NCBI RefSeq assembly: GCF_017834145.1
Contig: NZ_JAFIDA010000001.1
Span: 2,108,001 to 2,172,000, forward strand
Length of the DNA stretch: 64,000 bases
Direction of reading: 5' to 3'
DNA from: Leucobacter exalbidus
Lineage (GTDB): Bacteria; Actinomycetota; Actinomycetes; Actinomycetales; Microbacteriaceae
Shown here: piece after piece, positions 1-64,000 of the stretch
Numbering within the stretch: the stretch's first letter is position 1
Layout: the number at the start of each line of letters is the position of its first letter
Translations under genes and position numbers: made by a program
Notes under the pieces: model-generated
Told to the model about the DNA's origin: nothing
Databases searched by the model: none
Seen by the model: only the letters and a program-made list of their open reading frames with translations

Positions 1-1
1 C

Positions 2-154
2 TGTGGATAGTTACAGCCGTGTAATTCACCGCCTGTGAACAGGGAAAATGGCCAAAATTCGGTGTGATCTCAACGAAGTTCGCCGCGCCCGGGCGACGAA
101 ACAAGAAAATCTTACACAGACTTCCCCACAGGCTGCGGCCGTAATTGTGGATAA
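2..154. promoter_or_regulatory. DnaA-box-like sites at the left edge
   Basis: Positions 146-154 read TGTGGATAA, the exact complement of the consensus DnaA box TTATCCACA. Positions 2-10 read TGTGGATAG, one mismatch. A weaker match, TTCCCCACA, is at 122-130. The sites lie in moderately AT-rich DNA with no convincing gene before 255. They could bind DnaA, for regulation or titration, or be chance. No dnaA, dnaN or rpmH is visible, so an origin cannot be claimed. Confidence 0.3.
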
Positions 155-167
155 CTTTCTCGCGTGC

Positions 168-205
168 GATCTTTGGCATCCACCGACCGGTGGATGCCAA
201 AGATC
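168..205. promoter_or_regulatory. perfect 38-bp palindrome upstream of ABC/two-component operon
   Basis: Two perfect 18-bp arms (left GATCTTTGGCATCCACCG, right its exact complement) are separated by AC, 49 bp before the exporter ATPase start. There is no T-run after it, so an operator or an mRNA 5' hairpin is likelier than a terminator. The operon it precedes carries its own response regulator, which could be the binding protein (inference). Confidence 0.6.
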
Positions 206-254
206 AGCCTCCCCATGGCTGACGCTGCCAGGGGAAGCGAGCCAAGATGGAGAC

Positions 255-1172
255 ATGGATAACAGCAGCGGTGCGCACGGCACCAGCGCGGTGCGTGTGA
301 GTGGCCTCACCAAGACCTACGGCACGCAACAGGTGCTGCGAGGCGTCGACCTCGACATCGCTGTCGGCGAGACCTATGCGCTGCTCGGCCCCAACGGTGC
401 GGGCAAGAGCACGACTATCGAGGTGTTCGAGGGTATTCGTCGGGGTGACACAGGCTCGGTGCGGGTGCTCGGGGTTGACCCGCTCACCGCGCCGCGGCAG
501 TGGCGGTCGCGGGTGGGCATCGTGGCGCAGAGCACGGGCGACCTGGGGCCCTTTACCCCGCGCGAACTGATCGGCTACTTCGGCTCGCTCGCCACCGCAC
601 CGCGCGGCGTTGACGAGGTGCTCGAGCTCGTGGGCCTGACGGCGCACGCCGGCAAGAGGGCAGCCAAACTCTCGGGCGGCCAGCAGCGCCGACTCGATGT
701 GGCGCTGGGCATCGTCGGGCGACCCGAGGTGCTGTTTCTTGATGAGCCCACGACGGGCTTCGACCCCGAGGCCAGGCACCAGTTCTGGGACATGATCGCG
801 GGGCTGTCGGCCGAGGGCACATCAATTCTGTTGACCACGCACTATCTCGACGAGGCGGCCCAGCTGGCCGACCGCGTCGGGGTGCTGTCGGGTGGCCGCA
901 TCGTTGCTGAAGCGACCCCCGAGCTGCTCGGCGGCGCTGAAGCGCGGGTGCCGGTGGTGCGGTGGCGAGACGTGAACGGTGACTGGTGTGAAGAACGCAC
1001 CGAGCAGCCGGGGGAGCTGGTGGGCCGACTCTGCGCTGAGGCGCGAACGGCGGGCCTCGCGGGCGGGGAGCCCGAGGGCCTCGAAGTGCGCAGGCCCTCA
1101 CTGGAAGACATTTACCTGGGGCTCATCGCCGCAGACGAAACCGAACGCGCAGCAGCGGAGGCCCAGCGATGA
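255..1172 (+). CDS. ABC-2 type exporter ATP-binding protein
   Basis: A 305-residue ABC ATPase that would power an ABC-2 exporter, drug- or antibiotic-export-like. Visible motifs are Walker A GPNGAGKSTT, signature LSGGQQRR, Walker B VLFLDEPTTG and the switch His in TTHYLDEA. The C-terminal 70 residues form the extra domain common in DrrA-like proteins. I chose the ATG at 255 (protein begins MDNSSGAHGT) because longer in-frame starts run through the palindrome and have no homology-like sequence. It overlaps the permease by 4 bp, so the two are translationally coupled and should form one transporter. The substrate is unknown. Confidence 0.9.
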   Translation: MDNSSGAHGTSAVRVSGLTKTYGTQQVLRGVDLDIAVGETYALLGPNGAGKSTTIEVFEGIRRGDTGSVRVLGVDPLTAPRQWRSRVGIVAQSTGDLGPFTPRELIGYFGSLATAPRGVDEVLELVGLTAHAGKRAAKLSGGQQRRLDVALGIVGRPEVLFLDEPTTGFDPEARHQFWDMIAGLSAEGTSILLTTHYLDEAAQLADRVGVLSGGRIVAEATPELLGGAEARVPVVRWRDVNGDWCEERTEQPGELVGRLCAEARTAGLAGGEPEGLEVRRPSLEDIYLGLIAADETERAAAEAQR

Positions 1173-2086
1173 ACACACAACCCACGAACGCGGGCCACGG
1201 CACCGGTTCACCTGCTCGCCCCCATGCCAGTGGTCTCCACGAACCACTCGCCGATGCTCGCCGCACACCCCGCGCCGGCGGAATCCTACGGCTAGGGCTC
1301 GCGGCCATCACCCTTGAGCTGCGCGCCTACTTTCGCACCTCTGACACCGTCTTCTTCACCTTCCTGTTTCCCATCTTGATGCTGTGCATCTTTGGGGTCG
1401 CCTTCGAATCGGTCGGCGAGATCGGCGCTGCACCCGACGGCACGGGCGGCATTACGATGGCCGCGTACTACCTGCCGGGCATGGTGGCCGCCGGGCTGCT
1501 ACTCACCGGGGTGCAGAACCTCGCCATCGATATCGCCCGCGAACGTAGCGAGGGGTGGCTGCGTCGCTTGGGAGGCACCGCGATGTCGCCGGTGTCATAC
1601 TTCATCGGCAAAGCGGGCATGATTCTCGTGACCTCTGTCGTGCAGCTTGCGCTGCTGCTCGCCTTCGCAAAGTTTGCGCTGCGGGTCGACCTGCCCGCAG
1701 AGCCTGCGCTATGGCTACGCTTCAGCTGGCTGTACCTGCTGGGCATTGTGACCATGACGCTGCTCGGTATCGCGCTGTCGGCGCTGCCCCGCTCATCGCG
1801 CAGCGCCTCGGCCGTCGTGCTGCCCGTCGTGTTGCTGCTGCAGTTCATTTCAGGTGTCTACCTGCAGTTCACAATGCTGCCGGGCTGGTTGCAAGACTTC
1901 GCCTCACTGTTCCCGCTGAAGTGGCTCGCGCAGGGGATGCGCAGCGTGTTCTTGCCCGAGCACTTCGCGCTCGCTGAACAGGGCGGCGGGTGGGACCTGG
2001 GCCTGGTGGCTCTCAACCTCGCGGGGTGGCTCATCGCGGGCCTCGTGCTGAGTCTCATCACCTTCAAATGGGTGCGCCGATCGTGA
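1169..2086 (+). CDS. ABC-2 type transporter permease
   Basis: A 305-residue membrane protein of the ABC-2 permease family. After a cytoplasmic Pro/Arg-rich N-terminus of about 45 residues come about six hydrophobic segments, including FFTFLFPILMLCIFGVAF and LAGWLIAGLVLSLITF, with the family's large loop between the first two. It starts inside the stop of the ATPase (ATGA) and is followed 12 nt later by a sensor kinase. The four genes therefore look like one operon in which a two-component system controls an exporter, as in many actinobacterial antibiotic or cell-envelope stress modules. Confidence 0.88.
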   Translation: MNTQPTNAGHGTGSPARPHASGLHEPLADARRTPRAGGILRLGLAAITLELRAYFRTSDTVFFTFLFPILMLCIFGVAFESVGEIGAAPDGTGGITMAAYYLPGMVAAGLLLTGVQNLAIDIARERSEGWLRRLGGTAMSPVSYFIGKAGMILVTSVVQLALLLAFAKFALRVDLPAEPALWLRFSWLYLLGIVTMTLLGIALSALPRSSRSASAVVLPVVLLLQFISGVYLQFTMLPGWLQDFASLFPLKWLAQGMRSVFLPEHFALAEQGGGWDLGLVALNLAGWLIAGLVLSLITFKWVRRS

Positions 2087-2098
2087 GAAGCTGAAGCC

Positions 2099-3409
2099 AT
2101 GAACGCGCAGACGGCTGGCAATGCTGGGGCGTCGCGGCACCCCGCGGCAGCCCCGCAGCCGATTCCCGCCCCGCGCTCACGCCCACTGCTGTGGTGGGAC
2201 GTGGGTGTTACGGCGCTCATCTTGCTGATGTGCGTACCCGGCGGTACCGGCGCACTCGACTGGTCTGACACCGCGGCGGGCTGGGGTGGCCGGCTCGCCC
2301 TCCACCTGGGGGCGCTCGCCGCATTCGTGCTGCTGTACCTCGCCCTCGGCCGCGCGGCCCTGCGCCGCGGCATCCAAGACATTCCACCGACCGCCGCGAG
2401 CTACGCGTTCTCGGCGCTGCTCCTAATAGTCGTCGGCGCTGCAGTCGCGATCGAACCGAGCTACGCCACCCTGCAAGCACTGGCGTACCCCATGTTCTGG
2501 GTGATGACGCCCCGCTACCGCAACGCGGTGATCTGGAGCGGGCTGCTCGCGACCGCGGTGGGTGTGGGGTCGGCTTACGCCTATCTGGTGCGCGCGATCG
2601 AGGATCCCTACTGGACCGCCCTCGCGGTCGCCATACTGTCCTTCGGTTTCTCGGTGGTGCTCGGCACCTGGATCACGCGGGTGTTCGAACAGGGCGAACG
2701 CCACCGCCTCATCGCTGAGCAGCTGCGGCAGTCCCAGCGCGAGGTTGCCGCGCTGTCTAGCGAGGCCGGGGCCGCGAGCGAGCGCGAGCGGCTCTCGCGC
2801 GAGTTGCACGATACCCTCACACAAACCCTGGCCGGGCTGGTGATGCTGAGCGAGCAGGCGACGCGGGCGCTCGATGCTGGGGATCCGGATCGTGCCCACG
2901 ACCGCCTCAGCCGCGTCGAATCGGCAGCGCGTGAGGCGGTGGCCGAGGCGCGAGCGCTCGTCGCCACCTCGCAGCCGCTCGGCGATGGCGGCCTGCAGGC
3001 CGCCATCGAGCGCGTGGTGACCCGCATGGGCGCCGATACTGGGCTGAGCATCGATTGGGCGATGACCCCGGTGACCCTGAGCCGTGCACACCAAGTGATG
3101 CTGCTGCGCGCGGTGCAGGAGGGGCTGGCAAACGTACGTAAGCACGCCCGCGCGACGTGGGCGGGGGTCACCCTGACCGAAGATGTTGACGGTGCGCTGC
3201 TGCGCGTCGCTGATAACGGCATGGGTGTCGCGCACGACAGTGTAAGCGGGTTCGGGCTGAGTGGCCTTGCCGACCGGGTGGGCGCCGCAGGCGGTACCGT
3301 GAGCTTTGGCCCGGGCCCCGAGGGTGGCGCGCTGCTTGAGGTGCGCATTCCGCACCCGATGACTAACTCGGGGCCGACATCCCATCCAGAACAAGGAGCA
3401 CCCGCGTGA
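2099..3409 (+). CDS. NarL-type sensor histidine kinase
   Basis: A 436-residue sensor kinase. The first ~200 residues hold five or six transmembrane segments with little extracellular loop, typical of intramembrane-sensing kinases. A coiled linker leads to a HisKA_3 dimerisation domain with the phospho-acceptor His in SRELHDTLTQTL near residue 236. The ATPase domain shows the N-box NVRKHARAT, G1 DNGMGV and G2 GFGLSGL. It overlaps the response regulator by 4 bp (ATGA), so the two are a cognate pair. The stimulus is unknown; the linked exporter suggests an exported compound or membrane stress (inference). Confidence 0.92.
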   Translation: MNAQTAGNAGASRHPAAAPQPIPAPRSRPLLWWDVGVTALILLMCVPGGTGALDWSDTAAGWGGRLALHLGALAAFVLLYLALGRAALRRGIQDIPPTAASYAFSALLLIVVGAAVAIEPSYATLQALAYPMFWVMTPRYRNAVIWSGLLATAVGVGSAYAYLVRAIEDPYWTALAVAILSFGFSVVLGTWITRVFEQGERHRLIAEQLRQSQREVAALSSEAGAASERERLSRELHDTLTQTLAGLVMLSEQATRALDAGDPDRAHDRLSRVESAAREAVAEARALVATSQPLGDGGLQAAIERVVTRMGADTGLSIDWAMTPVTLSRAHQVMLLRAVQEGLANVRKHARATWAGVTLTEDVDGALLRVADNGMGVAHDSVSGFGLSGLADRVGAAGGTVSFGPGPEGGALLEVRIPHPMTNSGPTSHPEQGAPA

Positions 3410-4086
3410 TCAAGATCTTGGTGGTCGACGACCACCCCATCGTGCGCGCTGGCGTCTCAGGGCTGCTCGAAACCGAGCCCGACTTCGACGTCGTGGGCGA
3501 GGCCGCGTCAGGCGAAGAAGCGCTCGCGCTCGCCGCAGCGACGGCCCCCGATGTGATCTTGATGGATCTGCGCATGCCCGGCATGGGCGGGGTCGAAGCT
3601 ACCAGACGGCTCACACGGCAGCACGGACAGCAGGGCGGTCAGCATCCCGCGCAGGGTGAGGGTGCCCCGCCGCGCGTGCTGGTGTTTACGACCTACGAGG
3701 ATGACGACGAAATTCTGGCGGCCATCGAGGCCGGCGCGAGCGGGTACCTCGTGAAGGCCGGGCCCGCCACCGAACTCGCCGCCGGGGTGCGCGCCGTGGC
3801 CGCGGGGCAGACGGTGCTCGCCCCCACCATTGCCGCGCAGATCGTCGCGCGGGCGCAGAAGGTTCCGGTCGCACTGACTCCGCGCGAGACCCAGATTCTG
3901 GGGCTCGTGGCCGAGGGGCTCAGCAACCCGGCCATCGCGGTGCGCCTGCACATCGGTGAATCGACGGTGAAAACGCACCTCTTGCACGTGTTCGAGAAGC
4001 TCGAGGTGTCAGACCGCACCCGCGCCGTGACGCGGGCCATGGAGCTTAAGCTGTTGCCGGCTCTTCCTGGCGCCACTGCGTCGTAA
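3406..4086 (+). CDS. NarL/LuxR-family response regulator
   Basis: A 226-residue regulator. The receiver domain has the acidic pair D8-D9, the phosphorylatable D54 in LMDLRMPG and the conserved Lys in GYLVKAG. A LuxR-type HTH follows (LTPRETQILGLVAEGLSN, then STVKTHLLHVFEKL). A Gln/Gly-rich insertion near residues 72-87 lengthens the receiver loop and is unusual. It is coupled to the upstream kinase, and its likely target is its own operon. The 3' end overlaps the convergent ybaK-like gene by 41 bp. Confidence 0.93.
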   Translation: MIKILVVDDHPIVRAGVSGLLETEPDFDVVGEAASGEEALALAAATAPDVILMDLRMPGMGGVEATRRLTRQHGQQGGQHPAQGEGAPPRVLVFTTYEDDDEILAAIEAGASGYLVKAGPATELAAGVRAVAAGQTVLAPTIAAQIVARAQKVPVALTPRETQILGLVAEGLSNPAIAVRLHIGESTVKTHLLHVFEKLEVSDRTRAVTRAMELKLLPALPGATAS

Positions 4087-4546
4087 CATCGACCCACTGC
4101 ACTGAACCACTGAGCGTTTCGAGCGCATCGATCGACAGCTCGACGGCAGAAGTCGCGCTGCCCGCGGCGGGGAACACAGAATCGAAGCGGCGCAGCGACT
4201 CATCGAGAAATACGCGCGTCTGGGTGGGGTTCGCAAACGGGCAGACGCCGCCGATGGGGTGCCCGGTAAAGGCGAGCACGTCGTCGCGGCTGAGCATGCG
4301 CGGCTTGCCGCCAAACTGACGTTTGAACATGCCGCCGTTGACCTTCGCGTCACCCGCGGCGACGATGAGCACGGCGCCCTCGGGTGCCTCGGGGTCGTAG
4401 AATCCCAGTGTTTTGGCGATGCGCTGTGAGTCGACGCCCACCTTTTGGGCGGCCAACTCGACGGTCGCGCTGGAGTCGTCGAACTCGAGAATCTCGCCCG
4501 CCCACCCCCGCTCGGTGAGGTGTGTGCGTACCCGGTTGACTCCCAT
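4046..4546 (-). CDS. YbaK/EbsC-family aminoacyl-tRNA deacylase
   Basis: A 166-residue protein of the YbaK/ProX family, which hydrolyses mischarged tRNAs such as Cys-tRNA(Pro). The conserved Lys lies in RIAKTLGF, followed by VLIVAAGDAKVN and the signature GHPIGGVCPF. I chose the ATG at 4546 (MGVNRVRTHL) because GAGAGGG stands seven bases before it and the domain begins there; an upstream in-frame extension is not family-like. Its 3' end runs 41 bp into the convergent response regulator gene. Confidence 0.9.
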   Translation of the reverse strand: MGVNRVRTHLTERGWAGEILEFDDSSATVELAAQKVGVDSQRIAKTLGFYDPEAPEGAVLIVAAGDAKVNGGMFKRQFGGKPRMLSRDDVLAFTGHPIGGVCPFANPTQTRVFLDESLRRFDSVFPAAGSATSAVELSIDALETLSGSVQWVDVTTQWRQEEPATA

Positions 4547-4640
4547 GTCTGACCCTCTCGTCAAGCGCGGCACCCGCAGTTTGGCGCCGATTCGTGATTG
4601 CTGCTTCGACACTATCTGGGTGCGCTGCTGCACCCAAACC

Positions 4641-4701
4641 TTGACGTAACAGTCCCGAGGTGTGTAGGTTCATTAGTGAAGTAACCAACCAACGAGGTTG
4701 G
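4641..4701 (+). promoter_or_regulatory. promoter and operator-like inverted repeat of GntR/ABC operon
   Basis: TTGACG at 4641-4646 and TAGGTT at 4665-4670 are spaced 18 bp and make a plausible sigma-70-type promoter. Just downstream, CCAACC (4685-4690) and GGTTGG (4696-4701) form a perfect inverted repeat with a five-base spacer, placed where a repressor would block transcription. The first gene is a GntR regulator, so autoregulation is the simplest reading. Confidence 0.5.
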
Positions 4702-4767
4702 GTGGGGCGGCTGGTGATCCGGAGCCGCTTGCTCGCCCAGCACAGTCCCACAGAACGGAGGTCGCCG

Positions 4768-5160
4768 GTGTTTGACGACACACGCCCGATCTTCCAACAG
4801 CTCGCGGATCGGCTCGCAGATGAGATTCTGCGCGGCGTTTACCGAGAAGAAGAACAGGTTCCCTCAACGAACGAGCTCGCCGTGCAGCTGCGCATCAACC
4901 CCGCGACGGCGGGGAAGGCACTCACGCTGCTGGTCGAGCGGGGGGTGCTGTACAAGAAGCGGGGCATCGGTATGTTCGTTGCCCCCAACGCCCCAGCCAT
5001 CATCGAGACCGAACGGCAGCAAGCATTTTCTGCCCGTTATCTCGTACCGCTGCTGGCCGAAGCGCGGGCGCTCGGCCTCAGCCCCTCAGACATCATCGAG
5101 CTCATTGAGAACGCCACCAGCGAGAGCTCGCCCCAGCCAGTAAAGGACATCGCATCATGA
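4768..5160 (+). CDS. GntR-family regulator, YtrA-like
   Basis: A 130-residue GntR regulator with an N-terminal winged helix (PIFQQLADRLADEILRGVY, then VPSTNELAVQLRINPATAGK) and only a short C-terminal helical dimerisation part, as in the YtrA subfamily. I chose the GTG at 4768 because GGAGG (4756-4760) precedes it; upstream in-frame codons would translate the promoter region. It overlaps the ABC ATPase by 4 bp. YtrA regulators usually repress their own ABC operon and respond to envelope stress or antibiotics. Confidence 0.9.
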   Translation: MFDDTRPIFQQLADRLADEILRGVYREEEQVPSTNELAVQLRINPATAGKALTLLVERGVLYKKRGIGMFVAPNAPAIIETERQQAFSARYLVPLLAEARALGLSPSDIIELIENATSESSPQPVKDIAS

Positions 5161-6155
5161 CCGCAATTGCCATCGAGACGCGGGGGCTTACCCGAAGCTT
5201 TCGCGGCACCGTCGCCCTCGACGACGTCACGCTCGACATCCACGAAAACGTCATCACCGGGCTGCTCGGCCGCAACGGCTCGGGCAAAACGACGCTCATG
5301 TCACTCATCACCGCGCAGGATCAGGCCACCTCAGGTGTCGTGCACGTGGGCGGCGTCAGCCCCTTTGAGCACGCCGAGGTCATCGAGCGCATGTGTTTCA
5401 TTCGCGACAACCAGCGCTACCCCGACGACTACAAGCTGAAGCACGCGCTTCGCGCCGCCGCCATCGGGTTTCCGAACTGGTCACAGGAGACCGCCGACCG
5501 GCTCGTGAAGCTGTTTCGTATTCCGACGAAGCCCATCGTGAAGAAGTTCTCGCGAGGCCAGCTCTCGGCGCTCGGCATTGTGCTCGGGCTCGCCGCGCGC
5601 GCACCCATCACCTTCTTCGATGAGCCCTACCTGGGCCTCGATGCCACCGCGCGCTCCATCTTCTACGAAGAACTGATGCGCGACTACGGTGAGCACCCCC
5701 GCACGATCATCGTCTCCACCCACCTCATCGACGAGATGGACCAGCTGCTCGAGCGGGTCATCGTGCTCGATCGTGGCCGTGTGGTGCGCCACTCTGACGT
5801 CGAAGAGATGCGCGGCGGAGTCTTCCAGCTCTCGGGCCGCGCGAGCGTGGTTGCTTCGTTCGTTACCGAGCTCGGTCTTGAAACGGTGTCGCAGCGCACG
5901 ATCGGCGGGCTCGGCACCGCCGTGATCGAGGGCGTGCTGTCACCCGAGAACCGCGCGGCCGCAGCGGCCGGCGGCCTCGAGATCACTCCGGTCTCGCTGC
6001 AAGACCTCGTCGCCGCGTATGGGGTGGGGGAGCCCGACGGTGCCGCGGGTGGCGCCGCAGGCGCTTCGTCTGCTGCCGCCGCAACGTCCCCGGCATCGTC
6101 AGATTCATCAGATCAGTCAGGCCCGTCAGTCTCGCTCGAAAGGAGCGCATCATGA
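5157..6155 (+). CDS. ABC transporter ATP-binding protein (YtrB-like)
   Basis: A 332-residue ABC ATPase. Walker A is GRNGSGKTT, the signature is a diverged FSRGQLSALG, and Walker B is ITFFDEPYLGLDA. The C-terminal ~50 residues are low-complexity Ala/Ser/Pro (GAAGASSAAAATSPAS and similar), probably a disordered tail. It sits between the YtrA-like regulator and a membrane protein with 4-bp overlaps on both sides. The degenerate signature is typical of YtrB-type subunits. Confidence 0.88.
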   Translation: MTAIAIETRGLTRSFRGTVALDDVTLDIHENVITGLLGRNGSGKTTLMSLITAQDQATSGVVHVGGVSPFEHAEVIERMCFIRDNQRYPDDYKLKHALRAAAIGFPNWSQETADRLVKLFRIPTKPIVKKFSRGQLSALGIVLGLAARAPITFFDEPYLGLDATARSIFYEELMRDYGEHPRTIIVSTHLIDEMDQLLERVIVLDRGRVVRHSDVEEMRGGVFQLSGRASVVASFVTELGLETVSQRTIGGLGTAVIEGVLSPENRAAAAAGGLEITPVSLQDLVAAYGVGEPDGAAGGAAGASSAAAATSPASSDSSDQSGPSVSLERSAS

Positions 6156-6862
6156 ACCGCATCACTCGGGTGACTCGTTTTCACCTTGTCAAACGCCTCG
6201 AGTTCTTCGTGGTGCCGCTGTCGATCCTGCTGCTCGTGCTGGCGGTGTCGATCATCGTGGCGCTCGCGATTCAGCGCACGGGCGCCGATACCTCCTCGCC
6301 CGACTACATCGCCGGTGCCAAGCAGAACATGGCCATCATCTGGTCGATGCCCGGCTTCTTGATCTACTACGGCGTGCAGGCCGTGGCCACGAGCTACCCG
6401 CTCGCCCTCAGCCTCGGAACGACCCGGCGCAACTTCATTCTGGGCACGTTCATCGCCAATGCGATCCAGTCGGCCTTCGTGGCCATTCTGCTCGTGGCCA
6501 TGCTGGGCCTCGAACTCGTCACCAACCACTGGTTCATGTCGGTGTACGTGCTCGACACCTTCCTGATGGGCGACGGCAACCCGATCACGCTCTTCATCAC
6601 CGCGTTCATTGGGGTGCTGGTCTGCCTCACCCTCGGCGGCTTCTTCGGGGCCGTGTGGGTGCGCTTTGGCCCCAAGGGACCCATGGTCGTAGGTCTTGCG
6701 CTCGGATTGCTGCTGGCGCTGACAGTGCTCATCATCGCGCCGCGCATCGGTGAGGTGTTCGCCGCGATCACGAGCGCCAAGATGACCATCGCTGCCGCGG
6801 TAGTGCTCGTGCTGGCCCTCGGCGGCACCTGGTTCGCGATGCGCCGGGCGTCGGTGCGGTAG
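6152..6862 (+). CDS. ABC transporter membrane subunit
   Basis: A 236-residue integral membrane protein with about six hydrophobic segments, the first at FVVPLSILLLVLAVSIIVAL and the last at AAAVVLVLALGGTWFAMRR. The pattern PLALSLGTTRRNFILGTF resembles permeases paired with YtrA/YtrB-like proteins. It starts inside the stop of the ATPase gene and ends the operon; a hairpin follows at 6889. Probably the membrane half of the transporter; substrate unknown. Confidence 0.82.
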   Translation: MNRITRVTRFHLVKRLEFFVVPLSILLLVLAVSIIVALAIQRTGADTSSPDYIAGAKQNMAIIWSMPGFLIYYGVQAVATSYPLALSLGTTRRNFILGTFIANAIQSAFVAILLVAMLGLELVTNHWFMSVYVLDTFLMGDGNPITLFITAFIGVLVCLTLGGFFGAVWVRFGPKGPMVVGLALGLLLALTVLIIAPRIGEVFAAITSAKMTIAAAVVLVLALGGTWFAMRRASVR

Positions 6863-6888
6863 TCACGCGTCATCTCGGGCCTCATTAT

Positions 6889-6929
6889 CGCCTGGTTGCA
6901 CCGCGCTTCGGCGCGATCGCGGCCAGGCG
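6889..6929. terminator. hairpin terminator after ABC operon
   Basis: CGCCTGG (6889-6895) pairs with CCAGGCG (6923-6929), enclosing a second hairpin CGCGC-TTCG-GCGCG. There is no clear T-run. It stands between the operon and yajQ. Confidence 0.45.
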
Positions 6930-6966
6930 ACGTGGTTTCTGAGGCGGGGTCGAGTACCCTTGAGGC

Positions 6967-7455
6967 ATGGCTGATTCCTCATTTGACGTTGTAAGCAAAG
7001 TCGACTCTATGGAGGTCGAGAATGCAGTGAACCAGGCCCGCAAGGAGGTCGAGCAGCGCTACGACTTCAAGGGTGTGGGCGCAGACGTCTCACTCTCGGG
7101 TGAGTCGATCATGATCAAGGCAAACACCGAAGAGCGCGCGCTGGCGATCCTCGACGTACTGCAGTCGAAGTTCATCAAGCGTGGCATGTCGATCAAGGTA
7201 CTCGACACGGGCGAGCCCTACCCCAGCGGCAAGGAGACTCGCATCGAGTCGAAGCTGAAGGAGGGCATTGACCAGGCGACCGCGAAGAAGCTGAACAAGC
7301 TGATTCGCGATGAGGGCCCCAAGACGGTGAAGAGCCAGATTCAGGGCGACGAACTGCGTGTCTCGTCCAAGAGCCGCGACGATCTGCAGGCCACGATGGC
7401 ACTGCTGAAGGGCGCCGACATCGACGTCGCCCTGCAGTTTGTGAACTACCGCTAA
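6967..7455 (+). CDS. yajQ: YajQ-family nucleotide-binding protein
   Basis: A 162-residue protein matching the YajQ/UPF0234 family over its whole length: start ADSSFDVVSKVDSMEVENAV, middle RYDFKGVGADVSLSG, end DIDVALQFVNYR. Family members bind nucleotides; some bind cyclic di-GMP and act with transcription factors, which is not shown for actinobacterial members. It is a single gene bounded by hairpins on both sides and is probably the last core gene before the catabolic island. Confidence 0.95.
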   Translation: MADSSFDVVSKVDSMEVENAVNQARKEVEQRYDFKGVGADVSLSGESIMIKANTEERALAILDVLQSKFIKRGMSIKVLDTGEPYPSGKETRIESKLKEGIDQATAKKLNKLIRDEGPKTVKSQIQGDELRVSSKSRDDLQATMALLKGADIDVALQFVNYR

Positions 7456-7497
7456 GGCGGCATCACGCAGTAAGTATTGCGATCCCTGTTTCGCAGC

Positions 7498-7546
7498 GCA
7501 CAACGGCCCGTCACCTCTTGGAGGTGGCGGGCCGTTGTGCTTGGGG
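7498..7546. terminator. hairpin terminator, left copy of island-flanking repeat
   Basis: A strong stem-loop: GCACAACGGCCCG pairs with CGGGCCGTTGTGC, with inner CACCTC/GAGGTG and a TTG loop, followed by TT. Positions 7500-7546 match 34227-34273 at 44 of 47 bases in the same orientation. Confidence 0.85.
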
Positions 7547-7650
7547 CTGCATGCCCCGGATCACGGGAGCCGAGCGCTTGCTGATCTTTGGGGCGTTGCT
7601 GAGACCGCCTGATCTGTGGAGATGGCTCGCCCTGAGCTAAGCGCGCGCGG

Positions 7651-8040
7651 TCATAGCTGCGCAGTCAGCGTAGCGATTGCTTCCACTTCGAGGAACATGC
7701 CAGGGGTCCCAAAGTTTCCGGTTTGGACAATCACACTTGCCGGTCGCGCTGCGCCCAAGAATGCACGGCGTTGGGGTACGAGCGCTGCCGTGTTGTCGAT
7801 GTCAGAGAGGTAGATCGTCAAGCGAATCACATCACTCGGCGAGGAACCGCTGGCGGTGAGCAGTGTTGCGAGGCGTTCAAAGACGAAACGCGCCTGAGCA
7901 TCAAAGTCCGTTGCAATGAGATCCCAGTTCGAATCGAGGGGCATCTGGCCCGTGGTGAAGACCATACCGTTGGCCACAACGGCATCGGAATAGAGCTGAG
8001 ACTCCGTTGGCGGAGTGAGATTGACGTCTTTTCTGGGCAT
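7651..8040 (-). CDS. RidA-like (Rid/YjgF) protein
   Basis: A 129-residue Rid-fold protein (FTTGQMPLDSNWDL; ARPASVIVQTGNFGT; FLEVEAIATL). RidA enzymes hydrolyse reactive enamines and imines from amino acids and amines. The Arg that binds the substrate carboxylate in active RidA (PxRS motif) seems displaced: the stretch reads ARPAS, as in Rid subfamilies without known imine deaminase activity. I chose the ATG at 8040, with GGAG upstream, over a TTG four codons earlier. It is divergent from the catabolic genes and probably detoxifies or processes an intermediate. Confidence 0.85.
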   Translation of the reverse strand: MPRKDVNLTPPTESQLYSDAVVANGMVFTTGQMPLDSNWDLIATDFDAQARFVFERLATLLTASGSSPSDVIRLTIYLSDIDNTAALVPQRRAFLGAARPASVIVQTGNFGTPGMFLEVEAIATLTAQL

Positions 8041-8228
8041 GAGCGGCTCCAACTTCCTTAAATGGGGATCTGTCTTTCGAGGGTTTCAGCGTGATCAGAC
8101 CCAAGCGTTAGTGAGGTTTCCTATCGGATCGCAGATTTACTGTAATTTAAACGAGTGCCGGGGGGTCTCCCGATGGCTTACTTTGGGGATATACCACTCC
8201 GAGTTACCAATCAAAGAGGATTTTGCAG

Positions 8229-10391
8229 ATGAGCCTGTCTGAGCGTTACTCAGTTCTTTTCGAGTCAGTGCAACTCGGCCCGAAGACTGCAAAGAATCGT
8301 TTCTGGGCGACGCCCCATGCGATTGGCTTTGGCAGTGACAGCTCTGGGTCAGCTGCTGGGTACCGCGGAACGCGTGCAGCGGGCGGCTGGGGTGTCGTTT
8401 TCACCGAGGCAACCACCATTGCCCCCGAGATGGACAAGACTCCACACCGAATGTCTCGTCTTTGGGACGAAGGCGACGTGCGCAACCTGGCACACGTAGC
8501 GTCGGCCATTCAAGAGCACGGTGCGCTCGCCGGCATCGAGCTCGAATACAACGCCGCCGTTGGTGTGATGAGTGAGGGCCGAGGGCTGACCCCGCGCAGC
8601 CCGGTTTCGACGCCAGGTGAGTCGGCACTCGCGGTACCTTACGCCGGTGGGCTGATCGAGCTCGACCACGATGGGATCGAAGAGATCAAGCAGATCTATG
8701 TATCGGCTGCTCTTCGTGCGAAGGACGCGGGCTTCGACCTCATCACGTTCCACTGCGGTCACGCCGCTTCGATTCTCGCTCACTTCCTTATTCCTTATTA
8801 CAACACTCGCACCGACGAATACGGCGGGTCTCTCGAGAACCGCTCACGCTTTGCACGCGAGATGCTCCAAGCCGCGCGTGAAGCCGTAGGCCCCGATATT
8901 GCCATTGGCCTGCGTCTCGGCGTTGACACGCTTGACGGGCCGTTTGGGCTCGGAGACCGCGGCATCCGCTCAGGCGGCGACACCCCGCTGTTCATCGAAC
9001 ACATGGATGACCTCGTGGACTACTGGGACTTCGTCATCGGCGGATTCGATTGGGCGCAAGACGCACAGTCGTCACGCACGGTCGGAGAAAACTTTGAGAA
9101 GCCGTATGTCGACGGTCTCAAGCGATACACCAAGAAGCCGGTCGTCAACGTAGGGCGTTTGAACAGCCCTGACACGATGGTCGACATTATTCAGGCGGGT
9201 CAGTGTGACTTCATCGGTGCGGCCCGCGCAGGCATCGCCGATCCGTTCCTTCCCGAGAAGGTTCGCACGGGCAACATTGAGGATATTCGGGAGTGCATCG
9301 GTTGCAACTTCTGTGTATCGCGTGACATTGGTACGGCACCGATCGCGTGTACGCAGAACGCGACGACGGGCGAGGAATTCCGTCGTGGCTGGAAGCCCGA
9401 GGTCTACCTGCAGGCTAAGAATCACGAGAATGACGTTCTCGTCATTGGTGCAGGCGCAGCGGGTATGGAATGCGCCATGGTGCTCGGCAAGCGAGGCATG
9501 CGAAACGTGCACCTCGTTGATTCAGCATCGGCTATTGGCGGGAGCATCAACTGGGTATCGAAGCTGCCCGGGCGCCACGAATGGCGCCGGCTGATCGAGT
9601 ACCGAGAGCACCAGCTGAGCAAACTCAGCAACGTTGAGGTCATTCTCGACACTGAGTTCACCGCTGAAGAAGCGCTCGATTACGGTGCTGGAATCGTCAT
9701 CGTGGCCACGGGCTCGCACTACACGCGCAATGGTATCGACCCCCAGAACCGTTTGCCTTTCGGGCTAGAGCCGGCGTTTGGTGACAAACTCCTGACCCCT
9801 GAGCAGGTTGTACGAGACGAAGTTCCTGTGGGTCGCCGCGTGCTCGTGGTTGACTCTGACGGTTACTTCATGGGTCCCGGCATCGCAGAGCTCCTGGCTA
9901 AGAACGGCCACGAGGTGGTGCTCGCCACCAAGGGTGAGCACATTGGTGAGTACCAGCGCTACACCCGCGAGATCACGCACACGATCAACGATCTCCTTGG
10001 TCTAGGCGTGAAGCTTCGCACGGAGACCGCGGTAACAGCGGCCGGCCCGTCCACCGCGCTGCTGACCTCGCCCTACCGCGAGCCCGAACAATTCGAATTC
10101 GACAACATTGTTCTTGTGGGCACACGCAGCTCTGACAACTCCATCTTCCAGGGCCTGCTGCAGCGTCGTGGCGACTGGGAAGAGAACGAGATTTCAGCGG
10201 TGCACCGTATCGGCGACTGCGTGCGCCCCAATTTCATCGCTGATGCGATCTTCTCAGGGCACCGGCTTGCGCGCGAGATCGATAGTCCCAACCCGGCGCA
10301 GTCGTTGCCCTTCATTCGCGAGCGCCGCATTATTGGCGGCAGCGACGCTGACTTTGAACTGGGTGCACGGGCGCTCTTGCCCTTGTACTAA
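8229..10391 (+). CDS. trimethylamine/histamine dehydrogenase-family flavoprotein, active site altered
   Basis: A 720-residue flavoprotein. An FMN-binding OYE-type barrel (1-330) is followed by a 4Fe-4S cysteine set (CIGCNFC, then CTQN) and an FAD/ADP-binding domain (VLVIGAGAAGMECAM). Length and order match trimethylamine and histamine dehydrogenases and N-methylproline demethylase. From recalled alignment with Methylophilus trimethylamine dehydrogenase, the flavin-linking Cys30 is Ala (PHAIGFGS), bowl residue Tyr60 is Ala (FTEATTI) and Trp355 is Asp (SRDIG). FMN is therefore probably non-covalent and the substrate different. RBS AGAGGA stands eight bases before the ATG. It heads a five-gene operon. 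Confidence 0.9.
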   Translation: MSLSERYSVLFESVQLGPKTAKNRFWATPHAIGFGSDSSGSAAGYRGTRAAGGWGVVFTEATTIAPEMDKTPHRMSRLWDEGDVRNLAHVASAIQEHGALAGIELEYNAAVGVMSEGRGLTPRSPVSTPGESALAVPYAGGLIELDHDGIEEIKQIYVSAALRAKDAGFDLITFHCGHAASILAHFLIPYYNTRTDEYGGSLENRSRFAREMLQAAREAVGPDIAIGLRLGVDTLDGPFGLGDRGIRSGGDTPLFIEHMDDLVDYWDFVIGGFDWAQDAQSSRTVGENFEKPYVDGLKRYTKKPVVNVGRLNSPDTMVDIIQAGQCDFIGAARAGIADPFLPEKVRTGNIEDIRECIGCNFCVSRDIGTAPIACTQNATTGEEFRRGWKPEVYLQAKNHENDVLVIGAGAAGMECAMVLGKRGMRNVHLVDSASAIGGSINWVSKLPGRHEWRRLIEYREHQLSKLSNVEVILDTEFTAEEALDYGAGIVIVATGSHYTRNGIDPQNRLPFGLEPAFGDKLLTPEQVVRDEVPVGRRVLVVDSDGYFMGPGIAELLAKNGHEVVLATKGEHIGEYQRYTREITHTINDLLGLGVKLRTETAVTAAGPSTALLTSPYREPEQFEFDNIVLVGTRSSDNSIFQGLLQRRGDWEENEISAVHRIGDCVRPNFIADAIFSGHRLAREIDSPNPAQSLPFIRERRIIGGSDADFELGARALLPLY

Positions 10392-10424
10392 GCACAACAA
10401 TTTTCACAACAGTCTGGAGCTCAC

Positions 10425-11204
10425 ATGGCACACGCGACACGTAATGTTTTGATCACTGGCGCAGGTAGCGGCATTGGTGCAGGGGTAGCTGCAGAGTTTG
10501 CGGCACACGGCGACCATGTACACCTGCTCGACATCTCGGCCGAGCGCCTTGCCGCTGTGGCGGCAGAACTGCCGAGCGATCTCGTCAGCACCTACACGGT
10601 CGACGTCACCGACTACGACGGAGTGGCCGCAGTGGTCGCCGAGATCGCCGGTAAGGGCTCCATCGATGTGTTCGCCGGCTGTGCTGGTGTGTTTGATGGC
10701 CTTGCTGGTATTGAGCAGACGACGCGCGAATTGTGGGACCGGATCATTGACATCAACCTCACCGGCACCTTCAACGTGGTGAAGCCCGTGGCGACCGAAA
10801 TGATCAAGCAGAAGTCGGGCAGCATCGTGTTGATCGGCTCGATCGCTGCGTCGCGCGCGCTTCCCGATGGGCTGGCTTACGACACTTCGAAGGCGGCACT
10901 CGAGGGTATGACTCGTCGTCTGGCGGTTGATCTTGGTCAGTACGGAATCAACGCAAACCTGGTGGCCCCCGGCGTTGTAAAGACCAGTATTCGTGCGACC
11001 TCAGAAGAGATTCTTGGCGACATCGTTCCCGACACAAACGTCGGCGTTGGCACCAGTCCCGAGCTCATGAAGATGCTCATTCCGATGCAGCGCGGCGGGC
11101 TCCCCTCCGAGGTCGCCGCCACGGTCTACTTCTTGTCGAGCGAGGGTGCTGCCTACATCAGCGGCGACGTGATTCACGTCGACGGCGGTTGGATCGCGGC
11201 CTAA
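10425..11204 (+). CDS. short-chain dehydrogenase/reductase
   Basis: A 259-residue classical SDR. The cofactor motif is GAGSGIG near residue 13, the Asp after the second strand (LLDIS) indicates NAD rather than NADP, and the catalytic residues are Ser in GSIAAS and YDTSK. The C-terminus HVDGGWIAA is typical. It lies 33 bp after the large flavoprotein in the same operon and could oxidise a hydroxyacyl or alcohol intermediate. Substrate not predictable. Confidence 0.93.
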   Translation: MAHATRNVLITGAGSGIGAGVAAEFAAHGDHVHLLDISAERLAAVAAELPSDLVSTYTVDVTDYDGVAAVVAEIAGKGSIDVFAGCAGVFDGLAGIEQTTRELWDRIIDINLTGTFNVVKPVATEMIKQKSGSIVLIGSIAASRALPDGLAYDTSKAALEGMTRRLAVDLGQYGINANLVAPGVVKTSIRATSEEILGDIVPDTNVGVGTSPELMKMLIPMQRGGLPSEVAATVYFLSSEGAAYISGDVIHVDGGWIAA

Positions 11205-11234
11205 CGCAGGCCTCGTTGAAGAAGGGTTGAACGC

Positions 11235-12083
11235 ATGGCACTACAGCTTCCTGAAGGCAAACGCTTAGCGATTTCGTTGAGCCCTGACTTCGACGCCCAC
11301 AGCGTTTGGATGGGAACGTTTCGTACCTCATCACAAACGGCGCTGTCGCGAGGAGAGTTCGGCGCTGAGGTTGGTGGACCGCGTCTGCTCGATACGTTTG
11401 ACCGCTACGGCATCACGACGACCTGGTGCATTCCCACGCACACTATGCAAACGTTCCCCGATGCCGTTGCCTCGGTGGTTGATCGAGGTCACGAGATCGC
11501 TGCCCACGGCGTCTATCACGAGTACGTGCCCAAGCTAGAGCTTGACGAAGAGCGTCGACTCATGGAGTTGCAGCTGAAGCTCCACGAAGAACTCATAGGA
11601 CTGCGACCTCGCGGGTACCGGTCGCCGGCGCTTGACGTCACCGACAACACGCTCGCGGTGCTGCACGAGTTTGGTTTGGAATGGGACTCATCGCTGATGG
11701 GCCGCGACTTTGAGCCCTACCATCCACGCATGGTCACCGTGATCGACCGTGAGGCGGGTAACCAGTTTGGGGAGCCATCACCGCTGCTCGAATTTCCAGT
11801 GTCGTGGGGGCTCGATGACTTCCCTGAGCTGGAGATGATCAACGGCAATGCGACGCAGCAGGCAAACGCCGTGGTGCTGCAGCGGTGGAAGGACGCGTTT
11901 GATTTTGCTTATGAACGCTGCCCCGGCGGCATGATGACGTGGACGCTTCACCCGCAAACGATCGGGCGCTCGCACAATCTGCTCATGCTTGAGCAGTTCA
12001 TTGAATATGTGCAGTCGCACGACGGCGTATGGTTCCCGACGATCTCCGAGGCAGCTGATGCCTGGGTTGATCCGGTTTCATAA
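11235..12083 (+). CDS. polysaccharide deacetylase-fold hydrolase (CE4; imidase/allantoinase-like)
   Basis: A 282-residue NodB-fold hydrolase without a signal peptide. The metal site is visible as Asp in SPDFDAHS and HGVYH (H-x3-H), with the later motifs GYRSPALD and TLHPQTIGR. Cytoplasmic CE4 proteins of this length include cyclic imide hydrolases, PuuE allantoinase and the HpPgdA group rather than peptidoglycan deacetylases. Its position between an SDR and an acyl-CoA dehydrogenase argues for ring opening of an imide or amide intermediate (inference). Confidence 0.85.
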   Translation: MALQLPEGKRLAISLSPDFDAHSVWMGTFRTSSQTALSRGEFGAEVGGPRLLDTFDRYGITTTWCIPTHTMQTFPDAVASVVDRGHEIAAHGVYHEYVPKLELDEERRLMELQLKLHEELIGLRPRGYRSPALDVTDNTLAVLHEFGLEWDSSLMGRDFEPYHPRMVTVIDREAGNQFGEPSPLLEFPVSWGLDDFPELEMINGNATQQANAVVLQRWKDAFDFAYERCPGGMMTWTLHPQTIGRSHNLLMLEQFIEYVQSHDGVWFPTISEAADAWVDPVS

Positions 12084-12116
12084 ACACTTTCATTCTTCCA
12101 TCGCGAAAGGGCGATC

Positions 12117-13289
12117 ATGGCATCACGACATATTACGGCTGGTCTGACTGAGGAACATGTTGCGTTGCGCGGCATGGTTCGTGAGTTCGTTGATGCGTGG
12201 GTGATGCCCACCGCCAGCGAGCGTGAAGAAAAAGATGAGTACCCCGATGATCTGATTCCGAAGCTTGCAGAGCTCGGAATGTTCGGGATCACTGTCTCCG
12301 AAGAGTACGGCGGGTCTGACATGGACTACGTCAGCTACGGCCTGATCTTTGAAGAGCTCGCCCGTGGCTGGATGGCGCTGGCTAGCCTCGTCTACACGAC
12401 GAGCTCGGGCGGTTACCTCATCAGCAGTTTCGGCACTGAAGAGCAGAAGGCGCGTTTGCTCCCCGACATCGTGGCGGGCAAGCGCATGAGCGGCATTGCG
12501 CTCACCGAGCCGTCGACGGGCAGCGATCTCAAAGAGATTAAGCTGACCGCTCGCCGTGAAGGCGATAATTACATCGTCAACGGCACCAAGATCTTCATCA
12601 CTCACGGGAAGCACGCCAACCCGCTTGTGACGTTGGTGAACACAGACCCCTCGATTAAGCCGGCGCACCGCGGTGGAATCAGTCTGTTGCTGATCGAACA
12701 CGATACTCCGGGCCTCAGCTACGGCGCCGATTTTAAGAAGATGGGCCACCGTGGCCTCGAACTGTGCGAAGTGATTTTCGAGAACGCTGTCGTTCCCGCG
12801 TCCAACCTGCTGGGCGGTGTCGAAGGCAAGGGCTTCTACCAGATGATGGGCGCCCTTGACCGCGGCCGTATTTATATGGCTGGCGCATCGACGGGCATGG
12901 CCCGTGCCAGCCTCGAGGTCGCACTTGATTATGCAAAGCAGCGAGAGACATTCGGCAAGCCCATCGGCGAACACCAAGCCATCCAGCACAAGCTTGCAGA
13001 CATGGCCATCAAGGTCGAGGCCGCACGCTTGCTGTATATCAACGCTGCGTTGAAGACCGAGGCCGAAGGGCGCGCGAGCGCAGCGTCGGGCATGGCAAAG
13101 ATCTACGCCACAGAAATGGGCGTAGAAGTTGCCTATGAGGCGATGCGCGTACTGGGTGGATACGGTTACATCAAGGAGTTCCCGCTTGAGCGAATTCTGC
13201 GAGACCAGGCGCTTATGCCCATCGGAGAGGGAACGAACGAGATTCTGCGCGGAGTTGTCGCGAAAGAAATTCTCGCTAACGGACTTTAG
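12117..13289 (+). CDS. acyl-CoA dehydrogenase
   Basis: A 390-residue FAD acyl-CoA dehydrogenase with the three-domain layout and normal length. Seen are EEYGGSDMDYVSYGLIFEEL, the substrate/FAD stretch ALTEPSTGSDL, GYIKEFPLERILRDQ and the catalytic Glu in GEGTNEILRG. It would introduce an alpha,beta double bond and pass electrons to ETF, whose genes are at 22.7-24.5 kb in the same island. RBS GCGAAAGGG precedes the ATG. Chain length and branching preference cannot be read. Confidence 0.93.
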   Translation: MASRHITAGLTEEHVALRGMVREFVDAWVMPTASEREEKDEYPDDLIPKLAELGMFGITVSEEYGGSDMDYVSYGLIFEELARGWMALASLVYTTSSGGYLISSFGTEEQKARLLPDIVAGKRMSGIALTEPSTGSDLKEIKLTARREGDNYIVNGTKIFITHGKHANPLVTLVNTDPSIKPAHRGGISLLLIEHDTPGLSYGADFKKMGHRGLELCEVIFENAVVPASNLLGGVEGKGFYQMMGALDRGRIYMAGASTGMARASLEVALDYAKQRETFGKPIGEHQAIQHKLADMAIKVEAARLLYINAALKTEAEGRASAASGMAKIYATEMGVEVAYEAMRVLGGYGYIKEFPLERILRDQALMPIGEGTNEILRGVVAKEILANGL

Positions 13290-13323
13290 TCGTCTTACAC
13301 GCAACTGATTGGAGATCAATTCA

Positions 13324-13935
13324 ATGACTACACCTCGCGTACAGGTGGTTTGGGCGCACCCTAGAACCGCATCGCTGACGGCCACGATCACAGCGGACGT
13401 CATTGCGGAGCTGCACGCAGCGGGCATGGCCGTAGATGAGATCGACCTCTACCGCATTCCGTTTGACCCGGTATTGCGCGAGCAAGACGAGCCCCAGTGG
13501 GATGATCTCGATGCCCAGTACAGCGAAACTGTTATGGCCAGTATCGCTCAAACACGAGAGGCAGACGCGGTCGTGTTTGTTTTTCCCGTGTGGTGGTACT
13601 CATTCCCGGCAATACTCAAGGGATACATCGACCGGGTATGGAATCACGGCTATTTCTACGGCGGTGGGCGGCGGATCGGGGTGAAATCTATCCTGTGGCT
13701 TGGGCTTGCGGGGGACACCGACGTTGCTTTTGCGAAACGGAATTATGCTGACATGATGGCCAACCACCTCAACGTCGGTATTGCAGGTTACTGCGGTGCT
13801 CAGAGCAGCCGGCTTGAGCTTCTGTACAACACCCTGGGCGATGGCATTGAAGATATGCCGGGTCACGTGGCCAAGCTGCGCGAGACCGCGAGGGTATCTG
13901 TGCGCACGCTTGCTGAGGAACTTCCGAGTCTGTAA
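13324..13935 (+). CDS. NAD(P)H:quinone oxidoreductase-like flavodoxin-fold protein
   Basis: A 203-residue NQO1/MdaB-type protein (WAHPRTASLT phosphate site; VFPVWWYSFPAILKGYIDRV). Such enzymes reduce quinones or other electron acceptors with NAD(P)H through FMN or FAD. I chose the ATG at 13324 because GGAG stands nine bases upstream; a TTG five codons earlier overlaps that RBS. Last gene of the 8.2-13.9 kb operon, followed by a strong terminator. It could reduce an enone or quinone-like intermediate or recycle a flavoprotein acceptor. Confidence 0.87.
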   Translation: MTTPRVQVVWAHPRTASLTATITADVIAELHAAGMAVDEIDLYRIPFDPVLREQDEPQWDDLDAQYSETVMASIAQTREADAVVFVFPVWWYSFPAILKGYIDRVWNHGYFYGGGRRIGVKSILWLGLAGDTDVAFAKRNYADMMANHLNVGIAGYCGAQSSRLELLYNTLGDGIEDMPGHVAKLRETARVSVRTLAEELPSL

Positions 13936-13946
13936 CGGATACACCC

Positions 13947-13991
13947 ACCCCTGACTATCGCGGCCAGACGACGGCTGCGATAGTCAGGGGT
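13947..13991 (+). terminator. rho-independent terminator
   Basis: ACCCCTGACTATCGC (13947-13961) pairs perfectly with GCGATAGTCAGGGGT (13977-13991), with a 15-base loop and GTTTTTAAT after it. It ends the operon led by the large flavoprotein. Confidence 0.85.
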
Positions 13992-14012
13992 GTTTTTAAT
14001 TTGTGCCGGATC

Positions 14013-14064
14013 AACGCACAAGAGGCCAGCACCCCTACCTTCGGGGGCTGGCCTCTTGTGCGTT
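14013..14064. terminator. second hairpin between convergent operons
   Basis: Perfect 18-bp arms, AACGCACAAGAGGCCAGC (14013-14030) and its complement (14047-14064). The loop contains a further CCCC/GGGG pairing. Placed to end the minus-strand MaoC transcript; it may act in both directions. Confidence 0.75.
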
Positions 14065-14074
14065 ATCGGGGAGA

Positions 14075-14548
14075 TTACTGGCGCTTGAACATGACGTTCC
14101 AGATGCCCTCCTGGCAGACCTCACCGCGCTGGTTGAGCACCTTGACGTCGAAGGCAACGATGCCGCGGTCGGTTTTTGACCGTGAGGGGCGTACCTCAGT
14201 AACCGTCTCCACAACGTGAATCGTGTCGCCGATTTTCACGGGGGCGAGCATGTTCCAAGTCATGCCGAGAAACGCGATGGCCGTCTCTGATTTGATACCC
14301 AAGGTTGACTCTAGCCCGGTAGCAATAGCGAATACGCCGGGGCCGTGAAAGATCCGTCCACCGAACTGAGTCGTCTTGGCATACTCCTCATCAATGTGCA
14401 GAGGGTTGAAGTCACCTGAGATACCGGCGAATGCTGTGACCTCGGCGTCAGTGATGGTTCGCTTGGGGGTTACCCAATTCTGTCCGACCTCAAACTCCTC
14501 GAGATACAGCCCTGTGGCTCGGGTGGTTGTTGCGTCAGTTATTGTCAT
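14075..14548 (-). CDS. MaoC-family dehydratase
   Basis: A 157-residue hot-dog-fold hydratase. The R-hydratase motif is visible as GDFNPLHID with catalytic Asp and His, then GRIFHGPGV. MaoC enzymes add water to enoyl-CoA thioesters, or dehydrate hydroxyacyl-CoAs as in mesaconyl-CoA hydratase. Transcribed away from the acyl-CoA dehydrogenase operon, 127 bp after the PucR-type regulator. It should follow the acyl-CoA dehydrogenase step in the proposed pathway. Confidence 0.9.
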   Translation of the reverse strand: MTITDATTTRATGLYLEEFEVGQNWVTPKRTITDAEVTAFAGISGDFNPLHIDEEYAKTTQFGGRIFHGPGVFAIATGLESTLGIKSETAIAFLGMTWNMLAPVKIGDTIHVVETVTEVRPSRSKTDRGIVAFDVKVLNQRGEVCQEGIWNVMFKRQ

Positions 14549-14675
14549 GAGTGCGTATTTCCTTTCGAAGCAGTGATCCTACTTAAATTCTGCTTCGAAC
14601 GGGGGTGAAACGTAGCTGGAACTTGACCGAAGGAAACGCAGAGACGCTGTACACTTACCAACAATCTTCGGTTGG

Positions 14676-16367
14676 TTAGTACCGCATGCTCTTGGGAGGT
14701 TGAGTGACAGAGGTCACCCTCGAGGAAGCGTGCCGTGTTGAGGCGGATGGGACCCCCACTTTCGAAGCCCCCTCATCGGCGCCTAGGGTGCCGCGGTTGT
14801 CATGTTCACCATGTGCTGGGGTTGTTTGGAGATCTACGAGGTCAAGCGCCGTGGTTGCTAGGAAGAGTGAGGCGATAGCGGCTGGATCGTTGAGCTTCAA
14901 ATCAAGCAGTTCCTCGACCTTGGCAAGTCTGTAGCGCAACGTATTGTGGTGAATGCCTAATGAGTCGGCCGTGGCATTAGTGTTCTGATCGTGTTCAAAA
15001 TAGCGGCGGAGAGCCTGGAGCATCGGCTCCCGCTGGAGCAGCGGCTCTAGGAATGAGCGAGAAGTGTGTGCCATCTGTTCGAGGCCAACTGAGGCAAATA
15101 CTCGAGTGGCAAAATCAAACTGCTCGTAAGACATACTCGAGTCATCGTGGCGGCCAGATTGGATGGTTCGGATCGCAATGAGAGCATCGGCATGTGCGCT
15201 TGGAATATCACCGATGGTATTGATTTCTCGTCCGACGCCAAAGAGCAGCGTCCCGAGGGCAGATTTGTTGATGCGCTGTATGCGCGTAATTGTGTCGACG
15301 CTGGCCTGAATGAGATAGACCGCTGTAGCCTCCCGTTCAGTGCTCAGAAATGGCGTGTCTGAGGCAAGCAGCGCGTTCTTGAGGGCTTGCCAAAGCTGCT
15401 GTGCGGACGACCGAGAGGTCGTTATCTGCTGGAGTCCTACGGACGCGACGACGAGCCTAAGTGGTGCGTTGAAGTCGATTCCAAGTGCACTCATTCGGCT
15501 TGCTAACTCAGGGGAATCTGGTTTCGGCGTCAGTGCTAGCACCTCGTCAAAGATTGAGGCCCTGATCGCATTCTCTTGCTTCTTTGTAGATAGCTGGATG
15601 CGCCTTGCGGCTTCGATCAACGAAGCTACAATGTGTGCCGCTGCACTATCTTGGCTGGTAGGAAACTCGCGCCTACGTGCGGCAACAATGAGCCAATCGG
15701 TTTTCTCTTGTTGTGAGGCATCGGCACTTTTGAGGCGAATCGCTTGCCCCTGCCAGCCCTCGACCGAAACATGTTGAGTGGCTGCTTCGGTCTTGCGTAT
15801 TTGTTCAAGAAAGAGGCTGAGGGGCAGGCTCCCAGCGCTCTCTCGAACGCGACCCAAGTGGTCGACAACAAGGCAGGCGGCGTTCGATACCTTCTGGAGT
15901 CGACGCAGCAATTCATCGATCGCGTCCTCGTGTTCAAGCGCCTGGCTGAAGCTACGCTGCAAAGCAGTCAGTCGTCGAAGCTCATTAACGCTGGGAGATA
16001 ACGAGAGCTGAGAAAGGGCGGTGAAAACTTCGGCAGCATCTTCGATGCGTGCCAATTGCATAGCGGCATGAGAGGAAGACTCTAGCTGAAGCTCCACGAG
16101 GGCTTCTTCTGACCAGCCGCAGAAAGCCCAGGCGTGAGTAGGAGAAGCGTGGAGCTGTGTGCGTAACGCTCTGACAGCGACCCGATCGATGGTCGCTGGC
16201 ACGACAATGAGGGTATCGCGTCCCAATGAAACAGTGCCTTTGTGCCAAAGAGCTGCGGTGCGAACGGTAATCACATCTAGGTCGGCCTCCGTGGCGACCA
16301 TGCGTGCGGGGCTGCCAATCGCTAAGGCAAGCGCGGGGAGACTGACCAGCCGCTGTGGACCTTCCAT
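14676..16367 (-). CDS. PucR/CdaR-family transcriptional regulator
   Basis: A 563-residue regulator. The C-terminal PucR HTH is clear: FEHDQNTNATADSLGIHHNT, then LRYRLAKVEELL. A GGDEF-like central region precedes it (around LGTLLFGVGREI) and the N-terminal part resembles a PucR sensory domain. After the HTH there is an unusual Ser/Thr/Gly-rich tail of about 50 residues. PucR-type proteins usually activate purine, amino-acid or amine catabolism on ligand binding. It sits centrally in the island, divergent from the citryl-CoA-lyase-like gene, and is the best candidate for island control. Confidence 0.85.
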   Translation of the reverse strand: MEGPQRLVSLPALALAIGSPARMVATEADLDVITVRTAALWHKGTVSLGRDTLIVVPATIDRVAVRALRTQLHASPTHAWAFCGWSEEALVELQLESSSHAAMQLARIEDAAEVFTALSQLSLSPSVNELRRLTALQRSFSQALEHEDAIDELLRRLQKVSNAACLVVDHLGRVRESAGSLPLSLFLEQIRKTEAATQHVSVEGWQGQAIRLKSADASQQEKTDWLIVAARRREFPTSQDSAAAHIVASLIEAARRIQLSTKKQENAIRASIFDEVLALTPKPDSPELASRMSALGIDFNAPLRLVVASVGLQQITTSRSSAQQLWQALKNALLASDTPFLSTEREATAVYLIQASVDTITRIQRINKSALGTLLFGVGREINTIGDIPSAHADALIAIRTIQSGRHDDSSMSYEQFDFATRVFASVGLEQMAHTSRSFLEPLLQREPMLQALRRYFEHDQNTNATADSLGIHHNTLRYRLAKVEELLDLKLNDPAAIASLFLATTALDLVDLQTTPAHGEHDNRGTLGADEGASKVGVPSASTRHASSRVTSVTQPPKSMRY

Positions 16368-16442
16368 GGTGGGTCACCCTTCATTCAAACGCAAGAACGA
16401 GATATGGCACGTGCACATCTCTGTGTCTCGGTAAAAGTATCA

Positions 16443-16457
16443 CAGGCAATACGCCTG
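16443..16457. promoter_or_regulatory. inverted repeat in divergent promoter region
   Basis: CAGGC-AATAC-GCCTG lies in the 180-bp region between the PucR-type regulator and the divergent citryl-CoA-lyase-like gene. It may be a regulator site; short enough to be chance. Confidence 0.3.
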
Positions 16458-16547
16458 ATCTTTGGAGAAATTACGAATCATCGAATGCTTCCGTGAACCT
16501 AGCTTTGAACTATTACCCGAAATGCGGTGCAAGAGAAAGAAATCGTG

Positions 16548-17378
16548 ATGAGTGAACCTACCCCTAAGTACTGGCAAACGTCGGTTAGCCAGATCACGCC
16601 CGAGCATGTTTACGTTCGAGGCTACGATCTGGAAGATTTGATTGGTATTCCCTTCGGGGCAGCAACTTACCTGCTTATCAAGGGCGAGCTTCCCACGCCG
16701 CAGCAGGCTAAAGTCGTCGATGCCTTGCTTACCGGCGTGCTGGATTATGGCCTTGAGAAAGCCGGCACCGTTGCTGCTCGCGCTGTAGTCTCTAGCAATC
16801 CCAACGTGCAGGCAGGTCTTGCCACTGCGATTCTTGCTGCGGGTGAGCACAGCCTCGCCCCGGAGAACGCGGCTCGATTCATCGCGACGCAGTATGCCGC
16901 GTTCGAGGCTTCTGAACTTGAACTCGAGGAGTTTGCCGCGCAGGTTGTGGCGCAAGCAAGAGCCGATCGCCTACGCATCCCCGGGTTTGGTCATCCTGTA
17001 TTTCGGGGAGAGGACCCACGCGGCCAGAAGCTGAAACACATTGCCGTGAGCGAAGGGCTTTGGAACGGTCCCGCAGTGTTGTATGAGGCCATTCACCAAG
17101 AGTTTGTGAAGAACCCGAAGGTCGCCCACTTTCCGATTAATGATGTCGGAGTCATTGCGGCAATCTCTACGGCGCTTGGGTTCACACCAGAGGAGTCAAC
17201 CGCGCTTGCGGTCATTGGCACGCTTCCGGGAATTGCGGCGCATGTGACGGAAGAACTGCGCTCGGGCCATTTGGTACGCCAGATTCCAGCTGGTGACGTG
17301 GATTACTCGGGTGAACAGCGCGATTATCGCGAGGATGCTGCTGCACGCGGCTGGTCCGATCCTGGTACTTTGAGCTAA
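16548..17378 (+). CDS. citryl-CoA lyase / citrate synthase-family protein
   Basis: A 276-residue protein of the short citrate-synthase-like family often named citryl-CoA lyase. Seen are EDLIGIPFGAATYLLIKGEL, the active-site loop PGFGHPVFRGEDPRG and GTLPGIAAHVTEEL near the end. It is about 100 residues shorter than true citrate synthase and lacks the HGGA motif; that region reads AAGEHSLAPEN. Members cleave or form a C-C bond next to a CoA thioester. I prefer the ATG at 16548; a GTG seven codons upstream is possible. It may split the pathway's final CoA ester (inference). Confidence 0.8.
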   Translation: MSEPTPKYWQTSVSQITPEHVYVRGYDLEDLIGIPFGAATYLLIKGELPTPQQAKVVDALLTGVLDYGLEKAGTVAARAVVSSNPNVQAGLATAILAAGEHSLAPENAARFIATQYAAFEASELELEEFAAQVVAQARADRLRIPGFGHPVFRGEDPRGQKLKHIAVSEGLWNGPAVLYEAIHQEFVKNPKVAHFPINDVGVIAAISTALGFTPEESTALAVIGTLPGIAAHVTEELRSGHLVRQIPAGDVDYSGEQRDYREDAAARGWSDPGTLS

Positions 17379-17401
17379 AGATCGGCAAAGTCGCCGAATT
17401 A

Positions 17402-18613
17402 ATGAGCCTTGTGAGGATGTGGACAGACGTGAACCCCGTACTTGATTCAGCTGACGTAGTCGTTGTGGGGGCCGGCATCGCCGGTATTACCACGGCATTG
17501 GAACTTCGTAACAGGGGATTTGACGTTGTAGTGGTAGAGCAACGATTCCCTGGATATGGGGCTTCAGGGCGGGGGATCGGCGCAATTTGGCTGCAGACTT
17601 GTCGTGCGGGCATCGAACTAGATCTTGCCCGAGCAGGGCGGGATAAGTACCTGGAGTACATTGAGGATCTTGGAAACGTCTTCGACTACCGCCAGAATGG
17701 CGGCCTCTTTTTCTTTGAGACTGAGGCTCAAGGTGCCATCCTTGAGAGCTATGTCGCGGATCGAGCTCGGGCGGGACTCGAAGTATCTTTCCTCAACGTT
17801 GACGAAGCTCGTTCGCACAGCTCGTTGCTCCCCGAGACCGCAATCGGTGCAGTGTTCTGCGCCGATGATGCCCAGGTCGACGCGACCCGATTCGTCAATG
17901 CTGTTGCGGGGGCCTGCGCTCGCAAAGGTGTAAGGATCTACGAGAACACTTCGGTCATTTCAACGATCCGTCGGGGTGAATCTACTCTGGGTGTGCGAAC
18001 CATTCGAGGTGACGTTGTGGCGCCGGCCGTGGTCTGGGCTACAGGTGCGTGGACGGTCAATCTTTCGACCGAGGGTCTTGAAATTCCCATTAGTACTGCG
18101 CGGCAGGGGCAGATCTTGACGCAGAAGGTTGCACCAGTGCAATCGCCCATCATGCATGGACCTCGTGGAGTGAAATGGGCGGGGGCTCTCACCGCCCTCC
18201 CCGGGTACAACGCCAGTGACTTTGCCGCACCACAATCGGGTGGTAATAGCGCCAAGATCGAATATGACGACATTATTGCCCAGAACAGCGAAGGTGCACT
18301 TTTCGTTGGCTCCAGTATTGACGAGCCCGGGGCTCTGAACCCGCACATTGGCATACAAGCGACAACGGCATTGCTGGGTTCTGCACTAGACCGTTATCCG
18401 GAACATGCTTCACTTGGCATTGTCGGGCTGTGGGCAGGCATCGCGAGTTGGACGCAGGATAACCTGCCGTTGATTGGGCGTACCGATGGCATCTACCTGA
18501 ATGCGGGACACTCACAAGGAGTCGCGACCGGGCCGATCGGCAGCGAGGTCATGGCCGCAGCCCTGTCGGGTGAATCACATCCATTCGCAGATCGGGTGCG
18601 GCCAGCCCGCTAA
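17402..18613 (+). CDS. FAD-dependent amine/amino-acid oxidase (DAO family)
   Basis: A 403-residue DAO-fold flavoprotein. The dinucleotide motif is VVVGAGIAGITTALEL with the acidic end of strand two in VVVEQ. The C-terminal FAD contact is AGHSQGVATGPIGSE. Relatives include sarcosine, glycine and D-amino-acid oxidases, which oxidise C-N bonds. The start is uncertain (ATG 17402 or 17417, GTG 17429), with no ideal RBS. It is 23 bp after the citryl-CoA-lyase-like gene and probably co-transcribed. One of three C-N-oxidising flavoproteins in the island. Confidence 0.87.
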   Translation: MSLVRMWTDVNPVLDSADVVVVGAGIAGITTALELRNRGFDVVVVEQRFPGYGASGRGIGAIWLQTCRAGIELDLARAGRDKYLEYIEDLGNVFDYRQNGGLFFFETEAQGAILESYVADRARAGLEVSFLNVDEARSHSSLLPETAIGAVFCADDAQVDATRFVNAVAGACARKGVRIYENTSVISTIRRGESTLGVRTIRGDVVAPAVVWATGAWTVNLSTEGLEIPISTARQGQILTQKVAPVQSPIMHGPRGVKWAGALTALPGYNASDFAAPQSGGNSAKIEYDDIIAQNSEGALFVGSSIDEPGALNPHIGIQATTALLGSALDRYPEHASLGIVGLWAGIASWTQDNLPLIGRTDGIYLNAGHSQGVATGPIGSEVMAAALSGESHPFADRVRPAR

Positions 18614-18780
18614 TCGAGGGCGCGTAAACGTTTCCGACTGAAAATTGGAGCTTTTACTACGACCCTGTCACTTCTCTTGAATCTTTACTAACTTCGGCCC
18701 GGAACTCCCATTCTAGGCTGGGGTCACAGGCCCGAAGCCGTACATCGGAAATAGGGCGTGATTCAGGATCGAAGGGATCA

Positions 18781-20313
18781 ATGGTGACGCACAGTCCTCG
18801 GATGAGTAACTACCTCCACACGTTGACGCAAGTCGGTCAAGAACGAGGTAAGGCTCTCGCGCTTACTGACGAACTGGGTGAGGTGAGCTACCAAGACCTG
18901 CTGGAGCAAATAGCGATCCGGGCAGTTGCACTACAGCGCGCCGGCGTCTCCTCGGGCGACAGGGTGGCTTTCGTAGCTGAGAACTCGACTCACTACGTGG
19001 TGAATGTCCTCGCTGTTTGGCAAGCGGATGGCGTGCCTGTGACGATCTATCCCTCCACTACCGCTGCCGATCTCAGCTCAACTTTGCTCGACGCAGATCC
19101 AGTTTTGGTGCTGAGCGACCAGTACACGAACGAACTTGTTTGCTCGGCTGTGCGCGAGGGGCTTCCTACTGCGCGAATCGATGAGCCTTTCCAGCTCGAA
19201 AGCGTTGCCGAAGGAGCCATCTCGACTCCGCAAGCGGTGCAGGGCGAGCTCGCCCTAATCTGTTATTCATCGGGCACTACTGCCCGGCCGAAGGCTATTA
19301 TGCTCTCGGCCCAGGCGCTGTTGAACTCTGCACAAACTTTTAGCGAGACTTGGCGTTTGACCGTGGCCGATGTGACACTTGTGTGCCTGCCTATGGCCTG
19401 GCTGTTTGGGCTCACTACCGCGTCACTTTCTACCCTTTTTGTTGGCGGCACTGTGGTCAGTCGGCGTCGTTCGAAGCCTGAGCTACTGGCGACAGCGATT
19501 GAACAGCAAGGTGTTACGTTCTTGCCGGCGGTGACTACCGTGCTCACTAAATTTGCGAACTACCTTGACGCAGACGCGCGCGTTTGGGACTTATCTTCGC
19601 TGCGCTTCATTATTTCTGGTGGAGAACCGCGTAACGAGCAATCCTTCGCTCTGCTGAAGCGGTACACGAACATTTCGGTGCATGACAACTATTGCGCCTC
19701 AGAGATGCAGCCGCTGGTCACCTACGATCCGTTAGTTGATCCCGAGCCGCGCGAAGGATCGGCCGGCCGTCTAGTGCCGCGTTCAGAGCTTCGCCTCCTG
19801 GACGCTGATGGTAACGACGTTCAGCCAGGCGAAACAGGTGAAGCGATCTCTCGCGGACCCGGAATCATGCTTGGGTACTGGAACGATCCAGAACTCACTG
19901 CTGAAACGTTGACCCCAGAGGGCTGGTATCGCACAAAAGATCTGTTGAGAGTCGACAGCGAAGGTTACATCTACGTGGTTGGGCGCACTTCGGACATGAT
20001 CATTCGTGGCGGAAGTAACGTATCACCGGGGGAGATCGAGTCGGAGCTGCGCCAGCACGCAGATGTCTTGGATGTCGCGGTGGTGGGCCTTCCCGACGCG
20101 TTGTATGGCGAAGAAGTCGTAGCTGCCGTGCAGTTCCGTGACGGTGCCGTTGTTGATGCAGATGCATTGCGTGAGTTCGCTGCAGCCCGTCTTTCGGGAT
20201 TTAAAGTGCCGACTCGTTTCGTGCAGATAGATCAACTCCCGCACAACTCCACCACCCACAAGGTCAACCGCAAAGCTGTGAAAGCAATGCTCCTGGAAGG
20301 GGCCCCGGCATGA
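18781..20313 (+). CDS. acyl-CoA synthetase (AMP-forming)
   Basis: A 510-residue ANL-family ligase. Visible are the phosphate loop YSSGTTARPKAIML, the A5-like YWNDPELTAETL, the hinge GRTSDMIIRGGSNV and the catalytic Lys region HKVNRKAV. It would activate a carboxylic acid to its CoA thioester and so start the CoA part of the pathway. AAGGGA precedes the ATG. It begins a tight cluster (ligase, C-N hydrolase, thioesterase, dehydrogenase) with 1- to 8-bp overlaps. Acid specificity cannot be predicted. Confidence 0.93.
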   Translation: MVTHSPRMSNYLHTLTQVGQERGKALALTDELGEVSYQDLLEQIAIRAVALQRAGVSSGDRVAFVAENSTHYVVNVLAVWQADGVPVTIYPSTTAADLSSTLLDADPVLVLSDQYTNELVCSAVREGLPTARIDEPFQLESVAEGAISTPQAVQGELALICYSSGTTARPKAIMLSAQALLNSAQTFSETWRLTVADVTLVCLPMAWLFGLTTASLSTLFVGGTVVSRRRSKPELLATAIEQQGVTFLPAVTTVLTKFANYLDADARVWDLSSLRFIISGGEPRNEQSFALLKRYTNISVHDNYCASEMQPLVTYDPLVDPEPREGSAGRLVPRSELRLLDADGNDVQPGETGEAISRGPGIMLGYWNDPELTAETLTPEGWYRTKDLLRVDSEGYIYVVGRTSDMIIRGGSNVSPGEIESELRQHADVLDVAVVGLPDALYGEEVVAAVQFRDGAVVDADALREFAAARLSGFKVPTRFVQIDQLPHNSTTHKVNRKAVKAMLLEGAPA

Positions 20314-21209
20314 CAAACCTCAGAGTAGCAAGCGTGCAGTTCTCATTGCGGCGAGAGACTTCACTCGACACCCACATCGCAGAGATGGATCGGCTTGTTG
20401 CTCAGGCCGTGGCAGGTGGAGCTGAAGTTGTTGTCTTCCCAGAATTCTCGAGTATGGGCCTTCTTGGAGCCATTGACGACCATGAGGTCATTGGCGAAAC
20501 GGTCGCTGATGACTATCGCGAGTTTCTCGCACCGTTATTCCCTGAGATTTCGGAACAGGTGCGACAGCTGGCGCAGCGCTACCGAGTCACCGTCTTGGGC
20601 GGTAGCCATAATCGCATTGCCGCAGATGGCTCGCTCCGTAACACTGCGATTCTGGCCCACCCTGACGGACGTGTCGAGCTGCAGGACAAAATACACCTCA
20701 CTCCGCCCGAACACGCTATGGGGGCAATTGGCGGTGACGAGATGCTCGTGACCAAGATCGGCGCGTTCACCGTTGGCGTGCTGATTTGTGCAGATGTGCA
20801 GTTCCCTGAACTCGCGCGTCACCTGGTTGCCAGGGGAGTGGATCTGATCCTCTGCCCGTCGCTGACTTGGAACCGACGAGGGGTCTACCGAGTGCGGACA
20901 GGTTGCTCGGCCCGGGCCATTGAGAACCAATGCTACGTGGTCATGAGCCCGCTCGTCGGTTCGAGCGGGCTACCGGCTGATGCTCCTATGTACGCTGTGG
21001 GGCGCTCAATTGTGACGACCCCGGTTGATAAGACATTTGGCCTGAACGATGGTGTGCTTGCTCAAGCACACGACGACAGCGAAGAGATCATCTTTGCTGA
21101 TCTTGATCACGCAGTTCTAATCGCTTCTCGCGAGCGCCCTGAAGCGCCAGGGCTTAAGCTCCAGCGCCCTGAGCTCTACGCGAAGTTGCGCGAAGTGGTG
21201 AATATCTAA
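20310..21209 (+). CDS. carbon-nitrogen hydrolase (nitrilase superfamily)
   Basis: A 299-residue nitrilase-fold protein with the complete Glu-Lys-Cys triad: Glu in VVFPEFSSMG, Lys in LQDKIHLTPPE, Cys in VGVLICADVQFPE. The motifs resemble aliphatic amidases, omega-amidases and N-carbamoylputrescine amidases more than nitrile hydrolases. It overlaps the acyl-CoA ligase by 4 bp (ATGA), so it may release ammonia from an amide to give the acid the ligase activates (inference). Confidence 0.9.
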   Translation: MTNLRVASVQFSLRRETSLDTHIAEMDRLVAQAVAGGAEVVVFPEFSSMGLLGAIDDHEVIGETVADDYREFLAPLFPEISEQVRQLAQRYRVTVLGGSHNRIAADGSLRNTAILAHPDGRVELQDKIHLTPPEHAMGAIGGDEMLVTKIGAFTVGVLICADVQFPELARHLVARGVDLILCPSLTWNRRGVYRVRTGCSARAIENQCYVVMSPLVGSSGLPADAPMYAVGRSIVTTPVDKTFGLNDGVLAQAHDDSEEIIFADLDHAVLIASRERPEAPGLKLQRPELYAKLREVVNI

Positions 21210-21631
21210 TGACCCATTTCTTGCATCGCGTGCGCTATCACGAGGTAGATAAGCAGGGATACCTATTCAACGGTCGTTATTTTGAGATCGCTGATGTCGC
21301 GATGACCGAATACTTTCGTGACTTGGGCTGGAATTACGACGAACTGAATCGGCTTGGTGCTGACCCGTCGGTAGTCCACATCGAAGCAGACTTTGCTTCG
21401 CCCGCTCAATTTGATGACGAGCTTGACGTCACGACCGAATGTACCCGCGTCGGTACTAGTAGTTTCTCGCTCAGAACCGAGATTAGGAACCAGCTCAATC
21501 TGGTCGCGACGCTTCAGATCGTGTATGTCAATGTCGAAGCACAACTAGGAGAATCACTGCCGCTACCGGAGTTGGTGGCGGCGAAGATGCGCAGCTCAGT
21601 GACGCTGCAGGAAGTTGGCTCTAATGGCTAA
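21209..21631 (+). CDS. acyl-CoA thioesterase (4HBT hot-dog family)
   Basis: A 140-residue thioesterase resembling YbgC and 4-hydroxybenzoyl-CoA thioesterase: HRVRYHEVDKQGYLFNGRYF with the catalytic Asp in HEVDKQG. Start and upstream stop share one base (TAATG). It probably hydrolyses a CoA ester from this pathway or spares CoA when an intermediate accumulates. Its stop overlaps the next gene by 8 bp. Confidence 0.9.
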   Translation: MTHFLHRVRYHEVDKQGYLFNGRYFEIADVAMTEYFRDLGWNYDELNRLGADPSVVHIEADFASPAQFDDELDVTTECTRVGTSSFSLRTEIRNQLNLVATLQIVYVNVEAQLGESLPLPELVAAKMRSSVTLQEVGSNG

Positions 21632-22679
21632 TCGGCACATTATTGATGTAATCGCAGGAGACGGCATCGGTCGCGAGGTTATGCCTGCCGCGATTCGCTG
21701 CCTCGACAAGCTGTCTGCAGTGCACGGGTTCGAGCTCGAATGGCGCGAACGTGACTGGAACTCCGAGCGTTACCTGCGCGACGGTGCAATGATGCCCAAG
21801 AATGGCATCGAGCAGATGTCTGACGGGGACGCGATTTTCCTGGGGGCAGTGGGCACCCCGGAAATTCCTGATGACGTTACGCTCTGGGGGCTTTTGATCC
21901 CAATCCGACGAGACTTCATGCAGTACATCAATTTGCGTCCGACCAAGTTGCTGCCCGGGCTTGAAGCACGGGTCAGGGGAGTCGATAGCATCGATTTGAT
22001 GGTCGTGCGTGAGAACGTTGAGGGCGAATACTCCGAGGTGGGAGGCCGTGTTTACCGAGGCCGGCCTGAAGAGATCGCGATCCAGGAAGCGATCTTTACC
22101 CGTACGGGTGTCGACCGAGTCGCACGTTTTGCGTTTGATCTCGCTGCGCGCCGAACCGGGCGTCTGGTCTCAGCGACAAAGTCCAACGGAATTATTCATT
22201 CCATGCCGTTCTGGGACGAAGTGGTGGCTGGCGTTGGCGCAGAATACCCGCAGGTGGAGCTTGAATCGGTTCTGATTGATGCTCTCGCTGCTCGAGGGGT
22301 GCTTCACCCATCGTCTTTCGACGTGGTTGTTGCCTCGAACCTCTTCGGCGATATTCTCTCGGACCTTTTCTCAGCAGTAGCCGGATCCATTGGGATTGCC
22401 CCATCTGCAAACCTCAACCCCGAGCGTGAGTTCCCCTCACTCTTTGAACCGGTACATGGTTCGGCTCCCGACATCGCGGGCAAGGGCCTCGCGAATCCGG
22501 TTGGGCAGATGTGGGCTGGTGCGATGATGCTAGACCACCTCGGCGAGACCGCGGCGGCAGCCGAAATAATCTCGGCTTTTGAAGGAGTGCTCGCATCGGG
22601 CAACTCCACTCGCGATCTGGGTGGTTCGCTCAGCACGGATGATTTCACCGATGCTGTGTTCGACCGCCTCGGCGCCTAA
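21624..22679 (+). CDS. tartrate/D-malate dehydrogenase-like (isocitrate/isopropylmalate family)
   Basis: A 351-residue NAD-dependent beta-hydroxyacid oxidative decarboxylase. Motifs are AGDGIGREVMPA, LRPTKLLPGL, VVRENVEGEYSEVGG, SATKSNGII, NLFGDILSDLFSAV and EPVHGSAPDIAGKG. The VRENVEGEYSEVGG and GVDRVARFAFDLA segments point to the tartrate/D-malate dehydrogenase branch rather than LeuB. I chose the ATG at 21624, with AGGAAG upstream, over a TTG three codons earlier. It would oxidise a 2-hydroxy dicarboxylate, perhaps the product of the citryl-CoA-lyase-like enzyme. Confidence 0.87.
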   Translation: MANRHIIDVIAGDGIGREVMPAAIRCLDKLSAVHGFELEWRERDWNSERYLRDGAMMPKNGIEQMSDGDAIFLGAVGTPEIPDDVTLWGLLIPIRRDFMQYINLRPTKLLPGLEARVRGVDSIDLMVVRENVEGEYSEVGGRVYRGRPEEIAIQEAIFTRTGVDRVARFAFDLAARRTGRLVSATKSNGIIHSMPFWDEVVAGVGAEYPQVELESVLIDALAARGVLHPSSFDVVVASNLFGDILSDLFSAVAGSIGIAPSANLNPEREFPSLFEPVHGSAPDIAGKGLANPVGQMWAGAMMLDHLGETAAAAEIISAFEGVLASGNSTRDLGGSLSTDDFTDAVFDRLGA

Positions 22680-22711
22680 CTCCACTGATTTAGACAAGTA
22701 AAGGAAACATC

Positions 22712-23482
22712 ATGAAGATCTTGGTGCTCATCAAGGAAGTACCCGACACCGCAGCAACGCGAATGCTGAACTCTGAGACCGGCATTCTTGATCGGGTGGC
22801 ATCGGAGCCAGTCCCTGACGAGATCAATGAGCGCACGCTGGAGCATGCTTTGCGTTACCGTGACGGCGGTGCTGAGGCAGAGATCGTGGTTCTCGCTGTT
22901 GTCCCTGACACCGCGGTGACTTCGGTACGCAAGTTCCTCGCCATGGGCGCTGACTCTGCAGTGATCGTCTCAGACCCGAACATCGCCGGTGCAGACGCGG
23001 CCCGTACGTCTCAGATCATTGCTGCCGCCGTTGAACGGATCGCTCCTGATCTGGTTCTTGCCGGTAATGAGTCAACTGATGGCCGTGGCGGCGTTGTTCC
23101 GTCCATGGTTGCCGAGTACTTGGGCTGGCCCGTTCTGCCTTCACTCAACGAGCTCGAGATCACTGAGGGCACGGTTGCTGGCTCTGTCACGGTTGAGGCA
23201 GAGACGTTGCGACTCTCTGCGTCCCTTCCTGCAGTGGCGTCGGTGACCGAACGCTCTGCAGAGGCCCGCTTCCCGAACTTTAAGGGGATCATGCAGGCGA
23301 AGAAGAAGCCGCTTGAGACCTGGACCCTTGCTGACGTTGCTGTTGGCGAAGAGCGTGCCGCGAACTCTGTGATGGTCTCGGCAGCGCTTCGCCCGGCACG
23401 CACTGCCGGCACCAAGGTCGAAGACGACGGCACCGCAGTGGCGGCACTTGTTGATTTCATGGCTTCGAACCGCCTGATCTAG
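22712..23482 (+). CDS. etfB: electron transfer flavoprotein beta subunit
   Basis: A 256-residue EtfB ([17 protein letters not shown]; the recognition-loop region [40 protein letters not shown]). It pairs with EtfA 40 bp downstream and would take electrons from the island's acyl-CoA dehydrogenase, and perhaps from its amine dehydrogenases, since trimethylamine dehydrogenase also uses an ETF. Being inside the island, it is likely a dedicated copy. Confidence 0.95.
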
Positions 23483-23522
23483 CTACCAGCGCATCGCAAT
23501 TACTGAACTTAGGAATCGAAAA

Positions 23523-24503
23523 ATGGCAAACATCCTTGCATTTGTTGAAACTTCACGCGATGGTGCGCTCAAGGCAAATGCTGCCGGCCTCCTCGCTGCG
23601 GCTGCTGAGGCGGGTACTCCGCAAGCAGTAGTACTGCTTCCCTCTGGAGTGGACAGCACCCCAGTCGTAGCGCAGCTCGGGAAGCTCGGCGCGACGACAG
23701 TGTATGTCGGATCGCTGACGGGAAGCGGCTTTGGCGTGAGCCAGGTGGACGCTATTGCGGCGGCTGTTGCCGTTTCTGCACCGCACGCGGTATTGCTTCC
23801 GAATACTAATGATTCACGCTCACTCGCGGGCAGGCTCACGATCCGGCTGAACGGAGCACTGGCTGTAGATGCGACTGGCCTTCGTTTTGATGCCGACGGT
23901 GACGAAGTTATCGTGGAGCACTCAGTATTCGGTGGCGACTACCGCACTGAGTCCGCTGTTGACGGGGGGATTCTTGTCGCAACGGTTCGGGCAGGCGCCG
24001 TCGAAGGGCAGGCTCCGGCGATAGAGAATCCTGAGAGCGTCGTGCTTGACGCGCCTCAGAGCGCGGGCAGAGCGGCTGAGACCGTTGCGGTTGAAGCATT
24101 GGTCGCGGAGTCCGACCGACCGGCCCTGCGTGAGGCAGGCACCGTCGTCTCGGGCGGCCGCGGTCTAGGAAGTAAGGAGCAGTTCGCACTCGTCGAACAG
24201 CTTGCTGACGCGCTTGGCGCCGGCGTGGGTGCCTCGCGTGCTGCGGTAGATGCTGGATACGTGCCCCAGTCATACCAGGTCGGTCAGACGGGTATCACCG
24301 TGACACCTCAGCTCTACATTGCACTTGGCATCTCGGGTGCGATCCAGCACCGTGCCGGCATGCAAACCTCGAAGTTCATCGTCGCAATTAACAAGGACGC
24401 AGACGCACCGATTTTCGAGGTCGCAGACTTTGGAATCGTAGGCGATGTATTCACCGTTGTGCCGCAGTTGATCGAAGCGATCAACCAGCGTCGCGCAGCG
24501 TAA
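23523..24503 (+). CDS. etfA: electron transfer flavoprotein alpha subunit
   Basis: A 326-residue EtfA. The C-terminal FAD domain is clear: [51 protein letters not shown], ending [11 protein letters not shown]. Normal length. It forms the heterodimer with EtfB and is followed 25 bp later by a b-type cytochrome gene. No ETF:quinone oxidoreductase is present in the island. Confidence 0.95.
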
Positions 24504-24528
24504 CCACACAACCCACTGAGGAAGCATC

Positions 24529-25872
24529 ATGTCAGAGGAAGTCAGCAATTCGGCTCCGCGTAAGCAGCGCATGGGGGCTCCGCGCCCGCAAACGCCTCCA
24601 GTAGAGGCGGCAGCAGAATCAGCGGCGCCGACTGTAGCTGCGGCACCGCGTCAGCGCACCCGCATGGGCGGCGTGCACGCCGCGTCAAGTGCCCCGGCCG
24701 CCGAAGCGGCGCCAGCAGCAGCGGCTACTCCTCCAGTGGCTCGTACCCGCATGGGAGGCGCAAAGGCCTCTCCTGAGGCTCAGACGCCCCCCGGTGCATC
24801 CGCCACAGGGGCGCCCCCGGTCGCGCGAGCACGCATGGGAGCGCAGCCCATGCCAGAAGGCCAGGCCCCATCCCGCATGCGAGCCGCTGCGCCACCGACA
24901 CAGCCTGCGGCAGCCACACCGGTGGTAGCCAAAGCTCCTGATAAGCCGTCAAAGTCTGGCTTGTCGGCGCGGGTGCCGTGGCGAAAGGTGCTGCCACTTA
25001 TTGGTGGGGTAGTGGTGCTCGTTGTGGTGGCGGTGTTAGCTGCTCGATGGCTACGTACTCTGCCTGAGGTGCAGGATTTTCTACTGAGGAATCCGGGAAG
25101 TCCAACGCTTCCTGACTCCGCACCAACAGGTCTTCCTGGATGGATGGGCTGGCAGCACTTCTTCAACATGTTCTTCATGGTGTTGATCGTGCGCACTGGA
25201 TTGCAGGTGCGCAACGAGAAGAAGGCGCCCGCATACTTCACTCCCAAGGCGCGCTCATTCTTCTCCCCGAAGGGGAGCACACCCAAGAAGGTCAGCATTT
25301 CGCAGTGGATTCATCAGGCACTCGATGTTTTCTGGATGCTTAACGGACTGATCTTTGTCGTGCTGCTCTTCGTGACCGGGCAGTGGATGAAGATTGTGCC
25401 AACCAGCTGGGATGTTTTCCCGAACATGGTGTCAGCCGGGTTGCAGTATGTATCGCTCAACTGGCCGCACGAAAATGGCTGGCTGCACTACAACGCACTG
25501 CAGATGATCGCTTACTTCGTCACGGTATTCATTGCAGCTCCCCTCGCCGTGATCTCAGGCATCCGGTTCTCGACGTGGTGGCCAGATCAGAATTCGCGCT
25601 TGACCAAGATCTATCCGGTTGAGTGGGCGCGCGCCATCCACTTCCCGGTGATGATCTACTTCGTAGCGTTCACCGCTGTGCACGTCTTCCTCGTGATGTT
25701 CACGGGCGTGCTCAAGAACCTGAACCACATGTATACCTCGCGAGACGTTGTTGACGGCTGGGGTCTTGCGATCTTTGTGGGTTCGCTGATCGTCATTGCC
25801 GCTGGCTGGGTACTGACGAAGCCGCTCTTCATGCAGCCCATTGCAGAGAAGTTCGGCTCGCTTTCTAAGTAG
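24529..25872 (+). CDS. membrane cytochrome b (FdnI-like) with repetitive N-terminal tail
   Basis: A 447-residue protein in two parts. Residues 1-150 are Ala/Pro-rich and disordered, with RMG-type motifs spaced along them (KQRMGAP, RTRMGGV, RTRMGGA, RARMGAQ, then SRMRAA). The C-terminal part has about five transmembrane helices with His in WQHFFNMFF, WIHQALDVF, WLHYNAL, AIHFPVM and AVHVFLV, suitable for two b-hemes, as in formate dehydrogenase gamma subunits. Directly after etfBA, it could pass electrons from ETF or an island flavoprotein to quinone (inference). Confidence 0.8.
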   Translation: MSEEVSNSAPRKQRMGAPRPQTPPVEAAAESAAPTVAAAPRQRTRMGGVHAASSAPAAEAAPAAAATPPVARTRMGGAKASPEAQTPPGASATGAPPVARARMGAQPMPEGQAPSRMRAAAPPTQPAAATPVVAKAPDKPSKSGLSARVPWRKVLPLIGGVVVLVVVAVLAARWLRTLPEVQDFLLRNPGSPTLPDSAPTGLPGWMGWQHFFNMFFMVLIVRTGLQVRNEKKAPAYFTPKARSFFSPKGSTPKKVSISQWIHQALDVFWMLNGLIFVVLLFVTGQWMKIVPTSWDVFPNMVSAGLQYVSLNWPHENGWLHYNALQMIAYFVTVFIAAPLAVISGIRFSTWWPDQNSRLTKIYPVEWARAIHFPVMIYFVAFTAVHVFLVMFTGVLKNLNHMYTSRDVVDGWGLAIFVGSLIVIAAGWVLTKPLFMQPIAEKFGSLSK

Positions 25873-25915
25873 CTTTGAACTGATTCATGAACATATCCGG
25901 AAAGGTGCGTTTCAA

Positions 25916-27355
25916 ATGAGCACAATCGACACACCCACTCTCCCTCTGCTGGAGCACATCATCGGTGGCGAGAGAGTCGCTGGGAACACGACGCTCCCGG
26001 TCTTCGACCCGAGCACGGGCAAGGAAATCGCTGCGCAGGCAGTCGCCACCGAACAGCACGTCGACATGGCCGTCAACGCTGCCTCACTCGCCTTCAAAAC
26101 CTGGCGTCGCACGAGCGCGGCCGAGCGTTCCGAGTTGCTCCACAAGCTCGCAGACGCTGTCGCGGCTGAGCAAGAGAACTTTGCGCGTCTTGAGTCGCTT
26201 GACGTTGGAAAACCAATTAGTGCTGCCCGCGCAGACATGCCATATCACTGGGACACACTGCGGTACTTCGCGGGCGCCATTAGGGTCGCTCACGGGACAA
26301 GCCTGGGTGAGGTCGCGCCGGGCCTCCACTCTCGAGTCGAACGTGAACCTTTGGGAGTCGTTGGACTCGTCATTCCGTGGAACGCACCGCTGTTGGAAGC
26401 CCTATGGAAAATTGCGCCCGCCCTCGCCGCAGGTAATACGCTGGTAATGAAGGTGAGCCGGGTAACTCCGCTCACCACCACGCGCCTGTTTGAACTCGCG
26501 AGCGAGATCTTCCCTCCCGGCGTAGTCAACCTTGTGCTCGGCGATTCACTGGGCGGCAAGGCCCTTGCAGCACACCCCCGCGTCTCGCTGCTATCGCTTA
26601 CCGGTTCAACGAATACGGGCAAGCAAGTTGCAGCGACTGGCGCCGGATCGCTGAAGCGCATGCACTTGGAACTGGGCGGCAAAGCACCTGTTCTTGTGCA
26701 CCCCGGTATTGACCTCGCGAAAGCGGCCGCGGAGCTCGTGGCTACCGGTTACGTGGGGGCGGGACAGGATTGCACGGCAGCGTGCCGGGTAATCGTCCAC
26801 GAAGCCGCATACGATGAATTCGTACCCCACTACCTTGCAGAGGTAGATCGGATTCGCATGGGCGCCGGGCTCGACGAGGCATCCACGATGGGGCCGCTAG
26901 TTTCAGACGTGCAGCGTGACTCGGTCCAGGGGTACGTTGATCGTGCGAAGTCCTACGCGACGATCGCTCGTGGCGGCGAAGGGTTCGTTGGTGATGGCTA
27001 CTTTGTTCAGCCAACTGTCGTGCTTGATGCGGCACAGGACTCAGAGATCATCCAGCAAGAGGTGTTTGGTCCCGTGGTATCGATTCAGCGCGCTCGAAAC
27101 GAAGAAGAAATGCTCACCTGGGCGAATGGCACGCCTTACGGGCTCGCCGCGAGCGTCTGGACGAACGACCTGAACGTCTCCCAGAGGGCAACCCGCGAAC
27201 TCGACTTCGGCACGGTGTGGGTGAATACCCACATGCAGGTTATTCCGGATGCACCCTTCGGCGGCTTCGGCGAATCGGGATACGGAAAAGAGCTTTCCAT
27301 GATGGCGATCGAGGAGTATTCCCGGTACAAGCACGTCATGGTCCAGTCCAACTAA
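25916..27355 (+). CDS. aldehyde dehydrogenase (NAD(P)+)
   Basis: A 479-residue ALDH with normal length. Visible are PWNAPLLEALWKIAPALAAG, the general base Glu in LELGGKAP, the catalytic Cys in GAGQDCTAACRV and the C-terminal PFGGFGESGYGKE. I chose the ATG at 25916 (MSTIDTPTLP), with AAAGG upstream, because a longer frame overlaps the cytochrome gene. It probably oxidises the aldehyde made by amine or alcohol oxidation in this island; motifs resemble aminoaldehyde/betaine-aldehyde types but do not decide the substrate. Confidence 0.93.
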   Translation: MSTIDTPTLPLLEHIIGGERVAGNTTLPVFDPSTGKEIAAQAVATEQHVDMAVNAASLAFKTWRRTSAAERSELLHKLADAVAAEQENFARLESLDVGKPISAARADMPYHWDTLRYFAGAIRVAHGTSLGEVAPGLHSRVEREPLGVVGLVIPWNAPLLEALWKIAPALAAGNTLVMKVSRVTPLTTTRLFELASEIFPPGVVNLVLGDSLGGKALAAHPRVSLLSLTGSTNTGKQVAATGAGSLKRMHLELGGKAPVLVHPGIDLAKAAAELVATGYVGAGQDCTAACRVIVHEAAYDEFVPHYLAEVDRIRMGAGLDEASTMGPLVSDVQRDSVQGYVDRAKSYATIARGGEGFVGDGYFVQPTVVLDAAQDSEIIQQEVFGPVVSIQRARNEEEMLTWANGTPYGLAASVWTNDLNVSQRATRELDFGTVWVNTHMQVIPDAPFGGFGESGYGKELSMMAIEEYSRYKHVMVQSN

Positions 27356-27381
27356 GAATAACTCTCAGGTAAGGAAGTTCA

Positions 27382-27807
27382 GTGATGACAACGAATCCAA
27401 CAATTCTTGATGTGTTTCATAAGCAGATGGCGGCATACGGCGAACGTAACGTCGAGCAGCTGATGACCACATTTAGTGAGGACTGTGTTCTGCAGGACAT
27501 GGCCGACCCCGCGGCCCCCTTCGAGGGGCACGCTGCAGCTCGTGGCTTCCTCGTCGACTACTTCGCAGACCTTGCGAATGTAGACGTCAATATCACTAAG
27601 GTTGCCCAGAACGAAGACACCGTTTTTGGGGAACTTGATGTGACCGCGGACTGGGTAAGTGAGCCTTTCTCCCCCGAATCTCCCCGACGAGTGAACTTCA
27701 AGTACGTCATCGTCGACACCTTTAGAGACGGGCTTGTGGTGCACGAGCGGTTCTACTGGGACAGCGAGTCGCTGCAGAAGCAGCTGGTGGTGAGCGAAGA
27801 CGCATAA
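27382..27807 (+). CDS. SnoaL/NTF2-like protein
   Basis: A 141-residue protein with the cone-shaped NTF2 fold pattern (MAAYGERNVEQLMTTFSEDC; EGHAAARGFLVDYFAD; a C-terminal HERFYWD strand). Such proteins are small isomerases, hydratases or ligand binders. AAGGAAG precedes the start. Last gene before a strong terminator. No specific function can be given. Confidence 0.75.
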   Translation: MMTTNPTILDVFHKQMAAYGERNVEQLMTTFSEDCVLQDMADPAAPFEGHAAARGFLVDYFADLANVDVNITKVAQNEDTVFGELDVTADWVSEPFSPESPRRVNFKYVIVDTFRDGLVVHERFYWDSESLQKQLVVSEDA

Positions 27808-27836
27808 CGCCAAGCAGCTGTTTTGGTGCCGGCATT

Positions 27837-27895
27837 ACGGGGACGATTCATATCCCGCAGTTCAGACTGCGGCGTATGAGTCGGCCCCGTTTTTG
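27837..27895 (+). terminator. rho-independent terminator
   Basis: A long imperfect stem (CGGGGACGATTCATA against TATGAGTCGGCCCCG) enclosing GCAGT-TCAG-ACTGC, followed by TTTTTG. It ends the ligase-to-SnoaL transcript. Confidence 0.85.
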
Positions 27896-27920
27896 TGTTG
27901 TCAAAGTACTAAACAGCTCG

Positions 27921-27950
27921 TGGCGATTTGTAATATTACCGAATGGCGAT
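27921..27950. promoter_or_regulatory. palindrome between direct repeats upstream of permease
   Basis: The perfect palindrome GTAATATTAC (27930-27939) lies between two copies of TGGCGAT (27921-27927 and 27944-27950), about 80 bp before the permease start. Possible regulator site. Confidence 0.35.
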
Positions 27951-28032
27951 AGCGCAAAGAATTCTAGATTGATAGGAGAGCAGAGCTCGATTAAGAGTTC
28001 AATCTATTCTTTGTTGCAAAGGAGCATCAGTC

Positions 28033-29487
28033 ATGAGTACAGAGACCGGCCTAGCCGCAATCATCCCGCCTGACATTCGTGAGGAAGGCCAATTACACGG
28101 AAACCTAGGCGTCATCGACGTCATGTTTACCGTCATTGCCTATAACGGCCCAGCCGTCGTTTTTATGGGATTCCTCCCCGTGCTTATCCTGTGGGGTAAC
28201 GGGGTAGGGGCGCCGGCAATGATCCTCGCTGCCGGCTCGCTGCTGCTGGTGATTGCGAGCGGATTGATTAATGTCTCGTCAGCGTTGAAGCGGCCCGGTG
28301 GTTTTTATGCTTTGGTCTCTGCGGGACTTGGCCGAATGGCTGGTCTTGGAACCGGGTTTACTGCTATTTTCACGTACTTCGCCGCGGTATTGAGTGTGTA
28401 CGCTATTGCGGGCACGGCATTCTCCGATCTTCTGGAGAACTTCTTCGGTGCTGAGCGGGTTCCGTGGTGGACGGTAGGTCTGGTCTGCGTGGTAGCAGTA
28501 GGTTTTCTAGGGTATTTCAACATTCAGCTGTCAGCCAAAGTGTTGTACGTTTTCCTGACACTGGAGTTTTTGCTCATCATTGCGTACATCATTGCCGTGA
28601 TTGCGCAGGGCGGCGCAAACGGCTTTGGACTTGACTCGTTTAAGCCGGAGTACATGTTTTCTGGAGCGCTGGCTGTCGGAGCGCTCTTTGCAATCACTAT
28701 TTTTGGTGGGTTTGAAGCAACGGTAATCTTCAGAGAAGAAGTACGCGACCCGGACCGCACTATCAAGCGCGCTACGTACGGCGTTATTGCGCTTCTGGCG
28801 ATTTGCTACGCGCTGCTCTCGTGGGTATTTATCTACGCGTACGGTCCCGGAGTTATTTTGGAAGTCTTAGGTCAGGACATCGCAGGTGCCGCGGGCCAGA
28901 GCGTTCGCGAATACGTTGGAGAAGCGGCCTACCTCTTCGCAAATATTTTGCTATTTACTAGTGCCTTCGCCTTGCAGTTGGCCTCGCATAACATTCTGAC
29001 GCGCTACGTCTATAACTTTGGCAAGGATCGTATTCTGCCGAAGTCACTTGCTGCGATTCATCCTAAGAATGTTTCGCCGTACAAAGCATCGATTGCGGTA
29101 TCGGTGGTGTGTGCAGTCGGCGTTGCTGGAATTGCGATCTCTGGGGTTCCAGACGACATCCTCTACGCAACAATTGCCTCGTTCCTCACTTACGGCATGG
29201 TGATCCTTGTGACGATGGTGTCATTCGCGATTGGCGTTTACATGCTCAAACACAAGACAAGCAACCTGTTCCATGCGGCCTTGATGTTCATCGGGGGTGG
29301 AATCTTTGCGATTACTACAGTGTTCGCAACGGTTCGATTCGATCTGTTGAGTGGGCTTGTTGGCACCCCGGCATTGATAATGCTTTCGGTGTGCTGGGCA
29401 TTCATCCTCAGCGGTGTCGGCCTTGGGTATTACCTGAAGAAGAAGAAGCCCGAGATTTATCGCAACGTCGGGCGCCGCGACAACTAG
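28033..29487 (+). CDS. APC-superfamily amino-acid/amine permease
   Basis: A 484-residue membrane protein with about 12 transmembrane helices. The APC signature GGFEATVIFREEVRDPDRTI is present, and the first helices carry VIAYNGPAVVFMGFLPVLI. AAAGGAG precedes the ATG. It has its own terminators on either side and sits between the two enzyme clusters. Likely the importer of the island's growth substrate, which supports an amino acid, amine or zwitterionic amine as that substrate. Confidence 0.9.
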   Translation: MSTETGLAAIIPPDIREEGQLHGNLGVIDVMFTVIAYNGPAVVFMGFLPVLILWGNGVGAPAMILAAGSLLLVIASGLINVSSALKRPGGFYALVSAGLGRMAGLGTGFTAIFTYFAAVLSVYAIAGTAFSDLLENFFGAERVPWWTVGLVCVVAVGFLGYFNIQLSAKVLYVFLTLEFLLIIAYIIAVIAQGGANGFGLDSFKPEYMFSGALAVGALFAITIFGGFEATVIFREEVRDPDRTIKRATYGVIALLAICYALLSWVFIYAYGPGVILEVLGQDIAGAAGQSVREYVGEAAYLFANILLFTSAFALQLASHNILTRYVYNFGKDRILPKSLAAIHPKNVSPYKASIAVSVVCAVGVAGIAISGVPDDILYATIASFLTYGMVILVTMVSFAIGVYMLKHKTSNLFHAALMFIGGGIFAITTVFATVRFDLLSGLVGTPALIMLSVCWAFILSGVGLGYYLKKKKPEIYRNVGRRDN

Positions 29488-29497
29488 GTACAAGGAA

Positions 29498-29543
29498 GCG
29501 TCTCTGTCTGTGCGGTGTGCTAGCGCTGCACAAACAGAGACGC
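29498..29543. terminator. hairpin after permease
   Basis: GCGTCTCTGTCTGTGC (29498-29513) pairs with GCACAAACAGAGACGC (29528-29543) at 15 of 16 positions. No T-run. Confidence 0.6.
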
Positions 29544-29682
29544 CGCGGCAGCTCCGCACACCCGCCTCGGTGATTTCACAAACTCTCTAGGACATCGTTG
29601 GTGAAGCGCACAATCCCACTGGCTCTTTGAACGAGAGAGACTTGTGAAGAGGCCATCCGTGACGACCAAAGGAGTTCCAATC

Positions 29683-31320
29683 ATGACACCTCAGATACAA
29701 CGGGCCAATGATGAGCCGGCCGATGTCTTGATCGTCGGAGCAGGTGCCTCGGGTGCCACCGCTGCCCGAATCCTTGCGGAGAGCGGCTTCTCTGTCACCT
29801 GCCTAGAGCAGGGCGGATGGGTGAGCCGGCTCGACTTACCGAGCGCTAAGCCCGAGCGTGAGGTATTCACCGCTCGCGAGTGGAACCCGAACCCGAATGT
29901 TCGCAAAGGTGCTTGGGACTACCCGTGTGACGTTACGGACGCTGAAGTCCACCCGATTAACTTCAATGGCGTCGGCGGAAGTACGGTCTTCTTCGGAGCC
30001 GAGTGGCCTAGGTTCATCCCCTCCGATTTTCGCATCAAGAGTTTGTATGGCTTCGCTGATGACTGGCCTATGAGCTATGAAGACCTTGAGCCGTACTACG
30101 ATCTCGTGGACGAGATGATCGGTTCTTCAGGACGGCCCGGAGATCCCGCGTATCCAGGTGGCGTGACGCCCCCGATGCGTGAGGCTCCGATTGGGCGACT
30201 TGGCGTTAAAGCTGCCGCGGGCATGAACAAATTGGGTTGGCACTGGTGGCCTGGCACGCACGCCATCATGACCAAGAACCAAGGCGACCGTGGCGCATGT
30301 GCCCGGTGGGCCATGTGTATGTCAGGCTGCCCTGAGGGCGCCAAGGGCGCGTTTGACGTGGCTATGTGGCCAGCCGCGATCGCGGCAGGTGCACAGATTA
30401 TTACCGAGGCACGCGTGCGCGAGGTGACGGTCAATAAGCGAGGGCTGGCAACCGGAGCGACCTGGATCGACGCAGAAGGCAAAGAACACCACACTTCCGC
30501 CAAAACCGTTATCGTGTGCGGCAATGGCATTGGGACGCCGCGCCTGCTGCAGATGTCGACCTCGAGCCTGTTCCCTGACGGTCTCGCGAACTCCTCGGGG
30601 CTCGTCGGTAAGAACCTCATGATGCATCCGTTCGTCGGGGTGCTCGGAATCTACGAGGAGAATCTTGAGAGCTGGATGGGGCCGCTGGGCGCCAACCTGT
30701 ACTCCCTTCAATTCGCGGAAACAGACCTGAGCCGCGGGTTCCAGCGGGGCGCGAAGTGGGCCGCCATGGGCATTCCTGGCCCGATGGATGTACTGGAACG
30801 CTATTCAGATCTGCCGCTGGCAGAGCGAACTGGGGCCGCCGGCCAGCGCATCGTGGAACGGGCGCTCGGAAAATCCTTTGAGTGGACGGCCTCCATCGAA
30901 GATATGCCGAGTGAGAGCAACTTCGTATCGCTGAGCAAGGATCTCACCGATGGTTCGGGCCTTCCTGCCCCCAAGATCACCTACCGCCTCTCGGATGACA
31001 GCAAGCGCAACCTTGACTGGAACGTGGAGCGCATGGAAGAGGCACATATGGCGGCCGGCGCTATCGAGACTAAGACGGTTCCCTGGATGCCCGCGGTTGG
31101 TTGGCACACCCTGGGCACCGCCCGAGCCGGCAACGATCCCGAACGTTCGGTCGTTGATGGATTCGGTCGCTCGCACGACGTGCCGAACTTGTTTGTGATG
31201 GACGGCAGCGTGTTCACCACCTCGTCGTCAGTAAACCCGACCCCGACCATTGCAGCTTTCGCGGCACGCGCCGCAGAACACCTCATGGAAACCGCGGCAG
31301 ATCAGGAAGTGCCACTGTGA
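29683..31320 (+). CDS. GMC-family oxidoreductase
   Basis: A 545-residue GMC flavoprotein (ADVLIVGAGASGATAARI; GGSTVFFGAEWPRF; catalytic His in GWHTLGTARAG; Asn in SVNPTPTIAAF). It resembles the large subunit of gluconate/sorbitol-type dehydrogenases, which carry an Fe-S cluster; a Cys-rich stretch, GACARWAMCMSGCPEGAK, is compatible. I chose the ATG at 29683, eight bases after AAAGGAG, over a start 13 codons upstream. No Tat signal is seen. The next gene, overlapping by 4 bp, is its probable small subunit. It would oxidise an alcohol. Confidence 0.88.
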   Translation: MTPQIQRANDEPADVLIVGAGASGATAARILAESGFSVTCLEQGGWVSRLDLPSAKPEREVFTAREWNPNPNVRKGAWDYPCDVTDAEVHPINFNGVGGSTVFFGAEWPRFIPSDFRIKSLYGFADDWPMSYEDLEPYYDLVDEMIGSSGRPGDPAYPGGVTPPMREAPIGRLGVKAAAGMNKLGWHWWPGTHAIMTKNQGDRGACARWAMCMSGCPEGAKGAFDVAMWPAAIAAGAQIITEARVREVTVNKRGLATGATWIDAEGKEHHTSAKTVIVCGNGIGTPRLLQMSTSSLFPDGLANSSGLVGKNLMMHPFVGVLGIYEENLESWMGPLGANLYSLQFAETDLSRGFQRGAKWAAMGIPGPMDVLERYSDLPLAERTGAAGQRIVERALGKSFEWTASIEDMPSESNFVSLSKDLTDGSGLPAPKITYRLSDDSKRNLDWNVERMEEAHMAAGAIETKTVPWMPAVGWHTLGTARAGNDPERSVVDGFGRSHDVPNLFVMDGSVFTTSSSVNPTPTIAAFAARAAEHLMETAADQEVPL

Positions 31321-31754
31321 ATCTAGACATCACCACCCGACTGGATGAAGCTACGCGTGCTGAAGTGACACGCATCATGGATGTGCTGCTTCCCGGCACT
31401 GACACGCTGCCGAGCGCGTCCGCGGTAGATGCCCAGGGCGAGCTGCTCGATATGGTGCTGCGCGCCGACCCCACGCTCGAGCCCCTTGTGCGGCTCGCGG
31501 GTGAGCGTGCGGCCGGTGTGGAGCTCAGTTTTGATGTTATTGAGAGCTGGTTCGGGGAAGACGCTGAACGCTTGGTGTTCGCGCTCCATGCTGCTTATTA
31601 CATGTCTACCCAGGTGCGCGAGAAGCTCAGCTACCCGGGCCAAGTACGGGCACCCGTGTCTCTCGCAACTCCAGACCAGCTGTGCAGCGAAGAGCTGATT
31701 GCCCCCGTAGAGGCACGTGGTCCTATTTTCGTGCCCACTCCCACAGAAGCCTGA
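31317..31754 (+). CDS. gluconate 2-dehydrogenase subunit 3-like small subunit
   Basis: A 145-residue protein resembling the small subunit of FAD-dependent gluconate/glucose dehydrogenases: a helical protein whose C-terminal half holds FALHAAYYMSTQVREKL and SYPGQ. Such subunits stabilise and carry the large GMC subunit, and in other systems bring a Tat signal. None is present here, so the pair probably works in the cytoplasm. Coupled to the GMC gene by a 4-bp overlap. Family assignment rests on pattern and context only. Confidence 0.6.
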   Translation: MNLDITTRLDEATRAEVTRIMDVLLPGTDTLPSASAVDAQGELLDMVLRADPTLEPLVRLAGERAAGVELSFDVIESWFGEDAERLVFALHAAYYMSTQVREKLSYPGQVRAPVSLATPDQLCSEELIAPVEARGPIFVPTPTEA

Positions 31755-31764
31755 CGGTGACCAA

Positions 31765-32880
31765 ATGACTCAGCAGACAACGACACCAAGGACAATGTGC
31801 GCCTTGGTTGCTCGGGGCGGGGCGGTGGCGTTTGAAGAGCGTGACGTGCCCAGCGTGGGCCCAAGGGATATCTTGGTGCGCACCACGGCGGCTTCGATGT
31901 GCTCGGCAGACCCGGCAGCAGCCTCAGGCTCCTTCGATGTGGTTGCCGCCGAAGGAGACGCTGAATCTGTGCTTCCTGGCATTATCATCGGCCATGAAGC
32001 GGTAGGCGTGGTTCAAGAGATCGGCTCAATGGTCACGGGGTTCGCGGTGGGCGATCGTGCCGTTTCTGCCTCGACGACTCCCTGTGGCCGGTGCGCGAAC
32101 TGTCAACGTGGCTTTGGCGGGCATTGCCGCGGAGAGATGTGGGGTGGCTATTCACCCGGAGTGTCCAGGGACGGCACGCTCGCAGAATATTTCATCGTGC
32201 CCGATGCCGAAGTGAACCTTGCTAAGGTCCCTGACGCGGTCTCAGACGCCGGCGCCGTATTTATCTCTGACTCCTTTTCGACAGGCTCAACCGCAATCGA
32301 AGAAACCGGTTTGCCGCTTGGCGGTACCGTTGTGGTCTTCGGTCAGGGGCATATCGGCCTGGGTGCGATTGCCGCGGCCAGCGTTGCGGGTGCCGGGCTT
32401 GTCATCGCAGTGCGTTCGCGCGCGGGCAGCGAAGACGTGGCACAGCGCATGGGGGCAGATATGGCTCTCAACCACGCCGAACATGACGTTATGGCAGAGA
32501 TCCTCCGGCTCACAGACGGAGTAGGCGTTGATCTTGCGGTTGAAGCTTCTGGTTCAAAAGCAGCGTTCGCGCAGGCAATCGAAGCTACCCGTCTCGGGGG
32601 AGAAATAAGCGTGATCGCGACCTACGCCGGTGGCGACGACAGCCTCACCATTCCGCTTCCGAGCTGGGGCTGGGGCGTTGGAGATAAGACCATTCGTTCC
32701 AGGTTCCAGCGCTCTGGCGGAGAACGTACAGGGCGATTGCTCCGTCTCATCGAACGACACCGAGTGGATGTCACGCCAGTGTTCACGCACGAGTACTCGT
32801 TCGACGCTGCACTGCAGGCGTTCGCTGACGTGCGTGATGGTGCTCCAGGGCTCATTAAGCCTTTGATCCGATTTAACTAA
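31765..32880 (+). CDS. zinc-dependent alcohol dehydrogenase
   Basis: A 371-residue medium-chain dehydrogenase. The structural-zinc cysteines are CGRCANCQRGFGGHC; catalytic zinc ligands are expected at SMCSADP and GHEAVG; the Rossmann motif is GQGHIGLGAIAAA. I chose the ATG at 31765 (MTQQTTTPRT) because a longer frame overlaps the preceding gene. It would oxidise an alcohol or amino alcohol to the aldehyde used by the ALDH. Co-transcribed with the GMC pair and the amine oxidase. Confidence 0.92.
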   Translation: MTQQTTTPRTMCALVARGGAVAFEERDVPSVGPRDILVRTTAASMCSADPAAASGSFDVVAAEGDAESVLPGIIIGHEAVGVVQEIGSMVTGFAVGDRAVSASTTPCGRCANCQRGFGGHCRGEMWGGYSPGVSRDGTLAEYFIVPDAEVNLAKVPDAVSDAGAVFISDSFSTGSTAIEETGLPLGGTVVVFGQGHIGLGAIAAASVAGAGLVIAVRSRAGSEDVAQRMGADMALNHAEHDVMAEILRLTDGVGVDLAVEASGSKAAFAQAIEATRLGGEISVIATYAGGDDSLTIPLPSWGWGVGDKTIRSRFQRSGGERTGRLLRLIERHRVDVTPVFTHEYSFDAALQAFADVRDGAPGLIKPLIRFN

Positions 32881-32914
32881 ACCACGAAAAATTAATTTAG
32901 AGGAAGAATACGTG

Positions 32915-34204
32915 ATGTCAGAAGAACGCTGGGACGTTGTAGTCATCGGTGCTGGTTTCTCCGGCCTGACCGCGGCACGTGATTTGAGCGAGCAGGGCCG
33001 ACGAGTCCTCGTCTTGGAAGGCCGCGATCGACCGGGCGGACGTACCTGGTACCGCAACTTTGCAGACACCGACCACCTCGTTGAAATGGGCGGTACCTGG
33101 ATCTCTAACGTGTGGATGACCGCCCTCATGGAAGAGGTCAACCGGTACGGGGTTGAACTCGTTGACCAAGAAGGCATGGACTCCTTCTCGTGGGCCACTG
33201 GCGGGGAGGTGCGTAAGCACGCCCCGATTCCACCCGAGGAATTCGCAGCCGCGGAGCCGGCGTTAATCGCGCTCCACCAGGCCTTCCTTCGTACGCCAGA
33301 TGGGGAGCTTCGAGAGGGGGACGACTACTCGGATCTTGACGTTCCTGTGTCGGAGTGGCCTCCCTTCGTTGCGCTCCCGACCGCGACCAAGGAGTTCGTC
33401 TTCGCCTGGGCCGCGATGTATGCCGGTTGTGGTCCTGAGAACGTCTCGGTCATGCACTTCAGCATGATGCTCTCAGGCTTTGGGAACAACGTGAGTGCAC
33501 TCCACTACGGCTTGTCGCAGCGCTATTCGCACGGCACCAAGGAGCTCATTAACGCGCTCGCGAATAATCTTGACGTGCGTTACAACGAGGCGGTTAGCCG
33601 CATCGAAGACACCGCAGACGGCGTGGTGATCACTACGGAGACAGGCACCTTCGTAGCCAAGCGCGTTATTTGCACAGTTCCCATTAACTCGCTTCACCGC
33701 GTCACGTTCTCGCCCGAGCTTCCTGAGGCAGCCCGTGGTATGGCAAAGAAGGGTACTACGTCGCAGTCGATCAAGTCCTGGGCGCTCTGCCGTAACGTTC
33801 CGAAGGGCTTCCTCGGGATCGGTTGGAAGACCGGGTTCGAGTGGTCTGCAGAGGTCTACCGACTTGAAGACGAGACCTCATTGGTTTGCAGTTTTGGTGT
33901 TGAAGATAACTTGGTAAACGCCACCGATATTGAAAGTGTGCAGAATGCGCTGCGACGCTTTGAACCAGGCATCGAAGTCATCAAAATTGATAGCCACGAT
34001 TGGCGCGCAGATAGGTTTGCAGACGGCACCTCGATGATCGTGGAGCCGGGTTGGATCGTAAATAACGACTGCCACGCATTTGCGGCTCCACATGGTTCGG
34101 TGTATTTCGCCGGCGCTGACCACTCGGTGCAGTGGACCGGCTGGATGGAGGGCGCAGTGCGCAGCGGAAAAGCTGTCTCTGCGCAGGTCCACGAGTCGCT
34201 GTAA
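32915..34204 (+). CDS. flavin monoamine oxidase family protein
   Basis: A 429-residue amine oxidase. N-terminal FAD motif VVVIGAGFSGLTAARDL with GRDRPGGRTWY; C-terminal FAD contact VYFAGADHSVQWTGWMEG. Length and motifs fit bacterial monoamine/putrescine oxidases and nicotine-pathway oxidases, which oxidise a C-N bond and release amine or imine. AGAGGAAG precedes a GTG-ATG pair; I took the ATG. Last gene of the island, followed by the right copy of the flanking terminator repeat. Confidence 0.9.
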   Translation: MSEERWDVVVIGAGFSGLTAARDLSEQGRRVLVLEGRDRPGGRTWYRNFADTDHLVEMGGTWISNVWMTALMEEVNRYGVELVDQEGMDSFSWATGGEVRKHAPIPPEEFAAAEPALIALHQAFLRTPDGELREGDDYSDLDVPVSEWPPFVALPTATKEFVFAWAAMYAGCGPENVSVMHFSMMLSGFGNNVSALHYGLSQRYSHGTKELINALANNLDVRYNEAVSRIEDTADGVVITTETGTFVAKRVICTVPINSLHRVTFSPELPEAARGMAKKGTTSQSIKSWALCRNVPKGFLGIGWKTGFEWSAEVYRLEDETSLVCSFGVEDNLVNATDIESVQNALRRFEPGIEVIKIDSHDWRADRFADGTSMIVEPGWIVNNDCHAFAAPHGSVYFAGADHSVQWTGWMEGAVRSGKAVSAQVHESL

Positions 34205-34226
34205 CCTCGCGGTTCTCTGTAAACCA

Positions 34227-34273
34227 ACAACGGCCCGTCACCTCTCGGAGGTGACGGGCCGTTGTGCTTAGGG
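34227..34273. terminator. hairpin terminator, right copy of island-flanking repeat
   Basis: CAACGGCCCGTCACCTC (34228-34244) pairs perfectly with GAGGTGACGGGCCGTTG (34248-34264) around TCG. It matches 7500-7546 at 44 of 47 bases in the same orientation. It separates the convergent amine oxidase and C39-type peptidase genes. Confidence 0.85.
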
Positions 34274-34281
34274 TTACGAAA

Positions 34282-35424
34282 CTAGCCGCGCGGCACCACG
34301 ATGACGCCGCGGTAAGCGGGGTCGCCCCAGCGGGTGACAAGGTCGACACCCGAAAACGGCATGGGCATCTCGCTCGTATCGACCCAGGTTTCACCCTGCT
34401 CAGACTCGACCCACGGGTCAGACACGATCAACGCGTCACCGATGACATCGTGCGCGAGCACCCAGTGCGGGGTCGGGTCGCCGATGAGCGGGTCGAGGTC
34501 AATGAGCAAGAACACGTCTGAACCCTCGGCCACGAGCTCAGCGATCTCTTCGACTGGCACCCAGCGGCGCTCGATCTCTACCCCGAGCTCTTTGGCCGCC
34601 CGCTGCGAGTCACGCTGCAGCTGCTCGCGCAGCCGGTACTCGTGCGGCTGATCGGCGTACCACTCAAGCAGCACGAGATCTTCGGCGCTCAAGATCACGC
34701 GGGGGAGCCCACGCGTAACCCCGGTCGCGGTGATCTCTTCGGCGGTGGCGACCGCGAGGCCCACCGGTTCGCACGCCGGCATGTTGGTGGCCCGGCGCCA
34801 GAACGACAGCTCACGGCTCTGGTTGGCGTCACCGTCAGCCCCGAACTTCGTCAGCCCCGCGCCCTCGAACATCATCAGTGACGTGACGGCCCCGCAGGTG
34901 ACGTCGGTGGTCTGCCCGTAATACGGCGCGCGCCGGGTGGGGGCCGCACCGAGCCACTTCGACCAGCCGCGTGCGTGCGTTGCTGACCCTGGCCGGGTGC
35001 TCTCCACCGACGGCACCGGATCAACATCGCGCACAAACCCCAGATCGGCAAGGATCTCGGCGTGAGCCTCAGTGAGCGGGGCTGCGCCCGGGTGCTCCTC
35101 AAACTTGATGACGATGGGCTCGGGGCGGGTATCGCTCACGAAGCCGCGATCGGCCACGGCCGCCGCAACGGCGTCGCGAAACGCCTCGTCGGTGTCGGCG
35201 AACACGTCGACGATTTTGCGGGCCGAGGTGTGGGGGCGGCCAGCGGTGAGGGTCGAGGCGACGACGCGGCCGGGCTCGGCCTGCGTGGCACCTGCTTCGT
35301 GCACGCGCACGGTGCGCGGTGCCCAAAGTTCGCGCGGCGTGCTCCACAGGGTGGCGCGTGCTTCGCTTGTGATGGCTTCGGGGGCGAGTGCACCATCGGT
35401 GACGTGAATCTCGTGTGTGGTCAT
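34282..35424 (-). CDS. C39-like cysteine peptidase
   Basis: A 380-residue protein. The C-terminal half is a papain-like C39 domain: catalytic Cys in QTTDVTCGAVTSLM, His in HWVLAHDV, Asp in IVSDPW. The first ~150 residues are an unrecognised Ala/Glu-rich domain with no signal peptide. It overlaps the peptide-transporter ATPase gene by 4 bp and is the last gene of that operon, so it may process imported peptides in the cytoplasm (inference). Unlike bacteriocin exporters, the peptidase is not fused to the ABC protein. Confidence 0.8.
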   Translation of the reverse strand: MTTHEIHVTDGALAPEAITSEARATLWSTPRELWAPRTVRVHEAGATQAEPGRVVASTLTAGRPHTSARKIVDVFADTDEAFRDAVAAAVADRGFVSDTRPEPIVIKFEEHPGAAPLTEAHAEILADLGFVRDVDPVPSVESTRPGSATHARGWSKWLGAAPTRRAPYYGQTTDVTCGAVTSLMMFEGAGLTKFGADGDANQSRELSFWRRATNMPACEPVGLAVATAEEITATGVTRGLPRVILSAEDLVLLEWYADQPHEYRLREQLQRDSQRAAKELGVEIERRWVPVEEIAELVAEGSDVFLLIDLDPLIGDPTPHWVLAHDVIGDALIVSDPWVESEQGETWVDTSEMPMPFSGVDLVTRWGDPAYRGVIVVPRG

Positions 35425-37271
35425 CGGGGATCCTCCTCAGGGGACAGCGTGCCGGGGGCCAGCGGGGCTGGCGCCAGCGTATCGGGCGTGACCTGGGTAG
35501 TCGTGGGTGCGGCCGGTGCGACTGAGATGGTACCGGCCGGGGCCTCGTTGGGTGCCGCGGCGCTCGCAGTGGCGTTGTCCGCAGCGGAGTCGCTCGGGTC
35601 AGTCGCCGGAGCCCGCTGAATGCTGTCAGCGGTGGCCGCCGCGACCAACACCTGCGTGTACGGATGCTGCGGGTTGCGCAGCACCTCGCTGGTGGCGCCG
35701 GCCTCAACGATTTCGCCCTGGCGCAGCACGATTGCACGGCTTGCGATCTGTGCGACGACCCCCAGATCGTGCGTGATGAAGAGCATGGCGAGACCGAGCT
35801 CATCGCGCAGCCGGGCAAGCAAACGCAGAATCTGTGCCTGCACCGACACATCGAGCGCCGAGACACTCTCGTCACAGATCAGCAGCCGTGGGTTGGGCGC
35901 CAGCGCACGGGCAATGGCCACGCGCTGGCGCTGCCCGCCCGAGAGCTGCGAGGGGCGACGATCGGCCAGGGCCACATCGAGTTCGACAAGCTGCAACAGC
36001 TCGTCGACCGATGACGCGGGCCGCTGGGCGGCGCTGAGCGCCTCCTGCAACGCCTGGCGCACCGTGAACGACGGGTTGAGCGTGGAGTAGGGGTCTTGGA
36101 AGACGATCTGCATCTCACCCGGGGTGCGGCCCTTGCGGCCGGTGGGGAGCGAGAGCCCGTCGAGCGTGACCGTGCCGGTGTCGGGCACATCGAGGCCCGC
36201 GATGCAGCGCGCGAGCGTTGATTTGCCAGAGCCCGATTCGCCGACGACGGCGACGACTTCGCCCGCGGCCACCGTAACCGAGGCATCACTGAGCGCCTGC
36301 ACGCTGGCGAACCGCTTGGACAGGCCCTGCGCTTCAAGCACGACGGTGCCGCGGGCGGCGCCTGCTGCTGCCGCCGCTGTGCCAGGTGTCGATGCCGGAT
36401 CAGCGGCTGCCGCAGAGTCGAACACCTGCTCGCCGGGCCCATCAGTAATGCTGGGGTTCGCGTCGATGAGCGCCCGCGTATACGGGTGCTGCGGATCGCT
36501 GAGCACCCGCTCAGTCGCCCCGCGCTCGACCACTTCGCCCGAGCGCATCACGAGCAGCTCGTTTGCGCGGCCAGAAACCACGCCCAGGTCGTGACTGATC
36601 AGAATGAGGCTCATGTGGTGCATGCGCTGCAGTTCGGCGAGCAGATCAAGCACCTCGCCCTGCGTGCTCGCATCGAGCGCCGTGGTGGGCTCATCGGCGA
36701 TCAGCAGGCGCGGCTCGGCAGCGAGGGCCGCCGCGATCGCGACGCGCTGACGCATACCGCCCGACAGCTCAGACGGGTAGCGGCGTGCAATGGTGGCGGG
36801 CAGCCGCACCTCTGCGAGCCGCTTCGTGACTTCGGCCGAGAGCGCGGATCGTGACGGTGCCGGCTGGCCGGCAGCGCGTGCCCGCGCACGAATCGTGGCC
36901 GCGATCTGGGCACCGCAACGCATCACGGGGCTGAGGCTCGTGAACGGATCCTGCAGCAGCAGCACCGCGCGGCGACCGCGCACCTGCGCCCAGGTGTCAT
37001 CGCGGGTGTCAGCCAAATCAGTGGCGTGCGCGTCGATGACGGCGATGCCCGTGGCTGAGGTGCCGCGGGGCAGTAGGCCGGTGAGGGCGCGGGCGGTCAT
37101 GGATTTGCCTGATCCGGATTCGCCAATGATCGCGAGCGTGTGGCCCGGGCGCACATCGAAATCGAGCGGCTCGACGATCGTGCCCGCGGGGCCCGAGACA
37201 GACAGTCCCGTGACCGTGAGGCCTGAAACCGTGGGGCTTGTGGGCGAAAGATCGGTAGCGGTTTCGCTCAC
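35421..37271 (-). CDS. oligopeptide/dipeptide ABC transporter, fused double ATPase
   Basis: A 616-residue protein with two complete ABC domains (DppD-DppF fused). Domain 1: Walker A GESGSGKSMT, signature LSGGMRQR, Walker B LLIADEPTTAL. Domain 2: GESGSGKSTL, LSGGQRQR and LLICDESVSAL, where the usual Pro after the Glu is Ser. An Ala-rich linker joins them and another low-complexity tail ends the protein. It overlaps its neighbours by 4 bp on both sides. It drives import through the two permeases next to it. Confidence 0.93.
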   Translation of the reverse strand: MSETATDLSPTSPTVSGLTVTGLSVSGPAGTIVEPLDFDVRPGHTLAIIGESGSGKSMTARALTGLLPRGTSATGIAVIDAHATDLADTRDDTWAQVRGRRAVLLLQDPFTSLSPVMRCGAQIAATIRARARAAGQPAPSRSALSAEVTKRLAEVRLPATIARRYPSELSGGMRQRVAIAAALAAEPRLLIADEPTTALDASTQGEVLDLLAELQRMHHMSLILISHDLGVVSGRANELLVMRSGEVVERGATERVLSDPQHPYTRALIDANPSITDGPGEQVFDSAAAADPASTPGTAAAAAGAARGTVVLEAQGLSKRFASVQALSDASVTVAAGEVVAVVGESGSGKSTLARCIAGLDVPDTGTVTLDGLSLPTGRKGRTPGEMQIVFQDPYSTLNPSFTVRQALQEALSAAQRPASSVDELLQLVELDVALADRRPSQLSGGQRQRVAIARALAPNPRLLICDESVSALDVSVQAQILRLLARLRDELGLAMLFITHDLGVVAQIASRAIVLRQGEIVEAGATSEVLRNPQHPYTQVLVAAATADSIQRAPATDPSDSAADNATASAAAPNEAPAGTISVAPAAPTTTQVTPDTLAPAPLAPGTLSPEEDPR

Positions 37272-38134
37272 TGGAGCCCCCGTTCGCGCAGGCGCTCACC
37301 GAGGTGATCGCCGAGCAAGTTGATGGCCATGGTGACGAACACAATCAGCAGCGCCGGCACGATCAGCATGGCGGGATTGTCGCCCATGAGGCTGCGCCCG
37401 TCAGAAATTTGGCGGCCCCAATCGGGGGTGCCCGGGGCGACGCCGATGCCGAGGAACGACAGGGAGGAGAGCGTGACGATTGCGATGCCCAGATTGAGCA
37501 GCAGGTTCGTGAGGATCAGCGGCCAGACATTGGGCACGATGTGGCGGTACATGATGCGGGCGGGCGACAGTGACAGCATCTGCGCCGCCTCGACGTAGGG
37601 GCGGGGCGTCTGCTCGGTGACGCCGGCGCGCACGATGCGAATGTCTGACGGGCAAAACAGCAGCACCAGCAGCGCCACGGTCACCCAGTAGCCCGCACCG
37701 AAAATACCGGCGACCACGATCGCGAGCAGCATCACGGGCAGCGACAGCAGCACATCAACGATGCGCCCAATCACGGTGTCGGTGATGCCGCCGAGGTATC
37801 CCGCGAGGGTGCCAAACACGATGGCAAGCAGCATCGAGCCCACGGCGATGACGGCGGGGCCGGCGATGGCTGATCCTGATCCAGCGAGCGTGAGCAACAA
37901 AATATCGCGGCCCAGCTCATCGGTACCGAGCAGGTGCCCCGGGCTGCCCGGCGGCAGCAGCGAATCGAGAATGCTCTGCTTGGTGGCGAGGCCCACGAGC
38001 AGCGGGGAGATCGCGGCCGTGATCGTGACGGCCACCAGCAGCACGGCCGAGGTCACAACGGTCCAGTCGCGTCGCTTGCGCGCGGTGAACGTGCCCGCGC
38101 CGGTGCGCGGGGTGCGGGGGAGTGCGGTGGTCAT
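37268..38134 (-). CDS. peptide ABC transporter permease (DppC-like)
   Basis: A 288-residue inner-membrane permease of the BPD family, with the EAA loop EAAQMLSLSPARIMYRHIVP and about six helices; the extracytoplasmic motif LLGTDELGRDIL is typical of DppC. Overlaps of 4 bp on both sides show translational coupling to the ATPase and the other permease. Confidence 0.93.
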   Translation of the reverse strand: MTTALPRTPRTGAGTFTARKRRDWTVVTSAVLLVAVTITAAISPLLVGLATKQSILDSLLPPGSPGHLLGTDELGRDILLLTLAGSGSAIAGPAVIAVGSMLLAIVFGTLAGYLGGITDTVIGRIVDVLLSLPVMLLAIVVAGIFGAGYWVTVALLVLLFCPSDIRIVRAGVTEQTPRPYVEAAQMLSLSPARIMYRHIVPNVWPLILTNLLLNLGIAIVTLSSLSFLGIGVAPGTPDWGRQISDGRSLMGDNPAMLIVPALLIVFVTMAINLLGDHLGERLRERGLQ

Positions 38135-39153
38135 CGGTTCAGCTCCTTCGCGCGCACGCGGGGATCGAGCAGCACGTAGCTGAGATCGACGAAGATCGTG
38201 ATGACCGCGATGGTCGCGGCGACGAGCAGCGTCACCGCCTGCACCACGGGCAGGTCTTTAAACAGCACCGATTCTTGCAGCAGCGAGCCGATGCCGGGCA
38301 GCGCGAACACCGTTTCCACGATGATGGTGCCGCCCACGATGAAGGTGAGAATCAGGCCGGCTCCGGTGACGATGGGAATCGCGGCCGAGCGCAGGGCGAC
38401 GGTGCGCACCTCGCGCTCAGACAGCCCGCGGGATCTTGCGAACGTGACCGCGTCGCTTTGCAGCTCGCGCAGCACCGCGGCACGGGTCATGCGCATCAGG
38501 ATCGCCCCGATGCCGGCGGCAAGCGCGCACGCGGGGAGCACGAGATGCCAGAGCGTATCGAGGCCGCCGGTGCCGCCGCCGTACGCAGGAAACAGCGGAA
38601 TTAGCATCGCGAACAGGTAGAGCAGCAAAATCGCGAGCGCAAATGAGGGCGCCGAGAGGCCGAGCAGCGCGAGCGCGCTTGCGACACGGTCAGTGGCCTT
38701 GCCCTCGCGTGCCGCGCTCAGAATGCCCAGCGGAATCGCGGTGACGACCGCCACGAGAAACGCGAGCACGATCAGCGCGACGGTGCTGCCGAGGCGCTGC
38801 CCGATCACCGTGGTGACGGGCTGTTGCATGCGAATCGAGACCCCAAAATCGCCACGCAGGGCGCTCCAGAGCCAGTCGAGATAGCGCACAAAGAACGGGT
38901 CATCGAGGTGATATTGCGCCCGAATGGCCGCGATCGCGTCGGGTGAGGCCGGCCTAGTGCCGAGCAGGTTCTTCACGAGGTCGCCCGGTGCGAGATACAT
39001 CAGCGAGAACGTGAGAAATGAGATGACGATCAGGATCACGATGACCCCGATGATGCGCGCCGCAATGGCGCGACCGAGCGCCCGCCCCTGGCCTCCCGCG
39101 CGTTGCCGCGGGGAGTTCAGGGGCGGGGCCGGATTGAGATCGATCGAGGTCAC
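38131..39153 (-). CDS. peptide ABC transporter permease (DppB-like)
   Basis: A 340-residue permease with the DppB pattern: N-terminal helix RIIGVIVILIVISFLTFSLM followed by APGDLVKNLLG, and the EAA-like loop DAVTFARSRGLSEREV. It forms the channel with the DppC-like protein and lies 21 bp after the binding-protein gene. Confidence 0.93.
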   Translation of the reverse strand: MTSIDLNPAPPLNSPRQRAGGQGRALGRAIAARIIGVIVILIVISFLTFSLMYLAPGDLVKNLLGTRPASPDAIAAIRAQYHLDDPFFVRYLDWLWSALRGDFGVSIRMQQPVTTVIGQRLGSTVALIVLAFLVAVVTAIPLGILSAAREGKATDRVASALALLGLSAPSFALAILLLYLFAMLIPLFPAYGGGTGGLDTLWHLVLPACALAAGIGAILMRMTRAAVLRELQSDAVTFARSRGLSEREVRTVALRSAAIPIVTGAGLILTFIVGGTIIVETVFALPGIGSLLQESVLFKDLPVVQAVTLLVAATIAVITIFVDLSYVLLDPRVRAKELNR

Positions 39154-39174
39154 CGGGTCACCATGTCATTGAGA

Positions 39175-40788
39175 TTACTTGGTTGCGAACAGCTGCGAGC
39201 CCCACGACCCGAGGAACGTGTACGGCGTGAAGTCGTGCACCCCGATGCCGTTGTCGAAGTAGGTGAGGCTCTGGCCCCACCACAGGGGCGCGTTGACGGT
39301 CTGATCGGCGTTCAGCTGCTCGAGCTCAAGCAGCACATCGATGCGCTCGGCCGGGTCGGTGGTCGCGCCCGACTGGGCGACGAGATCAACCGCTTCTTGG
39401 TTCTCGAAGTGGTTGGGGTTCTCAAGCCCCAGCATGTAGCTGTTCACCTCGGCGGGGTCACCGGTGGTGGAGAAGTACCACATGAAACCGAGGCCGTGTT
39501 CGCCGTCACCGATCGTGGCGAGCCATTCCTCGAGAGGTACCTCGCGCACCTTGACCGTGATGCCGATCTCCTTCAGGTTCTCGGCGAGTGACTGTGCCGC
39601 GGTGCCGAGCTGCGGGCCCGTGTTGGGGAACGTGAGCTCGGTGGTGAAGCCGTCTGCAGAGCCCGACTTCTCGAGCAGTTTCTTTGCCTGGTCGAGATCG
39701 AAGTCGTGCTGCGTAATGCCCGCGAGCAGCTTGCGTGCCTCTTCGGCGCTGTACGCCTTGCTGAGCGACTCGGGCGTCATGATGGTCGTGGCCTTCTCGC
39801 CGTAACCGCGCAGCAGCTTGTCGACAATCGCGTCGCGGTCAACCGCGCTGGCGATAGCGGCGCGCACATCGGGGTCATCAAACGGTGCAACGTTCTGATC
39901 GAACATCAGGCCGACGTATGACAGGTCGTTGACGGCCTCGACGCGACCGTCGCCAATCTTCTTCCACTGCTCGGCCTGGTTGAGGGGCACGTTGAACGCA
40001 ATGTCGATGTCACCCTTCTGGGCGGCCAGCAGGCGGGTGTTCTCGTCGGGAATGAAGTCAACGCGAATCTGCTTCACCTTGGGCAGTTCGCCCCACCAGG
40101 TGTCGACGCGCTCGAGGGTGACGTGCGAGTTCGGCTGGAACTCGGTGACCTCGTAGGGGCCGGTGCCCATCAGCAGGGACTGGCTGGTGCCGACCTTGCC
40201 GTCGTTGTCTTCCCAGAACTTCTGCTGGGTGACGGTCAACGCGCCCACGTTTGAGAGCGCAGTGAGGAACGAAGCATCGGGTGCCGTCGTAGTGACGGTG
40301 ACCTCATGGTCGCCGGTCTTCTTCACCGAGTCAAGTGACATCAGGTAGTACGCCGTGTTGGGCGAGGTCTCGGGGTTGGCGGCCTGCTCGAGGCTGAACA
40401 CCACGTCCTCGGGGGTGACCAGGTCACCGTTCTGGAAGGTGGCGTCGTCGCGCAGCGTGAAGACGTAGGTCGTGTCGTCGGGAGTCTCCCACTCGGAAGC
40501 GATGGCGGGGCCGAACTGGCCATCGGCGCCAATGCCGACGAGACCCTCCTGCACGGTGGCAGCGAGGTAGTAGTTCAAGATACCGGCCTCTTGGCCGATG
40601 TAAAGGTTGGCGAGTGAGCCGGGGAAGGCGACGGTGATCGAGTCGACCTCCTGGCCGCTATCCACGAGCTCTGTGGTGGGGGCTGCAGAGCCGCCGCCCG
40701 AGCACGCGCTCAGCACGAGAGCAGCAGCTGCGGCCACGGCCGCCAAGATCGCGCGGCGTGGGCGCCGGGCAGTAGTGGAGTGACGCAT
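39175..40788 (-). CDS. family 5 peptide-binding lipoprotein
   Basis: A 537-residue extracytoplasmic solute-binding protein. A signal peptide (RRAILAAVAAAAALVL) ends in the lipobox LSAC near residue 30, so it is lipid-anchored outside the membrane. The SBP_5 body follows (EWETPDDTTYVFTLRDDATF; AIASAVDRDAIVDKLL). I chose the ATG at 40788 because AAGGAG stands seven bases upstream; a TTG two codons earlier is less likely. First gene of the five-gene operon. Ligand probably di- or oligopeptides. Confidence 0.94.
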   Translation of the reverse strand: MRHSTTARRPRRAILAAVAAAAALVLSACSGGGSAAPTTELVDSGQEVDSITVAFPGSLANLYIGQEAGILNYYLAATVQEGLVGIGADGQFGPAIASEWETPDDTTYVFTLRDDATFQNGDLVTPEDVVFSLEQAANPETSPNTAYYLMSLDSVKKTGDHEVTVTTTAPDASFLTALSNVGALTVTQQKFWEDNDGKVGTSQSLLMGTGPYEVTEFQPNSHVTLERVDTWWGELPKVKQIRVDFIPDENTRLLAAQKGDIDIAFNVPLNQAEQWKKIGDGRVEAVNDLSYVGLMFDQNVAPFDDPDVRAAIASAVDRDAIVDKLLRGYGEKATTIMTPESLSKAYSAEEARKLLAGITQHDFDLDQAKKLLEKSGSADGFTTELTFPNTGPQLGTAAQSLAENLKEIGITVKVREVPLEEWLATIGDGEHGLGFMWYFSTTGDPAEVNSYMLGLENPNHFENQEAVDLVAQSGATTDPAERIDVLLELEQLNADQTVNAPLWWGQSLTYFDNGIGVHDFTPYTFLGSWGSQLFATK

Positions 40789-40972
40789 AGACAAGCTCCT
40801 TCATCGGACGAAATGGAATGCACCAATGGCTTAGATTATCGCGAGATAGCGGCTCGTGGAGCGAAACATACAGAATGTGACAATGGGCGTGACATTGCGC
40901 GTGAAAAGCACTCATGTTTTGTGTCATACGGGGCCCGGCTACACCGTCAGTACCAGCGGGTAGGCTGGCCCC

Positions 40973-41383
40973 ATGATCGGCGAAAACCTCCTGGCCCCAG
41001 AGCCCACCCTGCTTGGCGAAGACACGGCGTTCGCGGCGCTCGCCGCCGGCGGCGACCCCGAGACCATCGTGCGCGCGCACCCCGAGTCACCGCTCGCATG
41101 GGCGACCCTCGCAGACGCTGCCAGCGCCGAAGGCCGCGAGATTGAGGCGTATGCCTTTGCCCGCGTCGGCTACCACCGCGGGCTCGATGCGCTGCGGCGC
41201 GCAGGCTGGCGCGGAACAGGCCCCGTGCCCTGGTCGCACGAACCCAACCGCGGCGTACTGAACGCGCTCTACGCGCTGCGCCGGGGCGCCATCGCCATCG
41301 GCGAGACGAGTGAAATCGATCGCCTCACCGAGTTTTTGAACGGCGCTGATCCGGCCGCGATTGCCGCGATCGAGGCTGCGTAA
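40973..41383 (+). CDS. DUF3151 family protein
   Basis: A 136-residue protein of the actinobacterial DUF3151 family; the signature RGLDALRRAGWRGTGPVPWS followed by HEPNRG is clear. Function unknown. It often lies near central-metabolism genes; here purA follows 112 bp later in the same direction. Confidence 0.88.
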   Translation: MIGENLLAPEPTLLGEDTAFAALAAGGDPETIVRAHPESPLAWATLADAASAEGREIEAYAFARVGYHRGLDALRRAGWRGTGPVPWSHEPNRGVLNALYALRRGAIAIGETSEIDRLTEFLNGADPAAIAAIEAA

Positions 41384-41495
41384 GCGATGAAACAGCCGTT
41401 CTTGCCCGACGCATCGGGGAAGAACGGGAGCGCACCCAGTCGATCGTCGGTAGACTGGACGAGTAAGTGCCGTGTCCGCAAAGGAAGGGGCTGAA

Positions 41496-42782
41496 ATGCC
41501 CGCAGTTCTCATCACCGGTGCCCAGTGGGGCGACGAAGGCAAGGGTCGCGCGACTGACCTGCTCGGTAGTCGAGTTGATTATGTCGTGAAGTTCAACGGC
41601 GGTAACAACGCCGGCCACACCGTCGTCGTTGGCGAAGAGAAGTATGCGCTGCATCTGCTCCCCTCCGGCATTCTGACCCCCGGCGTCACCCCGGTCATCT
41701 CGAACGGTGTCGTTGTCGACCTGGAGGTGCTGAAGGGCGAGCTCGAAGCCCTCGGCGGCCGCGGCGTCGACGTATCGCGCCTGAAGGTCAGCGCCAATGC
41801 GCACGTCATCACGGCGTACCACCGCACGCTTGACAAGGTCAACGAACGCTTCCTTGGCAAGCGTCAGATCGGTACCACCGGCCGCGGCATTGGCCCGGCA
41901 TACGCCGACAAGATCAACCGCGTCGGTATTCGCATTCAAGACATCTTCGACGAGGGAATCCTGCGTCAGAAGGTTGAAGCGGCACTCGAGTTCAAGAACC
42001 AGGTGCTCGTTAAGATCTACAACCGTCGCGCCATCTCGGCTGACGAGGTTGTTGAAGACCTGCTGAGCTACCGCGAGATGCTCGAGCCCATGGTCTGCGA
42101 CACCGGTCTGCTGCTGCACAACGCAATGGAAGACGACAAGACCATTCTCTTCGAGGCCGGTCAGGCCACGATGCTCGACATCGATCACGGCACGTACCCG
42201 TTCGTGACCTCGTCGAATGCGACCGCTGGCGGCGCAAGCACCGGATCAGGTCTGCCCCCGCACGCACTCACCCGCGTGATCTCGGTGATCAAGGCCTACA
42301 CGACTCGCGTCGGCGCCGGCCCGTTCCCCACCGAGCTCTTTGACGAGTCGGGCGACTACCTGCGCAAGCAGGGCTTCGAATTCGGCACCACCACGGGCCG
42401 CCCGCGCCGCTGTGGCTGGTACGACGCCCCGATGGCTCGCTTCGCCGCGCGCATCAACGGTGTCACTGACTTCGTGCTCACGAAGCTCGACGTGCTCTCG
42501 GGCCTCGAGACGATCCCCGTCTGCGTCGCCTACGACGTCAACGGTGAGCGCCACGACGAAATGCCCGTCAACCAGAGCGATTACCACCACGCGACTCCGA
42601 TTTACGAAGAGTTCCCCGGCTGGAGCGAAGACATCTCGGGTGCGCGCAAGTTCGAGGATCTGCCGAAGAACGCCCAGGACTACATCGTGGCACTCGAGAA
42701 GATGAGCGGTTCGCGCATCTCTGCCGTGGGTGTGGGCCCCGAGCGCGAGCAGGTTGTCGTTCTGCACGATCTGCTGGGCTAA
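41496..42782 (+). CDS. purA: adenylosuccinate synthetase
   Basis: A 428-residue PurA, the first committed enzyme of AMP synthesis (IMP + aspartate + GTP). Visible are [11 protein letters not shown] with the catalytic Asp, [10 protein letters not shown] with the catalytic His, [30 protein letters not shown] and [13 protein letters not shown] chose the ATG at 41496, after GGAAGGGG; a GTG eight codons upstream overlaps that RBS. Full family length. Confidence 0.98.
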
Positions 42783-42787
42783 CGCGC

Positions 42788-43084
42788 ATGGCTGACGTGA
42801 CTCCCGAGCAGCGCCTCGGTCGCCTGCGATCCAGCATCGACAACATCGATGCTGCGCTCGTGCACATGCTTGCTGAGCGGTTTCGCTGCACGCAAGAGGT
42901 CGGAATCTTGAAGGCCGAGCACGAGATGCCCGCCTCTGATCCGGCGCGCGAATCACGTCAGATCGCCAGGCTGCGCAGCCTCGCTGAGGACGCGAATCTT
43001 GACCCCGAATTCGCTGAAAAGTGGTTCAACTTTGTGGTTGCTGAAGTGATTCATCACCACACCGAGATCGCGGCAGAGCGCTAA
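42788..43084 (+). CDS. AroQ-type chorismate mutase
   Basis: A 98-residue all-helical chorismate mutase (RLRSSIDNIDAALVHMLAER; KAEHEMPASDPARESRQIAR; a C-terminal FNFVVAEVIHHH helix). Converts chorismate to prephenate for Phe/Tyr. It lies 5 bp after purA and is probably co-transcribed. Confidence 0.92.
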   Translation: MADVTPEQRLGRLRSSIDNIDAALVHMLAERFRCTQEVGILKAEHEMPASDPARESRQIARLRSLAEDANLDPEFAEKWFNFVVAEVIHHHTEIAAER

Positions 43085-43113
43085 ACGAGCGTTCACCGCA
43101 GCTGTTGCACAGG

Positions 43114-43149
43114 CCGAGGGCCGTCACCCATCTGGGTGGCGGCCCTCGG
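43114..43149. terminator. hairpin terminator after purA operon
   Basis: CCGAGGGCCGTCACCC pairs with GGGTGGCGGCCCTCGG with one G-T pair around ATCT. Of the same general type as the hairpins at 7498 and 34228. Confidence 0.75.
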
Positions 43150-43202
43150 TCGTAAGTGGGGTGCTGCGATCTTGATCCGGATCCCAGCTCGCAAAAACCC
43201 GC

Positions 43203-44105
43203 TTAGCGCGCGTGCTTTGCGGCCGCGATGGCGTCGAGGAGGCGAGCCCGAATCGCGTTGCCGCGCTCGGCAAAGCCCCGCTGCAGGCGCGCGTATTCCC
43301 GCTTCCCATCAGCATTTTCGATCGTGATGGGGGTGAGGGGTGCGCCGTCGGCGCCGTCGTATCCGGTGACGTCATAGGGAGACGCGCGCATGTCGACCTC
43401 GCGAATATCGCGGGCGAACACGAACGCGTCGAGCAGCACCTCGCCCGGCACGATCGGGCCCAGCTTCGCCGCCCACTTATAGAGATCCATGCCGGCGTGC
43501 AGGCAGCCAGCCTGCTCAGTGTCTTGCTGCGTGTCGCGGCTCAGCGGCAGCGTGTTCAGCGGCGCCGCATCGGGGGTGAAGAACCGAAACGCGTCGAAGT
43601 GCGTGCACCCGATCGTGTGCGTCTCGACGACCTCGTTGGTGGCCTCCTGCCCAATGCGCAGGGGCAGTGAGGTGTGCCGCAGCTGCTCGGGGGTCATGCG
43701 GTACACCATGGCCCACTCGTGCAGCCCAAAGCAGCCGTACCTGGGGGTGTGCGCGAGCGTCGCGGTGAGCAGCTCCTCGATGAAATTCACGGTGGCCTCG
43801 CGGCGGGCAAAATACGCCTCGATATCAACGATCGCGGCGGGGGAGCCATTGGGCGAAGCGACCTGGCCGTAGTACTTCCAAGCCGCGCGCTCTTCGGCCG
43901 CGCCTTCGAGTGCGACACCAGCCCCGGGATGCCACTTGTGCAGCTCGTTCGGCTTCACCGAATAGTAGGTCCAGAGGAAATCCTCGATGGGGTGCGTCTC
44001 GCCGCGCTGCTTGCGCGCGCGATGCGCATCGGTGAGCGCGTGGCTGCGCAGTGCGTGGGCCGCGGCGGCCTCGCGCCAGGTTGAAGAATCAATTGCGTGC
44101 ACCAC
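43203..44105 (-). CDS. conserved actinobacterial protein (often named 3-methyladenine DNA glycosylase)
   Basis: A 300-residue protein with the conserved segments HPIEDFLWTYYSVKPNELHK, YGCFGLHEWAMVYR, HTIGCTHFDAFRFF and AGCLHAGMDLYKWA. Actinobacterial relatives are often labelled 3-methyladenine DNA glycosylase, but I see no HhH-GPD or MPG motif. The many His, Asp and Cys residues suggest a metal or radical site. Function left open. It ends against the purA-operon terminator. Confidence 0.7.
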   Translation of the reverse strand: MVHAIDSSTWREAAAAHALRSHALTDAHRARKQRGETHPIEDFLWTYYSVKPNELHKWHPGAGVALEGAAEERAAWKYYGQVASPNGSPAAIVDIEAYFARREATVNFIEELLTATLAHTPRYGCFGLHEWAMVYRMTPEQLRHTSLPLRIGQEATNEVVETHTIGCTHFDAFRFFTPDAAPLNTLPLSRDTQQDTEQAGCLHAGMDLYKWAAKLGPIVPGEVLLDAFVFARDIREVDMRASPYDVTGYDGADGAPLTPITIENADGKREYARLQRGFAERGNAIRARLLDAIAAAKHAR

Positions 44106-44202
44106 GAGAGTGTACCCCCGCCCGCGGTGTGCGTTGCCGCAGAGCGGGCCGCAAGGCGTTTACGATCCGGGCCCAGCCCACCGATCTGAGCCCGCCAGGG
44201 GC

Positions 44203-44607
44203 TTAGCCCAGTTCGTCCTCGGGCTCCATGCCCATGCCGCCATCTTGATCGCGCCCGCGCAGCCGATCGATGTCGCGACGCTCGCGCTTCGTGGGCCGCC
44301 CTGCGCCACGATCGCGAATAATATCGGCGGGCCGTTCTTCGCGCGGCGGGGTGGGCGGAGTGTGATCCTCGAAGTGCTTCGCAGCTTCGGTCGCACTGCC
44401 GCGGCGCGTGGGCAGCCCGGTGACCTTATAGATACGGTCGAATCCGTGTTGGCGCACGCGCACCTCGTCGCCGAGCTTGACGGCCTGCGAGGCCTTCGCG
44501 GTGTTGCCGTTGACGCGCACGTGGCCCGCGCGGCACGCGGTAGTCGCCTGGCTGCGGGTTTTTGCCAGCCGCACACCCCATACCCAACTATCTACGCGCA
44601 CGCTCAT
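44203..44607 (-). CDS. S4-domain RNA-binding protein (Hsp15-like)
   Basis: A 134-residue protein with an N-terminal S4 domain (VRVDSWVWGVRLAKTRSQAT; AGHVRVNGNTAKASQAVKLG) and a basic C-terminal tail (RPTKRERRDIDRLRGR). Hsp15 relatives bind 50S subunits carrying stranded peptidyl-tRNA. I chose the ATG at 44607 because the S4 fold begins there. Divergent from the YigZ-family gene across 70 bp. Confidence 0.9.
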   Translation of the reverse strand: MSVRVDSWVWGVRLAKTRSQATTACRAGHVRVNGNTAKASQAVKLGDEVRVRQHGFDRIYKVTGLPTRRGSATEAAKHFEDHTPPTPPREERPADIIRDRGAGRPTKRERRDIDRLRGRDQDGGMGMEPEDELG

Positions 44608-44677
44608 GCCCCGATCGTAGCGCGAGATGCTGCCAGGCGGTGGCGGGAGGGCGCGCGCGAACTGCGAGAATGGGCAG

Positions 44678-45313
44678 ATGACCGATCGCACGCAGTACGA
44701 AACGATCTCGGGCCGCACCGAAACCGAGATTGAGATCTCGCGCTCGCGATTTTTGACCCGGATCGAGCGCATCAGCGACGAAACCGCCGCGCGCGAGGTG
44801 ATCGCCGAGGTGCGTGCCGAACACCCGCGTGCGCGGCACCACTGCACCGCCTTCGTGATCGGGCCCGATGGGCGGGTGCAGCGCTCGAGTGACGATGGCG
44901 AGCCGAGCGGCACCGCGGGGGCGCCGATGCTTGACGCGCTTGTATCGGCGGGGCTCAGTGACGTGGTCGCGGTGGTCACGCGGTACTTCGGGGGCGTGCT
45001 GCTGGGCGCGGGCGGGCTGACCCGCGCGTATCGTGCCTCGGTGGCCGAGGCCGTGCTGGCCGCCACGCGAGTGCCACGCGGGCTGCGATACCCCACCGTG
45101 GTGACGTCGGCGTACGATGTGGCGGCGCAGATTGAAGCCGAAGCGCGCAGGCGGGGCTTTGCGGTGGGGGAGGCCGCGTACTCCGACCGGGTAGCGCAAG
45201 AGTTTCTGGTGTCGGCAGATGAGCAGGCGGCGCTGACTGCGCTGGCGGCCGAACTCAGTGCGGGGAGCGCCGAGCTTGCGGTGAGCGAGCCGCGATACAT
45301 CGACCTCGCGTAG
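44678..45313 (+). CDS. YigZ/IMPACT family protein
   Basis: A 211-residue UPF0029 protein (ISRSRFLTRIERI; HHCTAFVIG; SSDDGEPSGTAGAPMLDAL; VVTRYFGGVLLGAGGL) plus a C-terminal ferredoxin-like half. Family members are linked to translation regulation; the bacterial role is unclear. I chose the ATG at 44678, where the family homology starts. Confidence 0.92.
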   Translation: MTDRTQYETISGRTETEIEISRSRFLTRIERISDETAAREVIAEVRAEHPRARHHCTAFVIGPDGRVQRSSDDGEPSGTAGAPMLDALVSAGLSDVVAVVTRYFGGVLLGAGGLTRAYRASVAEAVLAATRVPRGLRYPTVVTSAYDVAAQIEAEARRRGFAVGEAAYSDRVAQEFLVSADEQAALTALAAELSAGSAELAVSEPRYIDLA

Positions 45314-45366
45314 TTCGGCGGTGCTTCGTGGGGCGCGATGTCAGCGGCGCACGGTACCCTTTCGGC

Positions 45367-46509
45367 ATGGAGTTCTGGGCAGATATCGTCGGTCAGCAGG
45401 TCGCCGCACAGACCCTTGAACGGGCATCAGCGCCGGGGGGTTCTCCCTCGCACGCGTGGCTGATCACCGGCCCGCCCGGCTCGGGTCGTTCGAACATCGC
45501 ATACCGGTTTGCGGCAGCGCTCATCGCGCGCACCCCGGCAGACCGCGAGCGCGTGTACGACCAGGTAGTTGCGCGCACGCACCCCGATCTGGGGGTGCTC
45601 ACCACGCAGACCGCGATCATCAAGATCGATGCGGCTCGTGAGGTGGTCGCGAGCTCCTATTACGCCCCAGCAGAGGGGCGCTACCGGGTGTTTGTGATCG
45701 AAGACGCCGACCGCATGACCGAGCACACTTCGAACGTGCTGCTGAAGGCGCTCGAAGAGCCGCCCGAGCGCACCGTGTGGGTATTGTGTGCCCCGAGTGA
45801 GGCCGATCTGCTGCCCACAATTCGGTCGCGCACGAGATCGCTGCGGCTCGTCACGCCAGCCGTGGCCGAGATCGCTGCGCTGCTGCACGAGCGCGAGGGC
45901 ATTGACCTCGCCGTGGCCGAGCGGGCGGCACGCCTTGCGCAGAGCCACATTGGTATGGCGCGCAGCCTCGCGCGCGATCCCGAAGCGTTGGAGCGCCGTG
46001 AGCGCGTGATCCGGTCTGCGCTCAGCGTCGAAACGCTGGGCGACGCGATGGCCACCGCGGCGCGGCTCATGAAGGTCGCCGAGGCCGATGCGGCCGCGGC
46101 CACCGAGCGCCGCGAGGTGCGCGAGCGCGAAGAAGCGATGCGCAGTTTGGGGCTCGCCCCGGGCGCCGCGATTCCGCCGCAGATGCGTTCGCAGATGCGC
46201 GCGCTCGAAGACGACCAGAAGCAGCGTGCCAAGCGTGGCGTGCGTGACGGGGTCGACCGTATTCTGACCGATGTGCTGTCGCTCTACCGTGACGTTGCGA
46301 TGGTTGCGCTGATGCCCGAAGCCGAACTCGTGAACGCCGAGCACGCACGCCGCATCGGCGAGCTTGCTGAGCTGTGGCGCGGCGGGGGCGCACTGGCCGC
46401 CGTTGACGCGGTCGAAACGGCGCGCGATCGGCTGCGCAGGCAAATCACGCCGGGGCTGGTGCTTGAGGCGCTGTTCGCTGGTGTCGTGAACGCGGGGAGC
46501 GAGCGGTGA
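45367..46509 (+). CDS. holB: DNA polymerase III subunit delta prime
   Basis: A 380-residue clamp-loader protein with an AAA+ module: degenerate Walker A GPPGSGRSN, then FVIEDADRMTEHTSNVLLKA (Walker B and sensor region) and PTIRSRTRSLRL. The C-terminal half is a long helical collar. I chose the ATG at 45367 (MEFWADIVGQ), the usual actinobacterial start. It overlaps the next gene by 4 bp (GTGA). Confidence 0.92.
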   Translation: MEFWADIVGQQVAAQTLERASAPGGSPSHAWLITGPPGSGRSNIAYRFAAALIARTPADRERVYDQVVARTHPDLGVLTTQTAIIKIDAAREVVASSYYAPAEGRYRVFVIEDADRMTEHTSNVLLKALEEPPERTVWVLCAPSEADLLPTIRSRTRSLRLVTPAVAEIAALLHEREGIDLAVAERAARLAQSHIGMARSLARDPEALERRERVIRSALSVETLGDAMATAARLMKVAEADAAAATERREVREREEAMRSLGLAPGAAIPPQMRSQMRALEDDQKQRAKRGVRDGVDRILTDVLSLYRDVAMVALMPEAELVNAEHARRIGELAELWRGGGALAAVDAVETARDRLRRQITPGLVLEALFAGVVNAGSER

Positions 46510-48131
46510 GTGACATGCGTGGCGAGATCCGGAATCAAACGCGCGAGCAGGTACGCCCGCAGCGCCGCAAGGCCGGGTGGGCCGTGGTTGCCGCCGTGGC
46601 GGCCGCAGCCCTCGCACTGAGCGGCTGCTCGGCATTGAGTGCCCTCGTGCCCGGCAACGGTTCGGCCGAGGTGCAGTCGAACGGGGGTGCCCCGCAAGAG
46701 CTCCCTGAAAAGCCCGCGGGGTCGGTCGTCGGCATGGGCGAGCAATCCCCCAACTGGCGTGACTGCGCTGAAGGGCTGCAGTGCGCTGACGTGTACGCGC
46801 CGCTGAACTGGGGCGACCCAGCAGGCGAGCTCATCACGTTGCGCATCGTGAAGCACGAGGCCACCGGAAGTGACCCGATCGGCACGCTCTTTGTAAACCC
46901 GGGCGGCCCCGGCGCCTCAGGCGTCGATTACGTGACGAACGCGTTGGATTATGCGATTCCGAGTGAGGTGCAGCGCGAGTACGACGTGATTGGGTGGGAT
47001 CCGCGAGGGGTGGGATCGTCCTCTCCGATTACCTGCCTCGATGCTGCGGGCATGGATGAGTACCTGTTTGGGCTGGGCGATGGCGAGAATCTCGAGCCGG
47101 GCAGCGCAGACTGGATCACCGAGGTGCGCGCAGAATCGCGCCAGTTTGGTGCCGACTGCCAAAACTCAACGGGTGACCTGCTCGGCCACGTGTCCACCGA
47201 CGACACCGTGCAAGACCTCGACATGCTGCGTGCGATCGTAGGCGACGAGCAGCTCAACTACCTGGGCTTCTCATACGGCACCTACATCGGGGCGCGGTAC
47301 GCCGACGCCTACCCCCAAAACGTTGGCCGGCTCGTGCTCGACGGGGCCATGGACCCGGCATCGACCATGAGCGACGTGGTGCGCGAACAAACCCGCGGGT
47401 TCGAGCTCGCACTGCGCGCCTACGTCACGAACTGCCTCACCCAATCAGACTGCCCGCTGAGCGGCACGGTTGATGAGGCGATGCAGCAAATCTCGGTGCT
47501 GCTCGACGAAGCAGACACCCAACCGCTGCAGGGCAAAGACGGCCGGTGGTTGAGCGCCAACACGCTGCTCACCGCCATCATCACGCCGCTGTACGCCGAG
47601 AGCAACTGGGGCATGCTCGACCAGCTGTTTGCGGCGGTGCTGCAGGGCAACCCCGAGGTGGGGTTGGCGCTCGCCGACCTGTATTACGACCGCGAAGGCG
47701 GCGCCTACCTCTCGAACTCAACCGAGGCGTTCTCGGCCATCAACTGCCTCGATTACCCCGAGCGCGCAGTCGATGTGCAGCAGATGCGGGCCGAGGCCGC
47801 GCAGCTCACCGAGATTGCGCCCACCATCGGTCGTTTCCAGGGCTATGGGGCGCTGTCGTGCGCCGAGTGGCCCGTCGATTCGAGTTCTGACCGCGGGCCA
47901 GTGACCGCAACCGGCGCGGCCCCCATTTTGGTGGTCGGCACCACCGGTGACCCCGCCACCCCGTACCGCTGGGCGGAGTCGCTCGCCGAGCAGCTCGACA
48001 GCGGCGTGCTGCTCACTTACGAGGGTGAGGGACACACCGCCTACGGCGAAAGTAACTGCATTGATGAAGTGATTAATGCCTATCTGCTCACCGGCGAAGC
48101 CCCCGCCAAACCGGTCACCTGCAGCAGGTAA
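46506..48131 (+). CDS. secreted alpha/beta hydrolase (tripeptidyl aminopeptidase-like lipoprotein)
   Basis: A 541-residue exported hydrolase. The N-terminus ends in the lipobox LSGC near residue 40, so it is probably a lipoprotein. The fold shows the oxyanion region NPGGPGASGVDYV, nucleophile GFSYGTYIGARY, acid VGTTGDPATPY and His GEGHTAYG, with the C-terminal TAP-like domain. Relatives are Streptomyces tri- and tetrapeptidyl aminopeptidases. GTG start coupled to holB. Last host gene before the tRNA and prophage. Confidence 0.9.
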   Translation: MSDMRGEIRNQTREQVRPQRRKAGWAVVAAVAAAALALSGCSALSALVPGNGSAEVQSNGGAPQELPEKPAGSVVGMGEQSPNWRDCAEGLQCADVYAPLNWGDPAGELITLRIVKHEATGSDPIGTLFVNPGGPGASGVDYVTNALDYAIPSEVQREYDVIGWDPRGVGSSSPITCLDAAGMDEYLFGLGDGENLEPGSADWITEVRAESRQFGADCQNSTGDLLGHVSTDDTVQDLDMLRAIVGDEQLNYLGFSYGTYIGARYADAYPQNVGRLVLDGAMDPASTMSDVVREQTRGFELALRAYVTNCLTQSDCPLSGTVDEAMQQISVLLDEADTQPLQGKDGRWLSANTLLTAIITPLYAESNWGMLDQLFAAVLQGNPEVGLALADLYYDREGGAYLSNSTEAFSAINCLDYPERAVDVQQMRAEAAQLTEIAPTIGRFQGYGALSCAEWPVDSSSDRGPVTATGAAPILVVGTTGDPATPYRWAESLAEQLDSGVLLTYEGEGHTAYGESNCIDEVINAYLLTGEAPAKPVTCSR

Positions 48132-48226
48132 ACGCCGGGTGACACGCGAGGGCGTCGCGCGTGAGTCGTGAGGGAGTGCAATCGCGTGCTATCGTGTTCC
48201 CTGGTATGCGAGAGATTGCAGACCAC

Positions 48227-48299
48227 GCCGCCTTAGCTCAGTTGGTAGAGCGATTCACTCGTAATGAATAGGTCGCCAGTTCGATTCTGGCAGGCGGCT
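48227..48299 (+). tRNA. tRNA-Thr(CGT)
   Basis: A 73-nt tRNA. The acceptor GCCGCCT pairs with AGGCGGC (discriminator T); the D-arm has AGCTCAGTTGG; the anticodon stem is ATTCA/TGAAT with loop CTCGTAA, giving anticodon CGT (codon ACG); the T-arm is CCAG-TTCGATT-CTGG. CCA is not encoded. From 48261 onward its 3' part is identical to a copy at 63384-63423, so it is the prophage integration target. The gene stays functional because the att core restores the 3' end. Confidence 0.97.
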
Positions 48300-48563
48300 C
48301 GACTCGGCCCCCACCTCCTCGGTGGGGGCCGTTCCTGTTTCTAGCCACTCGACCGGCACGCCGGTAGCCTCCGACCATGCACGCAGGTACAACCCGCGCG
48401 GTGCGCGCTTGCCCTGCTCGTAGTTGGTTATCGAAGTACGCGAGATTCCCGACCGCTCGGCGAATTCGATCTGATCCAAGCCCGTTGTCTCGCGAGCTTT
48501 GCGAAGCCGATCCGCGAGCGTCCACTCGGGGATCATCGTTGCCATAGGCGCTAGTAGTGTCAT
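48255..48563 (-). CDS. XRE-family phage repressor, prophage (integrated) form
   Basis: A 102-residue HTH protein (DRLRKARETTGLDQIEFAER; SGISRTSITNYEQGKRAP). Its last residues, RLPESNWRPIHY, are the antisense reading of the att core, and Glu then TGA come from host tRNA sequence. In the excised circle the frame runs on into 63383-63321, giving 121 residues. The start is uncertain; I chose the ATG at 48563, where TAGAAT upstream would give a nearly leaderless mRNA (48572, 48545 and 48536 are alternatives). It is divergent from the early lytic genes and is the likely immunity repressor. Confidence 0.85.
   Translation of the reverse strand: MTLLAPMATMIPEWTLADRLRKARETTGLDQIEFAERSGISRTSITNYEQGKRAPRGLYLRAWSEATGVPVEWLETGTAPTEEVGAESSRLPESNWRPIHYE
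48261..48300 (+). repeat. attL core
   Basis: A 40-bp exact direct repeat of 63384-63423. It begins inside the anticodon and ends one base past the tRNA. The flanking bases differ on both sides, which sets the core length. On the minus strand it encodes the C-terminal residues of the prophage-form repressor. Confidence 0.95.
48305..48331. terminator. terminator at prophage left end, inside repressor frame
   Basis: CGGCCCCCACC pairs perfectly with GGTGGGGGCCG around TCCTC, followed by TTCCTGTTT. In the lysogen it would end tRNA-Thr transcription and protect the convergent repressor gene from antisense reading. Confidence 0.75.
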
Positions 48564-48570
48564 GTGACAC
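48557..48570. promoter_or_regulatory. operator-like half-palindrome over the repressor start
   Basis: GTGTCA-TG-TGACAC, a 6-bp-arm inverted repeat covering the proposed repressor start. It shares GTGxTCA with the longer palindrome at 48641. Possible autoregulatory site. Confidence 0.45.
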
Positions 48571-48640
48571 ATTCTAGCAAACGTGAGCAAAAGATCACAG
48601 GGCGGCGTGTCAATCGGCATATATTGCAATCGTTTGCCAA

Positions 48641-48658
48641 TGTGGTCATATGACCACA
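48641..48658. promoter_or_regulatory. 18-bp perfect palindrome, probable phage operator
   Basis: TGTGGTCATATGACCACA is its own complement. It lies between the divergent repressor and early genes and contains the ATG (48650) of the first rightward gene. A promoter-like TTGCAA (48624-48629) and TCATAT (48646-48651), 16 bp apart, overlap it. Best candidate for the repressor binding site. Confidence 0.65.
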
Positions 48659-48814
48659 CCCGCACTAATCACCACGAGGCAGCTTGCCGAGCGCCGAGGC
48701 TGCACTCGTCAGCATATTGCCCGCCTCGTGCGCGAAGGCAAACTCACCCCCGTAACGACACTCGACAACGGCGCGCACCTGTTCACCGAGGATCAGGGCG
48801 AGGTCACCAAGTGA
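48650..48814 (+). CDS. 54-residue winged-helix protein (Cro/excisionase-like)
   Basis: A short HTH protein beginning MTTPALITTRQLAERRGCTR, followed by QHIARLVREGKL and a Thr/Asp-rich wing, as in MerR-type excisionases and small Cro-like proteins. It is the first rightward gene, opposite the repressor, and its ATG sits in the operator palindrome. It overlaps the next gene by 4 bp (GTGA). It could be the lytic switch protein, the excisionase, or both; no other excisionase candidate is seen. Confidence 0.7.
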   Translation: MTTPALITTRQLAERRGCTRQHIARLVREGKLTPVTTLDNGAHLFTEDQGEVTK

Positions 48815-49641
48815 GCATCGACGCCAGTGCAATCGTGTGGGCACACTCCGAGGCCACCGGCTCCGAACTCCTCGTGCTCCTCGCAATCGCTGACCACGAG
48901 GGCGACGGCGGCGCATGGCCCGCAATGGAGACCCTCGCACGCCGAGGCCGCGTCACCCGAGACGCCGCCCGCAAGATCGTTCGCCGCCTCGAACTACGCG
49001 GCGAGATCACCACCGACCTGAACGGCGGCGGCGGCTTACGCACGGCAGCACACATGCGCACGAACCGCTACGAAGTCAACCTGAAATGCCCCGAATGGTG
49101 CGACCGAACAGCCCGTCACCGTGACCTCAGAGAGGTCAAAGCAGACCCCCCAGCCGCAGGAACTGCCCCCAGCCGGTCGGCTGGGAGCCCCCCAGCCGCA
49201 GGAACTGCCGAACCATCCATTAACCACCCTAATAAACAAACACCTAGTAGCTCTGAGGTTATGGCGCAGCCAGAACTCGAAATTGATTCAAATCAGAGTG
49301 GTGAAAATTACAGCGAATGGTCGCCCGCAGATCAGCTCGCCAAAGCTCGACGCCGCATGGTCGAGGCCCGCGACCCGAAGCCCAAGACATCACACACTCG
49401 CCCCGGCTTCACCGTGCCGCCCGCGCCGCATGTGCCACGCTTCGACTCCCGCAGCCTCGCACCAGCCCCCGAGCACGTCAGCCCCGAGCAGCAGGCCGCC
49501 AACGGAGCAGCTGCGCAGCTCCGATGCCCGGCTCAGGGCGGCAAGTACCGGCACCTAATCCCACCGGCCACCGGTACGCACTGCGCACGCTGCAACGCCG
49601 CAGCTCACGACATCATCAACAGCCAGGAGGCCCACGCATGA
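48811..49641 (+). CDS. phage winged-helix protein, probable replication initiator
   Basis: A 276-residue protein. An N-terminal winged helix (GSELLVLLAIADHEGDGG; METLARRGRVTRDAARKIVR) is typical of phage replication or regulatory proteins. A Pro/Ser-rich disordered middle contains two copies of PPAAGTA. The end has a small Cys/His cluster (RCPAQGGKYRHL; GTHCARCNA) that could bind zinc. I chose the GTG at 48811, coupled to the small HTH gene. Confidence 0.65.
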   Translation: MSIDASAIVWAHSEATGSELLVLLAIADHEGDGGAWPAMETLARRGRVTRDAARKIVRRLELRGEITTDLNGGGGLRTAAHMRTNRYEVNLKCPEWCDRTARHRDLREVKADPPAAGTAPSRSAGSPPAAGTAEPSINHPNKQTPSSSEVMAQPELEIDSNQSGENYSEWSPADQLAKARRRMVEARDPKPKTSHTRPGFTVPPAPHVPRFDSRSLAPAPEHVSPEQQAANGAAAQLRCPAQGGKYRHLIPPATGTHCARCNAAAHDIINSQEAHA

Positions 49642-49859
49642 CCACCAAGATCCGCGCCAACGTCACCAAGATAAACGGCTGGTGGCTCACTCTGGCATAC
49701 GTGACAGGTGAAAACCTCGTGCCCTCACAACACGCCTGGTCTAAATCTCACCCCGAGGCCATGCAAGCAGCACACATGCTCATATCCGACTTCAACGCCC
49801 GACTCATGGACGCCGTCAATGAGAGCCGCGCACGACGACGCAAGGAGTTCACAGCATGA
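49638..49859 (+). CDS. hypothetical phage protein (73 aa)
   Basis: Not recognised. A small protein with a Trp-rich strand pair (INGWWLTLAYVTGENLV) and a C-terminal helix. AGGAGG stands seven bases before the ATG, and the ends overlap both neighbours by 4 bp, which strongly supports translation. Confidence 0.75.
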   Translation: MTTKIRANVTKINGWWLTLAYVTGENLVPSQHAWSKSHPEAMQAAHMLISDFNARLMDAVNESRARRRKEFTA

Positions 49860-50065
49860 AGCGACGCCCCGCCAACGGCACCCAAGCCCGCATCCTCACC
49901 GAACTCGCGAAACGGCTAGACACCTACGACGATCCCGCCGCTCGCGCTCGCGCCGCCGGCATCCGAGGCAGGCTCCCCGACATCCGCCTCATGTCACACA
50001 AAGCCGCCCGGCAGATGGCCGTCGATGCAGCGATGCACCTGCAGGAACTCGAAGAGGACAACTAA
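49856..50065 (+). CDS. hypothetical phage protein (69 aa)
   Basis: Not recognised. A charged helical protein (RILTELAKRLDTYDDPAARA; then QMAVDAAMHLQELEEDN). Coupled to both neighbours: ATGA at its start and TAATG at its end. Confidence 0.72.
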   Translation: MKRRPANGTQARILTELAKRLDTYDDPAARARAAGIRGRLPDIRLMSHKAARQMAVDAAMHLQELEEDN

Positions 50066-50163
50066 TGGAACTCATGGCATCGACCGGGCTCGGCTCGTGC
50101 ATCGTGCTCGCGATCATCACCGGCTACATCTTCGCGCTCATCGGCAAGGGCGACACCAAGTGA
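50065..50163 (+). CDS. small single-span membrane protein (32 aa)
   Basis: A 32-residue protein with one transmembrane segment (GSCIVLAIITGYIFALIG) and a short basic end. The start shares a base with the upstream stop, and the end overlaps the HNH gene (GTGA). Function unknown. Confidence 0.6.
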   Translation: MELMASTGLGSCIVLAIITGYIFALIGKGDTK

Positions 50164-50456
50164 GCCGACACCACCGGGCGCAGAAGTGGAGCACGCACTC
50201 GCCCAAGCTCCGCAAGCTGATCGAGCCGCAGCTACCGCTGCCGTGCGTCGAGTGCCGTCGCCCGGTCATGCCCGGCGCGAAGTTCGATGTCGCGCACATC
50301 CAGGGCGCAGAGCACGGCGGCGCGCCTGCGCTCGGCAACGTCGGCCCGGCTCACCCTCAGTGCAACCGCAGCGCGGGCGGCAAGCGCGGTGCACAGATCA
50401 CAAACCAAGGTCGTCGCGCGGCGACCAACCGAAGCAAAGGCATTCGCAATTGGTGA
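50160..50456 (+). CDS. HNH endonuclease
   Basis: A 98-residue HNH protein. Zinc cysteines in PCVECRRP, the catalytic His in FDVAHI, then NVGPAHPQCNRSAGG. HNH proteins beside the large terminase assist specific DNA cutting in cos-type packaging. GTG start coupled to the upstream gene; it overlaps the terminase start by 4 bp. No small terminase gene is recognised; this protein or an upstream small gene might fill that role. Confidence 0.88.
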   Translation: MSRHHRAQKWSTHSPKLRKLIEPQLPLPCVECRRPVMPGAKFDVAHIQGAEHGGAPALGNVGPAHPQCNRSAGGKRGAQITNQGRRAATNRSKGIRNW

Positions 50457-52219
50457 CCGAAACCGAAACGCAAACACAAATTCCGCGCGCATTCTTTGAG
50501 ATGTGGCCGGAACCTTCGCCTGGGGGCAGCACGACTTTTCTCCCCCCACTCCTAAAAATTTGGGAGAAGAACAGAGCGCGCGGAATCACCCCGAGGTGGC
50601 ACGGAAAGCTAGACAATACGCCCGAGTTGAGGGCAGAGTTCCTACTCGGCGCATCACTCATGGGGTACGAGCTCGTCGACCTCAGCGACACCGCCTACAT
50701 TGACGAGCTCGCGCTCATGGATCCGCCGCGCATGCCGCTGCAGCCGCAGCAACTCCTCGTCGCTGACGCGATCAATGCCGGCACGAAGCGCAACGCGATC
50801 GAGATGCCGCGCCGCTCGTCGAAGTCGACGACACTGTTCATGCTCCTCCTCGGCCGGTGCGCATCACGCCCCGGCTACCGGGTGACGTTCTCCGCGCAGA
50901 CCGGCACCGCCGGCACCGAGATGTTCGAGGAGTGGGTGAAAGACGGCCTCGACTACGTGCAGCCGCCCGCCGACGCTGACCTCGCGCCCTGGATGCGTGG
51001 CCCGCGCGCGCTGCACACCAAAGCCGAGTCTCGGCAGATCGCCCTGTTCGGTGAAGTACTCGGCCCGGTCGACCTCGACGAGGGGCCGCGTAGCCTGAAC
51101 AGCTCGGGACGCACGTTCACGACGCGCGTGGGGAACTCGCGCCCCGGTATCCGCTTCGACAACCACAGCACGTTTCGTATCCTCAAGCCCGAGGCTGGCG
51201 CATACCGAGGCAAAGCGGCCGACGTGTCGTGGCTCGACGAAGCCCAAGAGATTGACCCCTCCGAGGGGAACTCGATTATCGCCGGTGTGCTCCCACTCCA
51301 GGACACCCGCCCCGGCGCCCAGATCATCGTGTCCGGCACCGCCGGTGAAGCCAAGGCCGGCCCTTTCTGGCTGTTCCTCGAACGCCTCCGCAAGGGGGAC
51401 CCCGCACTCGGCGGCGTCGACTTCGCCGCCCCCGTCACGACCGACTGGGACGAGATCGAAGACGAAGCCCAAGCGATGGCCCTCGTCAAGGCCAACCACC
51501 CCGGCGTGGACACCCTCACCACGATGGACGTCATGCGCGACAACTACCGCGACCCGACGATGGGCAAGCCCCAGTGGGCGCGCGAGTACCTCTCGATGTG
51601 GCCAGACGTCGGCCAGCTCTCAGTGATCACCGCCGCCGACTGGGACGCCACCGCGCTCGAACAGTGGCCAGACCGCCCCAAGCGTGTCGCGTTCGGCATG
51701 GACATCAAACCGGGCGGCGGCGCGGTCGCCGCGATCTGCGCAGCATGGCGCGACCGCGACGGCCTCGCATACATCGAGGTCGTCGACCATCAGCCCGGCA
51801 CCGCATGGCTCGTGCCCAGAATGCAGTACCTCACCCGTGAGCGATACCGCGGCAGCTCGGTCGCGTTCGACAAGATCAGCGAGGGCGAAGCGACCTACGT
51901 CGCAAGCCGGTACGCGCACCCGCGCGCCAAACTCCAGATCCAGACGTGGAGCGAGACCGCGGCAGGATGCGTCACGTTTATGCGCGAGCTCGAAGCCGGA
52001 ACGCTACGCCACTACGCCGCGCAAGGCGCGCTGAACGGGGCCGTCATGATCGCGAAGAAACGCGAGATCCGCGGCAACGACCGCGGCGTGTGGATCTTCA
52101 CCGCCGAGCAGCAGCAGGACGTCACGACGCTCCTCGCCGCGGTGCGCGCCCTGCGCAACTGGGACCAACATTACGCCCGCCCCGAGGCGGCAGAGCAGAC
52201 AGGAATCATCAGCGCATGA
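50453..52219 (+). CDS. phage terminase large subunit
   Basis: A 588-residue terminase. ATPase: Walker A-like MPRRSSKSTTLF, Walker B and catalytic carboxylates VSWLDEAQEIDP. C-terminal RNase-H-like nuclease: Asp in VAFGMDIKPGGG, then VAFDKISEG. It cuts and pumps phage DNA into the prohead through the portal. GTG start at 50453 overlapping the HNH gene. Confidence 0.9.
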   Translation: MTETETQTQIPRAFFEMWPEPSPGGSTTFLPPLLKIWEKNRARGITPRWHGKLDNTPELRAEFLLGASLMGYELVDLSDTAYIDELALMDPPRMPLQPQQLLVADAINAGTKRNAIEMPRRSSKSTTLFMLLLGRCASRPGYRVTFSAQTGTAGTEMFEEWVKDGLDYVQPPADADLAPWMRGPRALHTKAESRQIALFGEVLGPVDLDEGPRSLNSSGRTFTTRVGNSRPGIRFDNHSTFRILKPEAGAYRGKAADVSWLDEAQEIDPSEGNSIIAGVLPLQDTRPGAQIIVSGTAGEAKAGPFWLFLERLRKGDPALGGVDFAAPVTTDWDEIEDEAQAMALVKANHPGVDTLTTMDVMRDNYRDPTMGKPQWAREYLSMWPDVGQLSVITAADWDATALEQWPDRPKRVAFGMDIKPGGGAVAAICAAWRDRDGLAYIEVVDHQPGTAWLVPRMQYLTRERYRGSSVAFDKISEGEATYVASRYAHPRAKLQIQTWSETAAGCVTFMRELEAGTLRHYAAQGALNGAVMIAKKREIRGNDRGVWIFTAEQQQDVTTLLAAVRALRNWDQHYARPEAAEQTGIISA

Positions 52220-52428
52220 CCGGTATCGAGTTCGACGAATCAACCAACAACGTGCTCCTCGTCTGCCACGACTGCCACGGCACATGGCGGGCGTTCGCCT
52301 GGGACATGGACGACGCAGAGACACGCGCCGCCGCGCACGAGGAGCGCTGCCACAAGGAGTCGCGCATCGTTCGCGACCGGCTCATAGCGCGACGCGCCCA
52401 ACGCAAGAAACGACGCATAGTGGCCTAA
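52216..52428 (+). CDS. small zinc-ribbon-like phage protein (70 aa)
   Basis: A 70-residue protein with CHDCHG and a later HEERCH, a possible zinc site, and a very basic C-terminus (RLIARRAQRKKRR) that may bind nucleic acid. It overlaps the terminase stop (ATGA) and precedes the portal gene. Not assigned to a family. Confidence 0.65.
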   Translation: MTGIEFDESTNNVLLVCHDCHGTWRAFAWDMDDAETRAAAHEERCHKESRIVRDRLIARRAQRKKRRIVA

Positions 52429-52458
52429 TGTCAAGGGGCCGGGTGTCTGGTTGTTCTT

Positions 52459-53508
52459 ATGGCACTTCGGGATCTCTTTAAGCGACGCGGCGGCACTGGC
52501 ACCCCGGTACTCAACACACCGGGCGTCGGTGTCGCCGTGTCTGGCATTGCGTCGCCGTGGTCAGACGCGCAGCTCTCGGGCCTCGTCTGGTCTGACATCT
52601 TCGGCGAAGAACATCGGCCCGTCACGCGCGCCGATGCGCTCCGCGTGCCCTCAGTCGCTGCCGCCCGTAACCGCGTCATCGAGAAGCTCGCAGGCCGCCC
52701 CCTCGTCGACTACACGGCGACCGGTCGCACAGCCTCGCAGCCGTTGTGGATCGAGCGCACCGACAACACCCTCGCAGTGTCGCCGTGGCACCGCATGGCC
52801 GCGACCCTCGACGACCTCATGTTCTACGGCTGGTCGCTCTGGGCAGTGCAGCGCGCAAGCGACGGCAACGTCACCCAGGCACTCCACATCCCATTTGAGC
52901 GATGGAGCGCCGAGGCCGACGGCACGATTTTGTTCGACGGCGAAGAGGCACCCGCAGATCAGGTCGTGCTTATCCCCGGCCCTCACGAGGGAATCTTGAC
53001 CTGCGCAGCTGACACGATCCGCGCGGGCCTCGACCTCGAACGCGCATGGCGCTCGCGAGCCCGCAACCCGGCCCCGAACATCATCCTCGAAGAACGCGAG
53101 GACAACGGCATGACCGTCGAAGAAGCTACCCCATACGTCAAAGCCGTAGCAGCCGCGCGACGTAACCCCGACGGCGCGGTCATGTTTACCCCCTACAAGA
53201 TCAACGCCCGCATCGAGGGCAACAGCGGCGAGAGCTTCCTCGAATCAGCGCGTAACGCGATCCGCATCGACGTCGCCGCCTATTTTGATCTGACCGCGCA
53301 GTCAATCGAAGCGTCAAAGGCTCAGAGCACGCTCACCTACGAGACCGCCGAGACCGCCGAAGCACAGGCCACCGACCGCATGGCGTTCTGGTCTGAGCCC
53401 ATCGAACACCGGCTCTCACTCGACGACGTAGTGCCACGCGGCCACCGTATCCGCTTCAACTTCCACGCAGCAGACAATGCCCTCACCGGCACCCCAACGG
53501 AGGACTAA
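52459..53508 (+). CDS. phage portal protein
   Basis: A 349-residue HK97-type portal (VPSVAAARNRVIEKLAGRPL; a conserved ASKAQSTLTYETAETAEAQA near the end). It forms the dodecameric DNA gate at one capsid vertex. Somewhat short for the family, like other proteins in this compact phage. The start has only a weak RBS. Confidence 0.87.
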   Translation: MALRDLFKRRGGTGTPVLNTPGVGVAVSGIASPWSDAQLSGLVWSDIFGEEHRPVTRADALRVPSVAAARNRVIEKLAGRPLVDYTATGRTASQPLWIERTDNTLAVSPWHRMAATLDDLMFYGWSLWAVQRASDGNVTQALHIPFERWSAEADGTILFDGEEAPADQVVLIPGPHEGILTCAADTIRAGLDLERAWRSRARNPAPNIILEEREDNGMTVEEATPYVKAVAAARRNPDGAVMFTPYKINARIEGNSGESFLESARNAIRIDVAAYFDLTAQSIEASKAQSTLTYETAETAEAQATDRMAFWSEPIEHRLSLDDVVPRGHRIRFNFHAADNALTGTPTED

Positions 53509-53512
53509 CCCC

Positions 53513-55171
53513 ATGCAAATCACATTCGAGGCAAACACCCTCACCGCAAACGAGGACGACCGCATCATTAGCGGCGTGCTCGTCCCGTACGGTGAACAAG
53601 GCAAGAGCAACCTCGGTGCATTCAGTGTGCCGCGCGGCGCGTTCGAGATCCCCACCGACCCCTCGCAGATGGGCGTCAACGTCGAGCACGCCCGCGAGGC
53701 CGCATTCGGTCACGGCGTCACGATCACCGACAGCCCCCGCGGCGTCATGTTCGCCGCCCGCGCCGCCGAGACGCCCGAGGGTGACCAAGCCCTTGCCGAC
53801 GCCCGCAGCGGCAAGCGAACTCACTGGTCAGTCGAAGCCGCGAACGTCGTAGTTAAAGCAGGACAGGCCGTAGCAGGCCGGATCTTCGGCGCTGCACTCG
53901 TCGCGAAACCCGCGTTCCCGAGCGCCACCCTCATGGCCGCGTTCGAGGACGACGACCTCACCGAGATCACCACCGAGGACACCGACGCCGAACCAGTCGA
54001 GGGCGAGCCCCAGGAGACCACCGAGACCCACGTCGACGAATACGTCGACGAGGACGGGAACACCGTGACCGAGACCCGCACGACCACGACCGTGGTCGAC
54101 GGGAACACGACCACGATCACGACCGAAACCGAAATTACCGAGACCCCCACCGAGACCCCCGACCCCGCCCAGGAGGACAACATCGTGAGTACCCTCACCG
54201 CATCAGCACGCCGCGGATCCACCCGCCCCAACCGCAAGCCCGCGACCGAGCCCGATAGCCTCGGCCTGACCGCGCTCTGCTCGCTCATCTCCGACGCAGC
54301 CACGTCGCAGAACCACGGCACCCTCATGGCCGCGCTCACCGATATTCCGTTCACCGGCACGACGGGCAAGGCGCTCGGCGAAAAGACGAGCGTGCCCGAG
54401 TTTCTCGGCCAGCTATGGAATGGCTCGCCGAACCCGCGCCGCGTTATCCCGTTGCTCTCAAACGGCACACTGAACAGTATCAAGGCCAAGGGCTGGCGCT
54501 TCACCACCGAGCCCGACGTGACGGAATGGGCCGGTAACAAGACGGCAGTGCCCTCGGGCACCGTCGAGGTCGAAGAAGTTACCTACGACTTCCAGCGATT
54601 CGCGGGCGCGTGGGACATTGCACGCGAGTACATCGACTTCGGTGAGACCGAGGTTATCGAGCAGTTCCTGCTCAAGGCCACCGAGAACTACAAGAAGAAC
54701 ACCGACACGTGGGCGCTCACCAAGCTCAAGGAGTTCGCCACGGTCGCCGAGGTGGGCACGCTGCCCGCCGAAGTGCCCGAGGTCGTCGGCAAGCTCGTGC
54801 GCGGTGCGCTTCGCGTCATCACCGCCGACGCGCTGCCGACCTACGCGCTCATCGCACCCGACCTATACGAACAGCTCCTCTTCACGAAGAAAGACGACGT
54901 ACTCGCCTACCTCGAAATGAGTCTCGGGCTCTCAGAGGGCACGGTCGACAACTTCGCACTCGTGCCCGAGAAGCGCCTCGCCGCGGGCGAGGTACTCGTC
55001 GGAGCGAAGCAGGCCGCATGGTTCGACGAGCTCGGCGGCTCGCCGATCCGCGTCAACGCCCTCGACATCGCCAAGGGCGGCATCGACGAGGCCCTGTTCG
55101 GTTACGGCCGCTTCCGCGGCGAGTACGCCGACGCCGTGCAGCTCGTCACGAGCGCAGCGGTCGGAGGCTAA
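53513..55171 (+). CDS. fused prohead protease-major capsid protein
   Basis: A 552-residue protein. Residues 1-150 resemble HK97-family prohead protease (LVPYGEQGKSNLGAFSVPRG; NVEHAREAAFGHG with a likely catalytic His; THWSVEA). A Thr/Glu-rich linker follows, including TTTVVDGNTTTITTETEI. From about residue 225 it is an HK97-fold capsid (VPEFLGQLWNGSPNPRRVIP; FQRFAGAWDIAREYIDFGE; ending DAVQLVTSAAVGG). These are usually separate genes. The frame has no break. The linker would be the expected self-cleavage region. Confidence 0.88.
   Translation: MQITFEANTLTANEDDRIISGVLVPYGEQGKSNLGAFSVPRGAFEIPTDPSQMGVNVEHAREAAFGHGVTITDSPRGVMFAARAAETPEGDQALADARSGKRTHWSVEAANVVVKAGQAVAGRIFGAALVAKPAFPSATLMAAFEDDDLTEITTEDTDAEPVEGEPQETTETHVDEYVDEDGNTVTETRTTTTVVDGNTTTITTETEITETPTETPDPAQEDNIVSTLTASARRGSTRPNRKPATEPDSLGLTALCSLISDAATSQNHGTLMAALTDIPFTGTTGKALGEKTSVPEFLGQLWNGSPNPRRVIPLLSNGTLNSIKAKGWRFTTEPDVTEWAGNKTAVPSGTVEVEEVTYDFQRFAGAWDIAREYIDFGETEVIEQFLLKATENYKKNTDTWALTKLKEFATVAEVGTLPAEVPEVVGKLVRGALRVITADALPTYALIAPDLYEQLLFTKKDDVLAYLEMSLGLSEGTVDNFALVPEKRLAAGEVLVGAKQAAWFDELGGSPIRVNALDIAKGGIDEALFGYGRFRGEYADAVQLVTSAAVGG
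54171..54187 (+). promoter_or_regulatory. internal in-frame ribosome site for free capsid protein
   Basis: AGGAGG (54171-54176) stands eight bases before an in-frame GTG at 54185, exactly between the protease-linker and capsid parts. Translation from it would give a 328-residue capsid protein (54185-55171) without the protease. A perfect Shine-Dalgarno at this domain border is unlikely by chance. Confidence 0.65.
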
Positions 55172-55175
55172 CAGC

Positions 55176-55568
55176 ATGCCCGCGCCGCAGCCCGACTACG
55201 GGACACCCCGCGACTGGCACGACGTCGCGAGCCTACGCACGCCACCCGTCGATACGGTCGGCGACCAGCCCGCAGTATGGGAAGCCGCCGACCATATCCC
55301 CGACGCGCTCCTCGGCGATCTCCTCGACGTCGCCCGAGACAGCGTGATCGCGTTCGCCCCAGTGCTTCCCGAGGACTACCCCCTCGGGAAGTGCCCGGCG
55401 TCGTACCGTCTGGCACACCTCATGCAAACCCGCAACCTATGGAACGCGGTCGAGGTCGACAGCAGCGGCGGCTTCGGCGATGGGGAATACACCATCCGCC
55501 CGATGCCCCTCGACTGGATCATCAAGCAGATTCTTCGCCCCAAGACCGGCGTACCGGTGGCGCTATGA
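55176..55568 (+). CDS. head-tail connector protein (gp6-like)
   Basis: A 130-residue connector of the kind that follows the capsid gene; the conserved region is YPLGKCPASYRLAHLMQTRN. GGAGG precedes the ATG. It would bind the portal ring. Overlaps the next gene by 4 bp. Confidence 0.75.
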   Translation: MPAPQPDYGTPRDWHDVASLRTPPVDTVGDQPAVWEAADHIPDALLGDLLDVARDSVIAFAPVLPEDYPLGKCPASYRLAHLMQTRNLWNAVEVDSSGGFGDGEYTIRPMPLDWIIKQILRPKTGVPVAL

Positions 55569-55942
55569 ACACTTCCCAGGTACGCGCGCAGCTCGGCGCA
55601 GCTCTCACCGAGGTGCTCCCCTCGGGGAAGTACCACATCGTGTCAAACGTGGGAACCGTCGACCGACTCGCGAAGCGACTCGTGCAGATCGAACTCTCGT
55701 CGTTCTCCCCATCGAACAACGCCAAAGGTGTGCGCACCGTCGAACTCACCATTCACGTTGCTACCCACCTCGACGGCACCACCGCCGCCGCCGAGGACGA
55801 CGCCGAGGCAGCAGCATTCGAGGTATTCGCAGCCCTCGAAACGTTCGGGTGGGCGAACCCCACCCGCGCCGAGAAAACCGTTTACAAAGACAAATACCTC
55901 GGCTTCGACATCACTACCGAAATCCTCACGAAAAGGAACTAG
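55565..55942 (+). CDS. tail terminator/completion-like protein
   Basis: A 125-residue protein with an alpha/beta pattern (RLVQIELSSFSPSNNAKGVR; HVATHLDGTT; GFDITTEILTKRN). Position between connector and tail tube, length and coupling (ATGA) suit a tail terminator. Assignment is by synteny rather than motif. Confidence 0.6.
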   Translation: MNTSQVRAQLGAALTEVLPSGKYHIVSNVGTVDRLAKRLVQIELSSFSPSNNAKGVRTVELTIHVATHLDGTTAAAEDDAEAAAFEVFAALETFGWANPTRAEKTVYKDKYLGFDITTEILTKRN

Positions 55943-55945
55943 ACC

Positions 55946-56359
55946 ATGCCAGTAATTGATATTGCCCCGCTCTACATGGACGGTGCAGACCTGAGCATCG
56001 AGGGCGACGATTACGCCGCCCATATCTCGGGCGCATCATTCGTCCCCACCTCGTCGACGGTGACGTGGACAGGCGCGAAGCCTAACGCCACGTTCACACG
56101 TCAGAGCCGCGCGACATGGGTGCTCACGCTCAACTACGCGCAGGATTGGGAATCGGCGAAGTCGCTCTCGCAGTACCTCCACGACCACGAGGGCAAAGTC
56201 GTCGACATCATCCTCGCGCCAGTGACCGGCGGCAAAGCGTTCACCGCGTCGGTCACCATCGCTCCGGGAACCATCGGAGCAGAGATCAACACGTTCGGCA
56301 CTTCGACCGTGTCGCTCGGGCTGAACGGTCGCCCCGAGTACACCGTCATCGCACCGTAA
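55946..56359 (+). CDS. major tail tube protein
   Basis: A 137-residue, beta-rich protein (ISGASFVPTSSTVTWTGAKP; RATWVLTLNYAQDWESAKSL; ending in a glycine-rich strand). This matches the pattern of siphovirus tail tube subunits and their place in the gene order. Confidence 0.72.
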   Translation: MPVIDIAPLYMDGADLSIEGDDYAAHISGASFVPTSSTVTWTGAKPNATFTRQSRATWVLTLNYAQDWESAKSLSQYLHDHEGKVVDIILAPVTGGKAFTASVTIAPGTIGAEINTFGTSTVSLGLNGRPEYTVIAP

Positions 56360-56377
56360 CCGAGAGGACTAGCGGCC

Positions 56378-56887
56378 ATGCTCAGGATCGACGTGAACAG
56401 CTCACGCGAGCTACAGGCGTTGATCCTGAGCATTCGCAGGTCTGAGAAAGAAGTACAGGCCCAGATCCGCAAACACACCAAACCGATGGTGCAGTCGGCA
56501 TGGCAGCAGGGACTCGCGCAGCACGCGAGCACCCGGTTCGAGCACAAGGTACTCGTCGAGACGGCGCGCGTCGCCGTCTCGAATCAAAACGTGAAACTGA
56601 AATCGGGCGGGCTCGCGAAGAAGCTTTCGGGCGGTGGGCGTGCGCGCGAACTCTACGTCGCCGCTGAATTCGGAGCGGATCAAAACCGAGAAACCCAGTA
56701 CGGGCAGATCAGCAAGAACGGCAAACGATACAGCGTCACCCGCCATTCGGCCCGGCAGCTCCGCCCGCGCAACAAAAAGGGCTATGTGGTCTATCCAACC
56801 GCTGCCGAGATAATCCCCCGCCTCGCCGCACTCTGGACGCAGACCGCAGTGCGCACCCTCTACGAAGCATTCGAGAAGAAAGGCTAA
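56378..56887 (+). CDS. tail assembly/completion-like protein
   Basis: A 169-residue, very basic protein (LRIDVNSSRELQALILSIRR; a central FGADQNRETQYGQIS). It lies between the tail tube and tape measure genes, where tail assembly chaperones normally are, but no frameshift pair is evident. HK97 gp10-like function is possible. Weak assignment. Confidence 0.5.
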   Translation: MLRIDVNSSRELQALILSIRRSEKEVQAQIRKHTKPMVQSAWQQGLAQHASTRFEHKVLVETARVAVSNQNVKLKSGGLAKKLSGGGRARELYVAAEFGADQNRETQYGQISKNGKRYSVTRHSARQLRPRNKKGYVVYPTAAEIIPRLAALWTQTAVRTLYEAFEKKG

Positions 56888-56891
56888 CCCA

Positions 56892-58838
56892 GTGGCAGGC
56901 TTTGAAATTGATATTGCCGCAAACGCGCGCGACTTCCAACGCGGAACCAAGGATGTCGAAGCGGCTCTCGAAGATGTCGCCGACGCCCTCGACGACGTCG
57001 CGCGCGACGCCCAGCTCGCGGGCGAGGAAATGGGCGACGGACTCGGCGACGGTGCGCAAGACGGTGCAAAGCAAACCGCAAAGTCGACCGGCGATATGTC
57101 ACGCTCACTCAAAGAGGTGGGCGACGACGCCGAGCGCGCAGGCCGTGAGCTCGGCGACGAGATCGGCGACGGCGCGAAAGACGCCGAGCGCGCCACAGAG
57201 CGCGCCACCGACGATATATCGAAGTCGCTCAAAGACGTCGAGAAAGACGCCGAGCGCGCAGGCCGTGAACTCGGCGACGAGATCGGCGACGGCGCGAAAG
57301 ACGCAGGCACCAGCGTCGAGCGCGTCGAAAAAAGCTTCAAGGAACTCGCCGACGCATCCAAACGCTCCACCACGAAAGTGGGCAACGACCTCAAGACAGA
57401 CGTCAAACGAGGCACAGACGGTGCCAGCGAAGCCGTCGGCGAGTTCAAAGACGAAGCAATATCGAACCTCTCCGAGACCGTATCGAGCTTCCGCGGCGAA
57501 GCCGAGGACATCGCACAAATCGCGCAGGACACCCTCGGCGGCGTGGTCGCGAACCTCGGCCCGGTAGGCATGGCGGCAGGCGTCGCGGGCGCAGTCGGCA
57601 TCGGCCTTATCATCGCCGAAATCGAGAAAGCCAAAGAGGCCGAACAAGAATTTCGCGAGAACGTCGCCGAGCTGGCCGACACCCTCATCGAGACGGGCGG
57701 TGACGGTGCCGACGCAATCGCCGCTATAGCCGACCGTATGCGCGGCCTCGCCACCGAGACCGATAAAAACGCGATGGACTTCGACAAGCTCCGAGGCATG
57801 GCCGAGGACATGAAAGTTCCGTTCGCTGACCTCGCGCAGGCCTATGCATCCGGCGACGGCGACCTCCAAAAATATATTAAAAATCTTGACAAACGTATCG
57901 ACGCCGAGATTCTGGCCGCCCAGGAATCGACGAAGTACGTCGAGGGTGCCACCCTGGGCACCACCGCTCTCGGCCTCGAACTCGAAAAGCAGCGCGACCA
58001 GCTCAAGGGCGTCGCTGACCAATACAAGGAAGCGGGCGAAGACGCCGCCGCATGGGAAGAATCAGGCGGTGCAGCTATCGCGGCCCGCGCCGAAGCGATG
58101 GACACCCTCCAAGGGGAACTCGACGAGGCTATCGGCACATGGGGCGACTACATCGACGCCGAGACAGGCGCGGTCGACCCCGCTGGATACCTAGAGGGTA
58201 TGCAAGCGCGCATGGACGCGACCGCGAATTTCAACACCAACGTGCAAGACATGGCCACGGAGTTCGGCCTGACCCAGGAAGAGGTGCAGACGATCCTCGA
58301 CCAGGGCGTCGAGTTCGCGCCCATGCTGCAATCCATCCTGGATAGCGGCATGGGCGAGACCTACGCCGAGCAGGTGCGCTCCATGCTCGGCGGCGGGCAA
58401 GCGATCCTCGACGGCACCCCACTAAACTCTACGATCACCGCCGAGTCAAACACCGAGGACGCAGAAGCCGGCCTCGAAAAGACCCGCGCGACCGAGCGCA
58501 CCGCGACCGTCAAAGGCACCGCCGACACCCGCGACGCCGACCGGTCACTCGAAGCAACCCGCGCCAAGCGGCGCACGGCCACGATCACTGGACGTGCTGA
58601 CACCAGCGCCGCAGAACGGTCGCTCGAAGCGACCCGCTCGAAAACGCGCACCGCGATCATCGCCGCGAAAGCCGACACGACGGCCGCCCGCGCGAGCCTA
58701 GACGGCCTCACTAAAGCGCTCACGATCAGCGTGGGCGTGAACCTCTACCAGGCAGAGCGCGACCTCAACGCGTTCGTGACCCGTGCCCGCACCGCGATCG
58801 TCGACGTGCAAACCCGCAACGGAAAGGCCGTGCCCTAG
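56892..58838 (+). CDS. tape measure protein
   Basis: A 648-residue, helical, Ala/Glu/Asp-rich protein of tape-measure type, with a transmembrane-like stretch near residue 230 (GMAAGVAGAVGIGLIIAEI). Residues 80-135 contain repeats of ERAGRELGDEIGDGAKDA, and the C-terminus has EATRxKxRTAxI-type repeats. At about 0.15 nm per residue the tail would be near 100 nm (family rule of thumb). GTG start. Longest gene in the prophage. Confidence 0.85.
   Translation: MAGFEIDIAANARDFQRGTKDVEAALEDVADALDDVARDAQLAGEEMGDGLGDGAQDGAKQTAKSTGDMSRSLKEVGDDAERAGRELGDEIGDGAKDAERATERATDDISKSLKDVEKDAERAGRELGDEIGDGAKDAGTSVERVEKSFKELADASKRSTTKVGNDLKTDVKRGTDGASEAVGEFKDEAISNLSETVSSFRGEAEDIAQIAQDTLGGVVANLGPVGMAAGVAGAVGIGLIIAEIEKAKEAEQEFRENVAELADTLIETGGDGADAIAAIADRMRGLATETDKNAMDFDKLRGMAEDMKVPFADLAQAYASGDGDLQKYIKNLDKRIDAEILAAQESTKYVEGATLGTTALGLELEKQRDQLKGVADQYKEAGEDAAAWEESGGAAIAARAEAMDTLQGELDEAIGTWGDYIDAETGAVDPAGYLEGMQARMDATANFNTNVQDMATEFGLTQEEVQTILDQGVEFAPMLQSILDSGMGETYAEQVRSMLGGGQAILDGTPLNSTITAESNTEDAEAGLEKTRATERTATVKGTADTRDADRSLEATRAKRRTATITGRADTSAAERSLEATRSKTRTAIIAAKADTTAARASLDGLTKALTISVGVNLYQAERDLNAFVTRARTAIVDVQTRNGKAVP
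57126..57304 (+). repeat. direct repeat inside tape measure gene
   Basis: 57126-57184 and 57246-57304 are near-identical 59-bp copies at a 120-bp period, with one difference seen (G/A at 57149/57269). Recombination between them would shorten the tail ruler by 40 residues in frame. Confidence 0.85.
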
Positions 58839-59212
58839 TGAGTGTCATCGTCTCGTCGACCGCGTTCGACACACCCCCGGTCGCCCCCATCCTCGTCGAG
58901 GGCTGGGAAACCTCACGCGCTGCACGAAACGTCGTGCACGAGCGCCTGTTCAACGCTGACCCCATCGTGTCTATCCGGCCCGCGACCACCCGCAAGGGCA
59001 CGCTCCGCTATCTGTTTGCGACCGCGAGCGCCGCGCAAGCCTGTTTCGAGATGCACGCCGCTCAGGCCGTTTTTACCGTCACCACGACAATCTCCGATGA
59101 ACTCCCCGTCACCCTGCGCTACGTCGCCACCGACGAGGTAAAACAACTCCTCGACCCTGAGACCTCGCTCGTCACCATCATCGAAATCCCATACCGAGAG
59201 GCACCCCAGTGA
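58838..59212 (+). CDS. minor tail protein (distal-tail-like)
   Basis: A 124-residue protein (AFDTPPVAPILVEGWETSRA; HERLFNADPIVSIRPA; TLRYLFATASAAQACFEMHA). It starts one base inside the tape measure stop and overlaps the next gene by 4 bp, in the usual place of distal tail proteins. No diagnostic motif. Confidence 0.55.
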   Translation: MSVIVSSTAFDTPPVAPILVEGWETSRAARNVVHERLFNADPIVSIRPATTRKGTLRYLFATASAAQACFEMHAAQAVFTVTTTISDELPVTLRYVATDEVKQLLDPETSLVTIIEIPYREAPQ

Positions 59213-60333
59213 GTACACTCATCGACTCGCACGAGATCATCGCGCGCATAGCAGGCCGCGAGGTCGAGGTAATCGACGCATCGCTCACCCTCGACCGTGG
59301 CTGGGCACCCTACGTGCAGGGCACGCTCACAATCCGCGACCCTCAGATTCGCGGCCTGCTCGACCCGCGCCAGCGCCCCCGCGTACACCTACAGCTCACC
59401 CGCCGCTACTCCGCATCACGCACCCTCGGCTATCTGTCAACCCAGTTTGCCGGGCAGACCATCGCCGCGATGTCGGCAGCATGGACAGGGAAAACGTTAG
59501 GGCAGGTATCAGCGCTATACCGCGAGGTATGGAACCCCGGCGGCCGCTGGGGGTCAGACGAGCCCCTCGCCGTGTCCTCGTTCCTGACAGGCTCGCGCCG
59601 ACGACTCTCCGAGCCTGACCTATGGGAGATCAGTTTTCAGGGCGGCGAGTACCCGCTACAGACCCGCGCCTCAGAGACGATGCGGTGGACATCGCAGAAC
59701 GCAACCGTGCGCGGCCTCGTGAACGATGTTCTCGCGAGGTTCGGATACACGCCTCTACAGCCCGGCACCGCGAACGCGACCGTGGAGGTCGACGAGGACG
59801 GCGAGGGGCCAGTCTGGGAGGCTGGCGTCACGGTGTGGGACTACCTCAACCCCATCGTGCAGGCCGCCGAGCTGCGGCTGTATTGCGACGAGAACCACCT
59901 CTGGCAGCTCGTCGGCGACGACGCAAACGCGGCCGGGTCGCACGACCTCGGCCCCGAAGCGATCGAGTGCGAGGACTCATGGAGTGCCGACGGCAGATTC
60001 TTTGACGGCGCGATCCTGATCTATGAGTGGGAGACCCGCAACGGCACCGCGAAAAAGGCCCTCGACACCTACAAGGTCGGCAAAGTCGCGACGTATGTCG
60101 AGCACATCGCGGGCAAGCTCACACGGCCCGGCCGCGCGAAGCGCATCGTCACCCGAGCGGTGCGCCGTGCGCTCGCGCAGACATGGGAATCAGTCGCCGA
60201 CTATCAACTCAGACCAGGCCAGAAAGTCACCCTCCCGGCGGGTGAGACAGGCCGCATCGACTCGATCACCTGGACATATCCCGACGCCCGCATGACCGTA
60301 CAGGTCATCGACGTCACTACCCCCGCACCCTAG
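59209..60333 (+). CDS. tail hub/baseplate-like protein
   Basis: A 374-residue protein. An N-terminal beta domain (VEVIDASLTLDRGWAPYVQG) and a middle region resembling tail-hub proteins (RWTSQNATVRGLVNDVLARF; WDYLNPIVQAAELRLYCDE) suggest a gp27-like hub at the tail tip. No enzymatic domain is seen. GTG start, coupled upstream. Confidence 0.65.
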   Translation: MSTLIDSHEIIARIAGREVEVIDASLTLDRGWAPYVQGTLTIRDPQIRGLLDPRQRPRVHLQLTRRYSASRTLGYLSTQFAGQTIAAMSAAWTGKTLGQVSALYREVWNPGGRWGSDEPLAVSSFLTGSRRRLSEPDLWEISFQGGEYPLQTRASETMRWTSQNATVRGLVNDVLARFGYTPLQPGTANATVEVDEDGEGPVWEAGVTVWDYLNPIVQAAELRLYCDENHLWQLVGDDANAAGSHDLGPEAIECEDSWSADGRFFDGAILIYEWETRNGTAKKALDTYKVGKVATYVEHIAGKLTRPGRAKRIVTRAVRRALAQTWESVADYQLRPGQKVTLPAGETGRIDSITWTYPDARMTVQVIDVTTPAP

Positions 60334-60345
60334 AAAGGCATCATC

Positions 60346-60843
60346 ATGGCACTCTTCACCCGCTACAAGTCGACCGACCTCGCCGACCCAGTACACACGC
60401 TCCTCAACCGGGCACCCCTCGAACTCGAAGCCGAACTCGAAGCCGCCAACGCCGCCATTTTCGGCCTCAACGTGAACGCCGACATGCTCAACGTGACGCG
60501 CACCGCAACCATCGACAGGATCGAATCCCGTGTGAGTTTCTCAGGCAATTCGTGGGTCGAACGTCGCGGGAACACGGTCGCGTTCACGCTCGGTGTTACG
60601 CTCAACGTCGCCGGTCTGATCGACTCCGGCGCCTATTTCCTGATCGGTCAGATCATGCCGACGCAGTTCCGGCCGACGCAGACCCGCTACCTGACATCGC
60701 GGGCAGCATCGGCGGGCTTCGCGCCCGCCGAGATTCGACCGAACGGCGAGGTCTATCTGCGAAAGTTCTCGAACTCGCCGCAGCCGTCGGCCGTCACGCT
60801 CGAATTCTCCGACACCTACCTCGGGGCGGGCAACATCGTATGA
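60346..60843 (+). CDS. putative tail tip/receptor-binding protein
   Basis: A 165-residue protein (ADPVHTLLNRAPLELEAELE; MPTQFRPTQTRYLTSRAASA). It is placed after the hub and before the endolysin, where small phages keep their receptor-binding protein. If so, it is the only host-recognition protein. Assignment by position. Confidence 0.5.
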   Translation: MALFTRYKSTDLADPVHTLLNRAPLELEAELEAANAAIFGLNVNADMLNVTRTATIDRIESRVSFSGNSWVERRGNTVAFTLGVTLNVAGLIDSGAYFLIGQIMPTQFRPTQTRYLTSRAASAGFAPAEIRPNGEVYLRKFSNSPQPSAVTLEFSDTYLGAGNIV

Positions 60844-61487
60844 CCGCCCTCGACCAGTGGGCGGGCGGTGTCGCGGGGCGTTTGGTCGACCGCGATGCTG
60901 CCCCCGCGCAGTACATCTACCAGTGTCACGACGTGTGGCTCGACTACCTCTACGAGGTCATCGGCGGGCAGCCTGGCGACGGGCACGCGCCCGGCGACGA
61001 GGGCTTCACCGTCGAGGTGTGGGCACGGTTCCCGCACCACCGGCCGCGCCTCGCGACCCTGTTCACGAAGCATTACGGGTCGCGTGGTATCCGCCCCGGC
61101 GATGTCGTGTTCTGGCCCGTCGGATCAGCCAACCACCCGGCATCGCACGTCGTGGTCGCACTCACCGGCATCGCACCGAACGGCACGTTTGAGTGCATCA
61201 CGCAGAACCCCGGCCCCGCCGTGCGCGCCACCCTATCCATCTACCAGGTCGCAGGCTATCTGCGACCCATCACCGACCCCATGGAGGAACCCGTGACCCA
61301 GGAAGAAATCCAGAAGATCGCCGAGGCATCGGCACGCGCGACCGTCGACCGGCTGCTCGAAACCAAGATCACGATCAGCCCGGCCGCCAAGGGCCAGAAG
61401 ATGACCATCGCGGGCATTCTCGGGACGATGCCCCGCCACATCGGCACGATCCGGTCACGCCTCGCGACGCTCCTCGACCGCAAGTAA
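60840..61487 (+). CDS. CHAP-domain endolysin
   Basis: A 215-residue protein. The CHAP catalytic Cys is in IYQCHDVWLDYL and the His in PASHVVVALTGI, with GDVVFWPVG between. The C-terminal 70 residues after NPGPAVRA may bind wall or membrane (PVTQEEIQKIAEASARATVD). CHAP enzymes cut peptidoglycan peptides or amide bonds. ATGA overlap with the upstream gene; holin-like genes follow, forming the lysis cassette. Confidence 0.85.
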   Translation: MTALDQWAGGVAGRLVDRDAAPAQYIYQCHDVWLDYLYEVIGGQPGDGHAPGDEGFTVEVWARFPHHRPRLATLFTKHYGSRGIRPGDVVFWPVGSANHPASHVVVALTGIAPNGTFECITQNPGPAVRATLSIYQVAGYLRPITDPMEEPVTQEEIQKIAEASARATVDRLLETKITISPAAKGQKMTIAGILGTMPRHIGTIRSRLATLLDRK

Positions 61488-61492
61488 CCCGC

Positions 61493-61711
61493 GTGTCTGA
61501 TCCCATCATCATCGTGATCATCACCACCGCAGCGGGCGGCGTCTCGGCCGCCTACCTGCGCATGTGGCGACGGATCATCGCGCTCGAAAAATCAGAGCGG
61601 CGTCTGTGGTGGTGGGCACGCATCATCGCAGACCACTACTACCGATACCGGCGCGAGGGCAGCCCCGACCTACCCCCGCCACCCAGCCCCGACGACAAGG
61701 AAACCACATGA
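61493..61711 (+). CDS. small membrane protein, holin-like
   Basis: A 72-residue protein with one N-terminal transmembrane segment (PIIIVIITTAAGGVSAAYL) and a basic, Trp-rich cytoplasmic part ending in a Pro-rich tail. Directly after the endolysin, GTG start, coupled to the next gene. Probably part of a two-protein holin system. Confidence 0.65.
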   Translation: MSDPIIIVIITTAAGGVSAAYLRMWRRIIALEKSERRLWWWARIIADHYYRYRREGSPDLPPPPSPDDKETT

Positions 61712-61899
61712 CTGCCAAAGAAATCATCCGCCTCGCGATCTACGGCCTAGCCGCCGTGACCGCTGCCGTGCTCGCGATCCTCGCGTACCTCCGAGGCGAC
61801 ACCGCGACCGTGACCGTCGCGCTGGGCTGGATCGCGACCAACGTGCTATCGGTGTTCAACGTCGGCAATACCTCGACCGGCGGCGATCACGCGGCGTAG
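61708..61899 (+). CDS. holin-like protein (two transmembrane segments)
   Basis: A 63-residue protein with two hydrophobic segments (LAIYGLAAVTAAVLAILAYL and VTVALGWIATNVLSVFNVG) joined by a charged turn RGDT, as in actinophage holins. ATGA overlap upstream. Last rightward gene, before a strong terminator. Confidence 0.72.
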   Translation: MTAKEIIRLAIYGLAAVTAAVLAILAYLRGDTATVTVALGWIATNVLSVFNVGNTSTGGDHAA

Positions 61900-61906
61900 G
61901 AACAGC

Positions 61907-61938
61907 AAAGACCGGCTACTCGAAAGTAGCCGGTCTTT
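61907..61938. terminator. bidirectional terminator between lysis and lysogeny modules
   Basis: AAAGACCGGCTACT pairs perfectly with AGTAGCCGGTCTTT around CGAA. Suited to stop both the late rightward transcript and the leftward lysogeny transcript. Confidence 0.85.
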
Positions 61939-61951
61939 GGTGGTCCTGTAA

Positions 61952-62272
61952 TCACCGGTCGTCTACTGTGGGCTCCCAATCGTAACGATTGTCTTTGTAC
62001 GCTTGACGGATAGCGTCATCGAGTTCCCAGAGCCCATCGCGGATCTCTTCGTGCAGCCTGTGGATCGCATCCGTGTCGGTGCTTGTCAACCAGCAAGGTT
62101 TTACCGGATCATGTTCCCACTCTGAGATCGTCCCCGTGGCCAAATGACGAGATTTAATCATGCGCCCATATGTGTTCGCTTCCCAAGCTTTTATGAACAC
62201 CTTGTCTCCATCCTGTTCGACGCGGTATACAACCCAGGGCCACCTACGGGCGAGTGATTTTCTTCGAGCCAT
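61952..62272 (-). CDS. orphan prophage protein next to integrase (106 aa)
   Basis: Not recognised. A cytoplasmic protein with a basic start (ARRKSLARRWPWVVYRVEQD) and an acidic helical end. It lies 9 bp downstream of the integrase on the same strand and its base composition is lower in GC than the phage genes around it, a sign of a separately acquired cargo gene. It could be an exclusion or anti-phage function expressed from the lysogen, but no motif supports this. Confidence 0.65.
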   Translation of the reverse strand: MARRKSLARRWPWVVYRVEQDGDKVFIKAWEANTYGRMIKSRHLATGTISEWEHDPVKPCWLTSTDTDAIHRLHEEIRDGLWELDDAIRQAYKDNRYDWEPTVDDR

Positions 62273-62281
62273 GAGTTGATC

Positions 62282-63139
62282 CTATGCGGCAAGCCTCAGG
62301 TTCAGCGATAGCGAATTGATTGCAGTCACTTTGGCACTCCATTGAGTGTCGGTGTAAATCTGAGTAGTCGATATATCGACGTGCCTCATGAGTTCCTGCA
62401 CAACTCGCATGTCGGCCCCGCCCTGCACCAGTTCGGTGCCGTATGAATGGCGCAGCATATGGGGCGTGGCCTGATCGTACCCGGCGCGCACCATTGCACG
62501 CTTGATTGCCTGCCCCACGGCCTGCCTGCCGACGCACCCCTCGACGGTGTACGCCGGAAACCAGAAACCCGTGCGCGGCATCGTCTCTGCAAGCGCGCGA
62601 AGATCGGGGTGCAGTGGCACGATCTCGACCGCGCCACCCTTACCAACGATCAAGAGGGTATCCCGGTCGAGGTCGATGTCCTCACCGCGAATCTTCGCGA
62701 TCTCGTGCACCCGCATACCCGCGAGTACCGCGAGCAGAACATAGGCCCGCGTGCGCGCACGGTTCGCGGCCGCGTACACCGACCGCACCGCAGCGATCGA
62801 AAGCGGCCGGGGCCGTGTCCTGGCCCGCTTCGGGCGCGGTGTATCGAGGGTCGGATCGTCGCCGCGTACTTTCGCCCGGATCATCCACACGCAGAACGCG
62901 CGCACGGTCGCGTGGTAACTCGCTTTGCTCGACGATGACAGACCGCGCCGCCCGCAGTAGGCAACGATGTCGCGCGGGGCGAGGGTGCGCGGTGTCGCGC
63001 CCGTCGTCGCGAAGAGGTGGCGCATCGTGCCCTCGCGCTCGCCGATCGTTCGGGCCGAGAGGTCTTGCGCTTCCTGCCACGCCTGCCAATCATCGAGCAG
63101 CGCGTCGGTGTCGTCCCAAAGGGTCGGTGTAGTCGTCAT
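62282..63139 (-). CDS. phage tyrosine integrase with ssrA-like C-terminus
   Basis: A 285-residue tyrosine recombinase. Catalytic residues: Arg in LAGMRVHEIAK, the HMLRHSYGT box, the later His near LMRHVDIS and the Tyr in TTQIYTDT. The N-terminal core-binding SAM-like domain is present. The extreme C-terminus is NLRLAA, whose last three residues match the ssrA degradation tag. It recombines the 40-bp tRNA-Thr core. In the circle it lies downstream of the repressor and the 59-residue gene on the same strand. Confidence 0.93.
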   Translation of the reverse strand: MTTTPTLWDDTDALLDDWQAWQEAQDLSARTIGEREGTMRHLFATTGATPRTLAPRDIVAYCGRRGLSSSSKASYHATVRAFCVWMIRAKVRGDDPTLDTPRPKRARTRPRPLSIAAVRSVYAAANRARTRAYVLLAVLAGMRVHEIAKIRGEDIDLDRDTLLIVGKGGAVEIVPLHPDLRALAETMPRTGFWFPAYTVEGCVGRQAVGQAIKRAMVRAGYDQATPHMLRHSYGTELVQGGADMRVVQELMRHVDISTTQIYTDTQWSAKVTAINSLSLNLRLAA

Positions 63140-63141
63140 GA

Positions 63142-63321
63142 CTAATTCTCACGCTCGCGCAGGTCGACGACCTCGTGATCGTAAACCCACGTCGGGCGAG
63201 GCGCGACAGTGCGATCGCCCCGGTGCTCGCCGTCGTGCCCGGCCTCGCGATAGCACTTCACGCGGAACTGCCCCCACTCGTCAATGAACGCGGCGGGCGA
63301 CTTGCAAACGCGCGCGCCCAT
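63142..63321 (-). CDS. 59-residue protein coupled to viral-form repressor
   Basis: A small protein (MGARVCKSPAAFIDEWGQFR; VKCYREAGHDGEHRGD) with two Cys and several His, possibly metal-binding. Its ATG overlaps the stop of the circular-form repressor as TGATG, and its own stop is 2 nt before the integrase start. In the circle it joins repressor and integrase in one operon; in the lysogen it is cut off from the repressor promoter. Function unknown. Confidence 0.7.
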   Translation of the reverse strand: MGARVCKSPAAFIDEWGQFRVKCYREAGHDGEHRGDRTVAPRPTWVYDHEVVDLREREN

Positions 63322-63423
63322 CAGACGCTCACCGTCCAAAGTGCGACTAGCTCGTCGACGGTATCGGGGCATCCGATTACCTTGTAATGAATAGGTCGCC
63401 AGTTCGATTCTGGCAGGCGGCTC
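63321..63423 (-). other. displaced 3' end of the viral-form repressor gene
   Basis: On the minus strand this reads the att core (RLPESNWRPIHY) and then a further 20 codons beginning KVIGCPDTVDE and ending VALWTVSV before TGA. In frame it continues the repressor gene only when the phage is circular. In the lysogen it has no phage promoter or start. Confidence 0.8.
63384..63423 (+). repeat. attR core
   Basis: Exact 40-bp copy of 48261-48300, the displaced 3' half of tRNA-Thr. Confidence 0.95.
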
Positions 63424-63440
63424 TGAGATAAATAATCGAG

Positions 63441-63478
63441 AAAAAGTTCCCTCCGCCTCACGGCAGGGGGAACTTTTT
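63441..63478 (+). terminator. original tRNA-Thr terminator, now beyond the prophage
   Basis: AAAAAGTTCCC pairs with GGGAACTTTTT around a 16-base loop, followed by Ts. It lies 17 bp after attR, where the terminator of the uninterrupted tRNA gene would be. Confidence 0.8.
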
Positions 63479-63539
63479 TCGTTGGTGCGTCAATTTTTGC
63501 ATCAATTGAGTGGTTCGCCGAGTGCGCGAAGTTCAGCAC

Positions 63540-63592
63540 TGACGCAGCGCCGCAGCCGCATTGACGCAGCGGCGCTGACGCGACACTGACGC
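63540..63592 (+). repeat. cluster of four TGACGC hexamers
   Basis: TGACGC occurs at 63540, 63562, 63576 and 63587 in a 53-bp stretch upstream of the acyltransferase gene. Irregular spacing. Could be regulator binding sites or decayed repeats; nothing else is recognised in 63479-63640. Confidence 0.4.
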
Positions 63593-63666
63593 GGCAGCGG
63601 CCGTGAGGGGCTTCTTATGCGGTGCGCGCTAGTCTAAGCGCACGCGCAAAAGTCTGGAGGTCTACG

Positions 63667-64000
63667 GTGAGCACAAACGCACAGGGCGACGCGCCGCAGC
63701 TTACGCCCCAGGCGCCCGCCCGGCCCCCGCGCATCGCGCTCTGGGACAACGCGCGTTTTCTGCTGATCGTACTCGTGGTGATCGGGCACTCGATCTCGAC
63801 CGTGCGCACCGACTCGACGCTCACGTTTGGGCTCTACACCTACATCTACCTGTTCCACATGCCCGCGATGATCTTCCTCTCGGGGTTCTTCTCGCGCCCC
63901 GAAGTCTCCCCGAAGGCCATCAAATCGACGCTGCAACTCATCGTGGTGTGGCTGATGTGGGAGGGCATCTGGGCGCTGATTCATCTGGGCGTCGACGACA
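63667..64000 (+). CDS. acyltransferase family 3 protein (partial)
   Basis: The first 111 codons of a membrane protein running off the window. After a Pro/Ala-rich start, ALWDNARFLLIVLVVIGHSI and YLFHMPAMIFLSGFFSR are typical of acyltransferase-3 (OafA/YfiQ, fucose-4-O-acetylase-like) proteins, which acetylate surface sugars; the catalytic-type His is in VIGHS. GTG start with GGAGG six bases upstream. Confidence 0.85.
   Translation, partial: MSTNAQGDAPQLTPQAPARPPRIALWDNARFLLIVLVVIGHSISTVRTDSTLTFGLYTYIYLFHMPAMIFLSGFFSRPEVSPKAIKSTLQLIVVWLMWEGIWALIHLGVDD

Follow-up and report, generated by a model that had tools for sequence, protein, structure and literature searches.

A probable integration-dependent immunity system in a small prophage of Leucobacter exalbidus

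The window analysed here, a stretch of 64,000 nucleotides from Leucobacter exalbidus, holds a prophage whose repressor gene runs across the attachment site of the phage. This raises the question of whether immunity depends on integration, as a sequence-only reading of the locus had proposed by analogy with mycobacteriophages. The attachment site, the repressor frame on both sides of it, the related prophages of the genus and the C-terminal ends of repressors and integrases were compared.

Attachment cores and the repressor frame

The prophage (48261..63423), recognised from a direct repeat, its reading frames and a capsid-protease fusion, comprises a 15,123-bp unit (about 15.1 kb) plus a second copy of the attachment core. 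The integration target is a tRNA-Thr(CGT) gene on the plus strand (48227..48300, predicted with ARAGORN), the 3' part of which forms the 40-bp attL core (48261..48300), and the 40-bp attR core (63384..63423) is identical to it at 40/40 bp. A tRNA-Thr(CGT) gene in another genome of the genus (G026, locus L083) carries the window core at 40/40 positions. Its left flank is similar to that of the window (75.7% over 1306 bp), and its right flank is similar over 287 bp (80.1%), with the onset 103 bp past the core compared with 288 bp in the window. Both flanks adjoin each other at this locus, which on this comparison is read as the unoccupied site, the window having some extra sequence. The core-end pattern was present in 35 of 54 Leucobacter genomes (that of the window included), as two copies in 8 and as one copy in 27; the two-copy genomes were the six prophage carriers together with G021 and G027. 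In the latter two, paired core ends of the tRNA-Thr type lie 156 and 298 bp apart (G021:C4:206022-206199 and G027:C18:24248-24567), and these are possible tandem tRNAs or remnants of lost elements.

In the lysogen, the repressor frame on the minus strand (48255..48563) runs from the ATG at 48563 to HYE-TGA at 48255 inside the tRNA gene, which supplies the stop, giving 102 aa. When the excised circle was rejoined in silico, the same frame read HYK-VIGCPDTVDELVALWTVSV-TGA, giving 121 aa with the stop at 63321-63323, and the C-terminal part of this attP form across the rejoined core was HYKVIGCPDTVDELVALWTVSV-TGA. The attP core sits within the repressor reading frame, and the 3' end split off by integration (63321..63383, minus strand) comprises 20 codons and TGA, reading KVIGCPDTVDELVALWTVSV in the attP form. 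The sequence-only reading had placed the core inside the repressor frame with 102 residues in the lysogen and 121 in the phage, and the 40-bp cores and both frames bear this out. The HTH_3 match (Pfam, E 1.3e-14) covers residues 20-74, well ahead of the core-encoded residues, and the protein matches the transcriptional repressors of PHROG 2328 (E 2.2e-29). The predicted start at 48563 was preferred because homologues have a similar length ahead of the HTH region.

No second repressor was found among the 22 distinct ORFs of the prophage scanned with Pfam, PHROGs or both (ORFs 50053-50163 and 61487-61711 were not scanned separately), and so the separate complete repressor that the earlier reading had named as counter-evidence did not turn up in them. 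The only other DNA-binding HTH matches in these ORFs were a replication-initiation-like protein and a 54-aa gene (48650..48814, plus strand), which is divergent from the repressor, lies in the Cro/excisionase position, and matches the excisionases of PHROG 4691 (E 7.4e-5) and Pfam AbiEi_4 (E 2.9e-6). Two candidate operators were noted. The putative site TGTCATGTGACA (48558..48569), an interrupted inverted repeat with 5-bp arms and a 2-bp centre, spans the repressor start, and the putative site TGGTCATATGACCA (48643..48656), a perfect palindrome, spans the start of the divergent gene; no 12-bp perfect palindrome was common to the five sister prophages described below.

In the attP form, the stop shares nucleotides (TGATG) with the ATG of a 59-aa ORF (63142..63321, minus strand), and a tyrosine integrase of 285 aa (62282..63139, minus strand, C-terminus -NLRLAA) begins 2 nt after this ORF at the ATG at 63139, exactly as had been described. 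Repressor and integrase share a strand, the integrase following the repressor with one 59-aa ORF in between, and such spacer genes have precedents. The 59-aa ORF had no match in Pfam or PHROG, and none beyond its own genome among the prophage loci compared. Downstream of the integrase, a minus-strand ORF of 106 aa (window 61952-62272) had no match in Pfam, PHROG or the phage collection. The TGATG coupling had been offered as proof that the long form is a real gene; this argument was set aside, TGATG and 20 open codons being weak by themselves, and the comparison of six prophages, which is stronger, was used instead.

Sister prophages and the tail as coding sequence

At an integrase match threshold of E <= 1e-20, 15 of the 54 genomes were retained. 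Six of these, that of the window included, form a close clade, in which the integrases of the five sisters are 65-73% identical to that of the window. All five sister prophages are located at tRNA-Thr(CGT) and have their layout in common with the window. The attP frame joined in silico was open in G015, G050 and G040; in G006 the repressor and integrase sides are on separate contigs, and each was open when read singly, unjoined. The two G017 cores mismatch at positions 15 and 31; when joined with the attR core unchanged, the frame meets a stop. Since this attR core is identical (40/40) to the core of tRNA-Thr(CGT) at the matching locus of genome G003, the host most likely contributed the differing attR bases, and the crossover is predicted to lie within the first 14 nt, so that the attP frame of the phage would be open.

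The repressor stop overlaps the ATG of the next ORF in five of the six clade prophages and a TTG in G040, and the repressor tails of the clade extend 19-23 residues beyond the core. Before the stop in the lysogen, the frame gains EGTALPLS in the sisters compared with a single E in the window. A metagenomic relative (L100) likewise has a stop within its attR core, and its tail belongs to the same type as that of the window; no second core copy was found on its 7,282-bp contig. In all five sisters (L035, L036, L037, L038 and L039), an HTH gene similar to GMA5 gp18 lies between repressor and integrase and immediately precedes the latter; 49 phage records, mostly of Arthrobacter, contain relatives of it. 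The window operon lacks this gene, and the sisters also have other small ORFs in this interval.

The tails fall into type 1 (CPDTxxELxxLWxV) and type 2 (CPDxVPxWMVEAVxAR), the latter found in the four sisters other than G017, with G015 divergent. The peptide score between the tails of the window and L100 was reached by 0 of 2000 shuffles, as was that between the window and G017, although these shuffle and codon comparisons are not a formal selection test and the tail sequences are related. Over the 20 codons, window and L100 have 6, 7 and 13 differences at codon positions 1, 2 and 3 (6 synonymous and 11 non-synonymous codons), and over codons 8-17, a stretch picked post hoc, 2, 1 and 8 differences (6 synonymous and 3 non-synonymous). 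For window and G017 the differences were 4, 8 and 7, with no third-position excess (1 synonymous and 10 non-synonymous codons). Between the types, the score of the window against the four type 2 tails was reached by 6, 7, 46 and 75 of 2000 shuffles, that of G017 by 0 to 273, and that of L100 by 233 to 1380, which is at chance. Taken together, these comparisons support a tail that is coding within each type; its conservation is clear in some pairs and weak in others. A tblastn search of phages with a 32-residue junction peptide (E up to 10) returned 32 records; the 15 listed all had E >= 0.4 and none was informative on the tail, and 10 of the 15 were annotated, some partly, as tRNA-Thr.

C-terminal ends of repressors and integrases

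The attP form of the window repressor ends in -TVSV. None of the six clade repressor tails ends in -AA (the ends are -AR, -SV or -AS), and a typical ssrA-like signal was ruled out on this ground. The integrases of the clade, on the other hand, end in -LAA in 6/6 cases, with -LRLAA in the window. That the repressor tail is unlike -LAA had been seen correctly in the sequence-only reading, but the -LRLAA end of the integrase had been overlooked. Over the 27 places read (G047 counted once), 19 integrases end in -AA, relative to a background of 31/336 mechanically called ORFs (at least 200 aa, from 28 loci, some integrases among them) and of 3/44 ORFs in the window.

At 21 integrase loci, the stretches examined were searched for repeats of 18 bp or more linked to a tRNA gene; 7 loci had one, and none was found at the other 14. 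A repressor-like frame crosses the core at all seven repeat-bearing loci, which come from the genus and the family and are located at tRNA-Thr, tRNA-Val and tRNA-Ala. Their attP tails end in -AA at four loci and in a single A at two, with neither at the remaining one (G276). Among 11 repressors of named phages, whose ends were read from the proteins with attP not mapped here, eight end in -AA (GRU3, Gusanita, Charlie, GMA5, Jeanie, Brujita, Obliviate and Twister6) and three do not (Phayonce, Barebow and the HTH protein of PensacolaC28). Several Leucobacter prophages of 15.6-16.8 kb (L042, L043, L044, L045 and L081, with L041) are located at tRNA-Val(TAC) or tRNA-Ala(TGC) and have other HTH repressors with attP inside the repressor gene; a V(T/I)P(L/M)R motif in 4/5 of those tails resembles the V(I)PLR of Brujita and Phayonce.

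These ends bear on the main alternative, in which the repressor simply happens to read through the 3' end of the tRNA gene, the two forms do not differ in stability or activity, and there is no switch. This structural overlap would fit a tail that lacks -AA throughout the clade and shows weak conservation from one type to the other. A comparable gene order with no recognisable tags, there with attP outside the repressor, is reported for Arthrobacter phage Galaxy (PMC5513430) and is also in favour of this alternative. Conservation of the tail within each type, however, argues against the overlap reading, as do the -LAA ends of all six integrases and the related systems at three different tRNAs, where four of seven tails end in -AA and two more in a single A; the overlap without a switch is considered quite unlikely. 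A decayed prophage, in which the layout is a relic and excision and the long form no longer occur, would be compatible with data from one assembled genome of an isolate but is very improbable given that the 40-bp cores are identical and that the frames for integrase, repressor, terminase, portal and capsid are all open.

Related phages and the proposed switch

The capsid-protease fusion matched 87 phage records and PHROG 2263 (E 4.5e-58), with about 32-35% identity to 15-17 kb phages of Arthrobacter, Gordonia and Microbacterium among the 15 listed of the 87. On the basis of these matches, the prophage is placed by sequence among the small actinophages (Clusters CW, AN and kin). Charlie (Nclasvirinae) was among the best integrase matches, and the repressor match with most of the query covered was GRU3 of Cluster CW (98% of the query, 41% identity). 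Cluster N and CW phages have been named as users of integration-dependent immunity (PMC4557955, PMC5559632), and the definition of the system, the integrase tag and the stop taken from host sequence have been described (PMC9934374, PMC9262239). Giles had been cited as a further example, a claim that was not upheld: in the available part of PMC4557955 the clusters named are G, I, N and P, and Giles appears only as a phage with a known repressor.

The Gordonia phages of Cluster CW, of about 17 kb, use this immunity at tRNA-Lys, compared with tRNA-Thr in the window; GRU3, GMA5, Jeanie and McGonagall resemble the window in having a small temperate genome with attP in the repressor beside a tyrosine integrase, and in GMA5 a further gene also separates the repressor from the integrase (PMC5559632). 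Nothing related to that gene, gp18, is present in the window operon. The tags are reversed, since the GRU3, GMA5 and Jeanie repressors end in -TAA, -AAA and -VAA and the integrases in -IVA or -AVA. In BPs (Cluster G), attP again lies in the repressor, with a 103-residue prophage form and a 136-residue viral form (PMC4557955), compared with 102 and 121 residues here. By description, the BPs integrase is also tagged as in the window, whereas the tail is a destabilising one of 33 residues, instead of 20, and the site is another tRNA. Gordonia phage Obliviate has attP in the repressor at tRNA-Thr, as in the window, with a 49-kb genome and a repressor tail ending in -DAA as differences (PMC4929511); a small gene overlaps the repressor end ahead of its integrase, which ends in -LAA. 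Small Bifidobacterium prophages were reconstructed in silico with 18 extra residues bearing ssrA-like tags (PMC6109161). The tag is typical rather than universal, as integration-dependent repressors without ssrA-like tags have been reported: MabC, MabN, MabO and MabH of M. abscessus have attP in the repressor and an untagged viral form, as in the window, but their integrases are also untagged (PMC8092301), while that of the window keeps -LAA.

Taking these comparisons with the frames, the window likely holds a small temperate Leucobacter actinophage whose immunity depends on integration. In the phage state, the repressor, the small gene and the integrase would form one leftward operon, presumably read as a single transcript, and the repressor would bear a 20-residue C-terminal tail encoded past attP. 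Integration into tRNA-Thr would replace this tail by one host-encoded residue and the TGA of the tRNA gene, and most likely it removes the tail in this way and frees a stable repressor. The long form is expected to be inactive or unstable, while the trimmed form would shut the divergent early promoter; the integrase is probably kept scarce through its -LAA end, with a host protease predicted to read the tags. Against this reading, the long and short forms of BPs show similar DNA binding (PMC4557955), so a tail need not block binding.

The proposal that the mycobacteriophage switch works here holds for the anatomy (attP in the repressor, a tRNA site and sister prophages), whereas the novelty claimed for it does not, as small phages and tRNA-Thr sites have already been reported. 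The switch type is a described one to which this prophage adds another host genus; small-genome, tRNA-Thr and untagged-repressor cases are already published. Among the papers listed by the literature searches, none reported integration-dependent immunity in Leucobacter. A known lysogeny switch would thereby extend to this genus, in which repressors unrelated to each other have the same layout at tRNA-Thr, tRNA-Val and tRNA-Ala.

That the tail acts as a degron of a different kind is a fair hypothesis, already raised for other prophages. The accounts of the published systems compared here did not describe an integrase that carries the tag beside a repressor that lacks it. It is conceivable, though rather doubtful, that in this clade another conserved signal (type 1 or type 2) has taken the place of -AA on the repressor while the integrase kept -LAA. 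If so, repressor and integrase would be under two host pathways, or the tail would act by non-proteolytic means. A clade with the classical tag on the integrase only offers a useful comparison for asking which task a repressor tail must perform. The attP-in-repressor layout was also observed in an 8.2-kb element at tRNA-Thr(CGT) in genome G184 (L070:10121-18317), in which the repressor tail ends in -GAAA and the integrase in -LAA; this element may be a satellite or a prophage in decay.
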